Shown one piece after another: positions 1 to 64,000 of a stretch of DNA of 64,000 nucleotides. The DNA is taken from assembly GCA_011525685.1 (NCBI GenBank), contig WYBW01000187.1:1-64000 (forward strand), given 5' to 3'. Made by a program: the position numbers and the translations under genes. Source of the stretch: Verrucomicrobiia bacterium (lineage in GTDB: Bacteria > Verrucomicrobiota > Verrucomicrobiia > Limisphaerales > JADLHS01). The notes beneath the pieces are model-generated. The model saw nothing but the letters and a program-made list of their open reading frames with translations, had not been told where the DNA came from and did no database searches. The first letter of the stretch is position 1, and each line of letters starts with the position of its first letter.

Positions 1-65
1 CAAACGCGGCGAATTCCTGGCCTGCCACGCCGTGCCTGGGCCCGCCGACTGGAAGTCAGCGATAC

Positions 66-85
66 CGCAGGTTGGGAAACCTGCG
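66..85. repeat. Palindromic hairpin element
   Basis: An 8-bp perfect stem, CGCAGGTT/AACCTGCG, with loop GGGA. It lies downstream of the acyl-CoA ligase gene, in a 256-base stretch with no credible gene, and looks like one of the short palindromes scattered through this window. It has no T-run, so it is not an obvious terminator. Confidence 0.6.
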
Positions 86-111
86 CTACGCCAGGAATGC
101 CTGCCTGCAAT

Positions 112-127
112 AAACTGAGATGCGCCC
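112..127 (+). repeat. Intergenic 16-mer, first copy
   Basis: AAACTGAGATGCGCCC occurs exactly here and again at 6713-6728. A weaker relative (AAAGTGAGATGC) is at 36418-36429. All three are intergenic and lie near palindromic sequence, so the word may be the constant end of a larger repeat. Confidence 0.6.
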
Positions 128-256
128 AACCCCGCCTTTGGTCTTCGAGCGGTCGGCAGTGGAATTGCAAGCTACTGAGGTATAACGAATTAAAAGTCTT
201 CCCTCTGGCTTCAGCCGATTCAGGTCGGGCATTTCTCAGATTCGAAAGGCAGAAAG

Positions 257-1741
257 TCAGGCTTTGCTGGACAGTTCCCGGAGGGAGGTCTTCAAGACTT
301 TCCCAGTGGCGTTTCGAGGCAGGGCGGCGATGGCAACGACCCGCTTGGGAAGCTTGTAATCGGCCAGTTTACCCTTCAGAAACTGGAGCAACGCCTTCTC
401 TTCGATGGTGGCGCCTTCGGTCGCCACCACGAACGCCATGGGCTGTTCGCCTTTCCGCGCGTCCGGCACGCCGACGACCGCCGCTTCTTTCACGCCTGGG
501 AACTGGTAGATGACCTCTTCAATTTCGCGGGGATACACGTTGATCCCGTTGACCAGCAGCATGTCCTTCTTGCGATCCGTGATGAAATAATACCCATCCG
601 CGTCGCGATATCCGATGTCCCCGGTCAACAGCCAGCCGTTGCGAATCGCCTTGGCGGTTTCCTCGGGCTGATTCCAGTAACCGAGCATCACGTTGCCGCC
701 GCGGACGCAGATCTCCCCGATCTCGCCCGTGTCCAACTGGCGACCCTCGTCATCCTGGATGCTGACCTCCACGTTCGGGACCGGCTTGCCAATCGAGCCT
801 GGCTTGTGTGCCCCCCGCAACGGATTCTTGGTGACCACCGGACTCGCCTCGCTCAAACCGTAACCCTCGATCAATGGAATTTTGAACTTGGACTCAAAAT
901 CCTTGAGCACCTGCACCGGCAACGGGGCCGCGCCGCTCACGCACACCCGGAACGGCAGCGCCGGGATGTTGGCGTGGGTCAGGGTGCGATAAAACTGAGG
1001 GATCGCCGGCAGGATCGTGGCCTGGCGCTGGCAGATTTCCTGAAGGATATGATGCGGCTGGTTCAACGACTTCACCAGCACCAGGGATCCGCCCACCAGG
1101 AGAGGCAGCAGCAGGCCCACCGTCAACATGTAGCTGTGAAACAGAGGCAGCAGGACGGCCAGCCGATCGCCTTCGACCGTCTCCAGAATCAACCGGCAGC
1201 TCTCCACGTTGTGCAACAGGTTGCCGTGGGAGAGCATTGCGCCCTTCGGTCTCCCCGTCGTGCCCGAGGTGTAAATGATCACCGCCAAGTCACCCTCCGA
1301 ACGGCCATTGACCGACAGCCTCTCTGGCTCCGTCGCGCCCGCCGCGGCGAAATCCTCCACCTTCAACAATTTGAGTTGAGGCCTGGCGGCGGACAGGGCG
1401 GGAAAGTGAGCGCCCAGCTCCGCGTCGCTGACGATCACGTTGATGCCGGCATCTTGAAGGATGTAGTTCACCTCGTCCGGCTTGAGGAAGTTGTTGATGG
1501 GCACAACCACAGCGCCCGTGTTCAGAATTCCAAACAGAGCCGGCACGAATTCCGGGCGGTTGCGCAACCACAAGGCCACGCGGTCGCCCGGTTGAACGCC
1601 AAACTGGCCGGTGAGTTGCCGCGCCACCGCCAGCGCGTGGCCAAACAACGACCGGTAGGTGAATTCGCTTTCGCCCCAGTACATGGCGATCTTGTCCATC
1701 CGTTTCTGTGCCGAAGCGGCAAACGCGCTTGCGAGGTTCAT
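257..1741 (-). CDS. AMP-binding acyl-CoA ligase (long-chain fatty acid-CoA ligase type)
   Basis: Adenylate-forming enzyme of the ANL superfamily, expected to activate a carboxylic acid, probably a fatty acid, with ATP and join it to CoA in the cytoplasm. The core motifs are present in order: the P-loop IIYTSGTTGRPKGAMLSHG, the A5 motif GYGLSEASP, the hinge region GWLLTGDIGYRDADGYYF followed by TDRKKDML, and the C-terminal PRNATGKVLKTSL, whose Lys completes the adenylation site. The 494-residue length fits single-domain ligases. The frame extends upstream to a GTG at 1825, but that overlaps the divergent RNase D gene; the ATG at 1741 gives the usual N-terminus (MNLASAFAASAQKRMDK). No thioesterase, carrier protein or beta-oxidation gene is adjacent, so the substrate is unknown. 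Confidence 0.9.
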   Translation of the reverse strand: MNLASAFAASAQKRMDKIAMYWGESEFTYRSLFGHALAVARQLTGQFGVQPGDRVALWLRNRPEFVPALFGILNTGAVVVPINNFLKPDEVNYILQDAGINVIVSDAELGAHFPALSAARPQLKLLKVEDFAAAGATEPERLSVNGRSEGDLAVIIYTSGTTGRPKGAMLSHGNLLHNVESCRLILETVEGDRLAVLLPLFHSYMLTVGLLLPLLVGGSLVLVKSLNQPHHILQEICQRQATILPAIPQFYRTLTHANIPALPFRVCVSGAAPLPVQVLKDFESKFKIPLIEGYGLSEASPVVTKNPLRGAHKPGSIGKPVPNVEVSIQDDEGRQLDTGEIGEICVRGGNVMLGYWNQPEETAKAIRNGWLLTGDIGYRDADGYYFITDRKKDMLLVNGINVYPREIEEVIYQFPGVKEAAVVGVPDARKGEQPMAFVVATEGATIEEKALLQFLKGKLADYKLPKRVVAIAALPRNATGKVLKTSLRELSSKA

Positions 1742-1854
1742 GGTTGAAAGGTTAAGCCCAGCCGCGTCGCGAAGCAAAGCAGATTCGTGGGAACGCGGGC
1801 GGATCATCGTGCCGTCACTTGTCACCCCTTGCCCCTCGCTCCTATACTCGCCGC

Positions 1855-2910
1855 GTGATTGACACGAACGATTTGCTGGCCGCGTTTCTCCCCGTGGTCC
1901 GCGCCGCCGAATGGATTGCCGTGGACACCGAGGCGGACAGCCTGCATGCCTATCCGGAGAAGGTTTGCCTCATTCAGATCAGCACCGAGGCGGGCGACCG
2001 GTTGATTGATCCGCTGGCGGACATTGACATTGACCCGCTGCTCGACGCGCTGGGCGCTCATCGGCTTATCATGCACGGCGCGGACTACGACCTGCGCCTG
2101 CTCCGCAAGCATCACGAATTTGTCCCGGGTGCGATCTTCGACACCATGTTGGCGGCGCGACTGCTGGGCGACCGCCAGTTCGGCCTCAGCTCGCTGGTCG
2201 AAAAACATCTGGGGGTGAAGCTCGAAAAAGGGCCGCAAAAGGCCAACTGGGCCCGCCGCCCGCTCACCGAGCGCATGGAGAAATACGCCCGCAACGACAC
2301 GCACTATCTCAAGCCGCTCTCCGACAAGCTGAAGCTCGCCCTCCAGCAACAAGGCCGCCTCGCCTGGCACGAGGAAGCTTGCGCCCGGCTCATTGACGAA
2401 TCTTCGCGATTTCAGCCCACCGACCTGGATTCGGTCTGGCGCGTCAAAGGCAGCCATGCCCTTTCCCGTCCGGCGCTCGCCGTCCTGCGGGAACTCTGGC
2501 GCTGGCGCGAGCAGGAAGCCATCGCCGCCAACCGGCCGCCGTTCTTCATCCTCAACCACGAAGTCTTGGTGGACATTGCCGCCGCCGCCGCTGCCCACCG
2601 ACCCGTCGAACCGCTGGTGCCGCCCCACCTTTCGCCCCGCCGGCGCGCCGGTCTTTCCCAAGCCATCAAGACCGCGCTTCAGCTTTCGACGGACAAGCAC
2701 CCGCAACTGCCGCAGCGCACAGGCCGCCGCCCCACGGAGGCCGAACGCCGCCGCTACGCCGAGCTGGAAAAGCGCCGGGACGCGCACGCACAACAACTCG
2801 GCATAGACCCCACGCTCATCGCCAGCCGGGCGACGCTCCTGGAACTCGCGCGCAACTGGGACAAGCACGCACCGGAATTGATGGGCTGGCAGCGCGAACT
2901 GTTGAGTTGA
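1855..2910 (+). CDS. rnd: Ribonuclease D
   Basis: 3'-5' exoribonuclease of the DEDDy family, acting in tRNA 3'-end trimming and RNA turnover. The exonuclease domain (about residues 1-180) shows Exo I VDTEAD, Exo II MHGADYDLRLL and Exo III YARNDTHYL, supplying the acidic residues and the Tyr for two-metal catalysis. A helical HRDC region follows (about 200-350). The 351-residue length is normal. I chose GTG at 1855 because the longer TTG start at 1819 adds residues unlike the family and would overlap the divergent ligase leader. The gene is divergent from the ligase and stands alone. Confidence 0.92.
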   Translation: MIDTNDLLAAFLPVVRAAEWIAVDTEADSLHAYPEKVCLIQISTEAGDRLIDPLADIDIDPLLDALGAHRLIMHGADYDLRLLRKHHEFVPGAIFDTMLAARLLGDRQFGLSSLVEKHLGVKLEKGPQKANWARRPLTERMEKYARNDTHYLKPLSDKLKLALQQQGRLAWHEEACARLIDESSRFQPTDLDSVWRVKGSHALSRPALAVLRELWRWREQEAIAANRPPFFILNHEVLVDIAAAAAAHRPVEPLVPPHLSPRRRAGLSQAIKTALQLSTDKHPQLPQRTGRRPTEAERRRYAELEKRRDAHAQQLGIDPTLIASRATLLELARNWDKHAPELMGWQRELLS

Positions 2911-2962
2911 ACTTCTGCCCCCTCCGATCACGGCTGGCCCCGACACCGCAAGCCATGCTGGA

Positions 2963-3865
2963 TCACCTCGGTGCGGGGTGAGGCTGAGGCACTTTCTTCG
3001 GATCCCACAGCTTGTGCCAGTGCAAGCTCCAGAGCTTTTCCAGCGGCACGGTTTCCGCGTGGCCGTCCACGAACGCCATGTTGATCGCTCCGGGCAGGTC
3101 GCTGGAGGTCAACTCCTGCGGCGCCTCGGAGGCGGGAGAGTCCCCATGCCGCGCAATGAACTGGGGGAGGACCTGCTTGAACGCGCCCGGTCGCAGGACG
3201 ATGCCTTGCGGTTGGTAGAGGTTGCGCGGCGGAGCAGCGGTTTCCTCCAGGCGGCAGTTCCAATAGATCGCATCGCAAAACGCAGGTGTCAGCGCCGGTT
3301 GCCGGACGGTTGACTTTCCGTGGAACACGTTCCGCACTTTGAAAGTGCCAGCCTTGGCTTGTTGATAATTCCGGCCGACTGCCAGGTAGGCATTGATGGC
3401 GTAGCTGCCCGGCGTGACGAGGCCGGACACCGGGTCGCTGTAAGTCCAGGGCGCATCGGCGGTGCCAAGGTAGGAACGCGGCGGCGCGTTGGTGACCTCG
3501 GGGCAAAGCCAGACACCGTCGGGTTGGCCGTGATAATCCGCCAGGGCTCCCATCCAGACATTGGCCAGGTCCATGGCATGGTAATCAAGATAGCTGGGGC
3601 AAAATCTTCCGCCGTGGTCCTCCGCGTAAAGGTGCTGGGCTGCGGCCAACCGCTTGAGATGGACCCGGCATTGGAGTGAACGGGAATGTTGCCCGGACGG
3701 CGGTGGTGACGACTTGCCCGCGCTGGGCAAACGCAACGTCGCGAGCGCCACGATGATGGCCAGCACGCCGATGACGACCAGCAGTTCGATCCGCGTGAAC
3801 GCCTGACTCAGCGCCCGCCTGCTTTCCGACACCTCGTCCTGCCAGGTATGACGCGCTCTGGTCAC
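2963..3865 (-). CDS. Pseudopilin-like protein with degenerate prepilin motif
   Basis: A 301-residue protein with an N-terminal class III signal: a basic leader followed by AFTRIELLVVIGVLAI and a hydrophobic helix. The usual motif is [17 protein letters not shown]; here the -1 Gly is Ala and the Leu before Ile-Glu is Arg, while the functionally important Glu remains. The C-terminal half carries NMAFVDGHAETVPLEKLW, matching the DUF1559/H-x9-DG type seen in large paralogous families in Verrucomicrobia and Planctomycetes. Expected to be anchored in the inner membrane; the function of these proteins is poorly known. The frame is open to a TTG at 3940; I prefer the GTG at 3865, which leaves a leader of about 22 residues. 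Confidence 0.72.
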   Translation of the reverse strand: MTRARHTWQDEVSESRRALSQAFTRIELLVVIGVLAIIVALATLRLPSAGKSSPPPSGQHSRSLQCRVHLKRLAAAQHLYAEDHGGRFCPSYLDYHAMDLANVWMGALADYHGQPDGVWLCPEVTNAPPRSYLGTADAPWTYSDPVSGLVTPGSYAINAYLAVGRNYQQAKAGTFKVRNVFHGKSTVRQPALTPAFCDAIYWNCRLEETAAPPRNLYQPQGIVLRPGAFKQVLPQFIARHGDSPASEAPQELTSSDLPGAINMAFVDGHAETVPLEKLWSLHWHKLWDPKKVPQPHPAPR

Positions 3866-4034
3866 ACGGCTTTGGCCGCAGGATTCAGGCCGCGTCAGGG
3901 AATCATTACCCGCCGTTCCACAGCCGGACTGATGCTGCAAAGCGTGGGTGGGTGAAGCCGCTCCAACTGGGATGCAGTGCTCGCTGGCTGCCTCACGCGG
4001 GGAGCATGACGGATGCGCTGTGCTCCGCCATCGC

Positions 4035-6443
4035 TCAGTCCGCGCTCATCAAGTGCAGGAGTGAGTTTCGGACGGTCAGGGCGAGCAAATCGTTGATGAC
4101 ATCCAGCACGATGAACTTTCGGACCTGTCCCCAGACTTCGGTTTCGTAAGCCGTGCCCACGTGCAGCAGCAGGGAAGCCAGCATATCCCGGGTGTCTTCA
4201 CGCGCCAGGATGCGCTGGAAGCCACGGCGGATCGCGGGGTAAGACACCTGCGCGATATTGGTATGTTCCAGCGCCGCCTCCAAAGCAAGCCGGAGCAGAA
4301 TCCGGATTTCCTCACACGACAGTCCGGATTCGCCCGCCGTCGTCCGGGTGGTGGCGCGCGGGGAGATGAGCTGATGCAGCGCACGGAAACGTATTTTCTG
4401 CGCAGGTGGCTCGATCCAGGGTTCGGGATTCAACAAGGCCAGTGCGCGGCGAGCCGGGTCGGCGGGGTTGTTGACCCGCTCAAACAGCGGCGTGCCCAAG
4501 ATGCGCTCATCCTCCCACCACCCCGGTATTTCCTCGAGCGGGCGATGGCTCTCGCGCGCCATGCGCAGATCGAAGTCGCGCACCAGACGGAGTTCCTTGT
4601 GCAAGTAACCGTAAGGCAGGGGAGCGAGCACGGCCTTGCGGAGTCGCAGCGGAAGCGGCACCAGGTCCGGCACGACCAGCGGGACCTCGAGTGTGCCGCC
4701 ATGCCGTTCCAGCGCCGCGCGCAGGCAGACATCCCAGCAGCCCTCGACCTTTGGCAGGTTCGCGTGCAGGTTCACCCCGGCCAACAGCGAAACTGCGGCG
4801 GTGTGCGTCACTTCGCGGCTCAACAGCGGAGTCAGTCCGTGCCGGCTGGCAATCCCGTACAGAAAATCATACGCACTCACACCCTGCGCCTCCCGGGAGG
4901 CCAACCACGCGGAAAACTGGCGGGCATCGCATTGCCAGAGGACCTGCCCGTCCTGTTCCTCGATCGTGCCCAGCCCCGTGTCATGGAGCGCGAAGGCGTA
5001 GGCGCTCTTCAACAAAGCGCGGCCGCGCGGGCCTTTCCATTTGCCATGTTCCTGTTCGAGTTCCCACGGCTTGAGTTGCTGGGCGCCCCAGCCGAAGTAT
5101 CCCGGCGCCACGCGGCGCAATGCAGTGAAAGCCGACACGCCAAAGCGGGAGAGAATTTGCGGCGAAACTTCGTCGAACAACCGCGCCCACCGGCGGAAGG
5201 ACCGCGCCGTTTCGTAATCCAGTTCCCCGGTCTCGGTGAATAGCTGCGGTTCGGACTCCCGCACCTGATCGAGGACCGTCATGGCCACGCGGTCCAAGAC
5301 TTCCCAGATGGCCTGCTCGCTGTCGTGACAGACCCGCTGCGGCCAGGCGGAGACTTGGGCAAGGACTTCCGCTGGAAGATTGCCCGTGCCAATTTCGGCG
5401 AGACACCGCGTCAACACCGCCCGCCAATCCAGCAAGCCGCTCTCGCGCATCAACGTGGGCGACACGCGCACGCCGAGCGACAGGAAGGCGTCCTCCCAGT
5501 CCGTGCGCGCAAACGCCCCGATGTTCCACCGCGGCTGCCCGGATTCAAACGTCACCAGTTGCAAACCATATTTGATTTGCCAGAGCGCCGCGTTGATCAA
5601 CATCTCCGCCGCGCGTTCATCGCTCAGTTCCTGGCGCAACGTCAGTTTCCACGGCCGCACGGGCGGGTCCTCACCCCGCGTGCAGCCGGCAAAGGCCACC
5701 TCCGGCACCGCGCTCGGCCGGATCAGGCGGAAGCCCGCGCTGCGCAACAGGTGGCGCAAGTCCGCCTGCTCCACTTCTGCACAGGTCCGCAATCCGAATT
5801 TCTCCAGGATCAAATAACGCAGGTAAATCGGTGCGCGCCGGTCAAACACCATGCGCTTGGCAGCGCTCAGGGATTCCAGCGCCACGGGCGGCGCCGCGTG
5901 CGACAACGGACACAGCAGCGACTTGGGATACGAACCGAGAAAGCCCTCCACGCCGGGTCGGACGCAATGCCAGGCCGCAAGGATCAGCAGTTCGTCGTAG
6001 GCGGGCAACTCGCTGACGTTCGGAATGTCCGCCAGCCGGCTGGCGATGCGGAAGACCCGCTCAAAGTGCGGAACCTCCGGTCCCTCGGTGCGCCGCTCCC
6101 GCCCCCGCAAGTTCCGGTATTCCGCCTCCGCCGCTGGATAGCAACCGGAAATGACGGCCGTGCGCTCCAGGTTCATCGCGTCGAACGCGGGCAGTTGGAT
6201 GCAGGCGCGCGCCTCGTCGGGATGAGAACAAATCGAGGAAGGGACCGGCCAGCCATGATGCCAGCGCGGCGGTGTCGTGGAGTAGGTGACGGCGGAGCCG
6301 TCACCCTGAGGCAATTCCGTGGCGGCCTGCGGCAGACTGTCGGCTGCCAGCGCCAGGCCCCGGGGCGGACCGGACTCGTCCTCGGACCACGGCGAACCCA
6401 CTTGGGGCCTCGCCGGCTGAGTTTCTGCAGCGTCAATCCACAC
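4035..6443 (-). CDS. Large uncharacterised protein (802 residues)
   Basis: I do not recognise this protein. It has no signal peptide, no clear transmembrane segment and no nucleotide-binding motif. It looks soluble, rich in Leu, Arg and Trp, and largely helical, with a conserved-looking block around GCYPAAEAEYRNLRGRERR and another around GWWEDERILGTPLFERV. Codon use and GC match the neighbours, so it is probably a genuine resident gene. The GTG start at 6443 is uncertain: the first ~90 residues are low in conserved character and include a perfect palindrome (6285-6305). An ATG at 6176 (MNLERTAVISGC) would remove them and leave 713 residues. The adjacent pseudopilin gene, on the same strand downstream, gives no functional clue. 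Confidence 0.7.
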   Translation of the reverse strand: MWIDAAETQPARPQVGSPWSEDESGPPRGLALAADSLPQAATELPQGDGSAVTYSTTPPRWHHGWPVPSSICSHPDEARACIQLPAFDAMNLERTAVISGCYPAAEAEYRNLRGRERRTEGPEVPHFERVFRIASRLADIPNVSELPAYDELLILAAWHCVRPGVEGFLGSYPKSLLCPLSHAAPPVALESLSAAKRMVFDRRAPIYLRYLILEKFGLRTCAEVEQADLRHLLRSAGFRLIRPSAVPEVAFAGCTRGEDPPVRPWKLTLRQELSDERAAEMLINAALWQIKYGLQLVTFESGQPRWNIGAFARTDWEDAFLSLGVRVSPTLMRESGLLDWRAVLTRCLAEIGTGNLPAEVLAQVSAWPQRVCHDSEQAIWEVLDRVAMTVLDQVRESEPQLFTETGELDYETARSFRRWARLFDEVSPQILSRFGVSAFTALRRVAPGYFGWGAQQLKPWELEQEHGKWKGPRGRALLKSAYAFALHDTGLGTIEEQDGQVLWQCDARQFSAWLASREAQGVSAYDFLYGIASRHGLTPLLSREVTHTAAVSLLAGVNLHANLPKVEGCWDVCLRAALERHGGTLEVPLVVPDLVPLPLRLRKAVLAPLPYGYLHKELRLVRDFDLRMARESHRPLEEIPGWWEDERILGTPLFERVNNPADPARRALALLNPEPWIEPPAQKIRFRALHQLISPRATTRTTAGESGLSCEEIRILLRLALEAALEHTNIAQVSYPAIRRGFQRILAREDTRDMLASLLLHVGTAYETEVWGQVRKFIVLDVINDLLALTVRNSLLHLMSAD
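6285..6305. repeat. Palindrome inside the 5' end of the 802-residue ORF
   Basis: A 9-bp perfect stem, GGTGACGGC/GCCGTCACC, with loop GGA. Read in the gene's frame it contributes GDGSAVT at about residues 48-54. It is either an in-frame insertion or evidence that translation starts downstream at 6176. Confidence 0.6.
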
Positions 6444-6636
6444 GGCTAATGAAAATTTCTATCATCCCCGCCATCCCCTGTCACCTGTTTCGTGCGGGGA
6501 AATTTGCGAGCCCGTTCGCCCACACCTGAAAATTAGTGCAAACGCACAGGACTGATTTGTAAAGAAGAGCGGGGCGCATCACACTTCCTTTCACCCGGGT
6601 CTGCCTGCATGTGGCCGCGTGGCTGGCTTGGACGCG

Positions 6637-6690
6637 GGAGAGGCGGCTTACCAGGCCAGGCCTGTGGGGCGGTTGGTAAGCCGCCTCTCC
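6637..6690. repeat. Long inverted repeat (17-bp arms)
   Basis: Perfect 17-bp arms at 6637-6653 and 6674-6690, beginning GGAGAGGCGGCTTACCA, around a 20-base spacer. A diverged version is at 18645-18716. It lies in the 350-base gap between two divergent genes (6444-6793), where no gene is visible, and does not end in a T-run. Confidence 0.8.
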
Positions 6691-6712
6691 GGCAGACTGG
6701 CGGATTTGCCAA

Positions 6713-6728
6713 AAACTGAGATGCGCCC
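6713..6728 (+). repeat. Intergenic 16-mer, second copy
   Basis: Exact second copy of AAACTGAGATGCGCCC (first at 112-127). It follows the 6637-6690 inverted repeat by 22 bases and precedes the aminotransferase start by 65 bases, so a regulatory role there is possible but unproven. Confidence 0.6.
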
Positions 6729-6793
6729 GGCACGGCGTTGCATCGGGAAACTTCCTTGCGTTCATCCAAGGCATTTGAAAAATTCCGCGCCCT

Positions 6794-7882
6794 ATGGCGC
6801 ACGTGAAATTGTACATTCCGGGACCGGTCGAAGTCAGCGAGAAAACCTTCAAGGCTTTCTCTTCGCCGATGATCGGCCATCGCGGCCAGGGCTTCAAAGA
6901 CCTTTACGCGAAAATCCAGCCGCAACTCCAGCAGTTGCTCTCGACGAAGCAACTTGTTTATCTGTCCACTTCCAGTGCGTGGGGCATCATGGAGGGTGCG
7001 ATCCGTAATCTCGTGGGCAAAAAGGTGCTCAACTGCATGTGCGGCGCGTTCTCGGACAAGTGGTTCGATGTATCGAAACGCTGCGGCAAGGAGGCCGAGG
7101 CACTCCAAGTGCCTTGGGGCTCGCCCATCCGCGCCGAGGACGTGGACCAGAAACTCGCCACCGGCCAGTTCGATGCCCTCACGGTGATTCACAATGAAAC
7201 CAGCACCGGCGTGATGAGTCCGATTGCCGAAATTGCCGCTCTGAAAAAGAAGTATTCCGACGTGATGTTCATCGTGGATTCGGTCAGCTCCATGACCGCC
7301 GTGCCGCTTCAGTTCGACGCGCTGGGCATTGACGTGTTGCTGGCGGGCACGCAGAAGGCGTTCGCTCTGCCGCCGGGGTTTGCGGTGTTCGTCTGCTCCC
7401 CCGCCGCGCTGGCCAAGGCCGCCACAGCGAAGGATCGCGGTTACTACTTCGACCTCGTCGAGTTCCAGAAGAACGCCGAGCAAAACATGACGCCCAGCAC
7501 ACCGAGCATTGCGCACACTTACGCGCTCAGCGCAAAGCTGGATGAATTCTTCGCCGAGGGCTTGGAGAATCGGTATGCCCGCCATCGGAAGACCAACCAG
7601 ATGACCCGCGATTGGGCGGCGCGACACGGCTTCACGTTGTTTCCAGAGAAGGGATTCGAGTCGCTCACGCTGACGTGCGTGAACAACGGCGCGAAACCCG
7701 GCGGTCGCGTGGTGGACGTGGCAAAGTTGCAGAAACTCACGAAGGACCAGGGCTTTCTGATTGACGGCGGCTACGGAAAAATCAAGGGCACGACTTTCCG
7801 CATCTCGAACATGGGCGATGAAACGGAAGGCACGATGAGCCAGTTGTTCGCGGCGATGGATAACGCGATGAAGCAGTTGTAG
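6794..7882 (+). CDS. Class V aminotransferase (serine-pyruvate/alanine-glyoxylate or phosphoserine type)
   Basis: PLP-dependent fold-type I enzyme of 362 residues, cytosolic. The N-terminus YIPGPVEVSE and the following MIGHRG are typical of the alanine-glyoxylate/serine-pyruvate group. FIVDSVSSM carries the PLP-binding Asp, and GTQKAFALPPG carries the Schiff-base Lys. The C-terminal RISNMGDET matches the substrate-carboxylate-binding Arg region. Members of this branch serve either glyoxylate/serine metabolism or phosphoserine formation, and the sequence does not settle which. No ser or gcv genes flank it. The ATG start has no clear Shine-Dalgarno sequence, as with many genes here. Confidence 0.88.
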   Translation: MAHVKLYIPGPVEVSEKTFKAFSSPMIGHRGQGFKDLYAKIQPQLQQLLSTKQLVYLSTSSAWGIMEGAIRNLVGKKVLNCMCGAFSDKWFDVSKRCGKEAEALQVPWGSPIRAEDVDQKLATGQFDALTVIHNETSTGVMSPIAEIAALKKKYSDVMFIVDSVSSMTAVPLQFDALGIDVLLAGTQKAFALPPGFAVFVCSPAALAKAATAKDRGYYFDLVEFQKNAEQNMTPSTPSIAHTYALSAKLDEFFAEGLENRYARHRKTNQMTRDWAARHGFTLFPEKGFESLTLTCVNNGAKPGGRVVDVAKLQKLTKDQGFLIDGGYGKIKGTTFRISNMGDETEGTMSQLFAAMDNAMKQL

Positions 7883-7913
7883 TGGCAAGGGCCTCCGGCT
7901 TGTGAACCTGCCG

Positions 7914-7963
7914 GCAACCCTCTGGGTTGCCGATTGGCGTAAAGACGCAACCCGGAGGGTTGC
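7914..7963. repeat. Two tandem hairpins with identical stems
   Basis: Two perfect 7-bp hairpins with the same stem, GCAACCC/GGGTTGC, at 7914-7930 (loop TCT) and 7947-7963 (loop GGA), 16 bases apart. They lie in the 200-base gap between the aminotransferase and the TM2 gene. No T-run follows, so they read as repeat elements rather than terminators. Confidence 0.75.
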
Positions 7964-8082
7964 GGCACGCTCGCAAGCGAGGACGCTTGCGCCACTACCG
8001 AACTCAGAAATTGGATTGACGCTCCCTTGCCTCTCAGGGTATTCGACACGCGCAGTACAGCCAACCCCCAACCCAAAAACCT

Positions 8083-8343
8083 ATGAGCGACAAACCTGCC
8101 GGAGCAGACAAGAAAATCGCCGCCGGAATCTGTGGCATCCTCCTTGGCGCGCTGGGCATCCACAAGTTCATTCTCGGCAACACCACGCCGGGACTGATCA
8201 TGTTGCTGGTATCGGTCCTGACGCTGGGCATCTTGGCCCCGATCATGGGAATTATCGGCCTGATTGAAGGCATCATTTATCTCACCAAGAGCGACGAGGA
8301 TTTCGTCCGCATCTACGTTCAGGGCAAGAAGGGCTGGTTCTAA
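8083..8343 (+). CDS. TM2 domain membrane protein
   Basis: An 86-residue inner-membrane protein. After a short polar, Lys-containing N-terminus it has two hydrophobic helices. The first carries the TM2 signature GALGIHKFILG; the second follows a Gly-turn (LTLGILAPIMGIIGLIEGI). TM2 proteins are small, widespread and of largely unknown molecular role. The charged C-tail ends GKKGWF. It is monocistronic, between two repeat-bearing gaps. Confidence 0.85.
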   Translation: MSDKPAGADKKIAAGICGILLGALGIHKFILGNTTPGLIMLLVSVLTLGILAPIMGIIGLIEGIIYLTKSDEDFVRIYVQGKKGWF

Positions 8344-8517
8344 ACGACGCGGGCAGGCGTCGTACTTCAAATTGCCGTTCCGGGCGACCCGCCACCGATT
8401 CGATGGCTGGGTCGGGTGATCCTCTCTCGGTGATGGATGAGAGGTTTCGCGACCGGCGCAGTTTACAATTTTCCTGCCTGCCTGTGCCCGTCGATTCGCC
8501 TATGCTTTTTCCCATTC

Positions 8518-9450
8518 ATGCCGACCGAAGGATACGAACTCGTCCGACTCGCCAATGGGACCGCGGCCGTTCATTCCCTTGCCCACGGCGAGAAAATGCA
8601 CCCCGGTCTCGGTCCGGCCGCCGAAGCGGAAGCCCTCTACGTCGGCCAATTGAAAATCCGCGAACGGCTGGCCGTGCATGATGGAGAGTTCGTGGTCTGG
8701 GACGTTGGTCTGGGGGCGGCGGCCAACGCCATGGCGGTGTTGCGTGCGGCCCGCGATTTCCCGTGCCCGCTGCGGCTCGTCAGCTTCGACAATACGCTCG
8801 AACCGCTCGCGTTTGCGCTGGAGCACGCCGACGCGTTGGGTTACTTGCGCGGCTACGAAGAATTGGTTGAAGCAATCCTCAACCGCGGGCGGGTTCGATT
8901 CATGGACGGCCGGCATGAAGTGAGTTGGGAATTTCTCCTGGGGGATTTCCCAGCGTGGTGCGCCCAGACATTGGACTGCCTATCTCCCGATCAACGCGTT
9001 GGCGTTCACGCTTTAGCGTGTCCGGGGAGTGGCAGGCTGAAACCTGAACTTCAACCGGTCAACGCTCCGCACGCCATCCTGTTCGACGCCTTCTCGCCGG
9101 CAAAGAATCCGGCCATGTGGACGCTGCCGCTGTTCACAAATCTGTTTCGCCTCCTCCGCCCGGAGAGGCCCTGCAACCTGACCACCTATTCGCGCAGCAC
9201 GATGATCCGGGTCACGCTGTTGCTGGCCGGATTCTTCGTCGGGCGCGGCATTCCGACCGGATTGAAGGAGGAAACGACCGTCGCCGCGAACAAACTGGAG
9301 TTGATTGACGAGCCGCTGGACCGCAGGTGGTTGGAGCGGGCGCGGCGCTCGGAAAGTGCCGAGCCGCTGCACGAAGCCGTTTATCGCCGTCTTCCGCTTG
9401 CCCTTGGGAGTTCGAATAGGCTGCACGAACATCGGCAATTCATTGCATAA
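8518..9450 (+). CDS. MnmC-like tRNA (5-methylaminomethyl-2-thiouridine) methyltransferase
   Basis: SAM-dependent methyltransferase of the DUF752/MnmC N-terminal family, which completes mnm5s2U at the tRNA wobble position. Seen: the SAM-binding glycine loop WDVGLGAAANAM, the acidic end of strand 2 (VSFDNTLEPLAFAL), and the family hallmark LFDAFSPAKNPAMW followed by TYSRSTMIRVTLLLAGFFVG. The FAD-dependent oxidoreductase half of enterobacterial MnmC is absent, as in stand-alone MnmD. I chose ATG 8518 (MPTEGYELV); the frame is open to 8437, but that extension is Cys/Phe-rich and unlike the family. An unusual ~26-residue stretch just before FDAFSP is made of palindromic repeat sequence (8990-9066). 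Confidence 0.82.
   Translation: MPTEGYELVRLANGTAAVHSLAHGEKMHPGLGPAAEAEALYVGQLKIRERLAVHDGEFVVWDVGLGAAANAMAVLRAARDFPCPLRLVSFDNTLEPLAFALEHADALGYLRGYEELVEAILNRGRVRFMDGRHEVSWEFLLGDFPAWCAQTLDCLSPDQRVGVHALACPGSGRLKPELQPVNAPHAILFDAFSPAKNPAMWTLPLFTNLFRLLRPERPCNLTTYSRSTMIRVTLLLAGFFVGRGIPTGLKEETTVAANKLELIDEPLDRRWLERARRSESAEPLHEAVYRRLPLALGSSNRLHEHRQFIA
8990..9066. repeat. In-frame palindromic insertion in the tRNA methyltransferase gene
   Basis: Two hairpins occur here: CACGC-TTTA-GCGTG (9007-9020) and CAGG-CTGAAA-CCTG (9033-9046). The second has the same CTGAAA loop as the intergenic ACCGGG-CTGAAA-CCCGGT at 37954-37971 but a different stem. Translated, the stretch gives about residues 158-183 between the fold's core and the FDAFSP motif. 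The frame is kept and there is no stop. Confidence 0.7.
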
Positions 9451-9529
9451 ACGCGCCACTGGAGGTGAAGCGGCAAAAGGGCTTTTAGCAGGGCTGGTGT
9501 CTTGGAGATAATCTCCACCTCAGCCGGCG

Positions 9530-9664
9530 TCACCATAACTGATCAACCACCGCATTTACGACCACCTGCTTCTTCGAGTCATACGCTACGAACCCGTAGA
9601 AGTAAGGCAGATCCTCACCGTTGAACCGTACGACGAAGAGATTGGAGAGGGTTGGTAATCCCAT
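9530..9664 (-). pseudogene. Small ORF or 3' remnant of an unidentified gene
   Basis: A 44-residue frame reads MGLPTLSNLFVVRFN then GEDLPYFYGFVAYDSK and ends NAVVDQLW. It is hydrophobic/aromatic and protein-like. The same frame continues upstream of the ATG without a stop for about 30 more codons (to a TGA near 9758). That suggests the 3' end of a decayed gene rather than a functional peptide. It sits in the 333-base gap between the tRNA methyltransferase and polX. No homologue is recognised. Confidence 0.3.
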
Positions 9665-9783
9665 CGTGACGCTCCTCCGTTGCTGGATGCGAGCATCGGA
9701 GGGCAATGCGTCGGCAACTCTTGGGATTTCGCGGAGGCCTGCCGGAGACTCTCATCGTCCTCTCCCACATTCTTGAGGGGCTG

Positions 9784-11532
9784 TTAAGTGCTTCGCTTTG
9801 TCCGAAGCGCTTTCCGCAATTGGTCCAGCGGGAGCGTGTTGATGACGTCGGATTTCTCGAGCCAGCCCTTGCGCGCCACCCCCGCTCCAAGCCGGAGGAA
9901 GCCCGCGTGTTCGTTACGATGAGCGTCCGGGTTGATCACGCATTTCACGCCCTTGGCCTTCGCGCGGGGCCACAGCCGCCAATCCAGGTCGAAACGGCGC
10001 GGATTGCAGTTCAGTTCCAGCCACGTGCCGGTTTCCGCGCACGCGTCAATCACAGCTTCCTGGTTCACGGGATAGGCCTCGCGTTCCAGCAACAGCCGAC
10101 CGGAAAGGTGGCCGAGCATGTGGACGAACTTGTTTTGCGCCGCGCGGATCAGCCGTTTGGTGTTCTCGGCCTCGTTGCTGGCCGGAACATGAAGACTGGC
10201 GACCACCACGTCCAATTCAGCCAGCAGGTCATCGTCGAAATCAAGGCGGTCTTTGAGCACGTCCACTTCGATGCCCGTGAGGAGGCGGAAGTCGCTGCCG
10301 CGCCCGGCGAGTTGTTCATTCACCCGGCGAATCTCCTCGAGCTGCTCGCGCACGCGCGCGGCATCGAGGCCCCGGGCTTGAAAGGAGGACTTGGAGTGAT
10401 CCGTGATGGCCCAGTAAGCGAGGCCGAGGTTTTCCATGTAACTCGCAATCTCCTCGGGCCGGCTGTGGCCATCACTCCAGGTGGAATGGTTGTGCAAGGA
10501 GCCTTTCAAGTCCGTCCAATCGAGGAGGCGCGGCAGTTCGCCTTTCTCCGCGGCGTTGAATTCGCCGTGGTCCTCGCGCAGTTCGGGCGGTACATAAGCG
10601 AGGCCGAGCTTCTCAAAGATTTCCGCTTCGTCCTTGCAGGGAACGAGCAACTGCGGATCGCGGGTTTCCTCCTTGGACTTGAACAAGCCGTATTCGTTGA
10701 GTCGCAACCCGCGGGCGATGGCGCGTTGGCGCATGACGATGTTGTGCTCCTTGCTCCCGGTGAAATAGGCGAGCGCGAAGGGAAACTCCTTGTCGGTCAC
10801 CACCCGCAAATCGCATTGGATGCCGCCCTCCAGAATCACGCTGACCTTGGTTTCGCCCCGGGCGTTGATCTTGAGGATGCCGGGCTGCGCGACGAAGTGT
10901 TCGATCACGGCTTCGGGCTTTTTCGTGGATGTCAGCAGGTCAATGTCGCCGATGACTTCCTTGCACCGGCGCAGACTGCCGGCCGTGCTGCAACGGACCA
11001 CTTCCGGATGCTGTCGCAAACTTTCGAGCAAGGGTTCGGCCGCGCGCAGCGCGTCACTGAGCAAATGTTTCGAGGCGTAGAGCCGGCGTTGTTCGATGCC
11101 TTCGAGAAGATTGGTCTGGGTCTTCTCACCGAAACCATCCAATTGAGCGACTTGGCCCTGCTTGCAGGCTTGCTCAAGCTTTTCAACGGAATCAATGCCG
11201 AGCTTCTTGTTAAGCGCCTGTATCTTCTTTGGGCCGAGTCCGGGAATGTCGAGCATGGCCATCAGCCCCGCAGGCAGCGAGGCTTTGAGTTCCTCGTAGT
11301 AAGCCAGCTTGCCGGTCTCGACGAGTTCCTTGACCTTTTTGGCGATGCCCTCACCGACACCCTTGATCTCGCCCAAGCGGTCCTCAGCGACAATCTTCGC
11401 CAGCGGTTCGGCCAAGCCTTCAATGGCGCGCGCCGCGTTGGAATAAGCGCGGGTCTTGAAGGGATTTTCGCCTTTCAACTCGAGCAGCGTGCCGATCTCG
11501 ACAAGGATCTCGGCCACTTTGTCTTTGTCCAT
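9784..11532 (-). CDS. polX: DNA polymerase X family protein with PHP exonuclease domain
   Basis: Bacterial PolX, a gap-filling DNA repair polymerase with a metal-dependent 3'-5' exonuclease/AP-site activity. Order: helix-hairpin-helix region (residues ~40-150; IKGVGEGIAKKV, IPGLGPKKI, LDGFGEKT), polymerase palm with GSLRRCKEVIGDID (185-198) giving two catalytic Asp, a third Asp in IQCDLRVV (~239), then the PHP domain from ~340 with LHNHSTWSDGH, YWAITDHSKSS, GIEVDVL, LNCNPRRFDLDWRLW and INPDAH. The 582-residue length is normal. The frame is open to 11769, but ATG 11532 (MDKDKVAEILVEIG) matches the family start. It is divergent from the hybrid kinase gene. Confidence 0.95.
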   Translation of the reverse strand: MDKDKVAEILVEIGTLLELKGENPFKTRAYSNAARAIEGLAEPLAKIVAEDRLGEIKGVGEGIAKKVKELVETGKLAYYEELKASLPAGLMAMLDIPGLGPKKIQALNKKLGIDSVEKLEQACKQGQVAQLDGFGEKTQTNLLEGIEQRRLYASKHLLSDALRAAEPLLESLRQHPEVVRCSTAGSLRRCKEVIGDIDLLTSTKKPEAVIEHFVAQPGILKINARGETKVSVILEGGIQCDLRVVTDKEFPFALAYFTGSKEHNIVMRQRAIARGLRLNEYGLFKSKEETRDPQLLVPCKDEAEIFEKLGLAYVPPELREDHGEFNAAEKGELPRLLDWTDLKGSLHNHSTWSDGHSRPEEIASYMENLGLAYWAITDHSKSSFQARGLDAARVREQLEEIRRVNEQLAGRGSDFRLLTGIEVDVLKDRLDFDDDLLAELDVVVASLHVPASNEAENTKRLIRAAQNKFVHMLGHLSGRLLLEREAYPVNQEAVIDACAETGTWLELNCNPRRFDLDWRLWPRAKAKGVKCVINPDAHRNEHAGFLRLGAGVARKGWLEKSDVINTLPLDQLRKALRTKRST

Positions 11533-11768
11533 GTGGCCGAATATAGGTCGTGGGAATGGGCAAGAAAGGGCAAAATGGACAGAAGCAGAATCCGGAGTGT
11601 GGAAGCGGCCGCTCAGGCTGTCAGTTTCGCTATAATACTGAGAGTCAACGGTTTCAATTGGACATGGCCTCCAAGCTGAAGGCGCCGGGCGGCATTGGTT
11701 ATGCTTATGAAACCATTGGCACCCAGGCGCATCGAGTGCTGATTCGGAAGCATCTGATACAAAAAACA

Positions 11769-13841
11769 ATGTGGCCGGAATTCTTTAACAGCATCTTCTC
11801 CGGAGAGATCGCCGGAGCTTATGGGGAGCAATATGTACGCGCGGCCTTGATTGTGTCGCTGTCGAGCGTGTGGCTGTTGGTCGGGCTTTTCTATTACATC
11901 AACCGATACACCAGGCGCGATTACTTCACGATGTGGACGGCGGCCTGGCTGTTCTACGCCTTGTGGCTGACTTTGAGCCTGCAACTGAGCAGCAAGTCGT
12001 TCGTGGACCAACCCGGCACGCTTTCCTTCCTGCTCAAACACGTCTGCGTGGCCATCTCGGCGGTGTTCCTGCTGTGGGGCAGCCTGCGCTTCCTGCAATT
12101 GCCGGTGCGGCAGACGCTCATCGGATTGTTCATGCTGTTTCTGATGGCGTGGACGTTTGTCGGTCCCCAGGTGGGGGCGGAGGGACTGCAGTTGGAGTTG
12201 CCGGTGTTCATTCTGCTGGGTTCGGGCAGCGTCTTTGCCGGGACGTGCTTTTATCGCATCCGAAAGAAGATGCCATTCGTGGGCGCCGGCATGCTCTCGC
12301 TCGGATTCTTGTTGTGGGGCGTGTTCCTCGGCAGTTTTCCGTTGTCCCAGGAATACGGCAAGGTTTACGAGAACCTTTACAGCGCCACCTATTTTGTGGC
12401 CGCGGTGCTCCAACTTTTCATCGCTGTGAGCATGATTGTGCTGGTGCTGGAGGAGGTGCGTTTCAAGAGCGAGCAGATGCTGGCCGAGGTGGCCCAGATT
12501 CGATCCGAGAAGGAACAACTGCAGGCCAAGGTGCTTTCGACCGAGGAGCAATACCGGAATCTTTACAGCCAGGTGTTGCACACGCAGGGAAAACAGCAGG
12601 CCTACGATGAATTGCGCCAGGCCCAACAAGCGCTGGTTCGGCAGGAACGGTTGCGCGCCCTCGGCGAGATGTCCAGCGGCGTGGCGCACGACATCAACAA
12701 TCTGCTCTCGCCGGTGGTGGCCTATTCCGAACTGCTGCTCGACCAACTCCCCGACCTGCCGGAGCGGCCGCGGCGCTATCTCAACAACATCCATAAAGCC
12801 GCCCAGGACATTGCCCGGATCGTTGCCCGCATGAGGGAGTTTTACCGTTCGCGTTCAAACTTCGAGCAATTGTTGCCGGTGAACCTCAACCAGATCATCG
12901 AGGACGTCATTGAACTGACCCGTCCCCGGTGGCGCGACCTGCCGCAACGCGACGGTATCTCCATTCAATTGCAGCGCGAACTGGCGCCGCAGTTGCCCCT
13001 GCTGATGAGCGACGCGAGCGAACTGCGCGAGGCGCTGACCAATCTGGTCTTCAACGCGGTGGACGCCATGCCCCAAGGGGGCACCATCACCATCGCCACG
13101 CGCTGCCTTCCCGGGCAGACCGAGGCCGCCACGGCTGAAGGACAGCAAAAATTGGAAGTGCAAGTGCGGGATGAAGGCACCGGCATGTCGGAGGCAACCC
13201 GTCAGCGCTGTCTGGAACCTTTTTTCTCCACCAAAGCCCAGCGCGGAGGCTCGGGGCTGGGGCTGGCAATGGTTTATGGCATGATGCAACGTCACGAAGG
13301 CAGCATCGAGATCGAGAGCACCCTGGGCAAAGGCACCTGTGTCCGGCTGCTCTTCCCAGTGCGGGAATTGACCAAGCAGCCTGCCAGCCTGGTCACCAAG
13401 GAAGCGGCCAGGACCGAGGGCTTGCGTGTCCTGTGCATAGACGATGAACCCAACGTCCGGACACTCGTGGCAGACTGTCTCGGGGGCGCATATCAGATCG
13501 AAACCGCCGCCACGGGCAAGGCCGGTCTGGAAATGTTCCGCGCCGGACTCCAGGCCCACCAGCCTTACGACGTGGTGATCACCGACCTCGGGATGCCGGA
13601 GGTGGACGGTCACCAGGTTGCTCGCGAGATCAAGTCTGACTCGCCGGACACTCCCGTCATCATGCTCACCGGCTGGGGCACGATGATGAAGCAGGATGGC
13701 GAAGTGGCCGGCCACGCCGATGCCATCGTGGGCAAACCGCCTTCCATGAAAGAGCTTAACGACTTGATCCTCCGCCTGAACGCGCGGCGCGGCCAGTTGG
13801 GGGCGACCCACCAGCCAGCCACGGCGAATTCGACGAACTGA
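11769..13841 (+). CDS. Membrane-bound hybrid sensor histidine kinase with C-terminal receiver
   Basis: A 690-residue signalling protein. The N-terminus holds about seven hydrophobic helices (residues ~25-240), then a coiled-coil linker of heptad-like Gln/Glu/Leu (~245-300). The HisKA dimerisation domain carries the phospho-acceptor in [19 protein letters not shown] (His307). The HATPase_c domain shows [41 protein letters not shown] receiver domain (~550-670) has [14 protein letters not shown] with Asp606 and VIMLTGWG. The signal sensed is unknown. I chose ATG 11769 (MWPEFFNS), since earlier starts overlap the polX leader. No output regulator is adjacent; a pseudopilin gene follows 88 bases downstream. 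Confidence 0.88.
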
Positions 13842-13929
13842 ACCCCAGGCCCCGTGTTTCGCCGGCCCTGCCCTCGCGCCGGGCTTTCCCTTTGCCAACT
13901 CGCGTTCCGCGTGCTATGGAAAAAATGGA

Positions 13930-14733
13930 ATGAAACCCGGGCCGGACATCGCCGGATTGACCGACAGGCGGAGCACCGAACGCTCGCGCCAAAAGGGATT
14001 CACGCTGATCGAGCTTCTGGTGGTGATTGCCATCATCGCGATCCTGGCGGCCATGCTCCTTCCGGCGTTCTCTCGCGCCAAAGTCGCCAGCTTGAACGCG
14101 GCCTGCAAGAATAACATGCGCCAGTTGGGCATCGCCCTCAGCCTGTATGCCGACGAAGCCGGGGTTTATCCCTCGGCCGTCAACTGGGAGGCGCAACGGT
14201 TCTGGTACGACACGCTGCGGCCGCAAATCGCCGGTAACAAGAACCTGCTCGGCTGCCCCGCTTTCAAAGGCGACCGGGACGTGGACACCGCGGTGGTCTG
14301 GTTGGCGCCCAACTTCTTCTTCTATCGCGATCCCAAGCCGGGTTACACGGCAGCGGGTGTGAGTTACGGCTACAACGCCTATGGTCTGCGCTCCACCGGC
14401 ACGGTCTATGGCGACACCATTGATGTGCTGGGACTCGGGCCTTCGGGCGCCGTTGGAGTGCCCACCAGCCGGGTCAAGAATCCCACCGAGATGATTGCCA
14501 TGGCGGACTCAATGTTCATGCCGGTCGTGACCACCACCACCTTCTCCTATCTGCTCGCGGTGGGCGACGGCTCGCGTCCCTCACCCGACCGTCACAACGG
14601 TGGCTCGAACATCGCCTTCTGCGATGGCCACGTCCAAAACATCCGCAACCCGGAACTCGTGGCCGACACCGTTCCCGCGCGCAGACGCTGGAACAATGAC
14701 AACAATCCGCACTTGGAAATCAGCTTGAAATAG
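13930..14733 (+). CDS. Pseudopilin-like DUF1559/H-x9-DG protein
   Basis: A 267-residue protein with a textbook class III leader: [19 protein letters not shown], cleaved after the Gly by a prepilin peptidase, followed by [19 protein letters not shown]. The C-terminal motif [15 protein letters not shown] is the H-x9-DG signature. Such proteins occur in many copies per genome in Planctomycetes and Verrucomicrobia and are thought to be exported pseudopilin-like surface or pseudopilus components. The ATG start gives a 25-residue basic leader. Compared with the gene at 2963-3865, the prepilin motif is intact. It lies between the hybrid kinase and thiD on the same strand. Confidence 0.85.
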
Positions 14734-14790
14734 CCGGTCCGGCGGCAACAATCGCCTGCCGTTGAGACCCGACTATCCACATTTCCACGA

Positions 14791-15591
14791 ATGATTCGTC
14801 ACTCACAACGGTTGCCGATTGCCCTCACCATCGCCGGTTCGGACAGTGGCGGAGGCGCCGGCATTCAGGCCGATCTCAAGACGTTCGCCGCGCTTGGTGT
14901 CCATGGCACCAACGTCATCACTTGCATTACCGCGCAAAATCCACGGGGCGTGACCGGCATTCAATCCATCCGTACCGACCTTGTGCGCCGGCAGATTGAG
15001 GCAGTGTTCGACGAGCTGCCACCCCGCGCGGTCAAGACAGGCATGTTGTATTCGGCCGAGATCATCCGCACCGTCGCCGACTTCTTCGAGCGCGGTCGGC
15101 GTCCACCGCTCGTGGTGGACCCGGTGATGGTCGCCACCAGCGGGGCGGTCTTGCTCAAACCTTCCGCCATCCGCGCGTTGAAGGAACGGTTGCTGCCGTT
15201 GGCGACTCTGATCACGCCCAACCTGCCCGAGGCAGAAATGCTGATGGGCCGCCGATTGGCCACGCTGGCCGACCTGCGCCAGGCCGCACGCGACATTCAC
15301 GACCAATTCGGCGGCGTCGTGCTGGCCAAGGGCGGACACCTCCCGGACCAATCGCGGGCGGTGGATGTCCTCGACGATGGCCGGAGAGTCACCCTGTTGA
15401 GCGCTCCGTTTGTGCGAGGCATTTCCACGCACGGCACCGGCTGCACATACTCCGCCGCAATCACCGCCCAGTTGGCTTCAGGTCGCGATCTCCCCAAGGC
15501 CGTCGCCCGGGCCAAACGCTTCCTGACCCGCGCCATTTCCCGCAGCCAGCGCATCGGCCGCCATTTCGTTTTGAATTTCAACCTGACCTGA
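14791..15591 (+). CDS. thiD: Hydroxymethylpyrimidine/phosphomethylpyrimidine kinase
   Basis: Ribokinase-family kinase that phosphorylates HMP and HMP-phosphate in thiamine biosynthesis. Family features: IAGSDSGGGAGIQADLKTF at the N-terminus (substrate binding), ITAQNPRGVTGI, VVDPVMVATSGA (ATP/substrate region), LITPNLPEAEML, VLAKGGHL, and the catalytic glycine-rich motif STHGTGCTYSAAI, with the Asp of canonical GTGDTF-type motifs replaced by Cys as is usual in ThiD. The 266-residue length is normal. No other thi genes are in the window. ATG start without a clear Shine-Dalgarno sequence. Confidence 0.95.
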   Translation: MIRHSQRLPIALTIAGSDSGGGAGIQADLKTFAALGVHGTNVITCITAQNPRGVTGIQSIRTDLVRRQIEAVFDELPPRAVKTGMLYSAEIIRTVADFFERGRRPPLVVDPVMVATSGAVLLKPSAIRALKERLLPLATLITPNLPEAEMLMGRRLATLADLRQAARDIHDQFGGVVLAKGGHLPDQSRAVDVLDDGRRVTLLSAPFVRGISTHGTGCTYSAAITAQLASGRDLPKAVARAKRFLTRAISRSQRIGRHFVLNFNLT

Positions 15592-15758
15592 TCGCGTCGG
15601 CATCCTCCGCCCTGCCGAAAGGGTCGGTTTCGGCACTTGGGTATTTGGGTGATTGAGTGCCTGGCACTTCGCCCCCAGGAACATCTCCAGTCGCGCCCAC
15701 AACCTGACCCTTTTCCTCCTTTCTGCCGGGAAGTCCGCGGATTAAGGTTTCCGGGCAC

Positions 15759-16925
15759 ATGAAACTCAACCGCAACCTGCACCTCGCCTACTGCACCAAT
15801 ATTCATCGAGGTGAAACCTGGGCGGAAACTTTCGACGCGCTCGTGCGCCACACCCTTGCCGTCCGGCGCCGGGTCCGCCCGGACAAACCCTATGCCATCG
15901 GCCTGCGTTTGAGCCATCAGGCGGCGGTGGAATTGAGCGACCGCGCCAACCTCCTCTCGTTCCAGCGCTGGCTTGGGGACAACGGTTGTTATGTATTCAC
16001 GATCAACGGATTTCCCTATGGGCAGTTCCACGGGACCCGCGTCAAGGAACGGGTGTATCAGCCGGACTGGACCACGCCCGAGCGGCTGACTTACACCAAC
16101 CGGCTGTTTGATCTGCTGGCACAACTGCTGCCCTCGGGTGTCGAAGGCAGCGTCAGTACGCTGCCCTGCGGCTTCAAGTCCCTGGTGACCACGCCGGAGG
16201 AAATGGATTTGATCCGCCAAAACCTCTGGCGTTGCGTCGAGCACGTCGCCCGCGTAAGTGAACAAACCGGCCGCAAGCTGCATCTTGGTTTGGAGCCTGA
16301 ACCGCTCTGCGTGCTGGAGTGCAGCCGCGAAGTCACCCACTTTTTCGACCGCCTCACCGCCGAACACCATCGCGACCCGCGGCTCGCGGAACACCTCGGC
16401 GTGAATTACGACACCTGCCATTTTGCCGTGGAATTTGAAGAGCCCGCGGAGGCCATCGCCAGTCTTCGCCGGCACGGCATCAAATTAAGCAAGCTGCACC
16501 TGAGTTCCGCGCTCAAGCTTCACCCTTCGGCGGAAGCCCGCCGCGCTCTGGCAGCGTTCGAGGACGAAGTTTATCTGCACCAGGTGCTGGTGCGGCGCGC
16601 CGATGGACAGCGCGCGGCCTACCCCGACCTGCACCTCGCGTTGAAGGGCGAACGCGACGCCACGGAGGCCGACGAGTGGCGGGTTCACTTTCACATTCCC
16701 CTGCATAGTCCGCCCCTGCCGCTGTTTCAGAACACAACGGACCATCTGCTTGGCGCGCTGGACGTGCTGGCCGCCACCCCGGGCCTTTGCACCCACCTCG
16801 AAATGGAGACTTACACGTGGGAAGTCCTGCCGCCGGAGTTCAAGAACCGCGAAGTCGTGGATCAACTCGTGGCCGAATACGAATGGACGCTGGCTCGCCT
16901 GCGAGAACGTGGCCTGGCCGGCTGA
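15759..16925 (+). CDS. eboE: EboE-like metabolite traffic protein (TIM-barrel isomerase fold)
   Basis: A 388-residue protein resembling EboE, a member of the xylose-isomerase-like TIM-barrel group encoded in ebo clusters (eboA-F) of cyanobacteria, Bacteroidetes and other bacteria. Those clusters have been linked to export or traffic of a prenylated metabolite, e.g. the scytonemin precursor. Signatures seen: NLHLAYCTNIHRGETW at the start, FTINGFPYGQFHG, STLPCGFKSL, LGLEPEPLCVLE, LGVNYDTCHFAVEFE and LEMETYTWEVLP. Several His, Asp and Glu at strand ends suit a metal site. No other ebo genes flank it: thiD is upstream and a sulfatase is convergent downstream. The identification rests on motif recall. 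Confidence 0.8.
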   Translation: MKLNRNLHLAYCTNIHRGETWAETFDALVRHTLAVRRRVRPDKPYAIGLRLSHQAAVELSDRANLLSFQRWLGDNGCYVFTINGFPYGQFHGTRVKERVYQPDWTTPERLTYTNRLFDLLAQLLPSGVEGSVSTLPCGFKSLVTTPEEMDLIRQNLWRCVEHVARVSEQTGRKLHLGLEPEPLCVLECSREVTHFFDRLTAEHHRDPRLAEHLGVNYDTCHFAVEFEEPAEAIASLRRHGIKLSKLHLSSALKLHPSAEARRALAAFEDEVYLHQVLVRRADGQRAAYPDLHLALKGERDATEADEWRVHFHIPLHSPPLPLFQNTTDHLLGALDVLAATPGLCTHLEMETYTWEVLPPEFKNREVVDQLVAEYEWTLARLRERGLAG

Positions 16926-16976
16926 TTCAATGGGTGTTCGACTCCAGTGAGCCGATGCCGGCGCGGCGTTCCGCCT

Positions 16977-18554
16977 TTACGGGCGAGGGAGGGGTTGCTT
17001 TTCAAAGTCGGCTTCGTTCACCCAGCCGGCTGGAGGCTTTTCACCGCGCATGAACTTCTCGTAGAAGCCGGCGCCGCTCGTGGGCTGGTATTCGTCGAAG
17101 ACATGGCCGCGAGCAAACATGCGCGGATCGTTCTGGGCGTCGAGCAAGGTTTCCATGCGTTCCCGGAGGGACCGGAGCCGGGACTGTTGTGTGGAGTCGG
17201 AGGCAAGATTTTTCGCGCAGTCGGCATCGGTGAGGAGATCGTAAAGTTCCTCGGCCGGGCGCAGGCCGAAATTGAGTTGCCAGAATCTGTCCGCGCGGTT
17301 CTGACGGCCGAGTTCGAGGATGAGTGACTTTGTTGGGCTGCCGTCGGTGTCGAGGTAGCCCGTCTCCGGATTGCCGGCGGGCCAGCGGGACGGCTCGTAG
17401 TTCCGCAAATAAAGATGCGTGGCAGTCACGATGCCGCGGATGGGATAGCCCCAATCGTTTGGCCGCCCCACGTCGGTGCGTTCCTTGCCGATCAGCACAT
17501 GGTCGCGCTCGGGCACAATGCGTCCGGACTTTTCAGTCTCAAAAATGGGCCGCCAGCTTTTCCCGGTGATAGGCATCATGCCGCTTTCTTTCTCGGGTAT
17601 GCCAGCAACGTCGAGCACCGTCGGAGCGATGTCGGTGAAGTCCACGAAATCCTCGATCACGCGGCCCGGCTTGCGGATGCCGCCCGGCCAGCGGATGGCG
17701 AGCGGAACGTGGTTGGAGTCATGGTAGGCGTAGCCCTTCACGCGCGGGAATGGCATGCCGTGATCGCTGGTCACGATGACGAGTGTGCGGTCGAGCAGAT
17801 CGCGCTTTTGCAGTTCGGCCAACATCCGTGCGAGATGATGGTCCACGTGCTCGACCTCGAAGGCGTAATCGAGCATGTCGTGGCGGACGGTCTCCTGGTC
17901 CGGCCAGTAACCGGGCAAGCGGTCGAGGTCGCTTAACTTTTTGCCTCCTTTGTTTACGCCGGATTGGAATTCGTAGCCGCGATGGGGTTCGGTCGCGCCA
18001 TACCAAAAGCACCAGGGCGCGTTCACGGGGGCGGCGTTGAGAAAGTCGGCGAAGTTGGCGGCGTAGTCGTGGTTGGAAATCGAAGGTGTGGGCGGCTTCG
18101 CCTTGTGTTTGTTGAATGGCCGGCCGGTGATTAACCTTGGCTGGCCGTTGGCATCGTTGGCAATGCCCGGTCCCCAGCCCTTGCCGGTCACGCCCACGTG
18201 CCAGCCGCGCTCCATCAGCACCTCGGGCCAGCTCTTGAACTTCGCGGGAAAAAAGGCCAGATGATTGCCCGCCTCCTCCAACTGCCAGAGGTGGCGTCCG
18301 GTAAGCACGATGGCGCGCGAAGGGGCGCACTTGGCCATCGGGGTGTAAGCGTGGTTAAACAGGAGGCCTTCCTGCGCCACACGATCGAAGGCGGGTGTCT
18401 TGACCCAACGCGTGCCGTAAGCGCCCGCGTGCCAGCCCCAATCGTCGGCAATGGCAAAGAGGATGTTCGGCCGCGGCTGCGCGGCGATCAACGCCGGGGG
18501 CGCGGCCGGACCGCAAGTGCCCAGAAACGCAATGAACAGCAGTGCGCGTTGCAT
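16977..18554 (-). CDS. Exported sulfatase (formylglycine-dependent)
   Basis: Type I sulfatase of the alkaline-phosphatase superfamily, expected in the periplasm or outside the cell to remove sulfate esters, often from polysaccharides. An N-terminal signal peptide ([20 protein letters not shown]) precedes the catalytic domain. [13 protein letters not shown] gives the first metal-binding Asp pair. The C-x-P-S-R motif [13 protein letters not shown] gives the formylglycine residue Cys76. [11 protein letters not shown] supplies the second metal-site Asp and His. I chose ATG 18554; the frame is open to a TTG at 18569. An anaerobic- or FGE-type maturase is required in trans and is not in this window. 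No carbohydrate-utilisation genes are next to it. Confidence 0.92.
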
Positions 18555-18644
18555 GGTGGCATGATGCAATCCCCCGGTGCGGAGCGCCAGCCCGCGTTGA
18601 GTCGCCGCTCAGAGGCGCCTCTGACTTCTTGCCAGTCTGCCAGT

Positions 18645-18716
18645 GTGCCGGAAGGGCCGCTTACCACCCGCCCGGCCCACTTGGGCGGCTGGCAAGCCGC
18701 CTCTCCGTCGTCCGGC
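18645..18716. repeat. Diverged copy of the long inverted repeat
   Basis: The arm ending GGCAAGCCGCCTCTCC pairs imperfectly with GGGCCGCTTACCACCCGCC across a short spacer. This is a variant of the 6637-6690 element. Both carry a neighbouring GCCAGTCTGCC-like word in inverted orientation. It lies between the divergent sulfatase and propeller-kinase genes. Confidence 0.6.
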
Positions 18717-18765
18717 ATTGCTCAATCGGCTTTACTTCGCGAGCGTGTCGCCTGAAAAATCCTTC

Positions 18766-21700
18766 ATGCCGAAAACGGGTTTGCTGATTGCCGCCGCAGC
18801 GTTGTCGCTTTGGGGCATGGCGGGCGCGCAAGGGGCGGATGCGACTCCGCAGGCCGCGCCCGCGCCCGCTTTTGTCATTCGATCCTGGCCGGATGACCTG
18901 CCGCAGAGTTCGGTCATTGCCATGACCCAGACGCGCGATGGTTACCTGTGGTTGGGCACGCTCAAAGGCCTGGTGCGTTTCGACGGGGTCAGTTTCAAGG
19001 TGTTCGACGAAAACAACACGCCGGGTTTGAGCAGCAGCCGGATCGTTTATCTCTTTGAGGACAGCCGGCGCAAGCTTTGGGTGGGAACGGAAGCCGCGGG
19101 GATCCTGTTGATTGAGAGCGGTCGGGTGGTCAACACGGGCATCGGGGCCGGGACACCGGCGGGGCGGTTGACCGCCGCGTGCGAGGATGCCACCGGTGCG
19201 GTCTGGCTTTACACGGCAGACGGAACGCTGGGCCGGTATGCCGACGGGCAACTGAAAACCGGACCGTTTGGCGCGCAATATCTCAGCGTCTATCGCGGCT
19301 TGACCGCGGAGAAATCCGGCCCGGTATGGATCGGCGTGGACTGGGGGGTGTATGGCATGAGTTCGATCACCAACGCCGACCCGAGTGATCCGCCGGTGGA
19401 CCAGATCATTCCCCCGCCGGTGTTGGGCAGCACGCTGGATTATGTGCTGGCCAGCCGCGAGGGTGGATACTGGCGATTGGCCAACAATCGCGTGGAGAAG
19501 TGGAGGTTGAATCAAAGGGAGCAGGACCTGGGCGTCTATCCTTGGAAGGATCTCGCCAATGTGCGGGTCACCACCGCCTGTGAAGATCAGGCGGGAAACC
19601 TGATTGTCGGAACATTGAACGGCGGGGTGTTTTGGTTCACGGCCGAAGGCAAGTTCACGCAGATCTCCACCAACCAAGGGTTGTCGCATAACGGCGTGTT
19701 GTCGTTGTGCATGGATCGTGAGGGCAGTCTGTGGGTCGGGACAGACGGCGGCGGATTGAATCGGGTGCGACCCAATCCCTTCCGAGTGGCCGAAGCCAGC
19801 CAAGGACAGGTGGTGCAGTCGGCGGTCAGGGATCGCGTGGGGGGATTGTGGATGGCCATCCCGTGGAGCGGGGCGACTTATTGGAGCGGAAACCGTGTGC
19901 GAGAGCACGCGCTCACAAATACGTGGACGGTGTTCGTGGACAAGGATGAACAGGTTTGGGCCGGGACGCGGCGCGGCGGTGCCTGGCTCGGTGGGTTGTT
20001 TCATTTGCAAGGGGAGCGTTTCGAATTGGTGCGCGGTTTTGCGGCGTTTGATCGCGACGTTTTCGCCATTCACCAAGATCGTCGCGGACGGATGTGGGTG
20101 GGCACCCAGGGCGGCCTGGTGGTGCGTGAGGGGGACGGTTGGAAATTGTTCACCACGCGCGACGGTCTGTTGTCCGACCGCGTGCAGGCGATTGCCGACG
20201 ACGCCGAGGGCAATCTTTGGATTGGCACCGCCGGTGGCTTGAATCTGCTGCAAAACGGCCGGTTCGCCAGTTATCGCAGGGGCGAAAACGGTTTGCCGAA
20301 CGACAACGTCTCCGCGGTTCATGTTGATCGGGACAACGTGGTGTGGGTGGGCACCGGCGGCGGCCTTGCCCGGTTCAAGTCCGGCCAATGGACACGCTAC
20401 ACGAAGGACCAGGGCCTGGTCAGCGACAGCATCGCCTATGTCATTGAAGATGAGCGGGGCGACTTGTGGCTCGGCTCCAACGCCGGAGTCATGCGCGTAT
20501 CGAAGCAATCGCTGAATGATTTCGCACAGGGATCAAACGGCTCGGTCGCCTGCCGGACTTATACGCGGGCAGACGGACTGCCGACCCAGGAATGTACGCA
20601 AGGTTCACAGCCGGCAGCCTGTGCCACCGATGATGGACGCCTTTGGTTCCCGACCATCAAGGGACTGGTGTCAGTGAAACCGGCCGCGCTCCAGCGAAAC
20701 CTGTTGCCTCCGCCGGTGCTGATCGAGTCCGTTCAGATCGAAGGCCAGGAGCAAAACACCCAGAGTCTGCTTTCCGGGTGGCTGGAGGCCATCAGGATTC
20801 CACCCGGCAGGGAACAGTTGGAAATTCACTACACGAGCCTGAATCTGGCGGCGGCGGATCGAGCGCGCTTCAAATACCAGATGGAAGGTCACGACCGGAC
20901 CTGGATACCGGCGGGCGATTCACGCGTGGCGCGCTACAGCAAACTGCCGCCGGGCGATTACCGTTTTCGCGTCATCGCGTGCAACGAGGACGGCGTCTGG
21001 AACGAGCAGGGCGCTTCGCTGGCGGTGACGGTAGAGCCGGCCTTCTGGCAGACTTGGTGGTTCCGCGCCGCGGTCGCCGTCGGGTTGTTGGGATTGATCG
21101 TGGGCGCGGTCTATTACGTCTCCACGCAGAAACTCCAACAACAACTGGCGGTGTTGAGGCAGAAAGAGGCGTTGGAGAAGGAACGGTCGCGAATCGCGCG
21201 CGACTTGCACGATCAACTCGGAGCCAATCTCACCCAGGTGGCTCTGCTGGGAGAGATGGCGGAAGCGGACAAACAACTCCCGGAGGAAGTGGAAGCCCAC
21301 GCCCGTCAGATTTGTCAGACCGCCCGCGAAACCACGCGTTCGCTGGACGAGATTGTCTGGGCGGCCAATCCGGCCAACGACACGCTCGACAGCCTGATCA
21401 CCTACGCTTGCAAGTATGCCCAGGATTACCTGGCCCTCGCGGGTCTGCGTCACCGCCTGGAAGTGCCACCGCACCTGCCGGACGCGGACCTCCCGCCGGA
21501 AGTACGCCACAACGTGTTCCTGGCGTTCAAGGAGGCCGTCAACAACGTTGTCAAACACGCCAAGGCTTCCGAAGCCCGCATCCGCCTGTTGCTGAACGAA
21601 AGCACCTTCACGTTGGAGGTCGAGGACGATGGCCGGGGACTGGCGGGCCTGGACGAAAAGGCCGCGGCCACGAGAAACGGCTTGCGCAACATGCGCAAAC

Positions 21701-21798
21701 GCATGGAGGATATTCACGGCGGGTTTTCGATCAGCGCGCGGGCCGGAGGCGGGACGGTCGTGCGGTTGACCGGGCCGCTGCGCCGAACGGGGCCGTGA
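18766..21798 (+). CDS. Two-component sensor kinase with beta-propeller, Y_Y_Y and HisKA_3 domains
   Basis: A 1010-residue one-pass sensor kinase. A signal peptide (MPKTGLLIAAAALSLWG) leads into a periplasmic two-component-regulator propeller (residues ~40-660) with many repeats of the form GxLWxGTxxGL, e.g. DGYLWLGTLKGLVRFDG and REGSLWVGTDGGGLNRV. A Y_Y_Y domain follows (~690-760; GDYRFRVIACNEDG), then one transmembrane helix (AAVAVGLLGLIVGAVYYV) and a NarL-type kinase: RSRIARDLHDQLGANLTQ with His815, and an ATPase domain with FKEAVNNVVKHAKAS and VEDDGRGL. The architecture matches sensors of extracellular polymers or sugars, but the ligand is unknown. The LuxR-type regulator 123 bases downstream is the likely partner. 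I chose ATG 18766 for the signal peptide. Confidence 0.9.
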   Translation: MPKTGLLIAAAALSLWGMAGAQGADATPQAAPAPAFVIRSWPDDLPQSSVIAMTQTRDGYLWLGTLKGLVRFDGVSFKVFDENNTPGLSSSRIVYLFEDSRRKLWVGTEAAGILLIESGRVVNTGIGAGTPAGRLTAACEDATGAVWLYTADGTLGRYADGQLKTGPFGAQYLSVYRGLTAEKSGPVWIGVDWGVYGMSSITNADPSDPPVDQIIPPPVLGSTLDYVLASREGGYWRLANNRVEKWRLNQREQDLGVYPWKDLANVRVTTACEDQAGNLIVGTLNGGVFWFTAEGKFTQISTNQGLSHNGVLSLCMDREGSLWVGTDGGGLNRVRPNPFRVAEASQGQVVQSAVRDRVGGLWMAIPWSGATYWSGNRVREHALTNTWTVFVDKDEQVWAGTRRGGAWLGGLFHLQGERFELVRGFAAFDRDVFAIHQDRRGRMWVGTQGGLVVREGDGWKLFTTRDGLLSDRVQAIADDAEGNLWIGTAGGLNLLQNGRFASYRRGENGLPNDNVSAVHVDRDNVVWVGTGGGLARFKSGQWTRYTKDQGLVSDSIAYVIEDERGDLWLGSNAGVMRVSKQSLNDFAQGSNGSVACRTYTRADGLPTQECTQGSQPAACATDDGRLWFPTIKGLVSVKPAALQRNLLPPPVLIESVQIEGQEQNTQSLLSGWLEAIRIPPGREQLEIHYTSLNLAAADRARFKYQMEGHDRTWIPAGDSRVARYSKLPPGDYRFRVIACNEDGVWNEQGASLAVTVEPAFWQTWWFRAAVAVGLLGLIVGAVYYVSTQKLQQQLAVLRQKEALEKERSRIARDLHDQLGANLTQVALLGEMAEADKQLPEEVEAHARQICQTARETTRSLDEIVWAANPANDTLDSLITYACKYAQDYLALAGLRHRLEVPPHLPDADLPPEVRHNVFLAFKEAVNNVVKHAKASEARIRLLLNESTFTLEVEDDGRGLAGLDEKAAATRNGLRNMRKRMEDIHGGFSISARAGGGTVVRLTGPLRRTGP

Positions 21799-21921
21799 TC
21801 GGGAATTCCTGAAATGGGCAAGGCACTTGCGATGAAACAGATTCAACAACCGAAAAGAACGGCAGGCGAGTTCCCGCGGACTGCTTGCGCTGTTTGCGAT
21901 GGCGCTATGCGCCTTTAACTC

Positions 21922-22548
21922 ATGCCCATCACCGTTTGCATCGTCGAGGATAACGAACAACTGCGCGGCACGCTGGCCCGGGTGATTGGTCGGGCCGAGG
22001 GCTTTCAATGCCTGAGTCATTACGGCAGCGCCGAGGACGCGCTCAAGGCCCTGCCGGAAGTGCGTCCGGAGGTCGTGCTCATGGACATCAACCTGCCCGG
22101 CATGAATGGGGTGGAGTGCGTCCGGCAATTGAAACAACTCCTCCCCCAAACCCAGGTGATGATGCTGACGGTTTACGAAGACACGGAGAACATCTTCAAC
22201 GCTCTGGCGGCTGGCGCGAGCGGTTACATGCTCAAACGCACGCCGCGCGACGAGTTGCTGAATGCAATCCGCGAGGTGCATCGGGGCGGTTCGCCCATGA
22301 CCACCCACATCGCCCGCAAAGTCGTCCAGTCATTCCAGAAGGCGCCGCCCGCCCCGGATGCCACCGAGAATCTTTCTCCCCGCGAAGCCGAGGTGCTCGA
22401 CCTGTTGAGCCAGGGACTCATTTACAAGGAAATTTCCGACAAACTCGGCATCAGCTACGAAACCGTTCATACCTACATCCGGCGAATTTACGAAAAGCTG
22501 CAGGTCCGGACGCGCACGGAGGCCGTGGCCAAGTTCCTTCGGCGTTAG
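21922..22548 (+). CDS. LuxR/NarL-family response regulator
   Basis: A 208-residue DNA-binding response regulator. The receiver domain (residues 1-120) has the acidic pocket in VEDNEQLRG and the phospho-acceptor in VVLMDINLPGMNG (Asp55), with MLTVYEDTE and the Lys of MLKRTPRDEL. The C-terminal LuxR helix-turn-helix (~145-205) reads LSPREAEVLDLLSQGLIYKE then ISYETVHTYIRRIYEKL. It lies 123 bases behind the propeller sensor kinase on the same strand, so the two very probably form a two-component pair. A strong terminator lies ~215 bases downstream. Confidence 0.94.
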   Translation: MPITVCIVEDNEQLRGTLARVIGRAEGFQCLSHYGSAEDALKALPEVRPEVVLMDINLPGMNGVECVRQLKQLLPQTQVMMLTVYEDTENIFNALAAGASGYMLKRTPRDELLNAIREVHRGGSPMTTHIARKVVQSFQKAPPAPDATENLSPREAEVLDLLSQGLIYKEISDKLGISYETVHTYIRRIYEKLQVRTRTEAVAKFLRR

Positions 22549-22762
22549 TCGCCAGCGATAACGACGGCCGACTGTTTTCTGTTCAAGATCAACAGGTTGC
22601 ACGATTTCGGCCACCACTTTCTCCTGTCCCCAGAACTGGTGACTGTTCGCAAATCCAGAAGCGTTTAAGCTGTCCCTGTCTTTGCGATGCAGAAATGCAG
22701 TGAACCGTGTGTGTAGTAAGGCGTAAAACTGCGGCGCCGCATCGAGTTTCTCATAGCAGCCG

Positions 22763-22787
22763 AGCCGGACGAAAGTCCGGCTTTTCT
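22763..22787 (+). terminator. Rho-independent terminator
   Basis: An 8-bp perfect stem, AGCCGGAC/GTCCGGCT, with a GAAA tetraloop, followed by TTTCTGTTT on the + strand. It probably ends transcription of the sensor kinase-regulator unit. It lies in the 440-base gap 22549-22988, which otherwise holds no visible gene. Confidence 0.7.
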
Positions 22788-22914
22788 GTTTGGACTGGTG
22801 CTTTCCGGCTGCGTCTCCCCTCTGGCTTGGGGACAATCCTGTGAACAACCTGGCGAATAACTTCCGCTTGCCGGGCCAAGCAAGTGCTATATTCTGGCGC
22901 AAGATCGGCTTGGG

Positions 22915-22950
22915 CTTGGGTTCACAAGGTTGCGAGTAACTTGGGTTCAC
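22915..22950 (+). promoter_or_regulatory. Pair of 11-bp direct repeats upstream of a small gene
   Basis: CTTGGGTTCAC occurs exactly at 22915-22925 and 22940-22950, 25 bases apart start to start (about 2.4 helical turns). The second copy ends 38 bases before the ATG at 22989. This arrangement suits a dimeric DNA-binding protein, though there is no independent support. Confidence 0.4.
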
Positions 22951-22988
22951 CACCCGCCGGTCAGGAAAACCAGACTCCAGTCTGAACC

Positions 22989-23222
22989 ATGAAAATATTG
23001 CTGCAACACATCCGCACGCAGCTTTATCTGCGCAGCCTTGGCAATTGGACGGCCAACCCGCTCGAAGCGCATGACTTTCAGCACTCCCAACGCGCCATAG
23101 ATTTCGCCCGGGAACACGCCTTGAACGGCGTCCAGATCGCGGTCAAGTTCATTGACAGCCAGTTCGACGAAGTGTTCCCCCTGCCCGAGCCAGCCTCCAC
23201 CGGCGCCCGCCTTCGCGCCTGA
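22989..23222 (+). CDS. Small conserved-type protein of unknown function
   Basis: A 77-residue soluble protein starting MKILLQHIRTQLYLRSLG, with WTANPLEAHDF and SQRAIDFAREH. The pattern (KILLQH at the start, then W, then a YDF/HDF element and a helix) is one I associate with small hypothetical proteins of Verrucomicrobia and Planctomycetes, but no function is known to me. It is preceded by a direct-repeat pair (22915-22950) and is convergent with the oxidoreductase gene. Real gene likely; role unknown. Confidence 0.7.
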   Translation: MKILLQHIRTQLYLRSLGNWTANPLEAHDFQHSQRAIDFAREHALNGVQIAVKFIDSQFDEVFPLPEPASTGARLRA

Positions 23223-23266
23223 GCCTCACGGCGAATTCTCTTTCAACCGCTCGTGCAGGGGTTCAA

Positions 23267-24640
23267 TCAGGCAATGAAAGAGTAGTCGTATGGCTTGCGC
23301 ATTTCGCGAGCGATCCACTTGTTCGCTTCCCGCGCGTGCTCGCCGGTGAATTCCTCCTTCTGCGGATCCCAGCCGAGCTTGAGGCCGCCCATGCGAATGG
23401 AAATAACTCCCAGGTGCGCCGTGGTAATCGAGCGATGCCCGATCTCGGCCTCGGCGATGGGCGCTTTGCGCGTCCGCACGCAGTCGAAAAAATTGCCCAT
23501 GTGATCGTCGCTGCGATACAGCCGGAGCGCACTGTCCGGCAACGGGTCCTGCAACAATTCCGGTCGGCTGGCTTCGATGTGGCCGCGCGCCACGAAAATC
23601 CACCCCTCGGTTCCAATGAACTTCACCCCGTTGGGCGCACGTTTGCCGTCGGTGACGGTCATGACCACGCCATTTGTGTACTTGAATTTGATCTCGTACT
23701 CGGCGGCGGCGTCGTAGCCGCCCGCGATCATGTCCACCAGCGATTTTCCCTGGACCTCGACGGGGCCGCTGAGTTCCGTGCCGTTGCCCCATTGGGCGAT
23801 GTCGTTGTGGTGCGCGCCCCAGTCAGTCATCTGGCCGCCCGAAAAACAATACCACCAGCGGAACACGCCGTGGGCGCACCGGCCCTGGTAACTGACGCTC
23901 TCCTTGTCGCCTGTTTTCGTGACGCGGCGGATGCCCACGTAATCCATCTTGGGCGCTTGGCCGAGGTAATGGTCCCAATTCAGTTCCGCCGGGACGGGAA
24001 TCGGTTCAAACGGCCCCTCGCGCGGGCCGGTGGGCAGACCGACGATCATTTCCTGCAACTGGCCCAACCGGCCATTGCGCACCAGTTCGCACGCCAGTCG
24101 GAAATTCCGATCGCTGCGCTGCTGGCTGCCCACCTGAAACACCGCCTGGTTCTTGCGCACGGCTTTCACCAGTTGCTTGCCCTCGTCAATCGTCAGCGTC
24201 AGCGGTTTCTCGCTATAGACATCCCTGCCGGTGTTGACGGCAAGGATGTTGATCAGCGTGTGCCAGTGATCGGGCGTGCCGTTGACGATCACGTGAACAT
24301 CCTGGCGTTCCATGAGCTTGCGGAAATCCGAGTAGATCGCCGGTTGCCGGCCGTCGCGCGCGAACTGTTTGGCAGCCTCCTCCGCGTGGCGCTTGTCCAC
24401 GTCGCACACCGCCACCAGGTCGCCAAACCGACGGGCGTTGTCCGCGTCACCCCGTCCCATTCCGCCGCAGCCCACCAGCGCGATGCCCGGGCGATCATTC
24501 GGGCCGGGCCGTTTGGGCGCGCTGGCCGCCAACGCTTGTTCGCGTTCGAGAAACCACCCCGGCAAACCCGTGGCGGCCGCGATGGCCGCCGAAGTTTTGA
24601 GGAATTGCCGCCGAGAGAAACCAGATGCCTTTGAATCCAT
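23267..24640 (-). CDS. Tat-exported Gfo/Idh/MocA oxidoreductase
   Basis: NAD(P)-dependent oxidoreductase family protein of 457 residues, acting on sugars or related polyols; the substrate is unknown. The N-terminus carries a twin-arginine signal (FSRRQFLKTSAAIAAATGLP), so it should be exported folded with its cofactor. The Rossmann motif is IALVGCGGMGRGDADNARR. It is followed by VCDVDKRHAEEA, VIVNGTPDHWHTLI and the family signature YSEKPLTLTIDEGK, whose Lys is catalytic. GAHHNDIAQW supplies the active-site His. A second Tat oxidoreductase of this kind is at 36518-37846. The tricorn protease gene lies 65 bases upstream on the same strand. Confidence 0.92.
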   Translation of the reverse strand: MDSKASGFSRRQFLKTSAAIAAATGLPGWFLEREQALAASAPKRPGPNDRPGIALVGCGGMGRGDADNARRFGDLVAVCDVDKRHAEEAAKQFARDGRQPAIYSDFRKLMERQDVHVIVNGTPDHWHTLINILAVNTGRDVYSEKPLTLTIDEGKQLVKAVRKNQAVFQVGSQQRSDRNFRLACELVRNGRLGQLQEMIVGLPTGPREGPFEPIPVPAELNWDHYLGQAPKMDYVGIRRVTKTGDKESVSYQGRCAHGVFRWWYCFSGGQMTDWGAHHNDIAQWGNGTELSGPVEVQGKSLVDMIAGGYDAAAEYEIKFKYTNGVVMTVTDGKRAPNGVKFIGTEGWIFVARGHIEASRPELLQDPLPDSALRLYRSDDHMGNFFDCVRTRKAPIAEAEIGHRSITTAHLGVISIRMGGLKLGWDPQKEEFTGEHAREANKWIAREMRKPYDYSFIA

Positions 24641-24705
24641 GACGCGATTTCAACGCCACGGGCCGTCACGGTCAAGGTGATAGTGGAACGGGCTTCCTGC
24701 CGGGA

Positions 24706-27700
24706 TTATCCCGCCCGATTCGGATACTTCGGCTTCTGGGGTGATGGTACCGGCTTCTGGCGGACTGCCTTCTGCACCTCGAGGACCGCGCGCTCCAACT
24801 GTGGGTCGCCGCCCCGGGCCATCTCGCCGGGATCATCCACGACCTCGATGTCCGGGTCCACGCCGTAACTCTCGATGATCCATTCCCCCTCATTGTTGTA
24901 GATGCCAAAGGTCGGCACCGTGACGCTGCCGCCGTCAATCAGGGGCGGCGCACCGGTCATGCCAATCAAGCCACCCCAGGTCCGCTGGCCAATCAGCGGT
25001 CCGAGGCCCGATTGCTTGAAGTAGTAGGGGAAGCAGTCTCCGCCCGAGCCGCTCCAGCCGTTGACGAGCATCGCCTTGGGCCCGTAGTGCGCCACGGGCG
25101 GCCACGACCAGTCCTTGCCGTCACGGACGCCCCAGAAGTTTCTCAAGGGCCGGTTCAACAACTCGACGAACCGGTCGGGAATCTGCCCGCCGCTGTTGAA
25201 ACGCTCGTCAATGATAAGCCCCTCCTTCGTGATTTGCCCCCGCCATTGCCGGACCAGTTCGTTCTGCCCGTTTTGGCCGGTGTCGGGCACATAGACGTAT
25301 CCGATCTGGCCGTCGCTCAGTTGTTCCACGCGGCGGCGGTTTTCGTCCATCCACGCCAGGTTGCGCAGGCGCGCCTCGCTGCTCAGGGTTTGCACCAGCA
25401 CTTCTTTGGCGCCTTGGAGCGTGGGCTCGCGGTTCACTGTGAGAAAAACTGGTTTGTCCGCCATGCCCTGGAACGCCGCCCAAGGATCCTTGCTCGTGTC
25501 GAGGGGCTCGCCATTTACCGCGAGCAAGTAATCGCCCTCCTGCACGTTGGTCACGCCCGGCTGCAACAGCGGCGAACGCACCTCGCTGTCCCACGGCGCG
25601 CCGTTGATGATCTTGGCGATGCGATACGCGCCGTTGGTCAGGACGAAGTCGCAGCCCAGATAACCCACGCCCCGCTGCGTCGAGCGTTCGGTGTCGCCTC
25701 CGCTGCGGTAGGTGTGCGACGAGTTCAGCTCGCCGATCAATTCGCCGATGATGTAGTTCACGTCCCAGCGGGTGACGGCATCCTCCAGCAACGCGCCATA
25801 GCGTTCGCGCATCGCCGGCCAATCCACGCCATGCAAGCCGGGATCGTAGAAGAAATCCCGCTCCAGCCGCCAGGCGTCGTTGAAGATCTGCCGCCACTCG
25901 GCCACCGGATTGAGGTTCGATTCGAAGCCAGCGGTGGCGATGCGCTTGTCCATCTTCTGATTCTCCTTCGGCTCGATGATCGCGTAGGCCGAGCCTTGGC
26001 GCACCAGCAGCTTCTGGCGATTGGCGGAAAGCTCGTAGCCGGCCACGTCATCCAGAATGGTTTTCTCTTCGCGCTTTTCGAGGTCGTAAAACATGAGCGT
26101 GCTGCGTTCCCCGTCCGAACCGATGCGCGGCAGCCGCCGGTAGAGCAACTTGCCCGACACTGCCCCCAGGTCCGCGTAACGCCGGCCGTTGGGCGGCAGA
26201 ATCACCACGCGCTCCTCGAAGCCGTCCAAATCAATCTCCACCGGCTTGGTTTTCTTGTCGTCCTTCTTGGCGTCCTTGGTTTCGGCAGGCTTGGTCTCCG
26301 GCTTTTCAGCTTCCTTGGCTTCAGCCGGCGTTTCCTCGGCAATGTCGCTTGCTGCGGCCGCATTCCCCTCACCCTGGCCCTCTCCCTCCGGGAGAGGGAG
26401 GCCGCTACCCCGGCGGGACGCAGGTTGTGAGTCAGTCGTGGGGGAGCCAACATTCGAGGGATGAACCGCACTCGACTGCTGTTCCCTCTCCCCAAGGGAG
26501 AGGGTCAGGGTGACGGGAAACGCCACGTGTACACGCTGCCCATCTTCCTTTTTCTCATCTTCCTTCTTTTCGTCCTCCTTCTTTTCCTCGTCCTTCTTCT
26601 CGTCCGGCTTCTTCTCCTCCTCCTTTTTCTCTGCCTTCTTGGTGGCCGGTTCCTCGTCGTTGCGCGGGGCGAGTGGCGAGGGAAGGTCCTTGCGCAAAGG
26701 CACCGCCGCGAGATTCCACGTGTTGGCGTAAATCCAGGAGTTGTCCAGTTCGCTGTAATTCGGCCCAAACGTCCGCCCGGTGCGGAAGTAAAGATACTTG
26801 CCGTCGGGGTCGAACACCGGCTCTTCGTCGTTGTAAAAGCCGGAGGTCACTTCATGGCGTTTATTCTCCTTCAAATCGTAGATTACGATCGCGCTGTTGC
26901 GGTTGTCCTTGTCGCCCGCGTAGGCGATCCAGCGATTGTCCGACGACCAGCTCACAGTGAAGCGGCTCAGGTTGCCGTGATACATCCACAACTGCTGGTC
27001 AATGCACCGGTTGGTTTGAGTGTCGAAATCATAAATCCAGATGCGCATGGTCTGGTCAATCCAGAGAATCTTCTTCGAGTCCGGTGACCACTGCGGCTGG
27101 TAACGAAAACCCGGCCCGAGCTGCGTGAGCGTGCGCTCGTTGTCCTGGCCGTCCATCGTGCGCTCGGCGTCGCGCACGGTCAGTTCGTACTCGCCGGTCC
27201 GGTCGCTGAAGTAGGCGATGAGTTTGCCGTCGGGCGACCAGGTGGGATAACGCTCGGCCACGCCTGAGGAGCGGGTGACGTTGCGCACCACCCCGTGCTC
27301 GGCCGGGGCGGAGAAGATGTCGCCCCGCGCCTCGAACAACGCCCGCTTTCCGGTCGGCGAAATTGTCGCGCGCTGGATCGAGCCGGACACGTTCTCGATG
27401 CGCGGTTTGAGCGTGGCGCGGTCGGTCGTGACCGTGATTTGGACTTCCCGCGATTTTTCGGTCTTGAGATCCAACAGGTGCAGCCGGCCCGCGTTCTCAA
27501 AAACGATTTCCGCCGGGCCGATGCTCGGGAAATGCACGTCATGTTCCGTGAACGAGGTCACCTGCCGGAAGCGCTCCCGGTTCGAGTCGTAGGCCCAGAG
27601 ATTGAAGCGTTTGTTCGCGTCGCGGTCGGATAAAAAGTAGAGCGTGTCGCCGTGCCACATCGGCATGGACTCGGCGGCCTCGGATTGCGTCAGGTTGCGC

Positions 27701-28344
27701 GCGCGCAAGGTTTCCAAATCGAACAGCCAGATGTCCGGGTTCATGCCGCCGCGATAGCGCTTCCAGGTCCGGAAATCTGTGCTGATGAGGTTGTAGGCAA
27801 TCGTCTTTCCATCCGGTGAAATGGCGCCGAACTCGCCGTAGGGCATCGGCAACTTCTCGGGCAGGCCACCATCCATGGAAACCTTGTAGAGCTGGTTGAA
27901 GCGGTCCTTGTAGCTGGTCATCGTGGTCGCGTAGAGGATGTGTTTGCCATCGGGATACCAGCCCACCACTCGATCCGGCGCGCCGTGATGGGTGATGCGC
28001 CGCGGCAGTCCGCCCGCCGCCGGAATCACGTAGATGTCCAGGTTGCCATCGTAATTGCCGCTGAACGCAATCAGCGACCCGTCCGGCGAAAACTTGGGAA
28101 ACGACTCCTCGCCGCGCGGCGAACTCAAGCGCACGGCCTGGCCGCCAGCCTTGGGCGCGACCCAGATGTCGCCGGCATAAACGAATGTGATTTGCGTCTC
28201 GGAAACATCCGGTTGACGCATCATGCGTGCGTCAATGCGGTCGGGCGCGGCGGTCCGTGGACTGGCCTCGCCCGCGCGCAACTGGGGCGCGAAGTCCAGG
28301 GCGAGCAGGGTGACGAGAATGAAAGCGGTGCGTGAGGTCATCAT
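24706..28344 (-). CDS. Tricorn-type S41 peptidase with beta-propellers and PDZ domain
   Basis: Exported protease of the tricorn family that would degrade peptides released by other proteases. After a signal peptide (MMTSRTAFILVTLLALD) come two propeller regions rich in WD40-like PD40 repeats (e.g. SPDGSLIAFSGNYDG, WSPDGKLIAYFSDRTGEYEL). Next are a highly charged Lys/Glu linker (KKEEEKKPDEKKDEEKKED), a repeat-derived stretch, a second Ala/Glu/Lys linker, a PDZ domain (EGDYLLAVNGEPLDTS) and the S41 core with NGWSGSGGDCFPYYF (likely nucleophile Ser) and RTWGGLIG. ATG 28344 or 28341 starts the signal peptide; the frame is open to 28392. Residues ~609-661 come from two palindromic repeats (26361-26520). 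Confidence 0.9.
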   Translation of the reverse strand: MMTSRTAFILVTLLALDFAPQLRAGEASPRTAAPDRIDARMMRQPDVSETQITFVYAGDIWVAPKAGGQAVRLSSPRGEESFPKFSPDGSLIAFSGNYDGNLDIYVIPAAGGLPRRITHHGAPDRVVGWYPDGKHILYATTMTSYKDRFNQLYKVSMDGGLPEKLPMPYGEFGAISPDGKTIAYNLISTDFRTWKRYRGGMNPDIWLFDLETLRARNLTQSEAAESMPMWHGDTLYFLSDRDANKRFNLWAYDSNRERFRQVTSFTEHDVHFPSIGPAEIVFENAGRLHLLDLKTEKSREVQITVTTDRATLKPRIENVSGSIQRATISPTGKRALFEARGDIFSAPAEHGVVRNVTRSSGVAERYPTWSPDGKLIAYFSDRTGEYELTVRDAERTMDGQDNERTLTQLGPGFRYQPQWSPDSKKILWIDQTMRIWIYDFDTQTNRCIDQQLWMYHGNLSRFTVSWSSDNRWIAYAGDKDNRNSAIVIYDLKENKRHEVTSGFYNDEEPVFDPDGKYLYFRTGRTFGPNYSELDNSWIYANTWNLAAVPLRKDLPSPLAPRNDEEPATKKAEKKEEEKKPDEKKDEEKKEDEKKEDEKKEDGQRVHVAFPVTLTLSLGEREQQSSAVHPSNVGSPTTDSQPASRRGSGLPLPEGEGQGEGNAAAASDIAEETPAEAKEAEKPETKPAETKDAKKDDKKTKPVEIDLDGFEERVVILPPNGRRYADLGAVSGKLLYRRLPRIGSDGERSTLMFYDLEKREEKTILDDVAGYELSANRQKLLVRQGSAYAIIEPKENQKMDKRIATAGFESNLNPVAEWRQIFNDAWRLERDFFYDPGLHGVDWPAMRERYGALLEDAVTRWDVNYIIGELIGELNSSHTYRSGGDTERSTQRGVGYLGCDFVLTNGAYRIAKIINGAPWDSEVRSPLLQPGVTNVQEGDYLLAVNGEPLDTSKDPWAAFQGMADKPVFLTVNREPTLQGAKEVLVQTLSSEARLRNLAWMDENRRRVEQLSDGQIGYVYVPDTGQNGQNELVRQWRGQITKEGLIIDERFNSGGQIPDRFVELLNRPLRNFWGVRDGKDWSWPPVAHYGPKAMLVNGWSGSGGDCFPYYFKQSGLGPLIGQRTWGGLIGMTGAPPLIDGGSVTVPTFGIYNNEGEWIIESYGVDPDIEVVDDPGEMARGGDPQLERAVLEVQKAVRQKPVPSPQKPKYPNRAG
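26361..26520. repeat. In-frame composite palindromic insertion in the tricorn gene
   Basis: Two near-identical hairpins in opposite orientation: CCCTCTCCC-TCC-GGGAGAGGG (26378-26398) and CCCTCTCCC-CAA-GGGAGAGGG (26484-26504). Outside them are related flanks (CCCTCACCCTGGCCC and, inverted, GGGTCAGGGTGACGGG). Relatives occur at 39284-39499 and 40001-40027. It translates without a stop as LTLSLGERE ... LPLPEGEGQGEG, between two charged linkers. Confidence 0.8.
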
Positions 28345-28661
28345 AAGACTTGTAATGCTGGCAACTGGTTCAGGCGCGGGGAATCTGCCCAAAGCGCGGT
28401 GGAATGGCCAGAGCGGATTTCCCGCGCGCGTACTTTCCGCGGCGACATCTCGTCGGTTTGACTCGCCGCCTCACGCGGCGCGCGAACCCAGCGGCGGCGA
28501 TGGGGGCGTCGCCTCCACCGGGCCGCCAACGGCGTCGCCCCGGCCAAACTTGGCTGAAACAAATCGTCGTGCCCGCGTGTCATGAAATTGTGACGCCGGC
28601 CAGGACGGGCGTAGGCGCATCTTGGTCTATTGCAGATTCGAGGGGCAAAGTCGGTGGAGCT

Positions 28662-28759
28662 GCTCGCGCTGCGAGCGGTAGCGCCGCGTAGAGCGGCGCA
28701 ACTGCCGGTCCTGCGCGCTGCCGTCCACTGAACGTGGACGGGGTGGTCGCATTGCGACC
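28662..28759. repeat. Array of four tandem hairpins with unrelated stems
   Basis: Four perfect hairpins within 98 bases: GCTCGC/GCGAGC (28662-28676), GCGCCGC/GCGGCGC (28681-28699), GTCCAC/GTGGAC (28723-28739), GGTCGC/GCGACC (28745-28759). They fill the middle of the 566-base gap 28345-28910, where no gene is seen, between the divergent tricorn gene and the membrane protein-DUF1800-DUF1501 unit. Confidence 0.75.
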
Positions 28760-28910
28760 GCCTCCACCAGTATGAAATTTGGATGGTCTCAAGACGGGCG
28801 GCCTGCGCCGAATTATTGGTTAACAAGTCGCGACCGGTGATGTATGGTTTCCCGTCAAAAGCCGGTTGCATCGAAATGACTGAAACAATTCAACCCTGGA
28901 GGAAACAACT

Positions 28911-29444
28911 ATGATCATGGCTGACGTGCTGAAGATTCTCCTGATCGTCATCGGGTTGTTGACCGTTTACGTGAGTTATTGGCTGGTGGCCCAGGCGCTG
29001 TTCCCGCGCGTGGTCGAACGGGCGCGCGAACATTACGGCAAACCAGTCAGGATTACGCTGATCGGGCTGGTGGCGGCGGCTCTGCCCTTTGTCATTGGCG
29101 CGGCGATTTCCCAACACCCCAACCCCGCGTTGAAGATCACAGGTGTGACCCTCATGCTCGTCCCGGCTTTGCTCGGGTTGGTCGGTTCGGCGGGGTTGGC
29201 CCAACGGATTGGCGCCGGCCTCCCGTCCCCGGCTGACGCCGAACAGCCCTGGCGACGGGTCTTGCGCGGCGGCATCCTGCTGGCGCTCACCTTCCTGCTG
29301 CCCTTCGTTGGCTGGATCGTGTTGCCCATCTGGGCGCTGCTCAGTGGCTTTGGCGCCTTCCTGCTGAGTGTGAAGGAACTCCGAAAACCTGTCGTGCCCG
29401 CCCCGCCGGTGATCAATCTGACCCAGGCTCAAGGAACCGCGTGA
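28911..29444 (+). CDS. Multi-pass membrane protein of unknown function
   Basis: A 177-residue protein with about four transmembrane helices: VLKILLIVIGLLTVYVSYWL at the start, ITLIGLVAAALPFVIGAAI, ITGVTLMLVPALLGLVGSAG, and a C-terminal pair around GGILLALTFLLPFVGW. It has one of the few clear ribosome sites here, TGGAGGAAACAACT before the ATG. Its TGA stop overlaps the ATG of the DUF1800 gene, so the two are translationally coupled and a DUF1501 gene follows 1 base after the next stop. That context suggests an export or envelope role, but none can be stated. Confidence 0.75.
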   Translation: MIMADVLKILLIVIGLLTVYVSYWLVAQALFPRVVERAREHYGKPVRITLIGLVAAALPFVIGAAISQHPNPALKITGVTLMLVPALLGLVGSAGLAQRIGAGLPSPADAEQPWRRVLRGGILLALTFLLPFVGWIVLPIWALLSGFGAFLLSVKELRKPVVPAPPVINLTQAQGTA

Positions 29445-30961
29445 TGCCCTTGACCCGCCGCAAATTCCTGCGTGTGGGCGGCAGCACCGCCGCGCTGCTG
29501 GCCACGGTCGGTTGCGACCAGTGGCCGCGCGAATTGCGCGTGCTGTATCAACCGGCGAAACCCGGAGGGCCGTTTCAACCGCCGGCCACTGCCGAGATTG
29601 ATGCCGTGACACATGTCCTGAACCGTGCCGCGTTCGGAGCGCGCCCCGGCGATTATGAGCGGGTGCGGCAACTGGCCGATACGCCGGAACTGGCCGCCGC
29701 CGCCTATCTTGAACAGCAATTACGCCCCGAAAACATCGAGGACGAACGGGCGGAATTCGCCGTGCGGCGGTTCGAGACGCTCAGCGTTCCGCTCGGCGAG
29801 TTGTTCGAGTATCAGGAGGAGTTGCTGCACAACGAACTGATGCGCGCCACCCTCGCGCGAGCCGTGCTTTCGGAACGCCAGTTGTTCGAGGTGATGGTTC
29901 AATTCTGGTCGGACCACTTCAACATTGACCCCTCCAAAGGCGACTGCAAATGGCTCAAAGTGGCCGATGACCGCGAGGTGATTCGCAAACATGCGCTCGG
30001 CCGGTTTCCGGACATGTTGCGCGCGTCGGCGCTGAGTCCGGCCATGCTGTGGTATCTCGATGGCCGGGTGAACCGCCGCGCGAACATGGCGGAGAAGCCC
30101 AATGAGAACTACGCCCGCGAGTTGCTTGAACTCCATACCCTCGGCGTCCACGGCGGTTACAGCCAGAAGGACGTCATGGAGGTGGCGCGCTGTTTGACAG
30201 GCTGGACCGTTCGCTCGACGAACCAGAAGCCCTATTTCGAGATCGGCAAGGTCGAGTTCAAGATTCACCAGCACGACTGCGGCGCGAAGGAAGTGCTGGG
30301 CGAACTCGTTCCCGCAATCCCCGGGAATTTGAACAAGGCGGAACGCGAGCGGCGCGGGAAAGCCGAACTGGACCGCGTTCTGGAAATCGTGACGCGCCAT
30401 CCCTCGACCGCGAAACACATCGCCACCAAGCTTTGCGAACGGTTTATTGCCGACGAAACGCCGGCCGGCGCCGTGGAAGTGGTCGCTCGAGCCTTCTCCC
30501 GCAGCGAGGGCGACGTTCGCGCCACCCTTCGTGCGTTGTTCCAGACGGAGGAGTTCCAGCAGCAGCGGGGTAACAAGTTCAAGCGGCCCTTCAATTTCAT
30601 CGCCTCCGCCCTGCGCGCCACGGACGCCAGAACCGATTCGGGGATCGAGATCATTGATTACCTGCGCCGCATGGGCCACGCCCCGTTCAATTATCCCACG
30701 CCCGACGGCTATCCCGAGCCGGCCGCGCCGTGGCTGGGCACGTTGCTGTGGCGTTGGAACTTTGCCCTCGCGCTGGGCGAGAACCGGATCAAGGGCACAA
30801 AGGTGGACTTCGAGGGATTGTTGAAAAACTCCGGCGGCGACGATGGATTGATGGCGCATCTGCTGGGTCGCCAACCCTCGGCGGAAGAAACGCAGGCTTA
30901 CCACGATTCCGGCGCGGGGCTGGCCTTGCTGCTCGCTTCACCGGCTTTCCAAAGGTGCTGA
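29444..30961 (+). CDS. DUF1800 family protein with Tat signal
   Basis: A 505-residue protein with a Tat-like N-terminus (MPLTRRKFLRVGGSTAALLA, then a Cys). It belongs to the DUF1800 family: HVLNRAAFGARPGDYERV near the start, MVQFWSDHFNIDP, ENYARELLELHTLGVHGGYS (the core motif), DVMEVARCLTGW, HPSTAKHIATKLCERF, and a C-terminal FNYPTPDGYPEP. Biochemical function is unknown. The family is almost always encoded next to DUF1501, as here. The ATG overlaps the upstream gene's stop (TGATG), indicating coupling. The twin-Arg signal suggests export of a folded protein. Confidence 0.92.
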   Translation: MPLTRRKFLRVGGSTAALLATVGCDQWPRELRVLYQPAKPGGPFQPPATAEIDAVTHVLNRAAFGARPGDYERVRQLADTPELAAAAYLEQQLRPENIEDERAEFAVRRFETLSVPLGELFEYQEELLHNELMRATLARAVLSERQLFEVMVQFWSDHFNIDPSKGDCKWLKVADDREVIRKHALGRFPDMLRASALSPAMLWYLDGRVNRRANMAEKPNENYARELLELHTLGVHGGYSQKDVMEVARCLTGWTVRSTNQKPYFEIGKVEFKIHQHDCGAKEVLGELVPAIPGNLNKAERERRGKAELDRVLEIVTRHPSTAKHIATKLCERFIADETPAGAVEVVARAFSRSEGDVRATLRALFQTEEFQQQRGNKFKRPFNFIASALRATDARTDSGIEIIDYLRRMGHAPFNYPTPDGYPEPAAPWLGTLLWRWNFALALGENRIKGTKVDFEGLLKNSGGDDGLMAHLLGRQPSAEETQAYHDSGAGLALLLASPAFQRC

Positions 30962-30962
30962 C

Positions 30963-32087
30963 ATGTCCGAAGTCCAAAGCTTCCTAAACGGCAATGGCGA
31001 CGAACGCCGGGCGCTCGTCGTCGTTTTCCTGCGCGGCGGGGCGGATGGTTTGAATCTCGTCGCACCGCTGGAGGACGACGGTTATCACCGCTCTCGCCCG
31101 CGCATCGCCCTCGGCAAGCAGGAGGCCGTGCCGTTGGATGGATTTTACGGACTGAATCCGCTGCTCAAGCCGCTCGAAACGGCCTACCGTGACGGCGCGT
31201 TGGCCATCGTTCACGCGGCGGGTTCGGAGGACAACACGCGCTCGCATTTCGAGGCGCAGGACTTGATGGAGCACGGCGGCATCACTGGCGGCGGCTGGCT
31301 GGGACGCTTCCTCCGTGCCCAAAACCGCACCGCCAGCGGGCCGCTCGCGGCGGTCGCTCTGGGCAAGGCCATTCCCGAATGTCTGCGCGGCGCGCCGGCG
31401 GCGACTGTGCTGCAATCGCTGGACGATTTTTCCATGGGGGAAAACCGCTCCCGGCTCACGCAGGCACTGGCGAAACTCTATGGCATGCAGACCGACGTGC
31501 TGGCTGGCGCCGGACGCGACACCCTCGAAGCCCTGCAGCGCGTCGAACAACTGCGCAAGTCACCCTACCACCCGGCCCACGGCGCGGATTACGGCCGCGA
31601 CGATTTCTCGCGCGGCCTGCTGCAAATCGCCCGCCTCATCAAGTCGCGCGTGGGTTTGCAGGCGGCGTCGGTGGACCTGGGCGGCTGGGATTCCCATTTC
31701 AGCCAGGGCACCCTGATGGACCCGCTCATGGTCCGGCTGGCCCGCGGCCTCTCGGCTTTCTATCAGGACCTCGGCGCGGAAATGCAAACCACCACGGTGG
31801 TCGTGATGACGGAGTTTGGCCGGCGCGTGGAGGAAAACTCCGCCTTCGGCACGGACCACGGCCGCGGCAGCGTGATGTTCGTGCTGGGTGGTGGTATCCA
31901 CGGTGGCCGGGTGCTCGGCAAATGGCCGGGCTTGAGCCGCGAGATCCTGGAAGGGCCGGGCGACTTGCCGGTGACGACCAATTACCGCAACGTTCTCGCG
32001 CCGATTCTGCAGCGCCACGGCGCCGGTGAAAAGTTGGGTCAGGTGTTTCCGGATTTCAGCTTGGAGCCGCTGCCGCTGTACGGCTGA
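30963..32087 (+). CDS. DUF1501 family protein
   Basis: A 374-residue protein of the DUF1501 family, which is distantly related to the alkaline phosphatase/sulfatase fold. Family features: LVVVFLRGGADGLNLVAP, GLNPLLKPLETAYRDGALAI then VHAAGSEDNTRSHF, LGGWDSHFSQG, VVVMTEFGRRVEENSAFGTD and HGRGSVMFVLGGGIHGG. The paired His/Asp residues could form a metal site, but activity is unknown. The start codon is 1 base after the DUF1800 stop, so the three genes from 28911 form one operon. Unlike the partner, it has no obvious signal of its own. Confidence 0.93.
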   Translation: MSEVQSFLNGNGDERRALVVVFLRGGADGLNLVAPLEDDGYHRSRPRIALGKQEAVPLDGFYGLNPLLKPLETAYRDGALAIVHAAGSEDNTRSHFEAQDLMEHGGITGGGWLGRFLRAQNRTASGPLAAVALGKAIPECLRGAPAATVLQSLDDFSMGENRSRLTQALAKLYGMQTDVLAGAGRDTLEALQRVEQLRKSPYHPAHGADYGRDDFSRGLLQIARLIKSRVGLQAASVDLGGWDSHFSQGTLMDPLMVRLARGLSAFYQDLGAEMQTTTVVVMTEFGRRVEENSAFGTDHGRGSVMFVLGGGIHGGRVLGKWPGLSREILEGPGDLPVTTNYRNVLAPILQRHGAGEKLGQVFPDFSLEPLPLYG

Positions 32088-32200
32088 CTGTGGCTGAAGC
32101 CGACAGGTGGTGGAACGGGTCGCGCTGCGACAAGCAGGGTCGCCGTCACAACTTCAAGTGCTCCCCAAGTGGTCCGCGTCCCCACTTCCCCGCGCTTCCC

Positions 32201-32617
32201 TCACATCTCCCGCAAAATCCGGGCGGCCCGCACCACGTTTGCCTCGGTGTCCAGGGCGATGTAGCAGATGAATTTCTTCCCGATGGCGGCTGCGGAGAAA
32301 CCTCGCAGGTTCAGACCGTGATCCGCCAGCGCCGCGGCGATCCGCGCACCCTGTCCCGGTTTATCCGGCCCTTCGATGCGCAGCGTGTGCAGGCTGCTGC
32401 TGCGGGCAAATCCCGCCTCGCCCGCTGCGCCCACCTGCTTGGCGCCCTTGATCGGCGTCACGAAGACCACTCCCTTGCCGCCCTTGTCGCCCAGTCGTCT
32501 GGCAATGACCAGCTCAAGGTTGCAGCCGCCCGCGGCCAGCGCCTTCAGTTTCGCCGCCAGCGCACCCGGCCGGTCCGGGATGGAGGCCACCCACGTGTCC
32601 ACTCGTTGTGATTTCAT
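32201..32617 (-). CDS. Tandem ACT-domain protein
   Basis: A 138-residue protein consisting of two ACT domains: DTWVASIPDRPGALAAKLKA with LELVIARR, then LHTLRIEGPDKPGQGARIAA with LNLRGFSAAAIGKKF. ACT domains bind amino acids or similar ligands and dimerise. A stand-alone pair usually acts as a regulatory partner, and the ligand cannot be told. I chose ATG 32617 because an AAAGGAAAC sequence lies about 10 bases upstream; the longer frame to 32689 adds a Cys-rich tail unlike the family. It is divergent from gnd across a 418-base gap holding palindromes. Confidence 0.82.
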   Translation of the reverse strand: MKSQRVDTWVASIPDRPGALAAKLKALAAGGCNLELVIARRLGDKGGKGVVFVTPIKGAKQVGAAGEAGFARSSSLHTLRIEGPDKPGQGARIAAALADHGLNLRGFSAAAIGKKFICYIALDTEANVVRAARILREM

Positions 32618-32828
32618 AAACTCAGTTTCCTTTCGTTCGTTGATGCAAAGGTTCGTCTCGCCGCCTGCACGAGCGCACTGGACTCTCACGCCCAGCCGTC
32701 GGCCTCGCGGACGGATGCCACACGCACCAGTTGTGGGTCAACGCCTGGACCAATGCAAGCCCGCACATGCCAGCTCCAACAGCTCACCAGGAGCATCTTG
32801 AAACTGTCTCCGAACCAGGCCAGCCCGG

Positions 32829-32918
32829 GGCGTGGCGTTCACGCCGCTTCCGCTTCGGGAAGCACAACGGCCAATCGCCTTGCACAACTGCGCCCGCACG
32901 TTGAAGCGACCTGAACGT
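32829..32918. repeat. Array of three hairpins
   Basis: Three stems: GGCGTG/CACGCC (32829-32845), GCTTCC/GGAAGC (32846-32863) and ACGTT/AACGT (32898-32918). They lie in the gap 32618-33035 between the divergent ACT and gnd genes; no gene is visible there. Confidence 0.65.
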
Positions 32919-33035
32919 CGCGCTCCGGCGGCAGTGCCGAGATTCTCACCGGCTCCATCGCGACGGGAAAATGTGCTCGCGTGCCACATTCGATGTCCTA
33001 TCCTGCCGGCGCAACTTTGACCGAAAGGGAAACAC

Positions 33036-34490
<1,455 letters not shown>

Positions 34491-34600
34491 GCGTTGCGGA
34501 AAGCGGATTGCGGAAGGCGGAATCTGACGTGCTTGCGCAGCGGTTCGGACGCTTCAATCGTGGCGATGGGCGGAGGCTGACGCGGGGGCACGGCGAGAGC

Positions 34601-34690
34601 TCATCCTGCAACCACTGTGGGCTTGTCAGCGTCCGGGGTGGGAACTACGGTGGACAGCGTCATGGTGGGTTTGAGAAGGTAAGTTTTCAT
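34601..34690 (-). CDS. Possible 29-residue peptide ORF
   Basis: Reads MKTYLLKPTMTLSTVVPTPD then ADKPTVVAG and a TGA stop. Its ATG overlaps, on the other strand, the ATG of the + strand micro-ORF at 34689 within the palindrome TTCATGAA. There is no ribosome site and no recognised family. Listed because the 392-base gap 34491-34882 holds nothing else gene-like. Confidence 0.2.
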   Translation of the reverse strand: MKTYLLKPTMTLSTVVPTPDADKPTVVAG

Positions 34691-34793
34691 GAAGGTTGGT
34701 TTTAATGTTTTGGTTGAGATTCAGACCGACGTTCGGAGTGTGTCGCCGGGTGGCGTCGCACTTCAACCCAACATGACATCTAACCCGGCGTGA
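34689..34793 (+). CDS. Possible 34-residue peptide ORF or truncated gene
   Basis: Reads MKVGFNVLVEIQTDVRSVSP then GGVALQPNMTSNPA. GC is lower than in gnd, and the first half looks protein-like; the end runs into a hairpin-forming stretch (34778-34846). This looks like the 5' end of a small gene cut off by the hairpin region. No family recognised. Confidence 0.2.
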   Translation: MKVGFNVLVEIQTDVRSVSPGGVALQPNMTSNPA

Positions 34794-34846
34794 ACGTCGC
34801 GGTTGCAGTCGTGGCGTCCCGCGGGCCGGGTCGCTGATCGTTCGCA
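34778..34846 (+). other. Hairpin region weakly resembling an integron attC site
   Basis: A 69-base stretch from ATCTAAC to GTTCGCA with a 7-bp stem (ACCCGGC/GCCGGGT) between. The left end fits the RYYYAAC core; the right end does not fit GTTRRRY. A similar ending (GATCGCTGAATGTTAGGC, with a consensus GTTAGGC at 35535-35541) lies 15 bases before the next small gene. Suggestive only. Confidence 0.25.
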
Positions 34847-34882
34847 AAAGATAATCTCAAACCAGCGGTTTCACATTCTACA

Positions 34883-35251
34883 GTGAACTCATTTTTGCCT
34901 TTCTCAATCGCATCTCTTGTTGCTGCGTGCGCTTGGACGATCTTGGTGCTTGCGATCGGCCACCGTAAACGGCGATTTGTGGGACTGATTGGAGCTTGGG
35001 CTGCGACCGTAGTGTTGGCTGCGTTATGGCAAGCGCAGGCGGTTCCATGGCTTTGGGTTTTCTTACAGGGAGTTCTCCTCATCTGGCTCGGCGCTATTGC
35101 TCTTCTCATCACTGGCGTTGTTTCGATTTGGCGCGTCAAGGAGCCAGGTCGCCGCCCCCTCCTGTGTTGTGCGGTGCTGAGTATCGTCGTTAACGTTGCC
35201 GCGGGATTGCAGTTTCTTTGGCTCGCTACTGTGAGCCCCGGCGGCGTATGA
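34883..35251 (+). CDS. Small four-helix membrane protein, unknown
   Basis: A 122-residue protein with four hydrophobic segments: IASLVAACAWTILVLAI, FVGLIGAWAATVVLAALW, VFLQGVLLIWLGAIALLI and PLLCCAVLSIVVNVAAGLQF, joined by short basic loops (GHRKRR, RVKEPGRR). No family is recognised. It starts with GTG and has no visible ribosome site. GC is clearly lower than in gnd or the oxidoreductase around it, and it is flanked by hairpins, so the region may be acquired. Confidence 0.6.
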   Translation: MNSFLPFSIASLVAACAWTILVLAIGHRKRRFVGLIGAWAATVVLAALWQAQAVPWLWVFLQGVLLIWLGAIALLITGVVSIWRVKEPGRRPLLCCAVLSIVVNVAAGLQFLWLATVSPGGV

Positions 35252-35306
35252 ATTGGACAAGTGGAACAATTGCGAACAAGGGCGCCGCAGCGCCGCCCCG
35301 CTGGGC

Positions 35307-35334
35307 AGTCCTCCTTCGCTGAAGCTACGGAGGA
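35307..35334. repeat. Palindrome with GGAGG-type stem
   Basis: GTCCTCC/GGAGGAC, 7-bp stem, around TTCGCTGAAGCTAC. A relative is at 36011-36039 (CCCTCC/GGAGGG around TTCGCTCTGCGAGCTAC). It lies in the gap 35252-35555, which has no gene of its own. Confidence 0.7.
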
Positions 35335-35465
35335 CAGGTCGGACGGCTCAGGTGATTGGCCTCGCTCGCGCCCGCTCGCCCGGCCCTGTGGGCCTGTTGC
35401 CTGCGGCAGCATTCCTTTCGCGGCTTCCCAAGCCGCTCAAGTGTCAGCGATGGTTGCAGCCGACC

Positions 35466-35502
35466 GGCGTAAAGCCGCGTCGCGGCCACGCCGCTTTACG
35501 CC
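35466..35502. repeat. Palindrome GGCGTAAAG/CTTTACGCC
   Basis: A 9-bp perfect stem with a 19-base GC-rich inner part that can pair further. It precedes the GTTAGGC word at 35535 and the small gene at 35556. Confidence 0.75.
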
Positions 35503-35555
35503 GGCGTTTTCCCGATGCAGCGGGATCGCTGAATGTTAGGCGTCAAGGCAGGTTT

Positions 35556-35843
35556 ATGAAAACGAAAGTCCATGCGATTCGGCTCGCCCTTGTAGTCGAA
35601 GCCTCTTCGCTCTTGGTCTTCTTCATTCACAGCTCCCGCGCCGTGAATGATGTTTTGTTCGGCTGGTTTGTTCTCTGCAATCTGCCGACCGTGCTTTTGT
35701 TTCGGTCCTATGGTTACTGGCGTCCATTGACCGTTCTTACTTGTCTTGTCATGCAGTCAGTTGTGTGGTTCTTGATTTGGTATGGATTGTTGCGAGCGGT
35801 TGAGAAAATCAAAGGCAGATTAAAGAACAGGCATGATGCCTGA
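35556..35843 (+). CDS. Small membrane protein, unknown
   Basis: A 95-residue protein with three hydrophobic segments: AIRLALVVEASSLLVFFI, VLFGWFVLCNLPTVLLF and VLTCLVMQSVVWFLIWYGLL, and a basic C-tail (EKIKGRLKNRHDA). No family recognised. ATG 35556 is chosen; the open frame runs back to 35253 but that part is palindromic repeat sequence. GC is low for the window, as in the gene at 34883. The stop codon is followed at once by a strong 48-base hairpin (35851-35898). Confidence 0.6.
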   Translation: MKTKVHAIRLALVVEASSLLVFFIHSSRAVNDVLFGWFVLCNLPTVLLFRSYGYWRPLTVLTCLVMQSVVWFLIWYGLLRAVEKIKGRLKNRHDA

Positions 35844-35850
35844 CCTCCAA

Positions 35851-35898
35851 GCATAGCTTTGACCGCCGGAGCGAAGCGGAGGCGCGTCGAAGCTATGC
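35851..35898. repeat. Strong 13-bp hairpin after a small gene
   Basis: GCATAGCTTTGAC pairs with GTCGAAGCTATGC with a single G-T wobble, around a 22-base loop that includes GGAGCGAAGCGGAGG. No T-run follows. It begins the 674-base gap 35844-36517, which holds further palindromes and no gene. Confidence 0.75.
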
Positions 35899-36010
35899 GT
35901 CTTGCTCCGTGGGAAAGCGGAGGGGCGCACGTTCTGCCAAACAGTTAATCAGGACAGGATTGGCGCATTCACCAAATCACCAGCTTTTCCCAGGGAGTGA
36001 GTTGAACCCG

Positions 36011-36039
36011 CCCTCCTTCGCTCTGCGAGCTACGGAGGG
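36011..36039. repeat. Palindrome with GGAGG-type stem, second copy
   Basis: CCCTCC/GGAGGG enclosing TTCGCTCTGCGAGCTAC with an inner GCT/AGC pairing. Relative of 35307-35334. Confidence 0.65.
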
Positions 36040-36344
36040 CAGGCGTGTCGCATTTTCATAAGCCGTCCCCTTGCCATTTGCTTTTAACCTCCGGCTCCGT
36101 TCAGCGGTGCGTGCTGCGCCTGAACCATCGCCGGTCGGTCCCCGCGCACGGACTTGGCTCTCCCCGGATCCGTTCCGCGATCATTGTGCGATCCCGCTCG
36201 TGCCCGCCGACGCACTGGCAGGGCCGGCATTCCCCGGTGGCGCTCACACCGCGCCGGTCCGCGCGCCGTCGGCTCGCAACCTGGGCGCACGCATTCCTCG
36301 CTCCGCGTTCAGTGGACGGAAATGGCTTCGCGGCGTGGGTCGTT

Positions 36345-36385
36345 GCGCCGCTGAATGCGGCGCTACTTGTCGCAGCGCGACAAGT
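36345..36385. repeat. Two adjacent perfect hairpins
   Basis: GCGCCGC-TGAAT-GCGGCGC (36345-36363) and ACTTGTCGC-AGC-GCGACAAGT (36365-36385), one base apart. The GCGCCGC stem recurs at 28681-28699 and 51940-51958; the second resembles the GGCGACTTGTCGCC palindrome at 51891-51904. Confidence 0.75.
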
Positions 36386-36517
36386 TCCACCACGTCTCAC
36401 CCAAGATTCCCGCCAAGAAAGTGAGATGCAGCGGCCGCAACCCACTCCGCGTTTTCCACATTGCGAACCGAGGGCGCGCAGGCTTTACTCGGTCCCAACA
36501 TCAAACCCAACCTCACC

Positions 36518-37846
36518 ATGAAACGACGCCAATTCCTCAAGTCCGCCGCCGTTGCCGGCGCGGGTACGCTCATCCTGCCGCGGGTCAAACTTTTCGGGGC
36601 TGAAGCGCCCGGCAACAAGTTGAACATCGCGCTGCTCGGCACGTGGGGCCGCGGCGAGGCCCACTTCAACGCCATCTCCAGCGAGAACGTCGTCGCGCTC
36701 TGCGACGTGAACGAGGAACACCTCGCCTTCGGGGCCAAGAAGTTTCCCAAGGCCAGGACCTACACGGACTGGCGAAAATGTCTCGATCAAAAGGACGTGA
36801 ACGCGGTGGTTTGTTGCACGGCGGACCACACGCACGCGTTTGTGGCCAACTGGGCGCTGAATCGCGGCCAGCATGTTTACATGGAGAAGCCGCTGGGCAT
36901 CAGCGTCGAGGAATCCCGCGTGGCCCGCGCCAATTATCTGAAGAACAAGAGCAAGCTCGCCACGCAGGTCGGCACGCAGCGTCATGCCATCGAGAATTTC
37001 AACCGGGTCCGGGAGTTGATCAAGGATGGAGCGATCGGGGAATTGCGGGAGGTCTGCGCCTGGGGGAATCGCCAGCTTCCGCGCCCGGGCTATCTGCCTG
37101 CCGAAGGCGAGCCGCCGAAACATCTGCACTACGATTTGTGGATCGGGCCGTCGCCGATGCATCCCTACAACCCGGGCTATTTCTCCGGCAAGTCGGGCAT
37201 GAATTGTCTGCAATGGAACATGTATTGGGATTTCGGCAGCGGCCAGGTGGGCGACATGGGGGCGCACACGATGGACCTTGCGTGGAACGCGCTGGACGCC
37301 GACCTGCCCACCTCCGCCGAAGCGAAGGGCGATCCGTTCAATCCGGAGGTCACGCCGGTGAAGCTGGAGATGCACTTCGAAATTCCCTCCAATGACTGGC
37401 GGCCCGCCATCCGGCTTTCGTGGTATCAAGGCGGGGCGATGCCCGAGTCGCCCGCGCCGTTCATTGATCTCAAGCGGATTGGGCACGGCGCGATGTTCGA
37501 GGGCACGGAGGGCACGCTGGTGGCGGATTTCGGCAGCCGGATGATTTTCCCGAGCAGCAAAGGTGGCAACATGACCTATTACAAGCGGCGCTCGAAGGAG
37601 GAGTTGATTCCGCCGTTGGGCGATTTTCAAAAGCAATGGATCAACGCGTGCAAAGGCAGCCTAAAGACGTCGTGCGATTTCGATTACAACGGCCGGATGT
37701 GCGAGATGATGTGCCTGGGCCTCGTGGCCTATCGTGTTGGCAAAAAGATTTCCTACGATGGCAGGACGGGTCGTGTCACCAACGTTCCGGAGGCCAACGA
37801 GTTTCTCACCCGCAAATACCGCCCGGGTTGGACGCTGAACGGTTAA
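36518..37846 (+). CDS. Tat-exported Gfo/Idh/MocA oxidoreductase (second copy)
   Basis: A 442-residue exported oxidoreductase. The Tat signal is MKRRQFLKSAAVAGAGTLIL. The Rossmann motif IALLGTWGRGEAHFNAI is followed by VALCDVNEEHLAF, VVCCTADHTHAFVANWAL and YMEKPLGISVEESR (catalytic Lys). MGAHTMDLAWNALDADLP carries the active-site His/Asp. Substrate unknown. It is a clear paralogue in layout of 23267-24640 but not an adjacent duplicate. ATG 36518 starts the Tat signal; the frame opens earlier at 36461. It stands alone, after a 674-base palindrome-rich gap. Confidence 0.92.
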   Translation: MKRRQFLKSAAVAGAGTLILPRVKLFGAEAPGNKLNIALLGTWGRGEAHFNAISSENVVALCDVNEEHLAFGAKKFPKARTYTDWRKCLDQKDVNAVVCCTADHTHAFVANWALNRGQHVYMEKPLGISVEESRVARANYLKNKSKLATQVGTQRHAIENFNRVRELIKDGAIGELREVCAWGNRQLPRPGYLPAEGEPPKHLHYDLWIGPSPMHPYNPGYFSGKSGMNCLQWNMYWDFGSGQVGDMGAHTMDLAWNALDADLPTSAEAKGDPFNPEVTPVKLEMHFEIPSNDWRPAIRLSWYQGGAMPESPAPFIDLKRIGHGAMFEGTEGTLVADFGSRMIFPSSKGGNMTYYKRRSKEELIPPLGDFQKQWINACKGSLKTSCDFDYNGRMCEMMCLGLVAYRVGKKISYDGRTGRVTNVPEANEFLTRKYRPGWTLNG

Positions 37847-37883
37847 CGGCCCGTCCAGAGCGCGGGAGGCGAGGATGCGTTGC

Positions 37884-37971
37884 AGCCGCTCTAGCGGCTT
37901 ACACACCGCGTGAAAAGCCGCTAAAACGGCTCATTCCCGGTTCACGAGCTTTCACCGGGCTGAAACCCGGT
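37884..37971. repeat. Array of three hairpins
   Basis: AGCCGCT-CT-AGCGGCT (37884-37899), AGCCG-CTAAAA-CGGCT (37916-37931), ACCGGG-CTGAAA-CCCGGT (37954-37971). The first two share a stem with different loops; the third shares its loop with the in-gene hairpin at 9033-9046. They lie between the oxidoreductase gene and rnhB. Confidence 0.75.
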
Positions 37972-38082
37972 GCTAATGAGAACACGCGCACCAAGTATGA
38001 GGTGTCCGGACAGGGAGTCGCACTCTCGCGTCGCCGATGGCTTGCCGGCCACCCACTGCGGGCCTAGACTGTGGCGGTGTTG

Positions 38083-38802
38083 ATGCTTCGCTTCCCGGAC
38101 AGTCCTCTCTCCGCCCGCGCCGGCGGGAGTGCTGCCCGGCTTGCGACGAGTTCGCAACCCGCCGGTGATCGGTTGGCGTTTGAACGAGCTTGTTGGGCGC
38201 GCGGCGCGACCTTGGTGGCAGGAGTGGATGAAGCTGGCCGCGGGCCGCTCGCCGGTCCGGTGGTGGCAGCCGCGGTGGTGTTTCCACGGGAATGGTGCGA
38301 GACCGGTTTCGACGAACGGCTGCGCGATCTCAACGATTCCAAGCAACTTACCGAAACGCAGCGCGAGGAGTTTTTTGCCGTGCTCACGTCGCTGGCGGAG
38401 GTCCGCCACGGGCTTTCGGTGGTGGACGCCGACACCATTGACCGGCTGAACATTCTACAAGCCACGCACCGCGCCATGAATGAAGCGCTGGCGCGGTTGC
38501 GCCCGCCCCCGGAACATGTGCTGGTGGACGGCAGGCCGGTGAGGTCCATGGCCATTCCCCACACGGCCATCGTGAAAGGGGACGCACTCAGTTACTCGAT
38601 CGCCGCCGCCAGCGTGATCGCCAAGGTCACGCGCGACCGGCTGATGCTGGATTACGACCGGCAGTTCCCCGGTTATGGCTTCGCCGAACACAAAGGTTAC
38701 GGCACGCCACAGCATCTGGCCGCCATTGTCGAATTGGGCCCGTGCCCGATCCACCGCCGGAGTTTTGCGCCCTTCAAGCCGGCGCAGGCGCAACTGTTCT
38801 GA
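38083..38802 (+). CDS. rnhB: Ribonuclease HII
   Basis: Endonuclease that cuts the RNA strand of RNA-DNA hybrids and removes misincorporated ribonucleotides. Seen: VAGVDEAGRGPLAGPVVAAA (catalytic Asp-Glu), LNDSKQLTETQREEFF, HVLVDGRPVR (third acidic residue) and VIAKVTRDRLMLDYDRQFPG (fourth). C-terminal YGFAEHKGYGTPQH is typical. I chose ATG 38083; GTG 38071 is possible. The ~27 residues before GDRLAFERA are longer than usual and include the hairpin word TTGCGA/TCGCAA, so the true start may be later or the leader repeat-derived. It is convergent with the methyltransferase gene. Confidence 0.93.
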   Translation: MLRFPDSPLSARAGGSAARLATSSQPAGDRLAFERACWARGATLVAGVDEAGRGPLAGPVVAAAVVFPREWCETGFDERLRDLNDSKQLTETQREEFFAVLTSLAEVRHGLSVVDADTIDRLNILQATHRAMNEALARLRPPPEHVLVDGRPVRSMAIPHTAIVKGDALSYSIAAASVIAKVTRDRLMLDYDRQFPGYGFAEHKGYGTPQHLAAIVELGPCPIHRRSFAPFKPAQAQLF

Positions 38803-38818
38803 GCCCGCCAGCGAACGG

Positions 38819-39937
38819 TCATCGCTTGGACAGCACGGCGACCAGATTGTCCGCCAGCCCGAACGCGGCGAGGGATTTCTCCGCGAGTTGATAGGCCGCT
38901 TTCACGGGCTTCAGCCACGACTTCTGTTTGTAGGCCGTCGTTCGCTTGAGCAATTCACCCCGTTCCTGGTTGGAAATGTTCCGCCCGCCGCCGCGCCAGT
39001 CCTGCCAGATCACCACCGGATTGAAGTGGGTGAACCGGACTTGCGCTAGCGCGAAGCCGCTTTCCATGGCCAATCGCGTCAACGTCAGCTTCGTGAAGTA
39101 GTTCAAGTGTTGCGGATAAACGTAGCGATACTTGGCGCCCAACAACCGCACGGCCAGCGAACGCAAGTTGGGCACGAGCACAAAGCAAAGGCCGCCTGGC
39201 CGAAGAATCGAGCGGGCCTTTTCCAGGAACTGTCTCGGTTCGGCCAGATGCTCGAGCACCGCCCAGAACGTGACGGCGTCGAACCCCTCTGCCGGTCTCC
39301 GGTCACCCTCTCCCCATCCGATGGGAAGAGAGTTGCCCGGGCAAAAGCCCACGCTTTGAACCTTTGAATCCTGAAGCGCCTCCTCAGCCGGCGGGATGCC
39401 ACTCCCTCCCCCATCGAGGGAGAGGGAAGGATGAGGGGGCGGTTCATTGGGAGGAACAGGGTGAGAGGCATTCGGCGTTTCCGGATTTGGGCGAATGACA
39501 AAGTCTTGCGCCAAGAAATTCCCCCGTAACACCGGCACCCCGCGCGACTCCGCGTAATCCAGCGGTGCGCCGCTGACATCCGTGCCGAGAATCTCGTAAT
39601 CGCCGGGCCATCGCCGCTTGAGCTGGAACAGGAATGCCCCCGAGGAACAGCCGACGTCCAGCACCGCGCCGCGCGGACAGAATTGTCGGAACAATTTCAA
39701 CTCACGCTCGAAGCGGATGTCCGCGTAATCGCTCTCCAGTTTGGCGGCAGAAAGGTAATAGCTTGCCCCTTCGGTGTCGTAGAATTCACCGCTGGCCATG
39801 CCGGCGGGCGCGGGATTGGCATAGACCATTCCGCAATCACCACAGCGAACAAGTCGCAACTCGCCCTTTTGCCAGTGCGGAGTGGATTGTAATCCACGGC
39901 AAACCGGGCACGCGCGGTGAACGAGGGATGCGCTCAT
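38819..39937 (-). CDS. SAM-dependent methyltransferase with N-terminal zinc-ribbon
   Basis: Class I methyltransferase of 372 residues. It begins with a Cys4 motif, ACPVCRG ... RCGDCGMVYANP, as in methyltransferases of sugar/lipid modification loci. The SAM pocket is AVLDVGCSSGAFLFQLKR and ILGTDVSGAPLDYAESRG; motif FDAVTFWAVLEHLAEPRQFL follows, then the post-motif III region RPGGLCFVLVPN. The substrate is unknown. Residues ~147-218, between VLRGNFLAQDF and FDAVTFW, are Pro/Ser/Gly-rich and made of palindromic repeats (39284-39499); without them the protein would be ~300 residues, the normal size. It lies between rnhB (convergent) and the YraN-like gene (divergent). Confidence 0.85.
   Translation of the reverse strand: MSASLVHRACPVCRGLQSTPHWQKGELRLVRCGDCGMVYANPAPAGMASGEFYDTEGASYYLSAAKLESDYADIRFERELKLFRQFCPRGAVLDVGCSSGAFLFQLKRRWPGDYEILGTDVSGAPLDYAESRGVPVLRGNFLAQDFVIRPNPETPNASHPVPPNEPPPHPSLSLDGGGSGIPPAEEALQDSKVQSVGFCPGNSLPIGWGEGDRRPAEGFDAVTFWAVLEHLAEPRQFLEKARSILRPGGLCFVLVPNLRSLAVRLLGAKYRYVYPQHLNYFTKLTLTRLAMESGFALAQVRFTHFNPVVIWQDWRGGGRNISNQERGELLKRTTAYKQKSWLKPVKAAYQLAEKSLAAFGLADNLVAVLSKR
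39284..39499. repeat. In-frame composite palindromic insertion in the methyltransferase gene
   Basis: Two hairpins of the CTCTCCCCATC/GATGGGAAGAG type bracket an unrelated core: the left near 39310-39335, the right near 39405-39430 (CTCCCTC/GAGGGAG). They match the stem of the intergenic copy at 40001-40027 and, more loosely, those in the tricorn gene. The insertion adds about 72 residues without a stop. Confidence 0.75.
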
Positions 39938-40000
39938 TTACGACGCCATGTCCAACAACACCAATACGCCAAGACAAAGCCTTCACCCGCCTTTCGGCCA

Positions 40001-40027
40001 CCCTCTCCCCATCTGATGGGGAGAGGG
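40001..40027. repeat. Perfect 13-bp hairpin, intergenic copy
   Basis: CCCTCTCCCCATC, one T, then GATGGGGAGAGGG: 13 perfect pairs around a single base. It is the clearest copy of the family found inside the neighbouring methyltransferase gene, about 500 bases away. Confidence 0.85.
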
Positions 40028-40086
40028 AAGGGGTGAGAGGCCGTGCTTCCGAATTGCATAAGGTGTCCAGCTATTGCTATAAAACC

Positions 40087-40557
40087 ATGCAGCACCAACC
40101 GCGACAATCCAAATCCCGAAATGCCACCATGAACCTCGCCGCGCGAGTCAAGTCACTCCTCGGCCGGACTGAAAAGCCCGAACACTTGCGCCGCGGCGAA
40201 CTCGGCGAGAGTGCGGCGAAGAAACATCTTCAGAAACTCGGCCTGAAGTTTCTCACCGCCAATTTCCGGTCCGATCGTGGCGAAATTGACCTGGTGTTCC
40301 GCGACCACGATTGCCTCGTGTTCGTGGAAGTGAAGGCGCGCTCATCGGAGGAATGGACGCGCCCCGCCGCCGCGGTGGATGCGCGCAAGCGCCGGTTGCT
40401 TTCACAAACGGCGCTCGATTACTTGAAACTGCTCAAGAATCCCGAGGTGAAAATCCGCTTCGACATTGTGGAGGTTTTATTGGCCAACGGCGAAGTGCGC
40501 GAGGTGCGGCATCTGCCGAATACGTTTTCGTTGAGCAAGCCGTATCGGTATGGGTGA
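40087..40557 (+). CDS. UPF0102 (YraN-like) nuclease-fold protein
   Basis: A 156-residue protein of the UPF0102/YraN family, with a restriction-endonuclease-like fold and no settled function. Motifs: RRGELGESAAKKHLQKLGLK, LTANFRSDRGEIDLVFRD and CLVFVEVKARSS form the putative D-(E/Q)-x-K centre (GEIDLV...VEVK). KRRLLSQTALDYL follows, then VKIRFDIVEVLL. Two ATGs are possible, 40087 and 40129; the second would start MNLAARVKSLLG. The frame is open far upstream, but that region is repeat sequence. rnhB, often a neighbour of yraN in bacteria, lies two genes away. Confidence 0.85.
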   Translation: MQHQPRQSKSRNATMNLAARVKSLLGRTEKPEHLRRGELGESAAKKHLQKLGLKFLTANFRSDRGEIDLVFRDHDCLVFVEVKARSSEEWTRPAAAVDARKRRLLSQTALDYLKLLKNPEVKIRFDIVEVLLANGEVREVRHLPNTFSLSKPYRYG

Positions 40558-40704
40558 GAGTTGCCTCCTTGGCCGTCTGAAGTCTGGCGTGTGCTCTAAT
40601 CCGATGTGGACAGAATCTTGCCCCCCCGCATAGTGTCTGAAGTGCGAATCAAGTCAGGCTGCCCGTGTTGACTCACGGCTAAATGTTACCGGAGGCGGGG
40701 GCCG

Positions 40705-41260
40705 TTAGGAGTTCGTTGCCTCGCGATTCAGGTTGCCCAGCGCAGTGAAGAGGACCTTGAGCTTGGCCTCAATGCTTTTCTTCAACGCCAACGGATCCAG
40801 CCTCGCCTGCTCGGCCCGCAGCCGCGCCTTTGTCGCCGCCGGGATGTCCGGGCTTTCCAGCAGCCGTTGTTACGGCGTCTTCGGCTCGGACTCATAAATA
40901 CGCTTGGTCTTCCTATCCCGCTTCTCGTGCCGCCGCGGCTTGAACGTGGGGTTGAAGTGATTCGTGAACTGGCTCCATTCCGGGCATAGAGGTCGTTCAT
41001 CCGCGCCACCAGTTCAGGATGCCCGAACTGCTCATGCCCGAGGAGCTGCCGCACATGCGTCCAGTTCTTCTGCTCACAGTGCGCGTTGTCGTTCTTCCGA
41101 TACGCCCGGCTGCGCGTCCACGGCGTCGGGGCCGCCCGCCCCCTCAGGTGCCGGTGCAGCGCCCAGTTCCGGAACTCCCCGCCGTTGTCGGTGTGGAAGT
41201 CCGTCATCGGAAACCCTGAAACTCCCTGCTTCACTTGCAACAATAGATTGCCTGGTGAAA
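40705..41260 (-). pseudogene. Degraded integrase-core transposase fragment
   Basis: The 3' half of a DDE-type integrase related to a lineage of stand-alone insertion-sequence integrases. Reading down the minus strand: TDFHTDNGGEF (second catalytic Asp), TRSRAYRKNDNAHCEQKNWT (third acidic, in HCEQKNW) and VRQLLGHEQFG. A -1 frameshift then occurs near 40980, after MNDLYA, and the sequence resumes as WSQFTNHFNPTFK. An in-frame TAA at 40870-40872 (after EPKTP) follows, then RLLESPDIPAATK to the end. The N-terminal half is missing. No terminal inverted repeats or target duplications were found. It is a dead remnant of an old insertion. Confidence 0.8.
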
Positions 41261-41349
41261 AACTCGAGGTGCGTGGCGAGTCTGCAAGCTGCTTCGACCA
41301 CGCATGAAGAACACGAACTGACGACGGCTGCGGAGTCATTGATACCGGC

Positions 41350-41401
41350 GTAACAGCGGTTTTCCAACCGGCGCCCGCGCCGACTGGAAAATCGGCGTTA
41401 C
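41350..41401. repeat. Long imperfect inverted repeat beside the integrase remnant
   Basis: GTAAC at 41350 and GTTAC ending at 41401 close a 52-base palindrome with inner matches GTTTTCCA/TGGAAAA and CGGC/GCCG. It lies upstream of the integrase fragment and downstream of the Bax-inhibitor terminator. It resembles the other palindromic elements more than an IS end. Confidence 0.7.
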
Positions 41402-41463
41402 CAGTGAGCGGTCCTTGGGCCGCGAGTTGCAAGACCCACCGCCCACGCCGCACGCGGAAATGA

Positions 41464-41493
41464 ACAAACAAGGCCCGGCTTACGCCGGGCCTT
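41464..41493 (-). terminator. Rho-independent terminator of the Bax-inhibitor gene
   Basis: A 10-bp perfect stem, AAGGCCCGGC/GCCGGGCCTT with loop TTAC (41470-41493). On the minus strand it is followed by GTTTGTTCATTT. It lies 20 bases after the stop codon of the gene at 41514. Confidence 0.75.
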
Positions 41494-41513
41494 GAGCTTG
41501 CGAGATCGTGAAC

Positions 41514-42209
41514 TTAGCGCCGCGACAGGAACAGTCGCAGGACGTACCAGAACATCAGGGCCACGGACGCGAACAGTTGCAATGCCGCCGCCACGTAGCG
41601 GTCCTCCGGATAGTGATGCAGGATGTTCGACGTGTCGTAGAGGATCGCCCCGCCGGCCAGCGCAATCATGGCCACCGAGAAATAAGTGCCCAGTTGAAAG
41701 CCGAAAACACTCCCCGCCACAATCAAGATCAGCGCAACGATGCCGCCCCACATCAGCACACCGCGGAGAAAGGAGAAGTCCTTTCGCGTATAAAAGGCCA
41801 CCAAGGAGAGGCCGACGAAGCCCGCAAACGTCACCGCCGCGGCGCTGGTGATCACGCCCGGCGCCGCGCTGTTGGCGATGAACAACAGCGGAACGAAGAT
41901 GATCGCCTCCGCCACCACAAAACCCGCCAGCGCCGCGTATTGCACCCCTTTGCTGGTGGCGGTGTGCGCCGCGCGGCTCGCCAGCCACGACACCAGCACG
42001 AAGCCGCCCAGCACGAACAGCCAGTTTACTCCCAGCAGGGCACGCGCAATGGTTTCTGCCATGCCGGTCTTGAACAGGAACACCTCGATCAACGTAAAGG
42101 CCGAGATGGCACAGAAGAGATGCGTGTAGGTGCGCGACACGAACGCGCCGCGGGATTGTTCGTCCAACTGGATGACCGGAATCGGTTGCGGATAGGATTG
42201 AGTGTTCAT
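41514..42209 (-). CDS. Bax inhibitor-1/YccA family membrane protein
   Basis: A 231-residue integral membrane protein with seven predicted helices, belonging to the BI-1/YccA (TMBIM) family. Bacterial relatives include YccA, which modulates FtsH, and pH-sensitive calcium-leak proteins. Features: FVSRTYTHLFCAISAFTLIE at the start, helix 2 LLGVNWLFVLGGFVLVSWLA, GVQYAALAGFVVAEAIIF, and the C-terminal ILYDTSNILHHYPEDRYVAA with the family's paired Asp. ATG start. A good terminator follows. The gene is single. Confidence 0.9.
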   Translation of the reverse strand: MNTQSYPQPIPVIQLDEQSRGAFVSRTYTHLFCAISAFTLIEVFLFKTGMAETIARALLGVNWLFVLGGFVLVSWLASRAAHTATSKGVQYAALAGFVVAEAIIFVPLLFIANSAAPGVITSAAAVTFAGFVGLSLVAFYTRKDFSFLRGVLMWGGIVALILIVAGSVFGFQLGTYFSVAMIALAGGAILYDTSNILHHYPEDRYVAAALQLFASVALMFWYVLRLFLSRR

Positions 42210-42412
42210 GGTTAAGCGATCAAGAAACGATCAGCCGCAGGTCGGGGCTGCACAGGCACCCGGCACGTCGAACCGCCAAGCCAGCGTTCAGGCCATGTTG
42301 TTTCATTGCCAAGAGACTACCCTCCCTCCTCTCGCTGTCAACCGTGCCGGAAGTTCGCGCTCTGCTTTCCACGGAGAGTCCGGCCGGACAGGAGCAAGGA
42401 ACAAAACTCCAG

Positions 42413-42435
42413 AATGCCTCGGCCTGAGAGGCATT
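42413..42435 (-). terminator. Possible terminator of the ABC exporter operon
   Basis: An 8-bp stem, AATGCCTC/GAGGCATT, with a 7-base loop, 12 bases after the permease stop. On the minus strand it is followed by CTGGAGTTTTG, a short T-run. Confidence 0.4.
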
Positions 42436-42446
42436 TCAGCATCCGA

Positions 42447-43580
42447 TCAACTCCGGAAAAATCGCGACGCCAGGAGGTTTGCCGCCGCGCCGAACGCCGC
42501 CAGCACGAGGAGCGGAGTCACGACTGCTCCCAACCCGCTGCCGAAGCTGATGAGTTGATGCAGTGCTTTCATTGCCCAGCCGGTCGGCAAACAGAGCGCG
42601 ACGGTTTGCAGCGCCGGGGGCGCGATTTCCAATGGCCACCAGCAACCGCCCAACGCGCCCATCAACAGACCAACCAGAACGCAAAGGCCAACCACCCGGT
42701 CCTCGGACGCGAACACCGACCCTACCAGCACGCCCACCGAACAGCCGACCCAGCCCAACACGAGCAAGGTCAACGTAACCCCCGGCAGGTTCGCGCCCAG
42801 GTTCACCCCCATGGCAAATTTTCCGACCGCGAGGAAAAAGACGATTTGCACCGCGCCCAGCAGCATCAGCCCATAAATCTTGCCCATGACGAGTTCGAGG
42901 TTTCTCACCGGATGGACCATCAGCCGCCGGATCACGCCGTTGCGCCGTTCCGCCGCCACGCTCGCGCCGCCGAAGATCATCAGGTTCATCATAAGATACA
43001 TCACGAGATTGCCGGGCAGCGAAAAATTGAACCCGGAAGGCACGGGTTTGCGCCCGGCGAACTTCGCATCCAGCGTGACCGGATTGGGTCTCTGCATCAC
43101 TTCGCGCAGTCGTTCCTCGGAGATGCTCTCGGGGGCGTTGGTTTGCGTGGCCGCCTCGAGCAAATGACTGTTCATCGCAATCAGCGCTCGCACGAGCCGC
43201 ACTTCGATGAGCATCGCATCGGATTCGGCCGAGCCATCGCGTTTGAAGAACCCCACCTGGCTTTGCTCCCCGTTCAAGACTCGTGAGCTGAAGTCCTCGG
43301 GAATCCGAATGCTCCGTGCCGCGGACTCGCGGTTCGTGGGATCGAGCAGCCACATGCCCTGCGTGTCAAGTTCGTCGAGGAATACGCGGCCCAGGAAGTT
43401 CGTGTCGTGGTTTTCCACCAGCACCGGCGGGCGGCGGTTGTAGGGATTGCCCGGTCCGCGGTTGGCGAAGCCCATAAAATAAACAAACGCCAGCGGTACG
43501 GCAAAGAGCCAGATGTATGCCGACTTGCTCTTGAGAAAGAGGCGGAGATCGTTGTGGCCGATGTCAAAGACGCGTCTCAT
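42447..43580 (-). CDS. ABC-2 type exporter permease, second subunit
   Basis: A 377-residue ABC-2 permease. An N-terminal helix (YIWLFAVPLAFVYFMGF) is followed by a large extracytoplasmic domain (~50-190), then five helices containing the ABC-2 signature region ERRNGVIRRLMVHPVRNLEL and MGKIYGLMLLGAVQIVFFL. The long exterior loop is typical of multidrug or NatB-type exporters. I chose ATG 43580 (MRRVFDIGHND); the longer frame to 43751 reads through palindromic repeat sequence (GGACATGGCTGTCC, 43643-43656). It forms an operon with the permease at 43684 and the ATPase at 44984. Confidence 0.88.
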   Translation of the reverse strand: MRRVFDIGHNDLRLFLKSKSAYIWLFAVPLAFVYFMGFANRGPGNPYNRRPPVLVENHDTNFLGRVFLDELDTQGMWLLDPTNRESAARSIRIPEDFSSRVLNGEQSQVGFFKRDGSAESDAMLIEVRLVRALIAMNSHLLEAATQTNAPESISEERLREVMQRPNPVTLDAKFAGRKPVPSGFNFSLPGNLVMYLMMNLMIFGGASVAAERRNGVIRRLMVHPVRNLELVMGKIYGLMLLGAVQIVFFLAVGKFAMGVNLGANLPGVTLTLLVLGWVGCSVGVLVGSVFASEDRVVGLCVLVGLLMGALGGCWWPLEIAPPALQTVALCLPTGWAMKALHQLISFGSGLGAVVTPLLVLAAFGAAANLLASRFFRS

Positions 43581-43683
43581 CGCAAGGTGTTGCGCGGAGC
43601 TCGGGCCGCTGAGTCCGGGCGAATCAGGTTGTCGGTTCGTGCGGACATGGCTGTCCCCGCTGCTCGTGACTGGCCTTGTCGGT

Positions 43684-45000
43684 TCATGCGCGCACCCCTG
43701 CTCGGAACTGTCTGCGGAACAAAAACGCCGCCAGTGCCAACAACACCGCACCGAGCGCCACCAGTTTGATCATGGCCAGTAGCCAGGCCACCTCGTCGGT
43801 GCTGTATTGCAGGTTGCGGGCGGTGTCCGCAAACCAATGGGTCGGCAATTGCGGCGTGATGTGTTCGCGCAGAAAGGCCGGCAGCGATTGCGGCGGAAAC
43901 ATGCAGCCGCCGGCGAGGCCGAGTCCCATGCCCAGAATGGTGTTCAGCGCGCCGGCCTTGCGTTCATCGGGAATCAACGCCACCAGCACCGCCATCAGTC
44001 CGGCGGCAAATCCGGCATAACCCAGCGCCAGCAAAGCGATCGAAAAAGGCCGCTGCCAATCCACTCCGAAGAGCAAACCGCCGCCGCCCAGGAGAATGCT
44101 GCCGCATACCACCAGCACCACCACCACGAAGACGACCTTGGCGGCCAGGAAGGTGGTGAGCTGATGATGCAGGGTGTGATAGCGCGCGAGGGTGCGCTGC
44201 CGCACTTCGCGGTGGAGGTCCGTCATCGCGTTGCTGGCCAGGAACAGCAGGAACATTCCCGCCATGCCCACCAACAGATAAGCGAAGATGCCCGAGGCGG
44301 GATCGCTCTTCTTGGCGGAGCTTTTCGCCGCGGTCGCCGCGGCTGAGTCTTCCTTCTGCTTGGGGTCTTTCGGTTCATCCTTCTCGTAAATGACGAGCGG
44401 TGGATTGATGAACTTTCCGGCCTGCTTGAGCTTTTGGCCTCCGCGCTCAACCAGGGCCGCCACCTGCTTGTAGTCCGCCTCGCCTTCAAAAACGCGCTGC
44501 CAGTCGGGAAATTCGGACTGCAGGTTGCGCGCGACAGCGTTGAGGGCCGTGACCACCGCACCCAGGAGTTCCTCCAACACGGCGGGATGGATGGACTGCG
44601 CCGGGTTCTTGATCAGTTCGAGGTTCACCGGCGCTTTGCCGGTGAAGTAATGGCGCGCGAAGTTGGTGGGAATGACCAGCACCGCACTGAGCTGGTTGTC
44701 GTTGATCTGGCGCAAAGCCTCGTCGCGCTCGAGGAAGACCGGCTCAAGATACTTTCCCCCTTCACGTTGATTGGCCGCGCCGCGCAGAAAATCGGACAGG
44801 ATGGTCTTGTCCTCGTCCACCACGGCAAACCGGATGCGCCCCAGCGCACCACTGTCCGACCGGCCGCCGAAAGCCAGGCCGATCAATCCGGTGATCACCA
44901 GCGGGATGAGCAAATTGATCAGCAATGGGAGCGGATTGCGTCGCGCCCGGTGCAGGTCTTTGGCGAGCAGAACCAGCAGCACGTTACTCCCGCAATTCAC
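43684..45000 (-). CDS. ABC-2 type exporter permease, first subunit
   Basis: A 438-residue ABC-2 permease. Basic N-terminal cytoplasmic end KDLHRARRNPLPL then helix LLINLLIPLVITGLIGLAFG, an exterior domain (~55-250) with a charged, Lys/Ala-rich segment KQKEDSAAATAAKSSAKKSD, and five C-terminal helices preceded by LHREVRQRTLARYHTLHH. The GTG at 45000 overlaps the end of the ATPase gene by 17 bases; a second GTG at 44982 would avoid the overlap. Substrate unknown. It likely pairs with the next permease as a heterodimer. Confidence 0.85.
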   Translation of the reverse strand: MNCGSNVLLVLLAKDLHRARRNPLPLLINLLIPLVITGLIGLAFGGRSDSGALGRIRFAVVDEDKTILSDFLRGAANQREGGKYLEPVFLERDEALRQINDNQLSAVLVIPTNFARHYFTGKAPVNLELIKNPAQSIHPAVLEELLGAVVTALNAVARNLQSEFPDWQRVFEGEADYKQVAALVERGGQKLKQAGKFINPPLVIYEKDEPKDPKQKEDSAAATAAKSSAKKSDPASGIFAYLLVGMAGMFLLFLASNAMTDLHREVRQRTLARYHTLHHQLTTFLAAKVVFVVVVLVVCGSILLGGGGLLFGVDWQRPFSIALLALGYAGFAAGLMAVLVALIPDERKAGALNTILGMGLGLAGGCMFPPQSLPAFLREHITPQLPTHWFADTARNLQYSTDEVAWLLAMIKLVALGAVLLALAAFLFRRQFRAGVRA

Positions 45001-45916
45001 GGCCGGTTAGTTGAAGGAAGACATCATTCAAGCTCGGCCGCTTGAGCGTGACGTTCTCGACACGGACCGGGAGGCCCAGCAAATCTCTAAGACACTCGGA
45101 GGGATCCCGCGTGCCGATGGCCGCGACCGCAAGCTGGCGTTCCGTTTTCTGAATGACGCGGAAGCGTTGATGGAAGCCGTCCCACGCATCCGGCGAGGCG
45201 TCCTTGAAATCCGCTTCCAGCACGAAAACGCGGTCGCCACCCAGGCGTTCCTGCAATTCGCTCAACGTGCCCTCGGCCAGCAACCGGCCATGATCAATGA
45301 TCCCGATGTGCTGGCAGAGCGTTTCGGCCTCCTCCAGGTAATGCGTCGTGTAAAGAATCGCCGTGCCGGAAGCGCGCAGGTTGCGAATAAACTCGAGGAT
45401 GTTCATCCGCGCTTGCGGATCAATGCCCACGGTCGGCTCGTCCAGCAGGAGCAATTGAGGCCGATGCAACAGCGCGCAGCCGAGATTGATGCGTCGCTTC
45501 ATGCCGCCGGAATAGGTCTTTACGGCGTCCTTGGCCCGGTCGGTGAGCGTCAGCGCCTCCAGCAATTCGGCCGCGCGCGACTTCGCATCGCTGGAACTCA
45601 AGCCCGCCATGCGGCCCCAGAATTCAAGGTTCTCTCGTCCGGTGAGTTCATCGTAAATCGCCAGTTCCTGCGGCACGACACCCATGATGCGTTTGGCTTT
45701 TTGCGGATCGGACCAGAACCGATGGCCGGCCACGAAGACTTCACCGGCATCGGGCTTGAGCAGACCGGAGATGATCGAGATGGTGGTGGTCTTGCCCGCG
45801 CCATTCGGTCCGAGCAGGCCGTAGATTTCGCCGGGACGAACCTCGAAACTGACGGCATCCACGGCGCGAATCGCGCCAAAGGCCTTGAACAAGCCCTGAA
45901 CTTTGAGCAAGCCCAT
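44984..45916 (-). CDS. ABC transporter ATPase of an ABC-2 exporter
   Basis: A 310-residue ATP-binding subunit. Walker A GLLGPNGAGKTTTISIISG, Q-loop in GVVPQELAIYDELTGRENLE, signature YSGGMKRRINLGCALLH, Walker B LLLLDEPTVGIDPQARMNIL, H-loop in LYTTHYLEEAETLC. The C-terminal ~70 residues are the DUF4162-like extension of drug/NatA-type exporters. It is the first gene of a three-gene operon with the two permeases at 43684 and 42447. The substrate cannot be inferred. Confidence 0.95.
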   Translation of the reverse strand: MGLLKVQGLFKAFGAIRAVDAVSFEVRPGEIYGLLGPNGAGKTTTISIISGLLKPDAGEVFVAGHRFWSDPQKAKRIMGVVPQELAIYDELTGRENLEFWGRMAGLSSSDAKSRAAELLEALTLTDRAKDAVKTYSGGMKRRINLGCALLHRPQLLLLDEPTVGIDPQARMNILEFIRNLRASGTAILYTTHYLEEAETLCQHIGIIDHGRLLAEGTLSELQERLGGDRVFVLEADFKDASPDAWDGFHQRFRVIQKTERQLAVAAIGTRDPSECLRDLLGLPVRVENVTLKRPSLNDVFLQLTGRELRE

Positions 45917-46141
45917 GGCCGCGAGGGTAGGCAGTCAACACAGCGTGGCAAGGCTGGACTGGAGGGACAGCCATCCGGAATGGTGGTCTCCCCGTTGCCT
46001 TTGGGAGAAGTGTGGGAAAACTTCGCGACGCGACCGGACCCGGCGCTGGCTGCCGTCGGCAACGCGTGACTATGCCTCTCATCTCCTCATCCCGTCTGCT
46101 TGGTGCGGACCGCATCCAGCATTTTGAATTTACCCGTCCCC

Positions 46142-47719
46142 ATGTCCCATTCATCTTTCCCCCGAAAGATGGAATCCGCACCCAATCCGTCCGCACCAAC
46201 TCGTTGGTGGCAGAACGAGGACTGGCTGGCCGTTCTCGTGGGCGGTTGCCTCATCGCCGTTACTCTGGCGTTCTGGCGGCCGGCCCTCCCGTTGTTTCAT
46301 TGGATGACCGGCTCACACTTTGCCGCCGAAGCCCGGGCGCTCCAAGTGCGAGCAGTGGAACTAACCGAGTTGGGCACCGAGGCCGACCGGGTTGGGGCAA
46401 CCGGTTTGGCCACGGCGCTGCTCGAGCTGAAGGAGGCGTTGGCGGGAGCGGACCGGTCGGCCATCCGCGCGGCGGTCAAGCGGGTGGAAATCGAAGCCGC
46501 CGGAACGAAGTCAACGGCCGTGGGCAAGTCGGCGCAGAAATTTATCGGGCCGCTGCAGAGCAAGCGGACAGGCAGTCTCGCCGCGCTGGTCAGCACCGCG
46601 AACCTGTGCGACGCCGCTTGGATAGGGTTGATTTACCTGGGGATTGCGGCTGCGGTCGTGCGCCTGCTCGGGGGACGAGTGCGGGGATTCCTGGCCGGTT
46701 TTTCCGTGGTGTTTGCGCTGGCTTGCGCGGCCCAAGGGCTGGCGGGCAATGCCAAGGTAACCGATTGGGGATTGGAGTACGTCATCTTCGCTTTGGGGCT
46801 GGGGCTGATACTGAACCATGCGTTTCAGTTGCCCGACTGGTTGCGACAGGCCGTGCGGACGGAGTTTTACATCAAAAGCGGACTGGTGATTCTCGGCGCG
46901 GGCATTCTTTTTCAGGAAATCCTGCAAGCCGGCGCTCTCGGGTTGGTGCAATCCATCCTGGTGGTGACGGTGGTGTGGTATTTCTGCTTCTGGCTCGCCA
47001 AGCGACTGCGGGTGGATGACGAGTTTGGCGTGATGCTGTCCACGGCGGTTTCGATCTGCGGGGTGTCGGCGGCCATCGCGGCGTGTGGAGCGATTCAAGG
47101 CGACCGCAAGAAACTCTCCTATGTCACCTCGTTGGTGCTCATCGTGGCCCTGCCGATGATGGTGCTGATGCCGTGGGCGGTGAAGCAGTTTCACATTCCC
47201 GAAATCGTCGGTGGCGCCTGGCTGGGCGGCACACTGGACACCAGCGGCTCGGTGGTGGCGGCGGGCGCGTTGATCAGTGAACCAGCCATGAAGACCGGCG
47301 TCATCGTGAAGTTTTCGCAAAACGTGCTGCTGGGTGTGGCGGCGTTTGCGCTGTCCGTCTGGTGGACGATGCGCCAGCGCGCCAACGGCGGCCAGCGACC
47401 GAGCGTGCGGTTGATCTGGGAACGATTCCCCAAGTTCGTGCTCGGATTCCTGGCGGCGTCGCTGGTGTGCTCTTTCGTGTTGGACCCGGCGTTGGTGAAG
47501 GAAACCAAGGGCCTGCTCACCGGCCTGCGGAATTTCTGGTTCGCGCTCGCCTTCGTCTGCATCGGCCTGGAGACAAAGCTCACCGACCTGGTCCGCATGG
47601 AAGGCGGCCGGCCGGCGTTTGCGTTTGTCGGCGCGCAAGCCTTCAACGTTGTCTGGACACTGATCCTGGCGTGGCTGCTGTTCGGTGGTGTTCTGTTTGC
47701 CGTGCCGGAGATCAGATGA
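46142..47719 (+). CDS. YeiH/UPF0324 family putative sulfate exporter with extra domain
   Basis: A 525-residue membrane protein of the UPF0324 (YeiH) family, annotated as putative sulfate exporters. After the first helix (LAVLVGGCLIAVTLAFW) comes a ~100-residue polar, Ala/Glu/Leu-rich, mostly helical segment (~45-150; e.g. TELGTEADRVGATGLATALL) that ordinary YeiH proteins lack. Then follow about ten helices with family motifs: VIFALGLGLILNHAF, FYIKSGLVILGAGILFQE, STAVSICGVSAAIAACGAI and GAWLGGTLDTSGSVVAAGAL. Earlier or later ATGs (46100, 46169) are possible. It stands alone and converges on the aldose epimerase gene. Confidence 0.85.
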   Translation: MSHSSFPRKMESAPNPSAPTRWWQNEDWLAVLVGGCLIAVTLAFWRPALPLFHWMTGSHFAAEARALQVRAVELTELGTEADRVGATGLATALLELKEALAGADRSAIRAAVKRVEIEAAGTKSTAVGKSAQKFIGPLQSKRTGSLAALVSTANLCDAAWIGLIYLGIAAAVVRLLGGRVRGFLAGFSVVFALACAAQGLAGNAKVTDWGLEYVIFALGLGLILNHAFQLPDWLRQAVRTEFYIKSGLVILGAGILFQEILQAGALGLVQSILVVTVVWYFCFWLAKRLRVDDEFGVMLSTAVSICGVSAAIAACGAIQGDRKKLSYVTSLVLIVALPMMVLMPWAVKQFHIPEIVGGAWLGGTLDTSGSVVAAGALISEPAMKTGVIVKFSQNVLLGVAAFALSVWWTMRQRANGGQRPSVRLIWERFPKFVLGFLAASLVCSFVLDPALVKETKGLLTGLRNFWFALAFVCIGLETKLTDLVRMEGGRPAFAFVGAQAFNVVWTLILAWLLFGGVLFAVPEIR

Positions 47720-47743
47720 ACAGATCAACCACAGTGACCGGAT

Positions 47744-48835
47744 TCACTTCGTCGAAAACGCGAAGACCGTGGTGCTTTCAAATCTTTCCCCGGGCCGCAG
47801 AATCGTCGAAGGGAAATTCGGATGGTTGATGGAATCAGGGAAGTGCTGGGTCTCCAGACAGAAGGTGCCCTGTCGGCCGGTGTAGAGTTGCACGCCGGGT
47901 TCGGTGGTGCGGACTTCCATGATCCGGCCGCTGCGCGGATCGCGGGCGCGCGCGGCGGGCACGAGTGACTTCCCGCCGCCGTTGATGACGAAGTTGTGAT
48001 CGTAAATGGGGCGGGGCTTGAGTTCGTTGACCCGCGCGCCAATCAACGCCGGCGTGGTGAAATCCAACGGCGTGCCTTTGACCGGAGCGATCTCGCCCGT
48101 GGGAATCAAGCTGGCGTCCGTGGGGGTGTAATGGTCGGCATTGAGCCATAGCTCGTGGCCGAGCACGTCGCCACCGCCGGCCAGGTTGAAGTAGGCGTGG
48201 TTGCAGAGGTTGACCAGCGTGGGCTTGTCCGTCGTCGCCACGTAATCGAGGCGCAATTCGTTGGCGTCCGTCAGGGTGTAGGTCACGCGGGCCGTGAGGT
48301 TGCCGGGATAACCTTCCTCGCCATCCCGGCTCAGATAGGTGAGCCTTACGGCGGCGCGGTCGCTCGCGGCGGGGAGTGCCTCGCCGTGCCAGACCACGCT
48401 CGCAAAACCTTTGCGCCCGCCGTGAATGTGATTCGTGCCGGCGTTGGCCGTGACTTTGTATTCCACACCGTCAATTGTGAATCGAGCGCCGGCGATGCGA
48501 TTGGCGACGCGGCCAATCACCGCCGCGGCGGGCACGGCATTGCGCCCGATGTAGCCGTCCATCGCATCCGCCCCGAGCACGACGTTGGTGAACACGCCAC
48601 TTCGGTCCGGCGCCTGCAGGTCGCTGATGATCGCGCCGTAGGTGATGATCTTGGCGGTCATGCCATGGACATTCCGCAAGATGAACTGCTTCACCACCGT
48701 GCCGTCCTCGAGCTTGCCGAAAACCCGTTCCTCAAGTCGGGTGAGGGCCGCCCCGCTGGCGGTGTTGGCGCAGAGCACGGCGCCCAACCAGAGCCAAAGG
48801 ATCATTTGCCCGGCGGGAGGGAGTGGTCGTTTCAT
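47744..48835 (-). CDS. galM: Exported aldose 1-epimerase
   Basis: Mutarotase interconverting alpha and beta anomers of hexoses. An N-terminal signal peptide (MKRPLPPAGQMILWLWLGAV, then LCANTASGA) implies a periplasmic enzyme, unlike cytosolic GalM. Family motifs: ITYGAIISDLQAPDRSG, VANRIAGARFTIDG, NHIHGGRKGFASVVW (substrate His), LVNLCNHAYFNLAGGG (catalytic acid His), YDHNFVI and FCLETQHFPDSINHPNFPS (catalytic base Glu). ATG 48835 chosen. It lies 9 bases after the beta-helix gene's stop, on the same strand, so it may belong to the same transcript as the two large exported proteins. Confidence 0.93.
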   Translation of the reverse strand: MKRPLPPAGQMILWLWLGAVLCANTASGAALTRLEERVFGKLEDGTVVKQFILRNVHGMTAKIITYGAIISDLQAPDRSGVFTNVVLGADAMDGYIGRNAVPAAAVIGRVANRIAGARFTIDGVEYKVTANAGTNHIHGGRKGFASVVWHGEALPAASDRAAVRLTYLSRDGEEGYPGNLTARVTYTLTDANELRLDYVATTDKPTLVNLCNHAYFNLAGGGDVLGHELWLNADHYTPTDASLIPTGEIAPVKGTPLDFTTPALIGARVNELKPRPIYDHNFVINGGGKSLVPAARARDPRSGRIMEVRTTEPGVQLYTGRQGTFCLETQHFPDSINHPNFPSTILRPGERFESTTVFAFSTK

Positions 48836-48844
48836 GCCCGGCAA

Positions 48845-51800
48845 TTATTCCGGACGCACCCTGAGCCGGTAAAGCCGGATGTTTTCGTTGCCGGTCGTGG
48901 AAGTGGTTTCGATCAGGCGGTTGGTGGTGGCGACCGGGACTTCCAGATGCTCCGCCCAATCTCCGTCCAGTGAGGCGCGGCGCTCGATGATGTACACCCG
49001 GTTGGAGACGGCCTCAAACGAGAGCGTCAGCGTTCCCGGTTCGGAGGCCAGCGAGGCGAGGAGGCGCAGATGGCTGGCGGCATCGGCCGGATTCGTGCCC
49101 GCCCAGAATTCCTGGAGGTTCGTCAGTCCATCGGTGTCGGCGTCCCTCCCGGCGTCGGACGGATCGTTGAAATCGAGGCCATAAGTCTGTTCCCAGGTGT
49201 CCGGCAGGGTGTCCCCGTCGGTGTCCACAAGGTAAGAGCCGACGGGAAACATCGCCCCCATCGTCGTGCCGTTGGTGCCGGCGCCGATCGCGGGCGAGCC
49301 TGCGGCCAGTCGGTAATCGCGCTGCGCGGGATTCAGAAACAGCGGATCGGCGTTGAGGTTGCCCGTGCCGGGATAAATCCCATTGCCGCCGATGTCGCTG
49401 AAATCCGCCAACAGGGTCGAGCCATTCAGCAGGACGATGGAGTTGGTGTTGTTCCAAAGGATGTTGTTCCACGCCACGGCCTGGCCGCCACCCTGGCCGG
49501 GATTCTTTTCGTAAAGCCGCAGGCCGCTGGCCGAATCGGCAATGGTGTTGTTCACGATAACCGCTTCCGAGGAATCCTTGACGGCCACACCCATGTCCAC
49601 ACCGTACATCACGCAGCCGCGCACCACGATGTTGCTGGAAGCTTCACCGATGGAAACGCCCTTGTCGAACGGGAAGCCATACATGAGACACTGCTCCACC
49701 AGCACACCGTGCGAGTCGCTGCCCAGGTCCACCGCGTCCACGTTGACCAGCGGGCCGTGGCGCAGGGTGCATCGCCGGATGACCGACCCGGGCGCGGCGT
49801 AATCGAAATCAATCCCATCGCCGGTCATGTCCTCGAACAGACTGTCCTCGATGGTGAATGTGCCCGACCGGAAGAGGGTTTCGTAGTAGTTGCGGAAGCG
49901 GCAGCCGCGAACCAACAGTGAAGCCGCCTGCTCGCCCAGCAGAATGGGTTGCGCATAATAATCTTGGAAGGAGCTTGACTCGAACCAACCGCTCGCGCCG
50001 TTGAGCACGACAGCTTGTCCACGAGTCAGGTCCGCGTGCCGCAGCGTGAGGCTGGAATTCGAGCCGATGGCGCCCAAGCGTCCCCAAACATTTGTGCCTT
50101 CGGCGGGGCGAAACAACACGGGTGAAGCGGCGGAGCCCGCGACTTCAATCGTGCCACCGCCCAGGGCGTTGATGGAGAAATTGGGATGGATTTGAACCAG
50201 CGCTCCGGCGGTGATCGTCAAAGTCACGTTGGTCGGCACGGTCACATCGTTGGTCACCACGTAAGGGCTGCCCGCGATTTCCCAAGTGGCATCGGCGGCG
50301 AGGATGCCACCGACCTTGGTGCCCGGGGATGACTGTTGGAAAGCAAAAGCCCCGACATCCGCGCGCGTGCCATCGGCGTCAAGCGGCGAGTTCGGATCGC
50401 CCGCGTCAATGCAGGGCGAGGTGGGTTGCAGGTGAAAGTTGGTTCCGGAATCCACAAACAGTGGTTCGTCGGTGAAGTTGCCGTCGCCCGGCCAGGATTC
50501 GGACAGGTTGCAGTAACCGATGCTGAAGTTGGTCGCTCCGAAATCCGTGTAAACCGCGTCCACCGAGCGAACAATGGAATTGGTTGCCAGGAAAAGGATG
50601 TTGCCCACCGTTGCGTTGTCCTTGTAGCTGGCGGCGATGCCGCGCGTGAGGCCCGTGATCGTGCTGTTGACAATGTTCACGCGCGCTTGGGGGCCGCTGG
50701 ACTTGGCTGAAACCCCCACGAAACAGTTGACGATCAAACTGCGCCGCAGCGTGATTTGGCCGTGGAAACCGCTGATGCCCTTGGCGTCCTCCGCAGGATT
50801 GGGCCAGTCGCGGATGATGCTGTGTTCCACCGTCACATCCGAACCCAACGTGTCCAGCCCATCGTCATCGCCGCCCGCGATGACGCACCCGGTCAGCAAC
50901 GCGGTTTGTCCCGCGCTTTGCGTGTGAATGTAGATGCCATCCGAATCATCCGGACCGCGCATCTCCATGATCCAGGTGTTGGAGCAAATGATCCCGGAAC
51001 TGGCGACCTCCGGTCCCATGCGCGCGCGCGCCAACAGGCAGTCATTGAAAGTCAACACCGAGCCGGTGGCGTACATGATCTTGCCCGGCGAACCGCTCGG
51101 CTCGGCGTGATCGGTGAGGCTGCAATGCTCGAAAGTGATTTGCGAATTGCTCGAGCGGATGACCGGGCCGGTGCCGGTGTGTCCCTCGCCGGCGGCGCGA
51201 CCACCCCGAGTGATGGTGGTATGCCGATAGAGCGAAGGCTGGGCGGAATTGTGCCGGATCTGTCCCCAGCGTTGCGTGGGGCTGGCGCAAGTGATCGTGA
51301 CGGGCTCGTTTTCCGTGCCCAGCGATTGAATCGAGCCGGCGATGAAAATGTCCGGTGCCGTCGTGCCGCTCGAAACGCCACTCATCAGCACCAACGTGCC
51401 GGGTTGGATCGTCAACGTGCCGCCCGCCGGCACGGTCACATCGTTGGTGACATGCACCACACCCGACCACATGACACCGGCGGCGGGCAAGGTGCCCCCC
51501 GCGGTTGTGGCCACAACCGAACTCAAATCGGTCAGTGAACGTGTGGCTTGCAGTGTGCCCAACGACGCGGTCAGGTTGAAATCTCCGCCGCCACTGAAAG
51601 TGACAAGCGCGCTGCCCAGGCCGTTCTTCAGGTTGACGCGGTTGGTGGCAAGGCTGACTCCCGGTGCGTCCACGGTCAGCACCGCTTCGGCATCCCACAG
51701 ATCGCGATTTTTTTCACCCTGAGCATTGAGCGCCTCGACGCGGACCAGCACCGGGATGGTCGGGAGATAGCCCGGTTGAACCGACAGCCGCAACGAATCG

Positions 51801-52144
51801 GCTCGCAGCGTGCCGGCGAAGGTGCCAGCCAGGATTACCGCGATTCCCACCCACCACGCCAGCGGCGAACGTCGGACGCCTTTGGAGTGCGGCGACTTGT
51901 CGCCGCCGTGTGTGCTTTGCCGACCGGTTGGCAAAGCAGCGCCGCGCAGAGCGGCGCGACAAACCGCCTGCGGGTTGCGATGATTCACTAGAGACGCCTC
52001 CGCCACGGCGTTTGACGGCGACAAGTCGCCTGCCGAAAGCGGTGACAAGTCACCGCACTCCAACGCTTCGCGGAGCTTCCAGCGGGTGGCCCGCGTCCGG
52101 GCGCACACAAAACCGCGAATAACGCGACCAATGCAATGTTTCAT
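48845..52144 (-). CDS. Exported right-handed beta-helix repeat protein
   Basis: A 1099-residue protein with parallel beta-helix (pectate-lyase-like) repeats across two blocks (~230-560 and ~640-960), with ITFEHCSLTD, TVEHSIIRDW, LRRSLIVNCF, ILVRGCRFRNY and IVVRGCVMYG. A calcium-type dockerin/thrombospondin-like GLTNLQEFWAGTNP segment and a Cys-poor sandwich end follow. It is likely exported and surface-bound. Its ATG overlaps the stop of the upstream CotH/LTD gene (ATGA), so coupling points to this start. However, the true signal peptide (SPLAWWVGIAVILAGTFAG) begins only at ~92, because residues ~28-88 are palindromic repeat sequence. An alternative is a GTG start just before it. Confidence 0.82.
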   Translation of the reverse strand: MKHCIGRVIRGFVCARTRATRWKLREALECGDLSPLSAGDLSPSNAVAEASLVNHRNPQAVCRAALRGAALPTGRQSTHGGDKSPHSKGVRRSPLAWWVGIAVILAGTFAGTLRADSLRLSVQPGYLPTIPVLVRVEALNAQGEKNRDLWDAEAVLTVDAPGVSLATNRVNLKNGLGSALVTFSGGGDFNLTASLGTLQATRSLTDLSSVVATTAGGTLPAAGVMWSGVVHVTNDVTVPAGGTLTIQPGTLVLMSGVSSGTTAPDIFIAGSIQSLGTENEPVTITCASPTQRWGQIRHNSAQPSLYRHTTITRGGRAAGEGHTGTGPVIRSSNSQITFEHCSLTDHAEPSGSPGKIMYATGSVLTFNDCLLARARMGPEVASSGIICSNTWIMEMRGPDDSDGIYIHTQSAGQTALLTGCVIAGGDDDGLDTLGSDVTVEHSIIRDWPNPAEDAKGISGFHGQITLRRSLIVNCFVGVSAKSSGPQARVNIVNSTITGLTRGIAASYKDNATVGNILFLATNSIVRSVDAVYTDFGATNFSIGYCNLSESWPGDGNFTDEPLFVDSGTNFHLQPTSPCIDAGDPNSPLDADGTRADVGAFAFQQSSPGTKVGGILAADATWEIAGSPYVVTNDVTVPTNVTLTITAGALVQIHPNFSINALGGGTIEVAGSAASPVLFRPAEGTNVWGRLGAIGSNSSLTLRHADLTRGQAVVLNGASGWFESSSFQDYYAQPILLGEQAASLLVRGCRFRNYYETLFRSGTFTIEDSLFEDMTGDGIDFDYAAPGSVIRRCTLRHGPLVNVDAVDLGSDSHGVLVEQCLMYGFPFDKGVSIGEASSNIVVRGCVMYGVDMGVAVKDSSEAVIVNNTIADSASGLRLYEKNPGQGGGQAVAWNNILWNNTNSIVLLNGSTLLADFSDIGGNGIYPGTGNLNADPLFLNPAQRDYRLAAGSPAIGAGTNGTTMGAMFPVGSYLVDTDGDTLPDTWEQTYGLDFNDPSDAGRDADTDGLTNLQEFWAGTNPADAASHLRLLASLASEPGTLTLSFEAVSNRVYIIERRASLDGDWAEHLEVPVATTNRLIETTSTTGNENIRLYRLRVRPE
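51881..52061. repeat. In-frame palindrome array in the leader of the beta-helix gene
   Basis: Hairpins GGCGACTTGTCGCC (51891-51904), GCGCCGC/GCGGCGC (51940-51958), GGCGACAAGTCGCC (52017-52030) and GCGGTGACAAGTCACCGC (52039-52056) lie in 181 bases, with a further TTTGCC/GGCAAA palindrome. All read through in frame as ECGDLSPLSAGDLSPSN ... AALRGAALPTG ... GGDKSPHSKG. The outer palindromes are inverted copies of one another. Confidence 0.8.
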
Positions 52145-55100
52145 GGGATGGATTGGGCGGGAGCGGTGAGCCGATAGAAGCGACGATTGGCCGCGGAGAA
52201 GCCCGGGTCAGTAATTTCAATCTGGCGCGGTATTGCTCCAAAAGAGACATCAGCCAGCTTCAGCCATGGCCCGCCTGGCGAGTTCTCGCTGTAAAGGACG
52301 CTGTAAGTGCGACCGCTGCCGGCACGGAATCGAAGCGTGACGCTGGTGCCGTTCACCGCGACGGAATTGATGTGGAAGTAGTCGTCGCCGTTCTGCGGAT
52401 GCGTGCCTCCGAGGTATTCTTGCAAGTTCGTCTGGCCGTCATTGTCCGGATCGCCGATGGCGCCGTGCAATCCCATCGAGTTGGTCGGGTTGAGTCCATT
52501 CTCGACTTCCCAATAGTCCGGCAGGCCGTCGCCGTCGGTGTCAGCCAGCGGTAGTCCGGCGGACGGCGCGCTGGCAATCCAAAACAACGGTTCGTTGCCG
52601 AAGCCTTTGGGCACGGCGCGTTGCAGCGAGCTTCCGTCGCCGATCCCATTGGTCGGCCACGGAGCGGTTGGCAGATAATGAACGTGCTCGACCAGCACAT
52701 ACGGCACGAAGCCCGCGTCGGGCTGCGGCGGCTTTTGCGGCGGGTCGGGCCTGAGCATTTCCAGACGCTCGCCTTCATTGGCCAGCGCGCCCGACCAGGG
52801 GCCGAACATCGGAACATCCGGCAACACTTGATACGCGGTGCGCAGCCAGTTGGATTGCGCCGGGTTGGCGATGGGATCAAAGCTCACAATCAACGCCGAA
52901 CCGCCCGCGGGCAATGTCACGTTCATGGGGAAAGTGAAATCCACCCCGCCGGAGATGCGCCAGGTGTTCGTCGTGGCCGCCGGGTCGTAGAGCGGCACCG
53001 GATCGCTCGTGATGTTCAACAGTTCGAGGAATTCAGCGGCGTTTGTGTTGCCCAGGTAATGGGTGGCCGGGCGATAATTGATTTCGCTGAACACCACCGG
53101 GCCGACGCGCGGATAGGGATTGGCCGCGCCCGTGCCAGCGCGGAATTGAGCCAGGTTCAGCGGATTATCCACGCCGAACGAGCGGCGGCTCATCGCAACA
53201 AACTCCTCGCCGACGCTGGTGACGAAGCGGCCGAAGGAAACTCCATTGGTGGCCGCGCCAAACTTCACCCGGGCGCGGAAGCCCGTCAGGCCGCCACTCG
53301 CGTCCGTCTGCGAAAGATGCAGTTCATCACCGTGGGCGGAGTCGAAGCTGAACGGCAACTGCACACCCGGAGCGACAGCGTTGTCAAACTGGTATTGATA
53401 GAAAACCTGGTAACCGCCCGCCGCCAGAACGGTGTTGGATGGCACCAGGAATTTGGCCGGATTGTCTCCGGTGTTGCTCAGGTACCAGCCGCTGATATCC
53501 ACGGCATTGGAACTGAGGTTGTGAATTTCCACGGCATCTTCCAGGGGCGGATCGGTATGACTGAGCAATTCATTGATGACGACATCGGTCAGCAACCGGT
53601 AATTCGGCGCGCCCGGCGATGCGGTGTCGGGAAAGCTTGCGATCGCCGCCGCGCCGTCAGGAAACCGGCCTTCAGAGACGCCGGTCGTCTGTGGCCCGAA
53701 GGAGACGGTGTGAATCTGCGTGCCCACAGGCCAGTAAAGGCCAATGAAATCGCCGGCCGCGCTCAACCGAAACGCCACGTGATCCGCGCCGCCGGCCTGG
53801 TTGTCATCCGCGATGAGTTTTACGTAGCTTCTCGGACCGATGAACGACCGCGGCGGGAACGGCGACTTGTTGCGCACGGACGGATTGTCCGTGAGCGCAA
53901 GGCCGCTGAGGTCCAGGGGTTGCGCGTTGGGATTGTAAAGCTCGAACCAGTCATCCCCGTGGGCTGGATTTGCCATCCACTCGTTGATTGCGAGAAACGA
54001 CGCATTGCCCAATCCCGCGGCGACATTTTGCGAATTTCGCGTCGGCAGCGTGAGGGTCCAGTCGCCGCTTCCGCTGGGCATGCGGCCCATCGCAAAATCG
54101 GCTGCCTGCAATCCAAGGGTCACGGAGCCGAGCACTGAGCCGCCGTTGGCCGGTCGTTGGAAAAGATAAACCGCATCGCCGCTGGCGCTGAGCGCGAAGC
54201 CGGTGTTGGTGGCGGAGGCCGGCAGACTGTCGTCAAACTCGATCGTCAGGTAACCGTCCGGCGCGAGCATGGTGCCGTTGGCGAAAACCCATTTGCGCGG
54301 CGCGCCCGGATCGTCGCTGAGACTCAGGTCGCCCAGATCAATGCTGTTGGTGCCGGGGTTGTACAGTTCGACCCAATCCGGCGTCCGGCCCGCGGCATTG
54401 GTGAAGGACTGGTTGTGGGCGAGAATCTCGTTCAACACGATGGCCGGACCGGCGGGAGTCGTGCTGGCGGCGTCCAGTTGCGCGCCGAAGACAATGTCAC
54501 TACTTGTCGTGTTTACCTGATGCACCTCCACCGCCAGCACGTTGTCGCCCTGGATCAGATTCGTGGCCGGCACACTGAACGGGCCTTCGAGCACCGCATT
54601 GTTCACGTTGCGTGACGCCGGCGTGGAATAGCTGAGTGGCGTGTCAGTGACAGCCAGATTGTAGAGCAGTTGGCCGTTTAGATAGAAGATCGCGCCGTCA
54701 TCTACGAAGGGGGACAAACGCAATACCACGGCGGTGGGATCGCCGCTAAAGTTAAAGTGCGTACGGAAGTAATACGTCATGCGGCCCAGCGTCAATTCCG
54801 TGTTGGTGGGGCCGGGCAGCGGATCGTCGTCATGGAAAAGCAGCGCGCGACCTTCGGGCCAAGTGTTGTCGTTGTAACCCGGCGCCGTCCAGTTGATCGA
54901 GGTCAGGTCGCTGGTTTCGTTGTAGCGCCAGACATTCGTAAGCGCGACGAGCGTCACGGTTTGAACTGACGAACTGGCGCCGGGGTTGGGCGCGCCGGGG
55001 GAAGGTTGAAGGAACGACGCGATTCTCCCGCTGCCGTCCGGCGAGCGGCCCTGCGAAACATCCGTGCGTTGCGGGCCGTAAGCGATGCAGTCAATCGTCT

Positions 55101-58100
55101 CCAATCCCGGCGTCAGCAGCGCGATCATTCCCTGCTCGGCGGCCAGGCCGAAATTCAAATGATCCGCGCCTTGCTCCGGGTCGCTGTCGGGCTTGAAGAC
55201 GCGAAAACTTTGCCCGCCAATGAACGTCAATGGCGCAATCGCGTGCCGCCTGGGCTGGCCAATGGGATTGTCGGTGAAATAAAGGCCGCCCAACGCCACC
55301 GGCAGCGGAGACGGATTGTAGAGTTCAATGAAGTCGGTCGGATACAATGCAAACTCACTGGCCAACCATTCATTGATGCTGATGTTCATCACGTCACCGA
55401 GCGGCTGGGGAAGATTGTCCGCGCCCAGGGTCGGCTGGGTGAGCACAAACTCGCCGCCATGCAGCCGACCGATGGAAAGGTCTGCCAGTTGCAGGCCGAA
55501 CTCGACCGAGTCGAGCAGCGCGCCGCCCGCGTTGACTTTGTCGAAAAGGAAGACTCCCTCGCCGTTCTGGTCGAGCGAGAATCCCGTGTGCAAGCCGGGC
55601 GTGCCGTCGGCGTTGTTGGCCAGCACGACCAGACGGTCGCCCGAGGCCAGTGTCGTGCCGTTCGGAAAGGTGAATTTATTCGGCGAATCCAGCCGGTCAG
55701 AGAGGCGCAGGCCGGAAAGGTCCACCGCCGAACTGCCCTCGTTGTAAAGCTCGATGGCATCCGGAAACGTGCCCGCGTGGTTGAAGGAGGCGACGTTGCG
55801 CGCCAGCACTTCGTTGATGCGAACCGAAGGCCAGTTGGTGTTGACCACCCACACTCGCGAGGGGGTAGCGTTCGCCTCGCTCTGCCAGACCTGGTCGTCG
55901 CCGGCGCCGATGACCCATACAACATTGGTGCTGCCGTGCGGCAGGCTGGAAAGACCGATGGGAGTGGCCACCGGAGTGGCCGCGCCGAAGCCGCCGTCAT
56001 TCAGCTTGTAGCGGTATTGGATAACACCCGCGCCACTCACTGTGAGCGTGGCGGTGCGCAGCGGAGTGGGGGACCGCGGTTCACCCGAGAGGGTGGCGAT
56101 GGGGGCGACGGTGTTCGTGGCCAGGAACGGGGCGATCACCGCTTGAACATAAGCGCGGCGGCCGTTCATCCAGTTCTTGATCCGTGTGAGGACGCTGGCC
56201 GGTGTGAAGTCGCCCAGCGTCTGGTCCACCGTGGCGTTGAACTCCTCCGCCGAGAAGGTGGTGGCGAGCAACCGTTGCAGCGTGCGGTAATACACCGGCT
56301 CGAAATCGGGGGAGCGCATGAACCGGTTGAAGGCCGGCATCGCGGTCGCGCCAAAGAGCGTGGCGTTGGTGGCGCCGCTCACGCCCCCCTCTCCAAGAAT
56401 GGAGTCGAGATCATAATACATCAGCATGAAGCGCGGATCGTTGACCCCGGCGTACATGTAGTAGTCATCATTGTGGCCGGTGTTGGGAGACGTTTCGCGA
56501 TTGTCGAACAGCGCCATGACGGCCAGATATGCCAGCCATTGCTCCGCATGGATGACGCCTCGCGCCGCCTGCGTGGTGTACAGATCGTTGGTTCCCATGA
56601 TGCGCAACATGGCGATCAAATCGGACCAGTCATTTTCGCTCACGTTGGTTTCTTTGAACCAGGTGTTGGTGTAGGCGTTCTGGTTCGTGCCGCGATAATT
56701 GAAGTCCGGGGGCGCAATGTCGCGGATCACCCGATAGACATTGCCGGAACCATCGTTGGGAAACCAATGGTCCGCCCAATCGCTGTCAATCGCCTCGTTG
56801 GCGGCATACATGCCGCCGTAGGTTTGCGGTCCGTTGTTGGCCAGGTTCGCGTTGTTGACGCGCACCTGGACCGGCCGCGAATCCGCGCCGATGACCCCGG
56901 ATTTCAAGCTCAACACCGAACCCAGCACCTGAACGTGACTGAACTGCCCGTTGAGGTTCAGCGCGGAAACACCCTTCCACGTCCGGTCCGAAACAAAGTT
57001 CACCCTGAAATTGTTGGGCTTGCGATTGCGGCTGCCGTGGCCGCGATTCCGAAAGCCCACGGTGTATCGAACCTCAGTGCCGCTCGCGTCCAGGCTGATG
57101 AAGGTCCCGTTCATCTGCGCGTCACTCAACGACTCACCGGGGTAACCGCCGCTGCCGATTTGCGCCAACTCCGCCCGCTCGGCCTCGGTCATCACCAGTT
57201 TGTAGAGCGGATACGCGCCCAGGTAGCTCGAATCGTCCACTTGATACAGCGCGTTGCAAACCTGTCCCAGCCAATCACCGTTGACATCCTGCGCCGGGGC
57301 CGGCCAGGTGCGAGTCAACCCATCGAGATCAGTCGCCTCGATGTAAAACTCCACGACCGCATTGTTTGTCTGAGGGGGAATGGTCGCGGCAAACACTCCG
57401 TCGTTCGCTGCGCCGTCATCATGCAATCCATCATCGAACATCGGCAGGCTCGTGAAAGCGGGGCCGCGGCCGTCCACGCGCCAATGCAGGGCGGCGACAA
57501 CGTTCGATCCACGCTCGTCCAGCAGCCGGGCGGTGACCAACACCGGGTCGCTAGACCGCGGCACCGGAGGCAGGTGCAGGATCTCGAGAATGACCGGCGC
57601 GATGTTCGTCCGGGCAACCGAGTTCGGCCCGCCCGGCGTGCCTTCGGCGATCTGACTGGCCGCCCAGTTCACGCCGTGGTTGTTGGAAAATCTGACATTG
57701 ATCAGTTCCAAAGACCTTCCGCCGCCATCGTGTTCGGCAAACCAGATCCAGCCACGATGCGACCAATCGAGCGGCCCGCGCCGGCGAACCGCCCAGTCTC
57801 CTTCGTCCGCGTAGTCCACCCGATCCACGCGAATGCCGGCGGCGTCCTCCAGTTCAATGCCTTCGCGACTGTTGCTCAACCGTCCGGTCCAGCCTCCGAC
57901 CACATTGGTCACGGTCGGATATTTGTTGGTGAACACGGCCAGGTCGGCGGCCACCACGAGATAGGCGTTCGGGGCGAGCGTGATTTCGGGGAAAGTGAAC
58001 TGGACACCCTTGCTGAACCTCCAGCCTGTCAGGTTCACGTTGGTCGCCCCGGCATTGTGCAGTTCAAGGAACTCCTCGCGCACGTCCTCCGAAGCCGGAT

Positions 58101-58206
58101 GATACATGATCTCACTGATCAGCACCGCTCCGCTGGAGTTCAAGGCGACAAGCAGAGTCAACGGAAGCAGACCGCCGAAGAGCGCGCGGGAGAACAACGA
58201 CTTCAT
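52141..58206 (-). CDS. Giant exported lamin-tail and CotH-kinase-domain protein
   Basis: A 2021-residue exported protein. After a signal peptide (MKSLFSRALFGGLLPLTLLV) comes a lamin-tail domain (ISEIMYHPASEDVREEFLEL). A CotH-kinase-like region (~320-680) follows, with YKLVMTEAERAELAQIG, GFRNRGHGSRNRKPNNFRV and LMYYDLDSILGEGG. Then come several further lamin-tail domains, each opening with an IN/VINE motif (VRINEVLARNVASF, ISINEWLASEF, IVLNEILAHNQ, LAINEWMANPA, VVINELLSHTDP) and an FIELYNPS-like strand. The C-terminus has a GDPDNDGQTNLQEYLGGTHP calcium-binding-type motif and a short sandwich domain. CotH kinases modify secreted proteins in spores; the role here is unknown. Its stop overlaps the next gene's ATG. 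Confidence 0.88.
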   Translation of the reverse strand: MKSLFSRALFGGLLPLTLLVALNSSGAVLISEIMYHPASEDVREEFLELHNAGATNVNLTGWRFSKGVQFTFPEITLAPNAYLVVAADLAVFTNKYPTVTNVVGGWTGRLSNSREGIELEDAAGIRVDRVDYADEGDWAVRRRGPLDWSHRGWIWFAEHDGGGRSLELINVRFSNNHGVNWAASQIAEGTPGGPNSVARTNIAPVILEILHLPPVPRSSDPVLVTARLLDERGSNVVAALHWRVDGRGPAFTSLPMFDDGLHDDGAANDGVFAATIPPQTNNAVVEFYIEATDLDGLTRTWPAPAQDVNGDWLGQVCNALYQVDDSSYLGAYPLYKLVMTEAERAELAQIGSGGYPGESLSDAQMNGTFISLDASGTEVRYTVGFRNRGHGSRNRKPNNFRVNFVSDRTWKGVSALNLNGQFSHVQVLGSVLSLKSGVIGADSRPVQVRVNNANLANNGPQTYGGMYAANEAIDSDWADHWFPNDGSGNVYRVIRDIAPPDFNYRGTNQNAYTNTWFKETNVSENDWSDLIAMLRIMGTNDLYTTQAARGVIHAEQWLAYLAVMALFDNRETSPNTGHNDDYYMYAGVNDPRFMLMYYDLDSILGEGGVSGATNATLFGATAMPAFNRFMRSPDFEPVYYRTLQRLLATTFSAEEFNATVDQTLGDFTPASVLTRIKNWMNGRRAYVQAVIAPFLATNTVAPIATLSGEPRSPTPLRTATLTVSGAGVIQYRYKLNDGGFGAATPVATPIGLSSLPHGSTNVVWVIGAGDDQVWQSEANATPSRVWVVNTNWPSVRINEVLARNVASFNHAGTFPDAIELYNEGSSAVDLSGLRLSDRLDSPNKFTFPNGTTLASGDRLVVLANNADGTPGLHTGFSLDQNGEGVFLFDKVNAGGALLDSVEFGLQLADLSIGRLHGGEFVLTQPTLGADNLPQPLGDVMNISINEWLASEFALYPTDFIELYNPSPLPVALGGLYFTDNPIGQPRRHAIAPLTFIGGQSFRVFKPDSDPEQGADHLNFGLAAEQGMIALLTPGLETIDCIAYGPQRTDVSQGRSPDGSGRIASFLQPSPGAPNPGASSSVQTVTLVALTNVWRYNETSDLTSINWTAPGYNDNTWPEGRALLFHDDDPLPGPTNTELTLGRMTYYFRTHFNFSGDPTAVVLRLSPFVDDGAIFYLNGQLLYNLAVTDTPLSYSTPASRNVNNAVLEGPFSVPATNLIQGDNVLAVEVHQVNTTSSDIVFGAQLDAASTTPAGPAIVLNEILAHNQSFTNAAGRTPDWVELYNPGTNSIDLGDLSLSDDPGAPRKWVFANGTMLAPDGYLTIEFDDSLPASATNTGFALSASGDAVYLFQRPANGGSVLGSVTLGLQAADFAMGRMPSGSGDWTLTLPTRNSQNVAAGLGNASFLAINEWMANPAHGDDWFELYNPNAQPLDLSGLALTDNPSVRNKSPFPPRSFIGPRSYVKLIADDNQAGGADHVAFRLSAAGDFIGLYWPVGTQIHTVSFGPQTTGVSEGRFPDGAAAIASFPDTASPGAPNYRLLTDVVINELLSHTDPPLEDAVEIHNLSSNAVDISGWYLSNTGDNPAKFLVPSNTVLAAGGYQVFYQYQFDNAVAPGVQLPFSFDSAHGDELHLSQTDASGGLTGFRARVKFGAATNGVSFGRFVTSVGEEFVAMSRRSFGVDNPLNLAQFRAGTGAANPYPRVGPVVFSEINYRPATHYLGNTNAAEFLELLNITSDPVPLYDPAATTNTWRISGGVDFTFPMNVTLPAGGSALIVSFDPIANPAQSNWLRTAYQVLPDVPMFGPWSGALANEGERLEMLRPDPPQKPPQPDAGFVPYVLVEHVHYLPTAPWPTNGIGDGSSLQRAVPKGFGNEPLFWIASAPSAGLPLADTDGDGLPDYWEVENGLNPTNSMGLHGAIGDPDNDGQTNLQEYLGGTHPQNGDDYFHINSVAVNGTSVTLRFRAGSGRTYSVLYSENSPGGPWLKLADVSFGAIPRQIEITDPGFSAANRRFYRLTAPAQSIP

Positions 58207-58448
58207 GATTCCGTCCAGACAATTATGCAATTCAACCAGCCGTATTGTCGCGTATCAAATCCGGTCAGGCAAGCCAAGCCATGACTGCAAACGTGGCAGC
58301 CGGAAGGGCAAAGCCGATTTTCGGAATGTTCATCCGCCGGTGAAAATGCCCGCACGGCAACGCGTGACAACCTCCCCTTGGGAACAAAGGTCCATACCGG
58401 ACAGCACATCCCGAACCACACCGGGTTTGCGATTGAGGCCGCGAAAAT

Positions 58449-60545
58449 TCAGTTCGCCGCCTGACGGAGGGCGGCGAAAAGGGTTTTCCCGGACTCACGG
58501 GTGACCGGCTGCCTGCTCTTTTCGTCCTCGTGTTCGACCAGTTCCGCCGGCAGCTCTTTCAGAAAAGGAGAAGGATGGCAGGGCATCAGTTGGCCGTACT
58601 TCCGGCGCCCACCGCAGTGGCTGATCGCCAGCGTCTGCATCGCGCGCGTGACGGCCACGTAGAACAAACGCCGCTCCTCATCCAGCGTGCCCTCGGATTT
58701 GGAGCGGGAGTGCGGCAGCAATCCGTCTTCCATGCCCACGATGTAAACGTGCGGAAACTCCAGCCCCTTGCAGCTATGCATCGTGATCAACGTGACGGCA
58801 TCGCCCTGGTTTTCCTCCTCGTCCTCGCGATCGGTGTCGAGGCTGATTTCCTCCAGGAACGCCTGTAATCGCTCGAACAGCGGCGCGGCGGGCGCGGCAT
58901 GGTCGAGCGTGGCCACGAGGTCTTTCAGATTGCGCACCCGGTTCTCTCCGGCCTCGCGGTCCTTCTCCGAACGGCGCAACTCGTCGAGGTAACCGGTTTC
59001 GTTGAGAAAATTGGCTGCCCACGCTTGCAGTGTAGGACAGGCGTCTCGCCTGTCTCCATTGGCTCCGGAAACCATCGAGTTAGCGACAGGCGAGACGCCG
59101 GCCCTGCGCTCAAGTTGTGCCTGCGTCAGTTCGAGGAACGCCACAAACGATTCAATCCTCTCCCTTGTCCTTGCTTGAAACGTCGCCGTCACCGCCGGGT
59201 TCTTCATCGTGGCGAACACCGACGCCTTGCGCTCGTGACTCGCCGCCAGCAACCGCTCCATTGTCACGTCACTCAGGCCGCGCGCGGGCACGTTCGCGAT
59301 ACGCAGCAGGCTGACGTCGTCGTTCGGGTTCAGAAACACTTTCAGGTAAGCCAGAAGATCGCGCACCTCGCGCCGGTCGAAGAAACTCTGGCCGCCGATC
59401 AAATGGTAGCGCACGCCGGCCTGCCGCAACGCCGTCTCCAGCGGACGCGATTGCTGGTTCGTGCGGAAGAGAATCGCGTTGTCCCGCCACGGCAACCGGT
59501 GGGCCAGCCGGGCAAATTCAATCTGCTCGACGACACCGCGCGCCTCCTGTTCGTCATCCGTGAATGAGCGCAGCACGATCTTCGCTCCCTGCCCCTTCTG
59601 CGACCACAACTGTTTGGCCCGGCGACGGACATTGTTCCTGATGAGCGCGTTGGCCGCGTTGAGAATCGTGTTGGTCGAGCGGTAATTCTGCTCAAGTTTG
59701 ATGACTTTGACTTCGGGGTAATGCTTCTCCAGGTCGAGCAGGTTGCCAATCTCCGCGCCGCGCCAGCCGTAGATGCTCTGGTCGTCGTCGCCTACCACGC
59801 ACAGGTTGCGGTGTTCCTGCGTGAGCAACTGCACCAGCCGAAACTGCGACGCGTTGGTGTCCTGGTATTCGTCCACCATCACGAAGCGATACTTCGCCCG
59901 GCAGGCTTGCAGAACGTCCGCGTGCTCGGCGAACAGACGCAGCGTCAGCAGAATCAAATCGTCGAAATCCACGGCATTGCACGCGTGGAGGGCGGATTCG
60001 TAACGCTGGCGGACGTGCTCGGCCATTGCGCGAACGCTGGGGTCGGAAAACGCCGCCGCTCGCTCGCCGCCGTTCTTGAAACGACTTAGCAGGCTCAGGA
60101 TCGCCGCCGGGTCGGTCTTCTCCCCCTTGGCGGAGATGTTGGCGAGGATCTTCTTGATCGCGCCCAACTGTTCCGACTCGTCATAGATCACGAAATTCCG
60201 TTTGTAGCCAAGGCGATCAATGTATTGCCGCAGGATGCGAACGCAGAGCGAATGGAAAGTGCAAACCGTCGGTTGCGCGTTGAGGGGGGAGGCCGTGGAG
60301 CCAGAAACCGGGGCGCGGGCGGGGAGCAGTTTTCTCACCCGCTCCTTCATCTCACGCGCGGCCTTGTTGGTGAACGTCACGCCGAGGACGTTTTCGGGAG
60401 CGACGCCCTTGCGAATAAGATGGGCGATGCGATGGGTGATGACGCGCGTCTTGCCCGTGCCGGCGCCGGCCAGAATCAGCACCGGGCCGTTGATGGTCTC
60501 GACGGCCAGGCGCTGCTGCGGATTCAGCGTGTTCAGGTCCCACAT
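58449..60545 (-). CDS. uvrD: UvrD/PcrA-type superfamily 1 DNA helicase
   Basis: ATP-dependent 3'-5' DNA helicase for repair and replication-fork rescue. Motifs: LNPQQRLAVETINGPVLILA, Walker A GAGTGKTRVITHRIAHLI, VTFTNKAAREMKERV, FHSLCVRILRQY, Walker B FVMVDEYQDTNASQ, GDDDQSIYGWRGAEI, EQNYRSTNTILNAANALI, ITMHSCKGLEFPHVYIVGME and RRLFYVAVTRAM. The 698-residue length is near normal but includes an extra stretch at ~478-506 (ERRAGVSPVA ... GDRRDACPT) formed by two palindromes (59027-59113). I chose ATG 60545 (MWDLNTLNPQQ); the frame is open to 60623. Whether it is UvrD or PcrA in the strict sense is not decided. Confidence 0.93.
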   Translation of the reverse strand: MWDLNTLNPQQRLAVETINGPVLILAGAGTGKTRVITHRIAHLIRKGVAPENVLGVTFTNKAAREMKERVRKLLPARAPVSGSTASPLNAQPTVCTFHSLCVRILRQYIDRLGYKRNFVIYDESEQLGAIKKILANISAKGEKTDPAAILSLLSRFKNGGERAAAFSDPSVRAMAEHVRQRYESALHACNAVDFDDLILLTLRLFAEHADVLQACRAKYRFVMVDEYQDTNASQFRLVQLLTQEHRNLCVVGDDDQSIYGWRGAEIGNLLDLEKHYPEVKVIKLEQNYRSTNTILNAANALIRNNVRRRAKQLWSQKGQGAKIVLRSFTDDEQEARGVVEQIEFARLAHRLPWRDNAILFRTNQQSRPLETALRQAGVRYHLIGGQSFFDRREVRDLLAYLKVFLNPNDDVSLLRIANVPARGLSDVTMERLLAASHERKASVFATMKNPAVTATFQARTRERIESFVAFLELTQAQLERRAGVSPVANSMVSGANGDRRDACPTLQAWAANFLNETGYLDELRRSEKDREAGENRVRNLKDLVATLDHAAPAAPLFERLQAFLEEISLDTDREDEEENQGDAVTLITMHSCKGLEFPHVYIVGMEDGLLPHSRSKSEGTLDEERRLFYVAVTRAMQTLAISHCGGRRKYGQLMPCHPSPFLKELPAELVEHEDEKSRQPVTRESGKTLFAALRQAAN
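59027..59113. repeat. In-frame palindromic insertion in the helicase gene
   Basis: Perfect hairpin GACAGGCG-TCT-CGCCTGTC (59036-59054) and its inverted relative with GGCG-AGA-CGCC (59089-59099), separated by about 30 bases. The flanks GTAGGACAGGCGTCTCGCC and, inverted, GGCCGGCGTCTCGCCTGTC match. The inserted ~29 residues fall in the 2B region, between helicase motifs, without a stop. Confidence 0.8.
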
Positions 60546-60601
60546 GCGCGCGCGGAGTGTAAGTTGGGAACGAACGATGGCAAGTGGTTTGCCCGGCCGC
60601 T

Positions 60602-60787
60602 TCAGAACTCCCCGTGGCGACATTTGTCAACCAGCGTGGCGAGGAGGAGCAGCGCCAGCGCAGGGGGGAACAAGCCAAATGCCGCCGGCGCCCGAGTGCC
60701 ACGTGATCGCAGCAAAACATCCCAAGACACAATGAAGGTGTTAACACGGGTTTCAACACGGCTGGGCCGGTTGCCCAAGAGCTTCAT
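60602..60787 (-). CDS. Possible small membrane protein, low confidence
   Basis: A 61-residue frame, MKLLGNRPSRVETRVNTF ... with one hydrophobic stretch AAFGLFPPALALLLLATLVD and a KCRHGEF tail. It lies between the AsmA-like gene and the helicase gene on their strand, in a 360-base gap (60546-60905). No family, no ribosome site. A 7-bp hairpin CCTCAAG/CTTGAGG lies just upstream at 60817-60836. Confidence 0.25.
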   Translation of the reverse strand: MKLLGNRPSRVETRVNTFIVSWDVLLRSRGTRAPAAFGLFPPALALLLLATLVDKCRHGEF

Positions 60788-60905
60788 CCGCGTCAGCGGC
60801 TTGGATCGGTCCTTGCCCTCAAGCGTCGCCTTGAGGCTTGCCCAGGCGCTGACTCAGTGCCGCGTCTCAGTTTTTTGGGCATCCACCGGGTCGCCAGTGA
60901 GGCGG

Positions 60906-63900
60906 CTACTGCTTCTTCGGTCGGCGGAACAAATCGAGCAGCCCGGGCGATTGGTTCGTGGCGGTGGCCGAGGGTTGGTTGGTGTCCGTGGAGGGTTTTC
61001 CGCCGCCCAACAGACTGCCCACGGTATCCAGCGCGCCGCCCACCTTTTCTCCCGTGGCGCCGCCAATGCCTTTCACCAACGCGCCACCGGCCTTCGTGCC
61101 AAGGACCAGCAGGGCCGTCTTGCTGATGTCGGGGTCGGGTTTGCCGACCGTGCCCTTCATCGTCAGGAATTGCGGCATGGCCACATAAGTGACATTGGTC
61201 GGCGTGTCGGTCGTGACCAAACCAATCTTGTCACCCATGTCGCGGCGGAGAAGGACTTGCACGGGGATTTGAACTGTCGAGTTCGTGAGGATGGGCGCCA
61301 GCGTGATCTGACCGCTGGCCAGGGCCTGGAAGGCGGCACTGCGAACTTCAGCCTGTTCCAGATTGACACGACCGCTGCCGGCTTTGGCGTTAACCCGCAT
61401 CACGTCAATCGGCGCGGACGTAAGCTGGTCGGCCCAACCGCTGCGCGCGCCCCCGCCCCGCAGGCCCGTCACCAGATTGCCCAGCGAAGCCGCTGGGTTG
61501 CGGATCAACTCCGGCAGGCCAATGACCACGTTGATGATCGAATGGACAATGGGGTTGCGCACGTCGGCAATGGACAGGTTCATGTTGGTCGTCGCGAAAT
61601 TAAATTCGCCCGCCAGGTTCTTTTGCAAGCTGGCATCCGTGATCCCCTCGCCCTTGACCTGCGCGCGGGCCGTGGTCGTGCCGCTGACCTGCCCCTTGCG
61701 CTCGGGCACGAAGGTGTTCACCAGCGGCGACAACGGCACCTCCTGGGCGTTGAAAGCCACGTCATACTTGTAACCCGGCACGCCGAGGTTCAAATCCACT
61801 GTCGCGCCGACGGGCGCACCGTTCAGCGTGAGCTGGAAGGGTTTCACCAACACCTGGCTGCCGTTGAGTTTTGCCGTCGCCTCCAGGTTGGCAATGTCCA
61901 CCTCGTGCAGGTGGAAGCGGCCAATCCGGGCGTCAAAAGTGAAGTTATCGAACGGCAGATTCATTGCGTCGGGCTCCTGGTTGGCCGGAGGCGCTGCTGG
62001 TGGAGCGGGCTTGATTTCGGCGGGTTTCGTCTCGCCGGCAAACAAGTCGTAATAGCGGGTCACATCGAGCGATTCCGATTCGAGCTTCAGGCTGCCTGTG
62101 ATGGCGTTGGACCGGGAATAGTCCACCGTGCCGGTGAGGCCCAGGACATTCTTCGCCCGCTCCGTGGGTGTGAGCGTAACCAGACATTGGCGAACCTGCG
62201 CCACATCCTTTGCCACTCCCGCATCCACCCGGAGGCTCGCCTCCAACGGCGAGGATGGCAGGGTGCCGGCGGGATCCTTGACCACCAGATCGGCCAGCCG
62301 CGCGTCGGCGGTGACCGCCAGGTCGCCATTCGCCTCGAGCTTCGCCGAGGCCGTCGTGTTCAGCGACACGGAAACCAGCTTGTTGTCCCCCAGCGCGGAC
62401 TCGAGGAACGGCCGCAGTCCGTGCTGGTTGAAATCCGTCAGCTTCAGCGCGAACTGTCCGGCACTTGTCTCCACATCAAAACGGCCTGTCACCTCGAAAC
62501 GACCGCCCGCATTCTGCGCTTCGCGCACGTCGCCCGCGAGCTTGCGCAGTTCGATCTGCTGACCCTTCATGGCCAGATCGAGGTCCGCGCCAGTGCCGAA
62601 CTGGGCGAACTGGTTGTCGGCAACACGACCGGTGAAATCATTGAGCGCCAGTTGGCCGGTCACAGTCTGTTGCCCGTCCTTGCCCGTGAGGCGGCCTTTG
62701 AAGTCGAGCGCCCCGTTGGTGATCGTCACATCCGGTTGCGGCATGAGTGCCAGCAACCGGGCCAGGACCGCCTGCGCGGTGAATTGCAGGTCCGCGTCTT
62801 GCGTGGCGGTATCAAACGTGCCCGAGCCGGACACCAGCAACGCGGATTGTCCCTGCTGACCCAGGTCCAGCCGACCGGAGTCCAGCTTGATCTGTTTCAA
62901 ATCCACCGCGCTCCCCCGGGCGAGTGCGCGCAGGCTCACACGGCTGACCTCGTTGCTGCCGAGCCGCGCGGCGAAATCGTCCACCGAACTCTCCAGCTCG
63001 AAGCCCAGTAGTTTGCCGCCTTGTTGGGAGAGCAGTTTGGCCCGGGCATTGACCATCCCGCGCGGCGCGAGGTCCGCGGCGAACGCCTGCCAGTCGGCCA
63101 GGTTCAGATTCGCGAGGGTGACATTCAACGCGGCATCGCCCATCGCGTCGGTCGTGCTCCCCCATCGGATCGCCATGGGACTGGTCAGTTCCGTTCGCAG
63201 CAACGGACGCCCCTCCTGCGTGCCGGTGAGGTTCAACACCTTCAGCAACGCGGACTCCGCAGCCTGGTCCACGGACAAATCGTAGTCGCAACGCAGGTCG
63301 AGCGTGGGTGTCGCCTGGTTGGCCTGCTTGAGTTGGAACCGGTCCACCTTCAATTGGCCGGCCACCGCCATCTGCTTTCCGCCCTTGGTCAGTTCGAGGT
63401 CGCTCGTCGCGTTGATGATGGTGGTCCCGAAATCCACACCGGCGGCGGCGCCCGCCAGGTTCAACACCTGCCGGTCGAGCGAAAGAACCTCCAACTTCAG
63501 CTTGCCCTCGAGCTTCCCAGCGTCGAATGGACCACTGAGGCGCATCTGACCGAGAGACGTCCCGGCCCGGCTGAAGACCAGGGCCAGTTGCCGGATTTCC
63601 GTGGGAGTGGTGTCGCAATCCAGCTTTATCGCCAGCGCGTTCAATTCCGCCAGCGCGCCGGACGCCTGCCCGACCGAGAAGGAGGCGTTGCCCTTGACGC
63701 TGCCGGGCATCAGGTCCTGGGTCAGCTCGAAGCCGAAACCGGCGTTCAACAGCGCCCGCACTGACGCCGCCGCGGCCGCTTCGGGTGCGGTCTTGTCCAG
63801 CGCCAGCGCCGCGGACAAATCCAGCTTGCCCTTGCCGCCGTTCCGCAGGTCGGCCAGCGTGAGATTGACATTGTCCAGTTCCACTTTGTCCTGACCGTCC

Positions 63901-64000
63901 TGGCGGTGGCGGAGATAACGCACGGTGGCGCCCTTGATGTTGACCGCCTTGATGTCCACGTCCAGCGGTTCGCTTGGCTGGGTTGCCGGTGGTGTGGCTT
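60906..64000 (-). CDS. AsmA family protein, 3' part (start beyond window)
   Basis: At least 1031 residues of a large AsmA-like protein; the 5' end runs off the right edge, and the GTG at 63959 is not its start. AsmA-type proteins bridge the periplasm and are linked to lipid transport and outer-membrane biogenesis. Features: AsmA-type repeats of amphipathic beta strands such as VNLTLADLRNGGKGKLDLSA, SFSVGQASGALAELNALAIK and the C-terminal block with SLGNLVTGLRG and VYDVAF-like strands (GVPGYKYDVAFNAQEVPLSP, LVNTFVPERKGQVSGTTTAR). A Ser/Pro/Thr/Gln-rich tail (PSTDTNQPSATATNQSPGLL) ends DLFRRPKKQ. Confidence 0.85.
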   Translation of the reverse strand, partial: ATPPATQPSEPLDVDIKAVNIKGATVRYLRHRQDGQDKVELDNVNLTLADLRNGGKGKLDLSAALALDKTAPEAAAAASVRALLNAGFGFELTQDLMPGSVKGNASFSVGQASGALAELNALAIKLDCDTTPTEIRQLALVFSRAGTSLGQMRLSGPFDAGKLEGKLKLEVLSLDRQVLNLAGAAAGVDFGTTIINATSDLELTKGGKQMAVAGQLKVDRFQLKQANQATPTLDLRCDYDLSVDQAAESALLKVLNLTGTQEGRPLLRTELTSPMAIRWGSTTDAMGDAALNVTLANLNLADWQAFAADLAPRGMVNARAKLLSQQGGKLLGFELESSVDDFAARLGSNEVSRVSLRALARGSAVDLKQIKLDSGRLDLGQQGQSALLVSGSGTFDTATQDADLQFTAQAVLARLLALMPQPDVTITNGALDFKGRLTGKDGQQTVTGQLALNDFTGRVADNQFAQFGTGADLDLAMKGQQIELRKLAGDVREAQNAGGRFEVTGRFDVETSAGQFALKLTDFNQHGLRPFLESALGDNKLVSVSLNTTASAKLEANGDLAVTADARLADLVVKDPAGTLPSSPLEASLRVDAGVAKDVAQVRQCLVTLTPTERAKNVLGLTGTVDYSRSNAITGSLKLESESLDVTRYYDLFAGETKPAEIKPAPPAAPPANQEPDAMNLPFDNFTFDARIGRFHLHEVDIANLEATAKLNGSQVLVKPFQLTLNGAPVGATVDLNLGVPGYKYDVAFNAQEVPLSPLVNTFVPERKGQVSGTTTARAQVKGEGITDASLQKNLAGEFNFATTNMNLSIADVRNPIVHSIINVVIGLPELIRNPAASLGNLVTGLRGGGARSGWADQLTSAPIDVMRVNAKAGSGRVNLEQAEVRSAAFQALASGQITLAPILTNSTVQIPVQVLLRRDMGDKIGLVTTDTPTNVTYVAMPQFLTMKGTVGKPDPDISKTALLVLGTKAGGALVKGIGGATGEKVGGALDTVGSLLGGGKPSTDTNQPSATATNQSPGLLDLFRRPKKQ

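Follow-up and report, generated by a model that had tools for sequence, protein, structure and literature searches.

Two units of a mobile-looking palindromic element have very probably inserted in a loop of a methyltransferase gene, where frame-preserving copies tolerated by the loop have presumably been selected and the enzyme probably still works. Behind this reading stand a dispersed element family, a short linker in orthologues of the gene, a reading frame kept at other element sites and a gene that is under purifying selection outside the insert. The element would have entered the gene in the loop just ahead of the core strand FDAVTFW. Insertions would occur widely, with selection keeping the frame-preserving ones in tolerant loops, and the inserted segment would be translated as a disordered Pro/Gly/Arg-rich loop in an enzyme that continues to work. 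The features concerned are listed in Table 1; "the window" denotes the whole stretch of 64,000 nucleotides that was analysed.

Table 1. Positions of the methyltransferase gene, its insert and element copies in the window
Feature	Position	Strand	Basis
Class I SAM methyltransferase gene, 372 aa, cysteine-pair N-terminus, carries the insertion	38819..39937	-	ORF, Pfam, AlphaFold, Foldseek
Linker, 216 bp, 72 codons, net gain 204 bp	39284..39499	-	4 codons in 14/17 aligned rows
Palindromic unit A, left arm degenerate	39285..39348	-	R1 33.9 bits
Palindromic unit B, full length, ATGAACC at 5' side as in some other copies	39379..39439	-	R1 53.1 bits at 39380-39438; alignment
Near-intact element copy, just upstream of the methyltransferase ORF	39979..40040	-	R1 73.2 bits
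Second composite of the R1 family, in frame in a long (-) ORF, Lys/Glu-rich linker	26365..26517		Low-scoring R1 matches (29.2 bits at 26365-26420, 20.9 bits at 26471-26517), ORF open across

The methyltransferase site in the window and in relatives

The methyltransferase ORF matches the Pfam family Methyltransf_23 (E 2.2e-19), and its insert is flanked by RGNFLAQDF and FDAVTFWAVLEHL. The insert holds two units of a dispersed, palindromic element of ~62 bp. An alignment of 16 copies, including two from the window and one from L011 (a Pedosphaera MAG from Baikal), was the basis of the element's structure and of its covariance model, R1; the scores of unit B and of the copy upstream of the ORF are those of members of this training set. 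The right end of unit A adjoins conserved TTCGAC codons, and 31 nt of the insert ahead of the left-arm-like CCTCTCACC are attributed to neither unit. A search of Rfam with window positions 38800-40200 gave a single match (E 0.66, 20.6 bits against a gathering score of 64). At 40782-41471 (-) the window has an ORF with an HTDNGGEF stretch, which we take to be integrase-like; the ORF is possibly an insertion-sequence remnant.

A previous, sequence-only reading of the window had described a 72-residue insertion here, with two hairpins of a repeat family whose perfect 13-bp copy lies about 500 bases away. The alignments bear out the insertion, R1 recognizes both hairpins as family members, and the 13-bp stem is found at 40001-40027, ~500 bases past the insert and within the near-intact copy. 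Its suggestion of recent local spread is not supported: the family occupies 66 dispersed sites in the genome, and the insert finds its longest good matches away from this locus, on contig C56 (84% over 69 nt) and in L011 (87% over 47 nt), against 90% over 31 nt with the copy next to it. Shorter versions are also held at the same site by two genomes of other genera, G002 and G006. On whether other genera have a similar segment, as that reading had proposed to check, the outcome is divided, with shorter related inserts in those two genomes and none in 14 of the 17 aligned rows.

The 17 rows comprise eight from the search of the family, the window's own genome included, and nine from genome contigs; L011, whose protein and insert are identical to those of G002, was kept out of them. 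At the E 1e-30 level, a methyltransferase match was absent from 4 of the 12 family genomes. Fourteen rows have a linker of exactly 4 residues; that of the window has 72, that of G002 31 and that of G006 21. The single unit of G002 and G006 corresponds to unit A of the window.

Whether the three genera received separate insertions or share a single old ancestral one, which several lineages have since lost or recombination has spread, is evenly balanced; the single-insertion history is compatible with the explanation given above. All three carriers have A instead of T at one position of the right end, where T is found in 34/34 scored copies of G011 (another genome of the family), in 8/15 scored copies of the window's own genome and in 17 of 18 other matched copies of G006 and G002; the A recurs in the one further G002 copy that was matched, which weakens this sign of common origin. 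G002 and G006 have in common the apex GTCGGAC, not seen in those 18 other copies but present once in a copy of the window's genome (L051). The starred branches of the gene tree force just one change between carrier and empty states, whereas the best tree requires three, and a tree with the carriers in one clade has p-AU 0.0325. Losses would have to be precise, since all 14 empty rows have exactly 4 residues. Finally, the inserts of G002 and G006 are identical at 50/60 nt, a value within the range of the gene body, where 25 of 262 windows are as high.

Effect on the enzyme

The methyltransferase belongs to class I of the SAM-dependent enzymes by its Pfam domain, its AlphaFold fold and its Foldseek matches. 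The AlphaFold model (11 sequences) has a mean pLDDT of 75.4 and a confident core; pLDDT falls below 50 in residues 149-214 and in the short stretches 266-271 and 307-312. Foldseek returned class I enzymes, with sugar C-3'-methyltransferases on top at modest TM-scores. Among the best matches are KijD1 and TcaB9 (E down to 5.8e-11), from which the protein nevertheless differs in having 13-15% identity, query TM-scores of 0.44-0.48 and poor rmsd; the likeness does not imply a substrate.

Outside the insert, the gene has dN 0.141 and dS 0.94 between the window's genome (G000) and G002, and dN 0.18 and dS 1.12 between G000 and G006. The resulting dN/dS of the gene body, ~0.15 for the carriers G000 and G002, is a pairwise value that also spans time preceding the insertion. 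With the core retained in the predicted structure and this low ratio, the methyltransferase is probably active despite the insert, which we infer to be a tolerated loop in a working enzyme.

That the insertion killed the enzyme and left a young pseudogene is improbable. A net gain of 68 residues beside the SAM site is large, and the insert of the window is longer than in either other carrier; against this, the frame is open through all 372 codons, the SAM motifs are kept, the body dN/dS is low and the AlphaFold core is confident, although activity itself is deduced from these features. The sequence-only reading had offered an inactive enzyme and a long surface loop as alternatives. The former finds no support in the open frame, the motifs or the body dN/dS, and the latter is supported by the model, in which the low-confidence segment coincides with the insert and the core is mostly well predicted.

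Reading frame and host proteins at other sites

R1 gave 82 matches (E up to 0.1) in the genome of the window, which may be a lower bound because 150 of 3069 candidates were scored. Merging by hand the matches on both strands of one palindrome into one site left 66 sites, two of which are the units of the methyltransferase insert. Sites were classified by the codon-usage score of both flanks, with a table trained on 32 ORFs of the window. Thirteen are in frame and open, none is frame-shifted and none has a stop between same-frame flanks; the other 53 have coding sequence on one side (19), on neither side (25) or apparently on opposite strands (9). The score is crude, in that both methyltransferase units were classed as one-sided and thus fall outside the 13, and long ORFs with Pfam domains run across some of the sites classed as "opposite strand" (e.g., C193 and C176:408762).

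As a control, 52.4% of unmodified window positions were same-frame and open. Consensus inserts of 62 bp placed at random were other-frame in 55.1% of cases and same-frame open in 0.3%, those of 63 bp were open in 37.8% and contained a stop in 19.6%, and those of 64 bp were other-frame in 54.7%; the classifier therefore detects both frame shifts and stops. Because an insert of 62 or 64 bp must shift the frame, an appropriate null, with net length variable, puts about one-third in frame, and under it 13 against 0 has a probability of (1/3)^13 = 6e-7, a figure weakened by the sites not all being independent. Element copies are scarcer in genes than random positions are, and the frame is kept where they are present. 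An ORF that extends 100 codons or more both ways from the element spans it at 29 of the 46 sites examined among the 66, a count to be read with the caveat that GC-rich DNA often has long ORFs by chance.

These counts also bear on whether the hairpin segment is left untranslated, by ribosome bypassing or by removal from the RNA or the protein. T4 gene 60 is the comparison for a bypassed segment, and intragenic inserts that bear hairpins do resemble known bypassed segments. Skipping the segment would need neither an open element nor a kept frame, yet not one of the 66 sites shows a stop between same-frame flanks or a frame change and 13 are open in frame, which makes this explanation very improbable.

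We scanned 30 ORFs against Pfam. In nine of them the element falls within the best domain stretch, these being AMP-binding, CHAT, ABC transporter, phosphodiesterase, N6 methylase, EPSP synthase, exosortase, beta-lactamase-fold and PMT domains. In three further ORFs (class V aminotransferase, Methyltransf_28 and Ala racemase N) the domain match is apparently broken at or beside the element. Six ORFs had no Pfam family at E 0.001, and the others have the element beyond the best stretches, between them or within repeat arrays. Four proteins besides the methyltransferase were compared with solved homologues, and in all four (DppD, AroA, NifS and HsdM) the alignments gap or break at the element. 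The NifS-like gene of the window's genome has, besides the R1 element, a second in-frame stretch missing from the solved homologues (L114 705-774), which contains a different palindrome with 24-nt arms starting GTAG. In an acyltransferase/AMP-binding gene of the same genome (L058), two R1 elements ~290 codons apart are read in different element frames.

Nine of 11 family rows of DppD have no insert in the loop concerned; the rows are the 11 closest family matches among those listed, and two genomes give two rows each. There the window's genome has an R1 element (net 54 bp); the insertion of G002 in the same loop (L212, net 84 bp) is a different palindrome, with long inverted arms. This coincidence underlies the more tentative idea, to which we give somewhat less than even weight, that Verrucomicrobia of this order host a coding-palindrome system in which the same tolerant loops of conserved enzymes are invaded again and again by unrelated palindrome families, whose copies are retained in frame. 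If true, such insertions would be a recurrent and measurable source of new protein segments. For both the methyltransferase and DppD, close relatives with an empty site are available, and the tolerance, retention or loss of inserted protein segments can therefore be studied directly. Annotators should take such loops for repeat DNA, not for new domains.

The element family, its spread and its resemblance to known repeats

The element is drawn as an outer stem enclosing an inner hairpin of 12-13 bp and a small hairpin. In the alignment, 88.1% of cells pair in the drawn structure, compared to 50.6-61.0% in slid structures, a figure that is favoured because the structure was drawn from those very sequences. 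Cells with two-sided changes number 13, against 5.3 in shuffles and 14 in one slid control (-2). Over the whole structure, 6 pairs are changed on both sides, which is ordinary beside 4.2 in shuffles; within the small hairpin, 3 of the 4 pairs are. The sequence evidence for a conserved structure is accordingly mixed. An adaptation of the element to coding was considered and rejected, with 4 of 6 consensus frames open, about what composition predicts by our estimate.

The least credible explanation of the insert does without a mobile element and takes it for an ordinary lineage-specific loop whose repetitive look is due to chance: the 216-nt insert, folded as single-stranded DNA, exceeds shuffles only mildly in stability (z -1.6, 11 of 200 shuffles equally good) and unit A scores low, but a model-free pattern search of the window's genome found 26 forward and 25 reverse matches against 0 for a reversed-pattern control, unrelated genes contain the same element and one unit stands at the same site in G002 and G006, so that the genome-wide family largely contradicts it.

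R1 matches occur in all 11 family genomes searched, the window's own included (E 0.001, both strands counted, G007 not drawn), and, under stricter filters (E 1e-6), in 35 of 78 genomes of the order, again with its own. Plasmid and phage collections gave no match to the element. G011 has 125 matches at E 0.001, both strands counted, and the copies read there (L151-L190) are near-identical, some of them lying inside other inverted repeats (L158-L160, L164 and L171); their similarity suggests a recent amplification of the element in G011. From 40 fetched regions of this genome, 37 copies were chosen by pattern, and these share identical end bases, CCCCTCACC to GGGTGAGGG. Their flanks are mostly unrelated, except that three have flanks of another repeat in common. 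The borders show a weak preference, with G at position -1 in 24/37 copies and A or T as the first 3' base in 31/37. A conserved upstream motif of the TTCCG type was considered and set aside; TTCCG was found in 6/36 5' flanks, 0/36 3' flanks and 7/72 far flanks.

Insertion into hairpin loops or palindromic targets was rejected as a general rule, because at 12, 20 and 30 nt the flanks pair no better than permuted flanks. In 34 G011 copies, left-right flank pairing gave p = 0.97 at 12 nt, 0.80 at 20 nt, 0.19 at 30 nt and 0.016 at 40 nt, the last perhaps owing to a few copies that sit inside other inverted repeats.

The element would multiply as a non-autonomous selfish repeat, with the enzyme supplied in trans. 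Genes of PF01797 (RAYT) are present in 11 of 12 family genomes (E 1e-6). None of the eight such loci in the window's genome has an element copy nearby, and among 20 loci fetched in relatives (of 50 matches) two do. The only strong case is in G008 (L191 1544-1606), with an R1 copy of 81.6 bits ~170 bp downstream of the domain, and the other is in G006, with two weak R1 matches around one RAYT domain. Both cases are indistinguishable from chance, and these loci do not support RAYT as the mover.

Rickettsia is the best-known case of coding palindromes. Two papers describe Rickettsia palindromic elements (RPEs) as short palindromic repeats found in frame in unrelated protein genes (PMC10969869; PMC3733652), with a length of ~150 bp (PMC10969869). 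The present element is likewise short, palindromic and in frame in unrelated genes (13/66 sites in frame and open, 0 frame-shifted). Measured against those RPE descriptions only, it is set apart by its phylum, its 62-bp unit and its three-stem layout. It is a distinct coding palindrome in environmental Verrucomicrobia, and the genes it occupies include basic ones (EPSP synthase, a cysteine desulfurase, a peptide transporter). A literature search, with most subscription journals outside its coverage, found no published description of the element.

GTAG- and CGTC-tagged REPs also occur as palindromes wholly within ORFs, single or grouped, and the highest number of intragenic GTAG repeats is given for the verrucomicrobium O. 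terrae; clusters encode 43 to 82 residues in Thauera and R. conorii (PMC3733652). The present element, too, is found within ORFs in a verrucomicrobium. Its outer stem encloses two hairpins, unlike the tagged REPs, and its consensus runs CCCC...GGGG with no unpaired terminal GTAG. The CGTC-tagged family is described as having a terminal CGTC and an 8-9 bp stem that begins with AT pairs (PMC3733652); by that description the present inner stem, of 12-13 bp and with C-G pairs first, is different, even though CGTC adjoins the inner hairpin in 27/37 G011 copies, counted by eye. By analogy, the element acts like RPEs and intragenic REPs without their defining tags. In the consensus, the inner hairpin is followed by GTGG, a variant of GTAG-20 of O. 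terrae as given in the same text (PMC3733652), and this may reflect a remote link between the element and the GTAG REPs.
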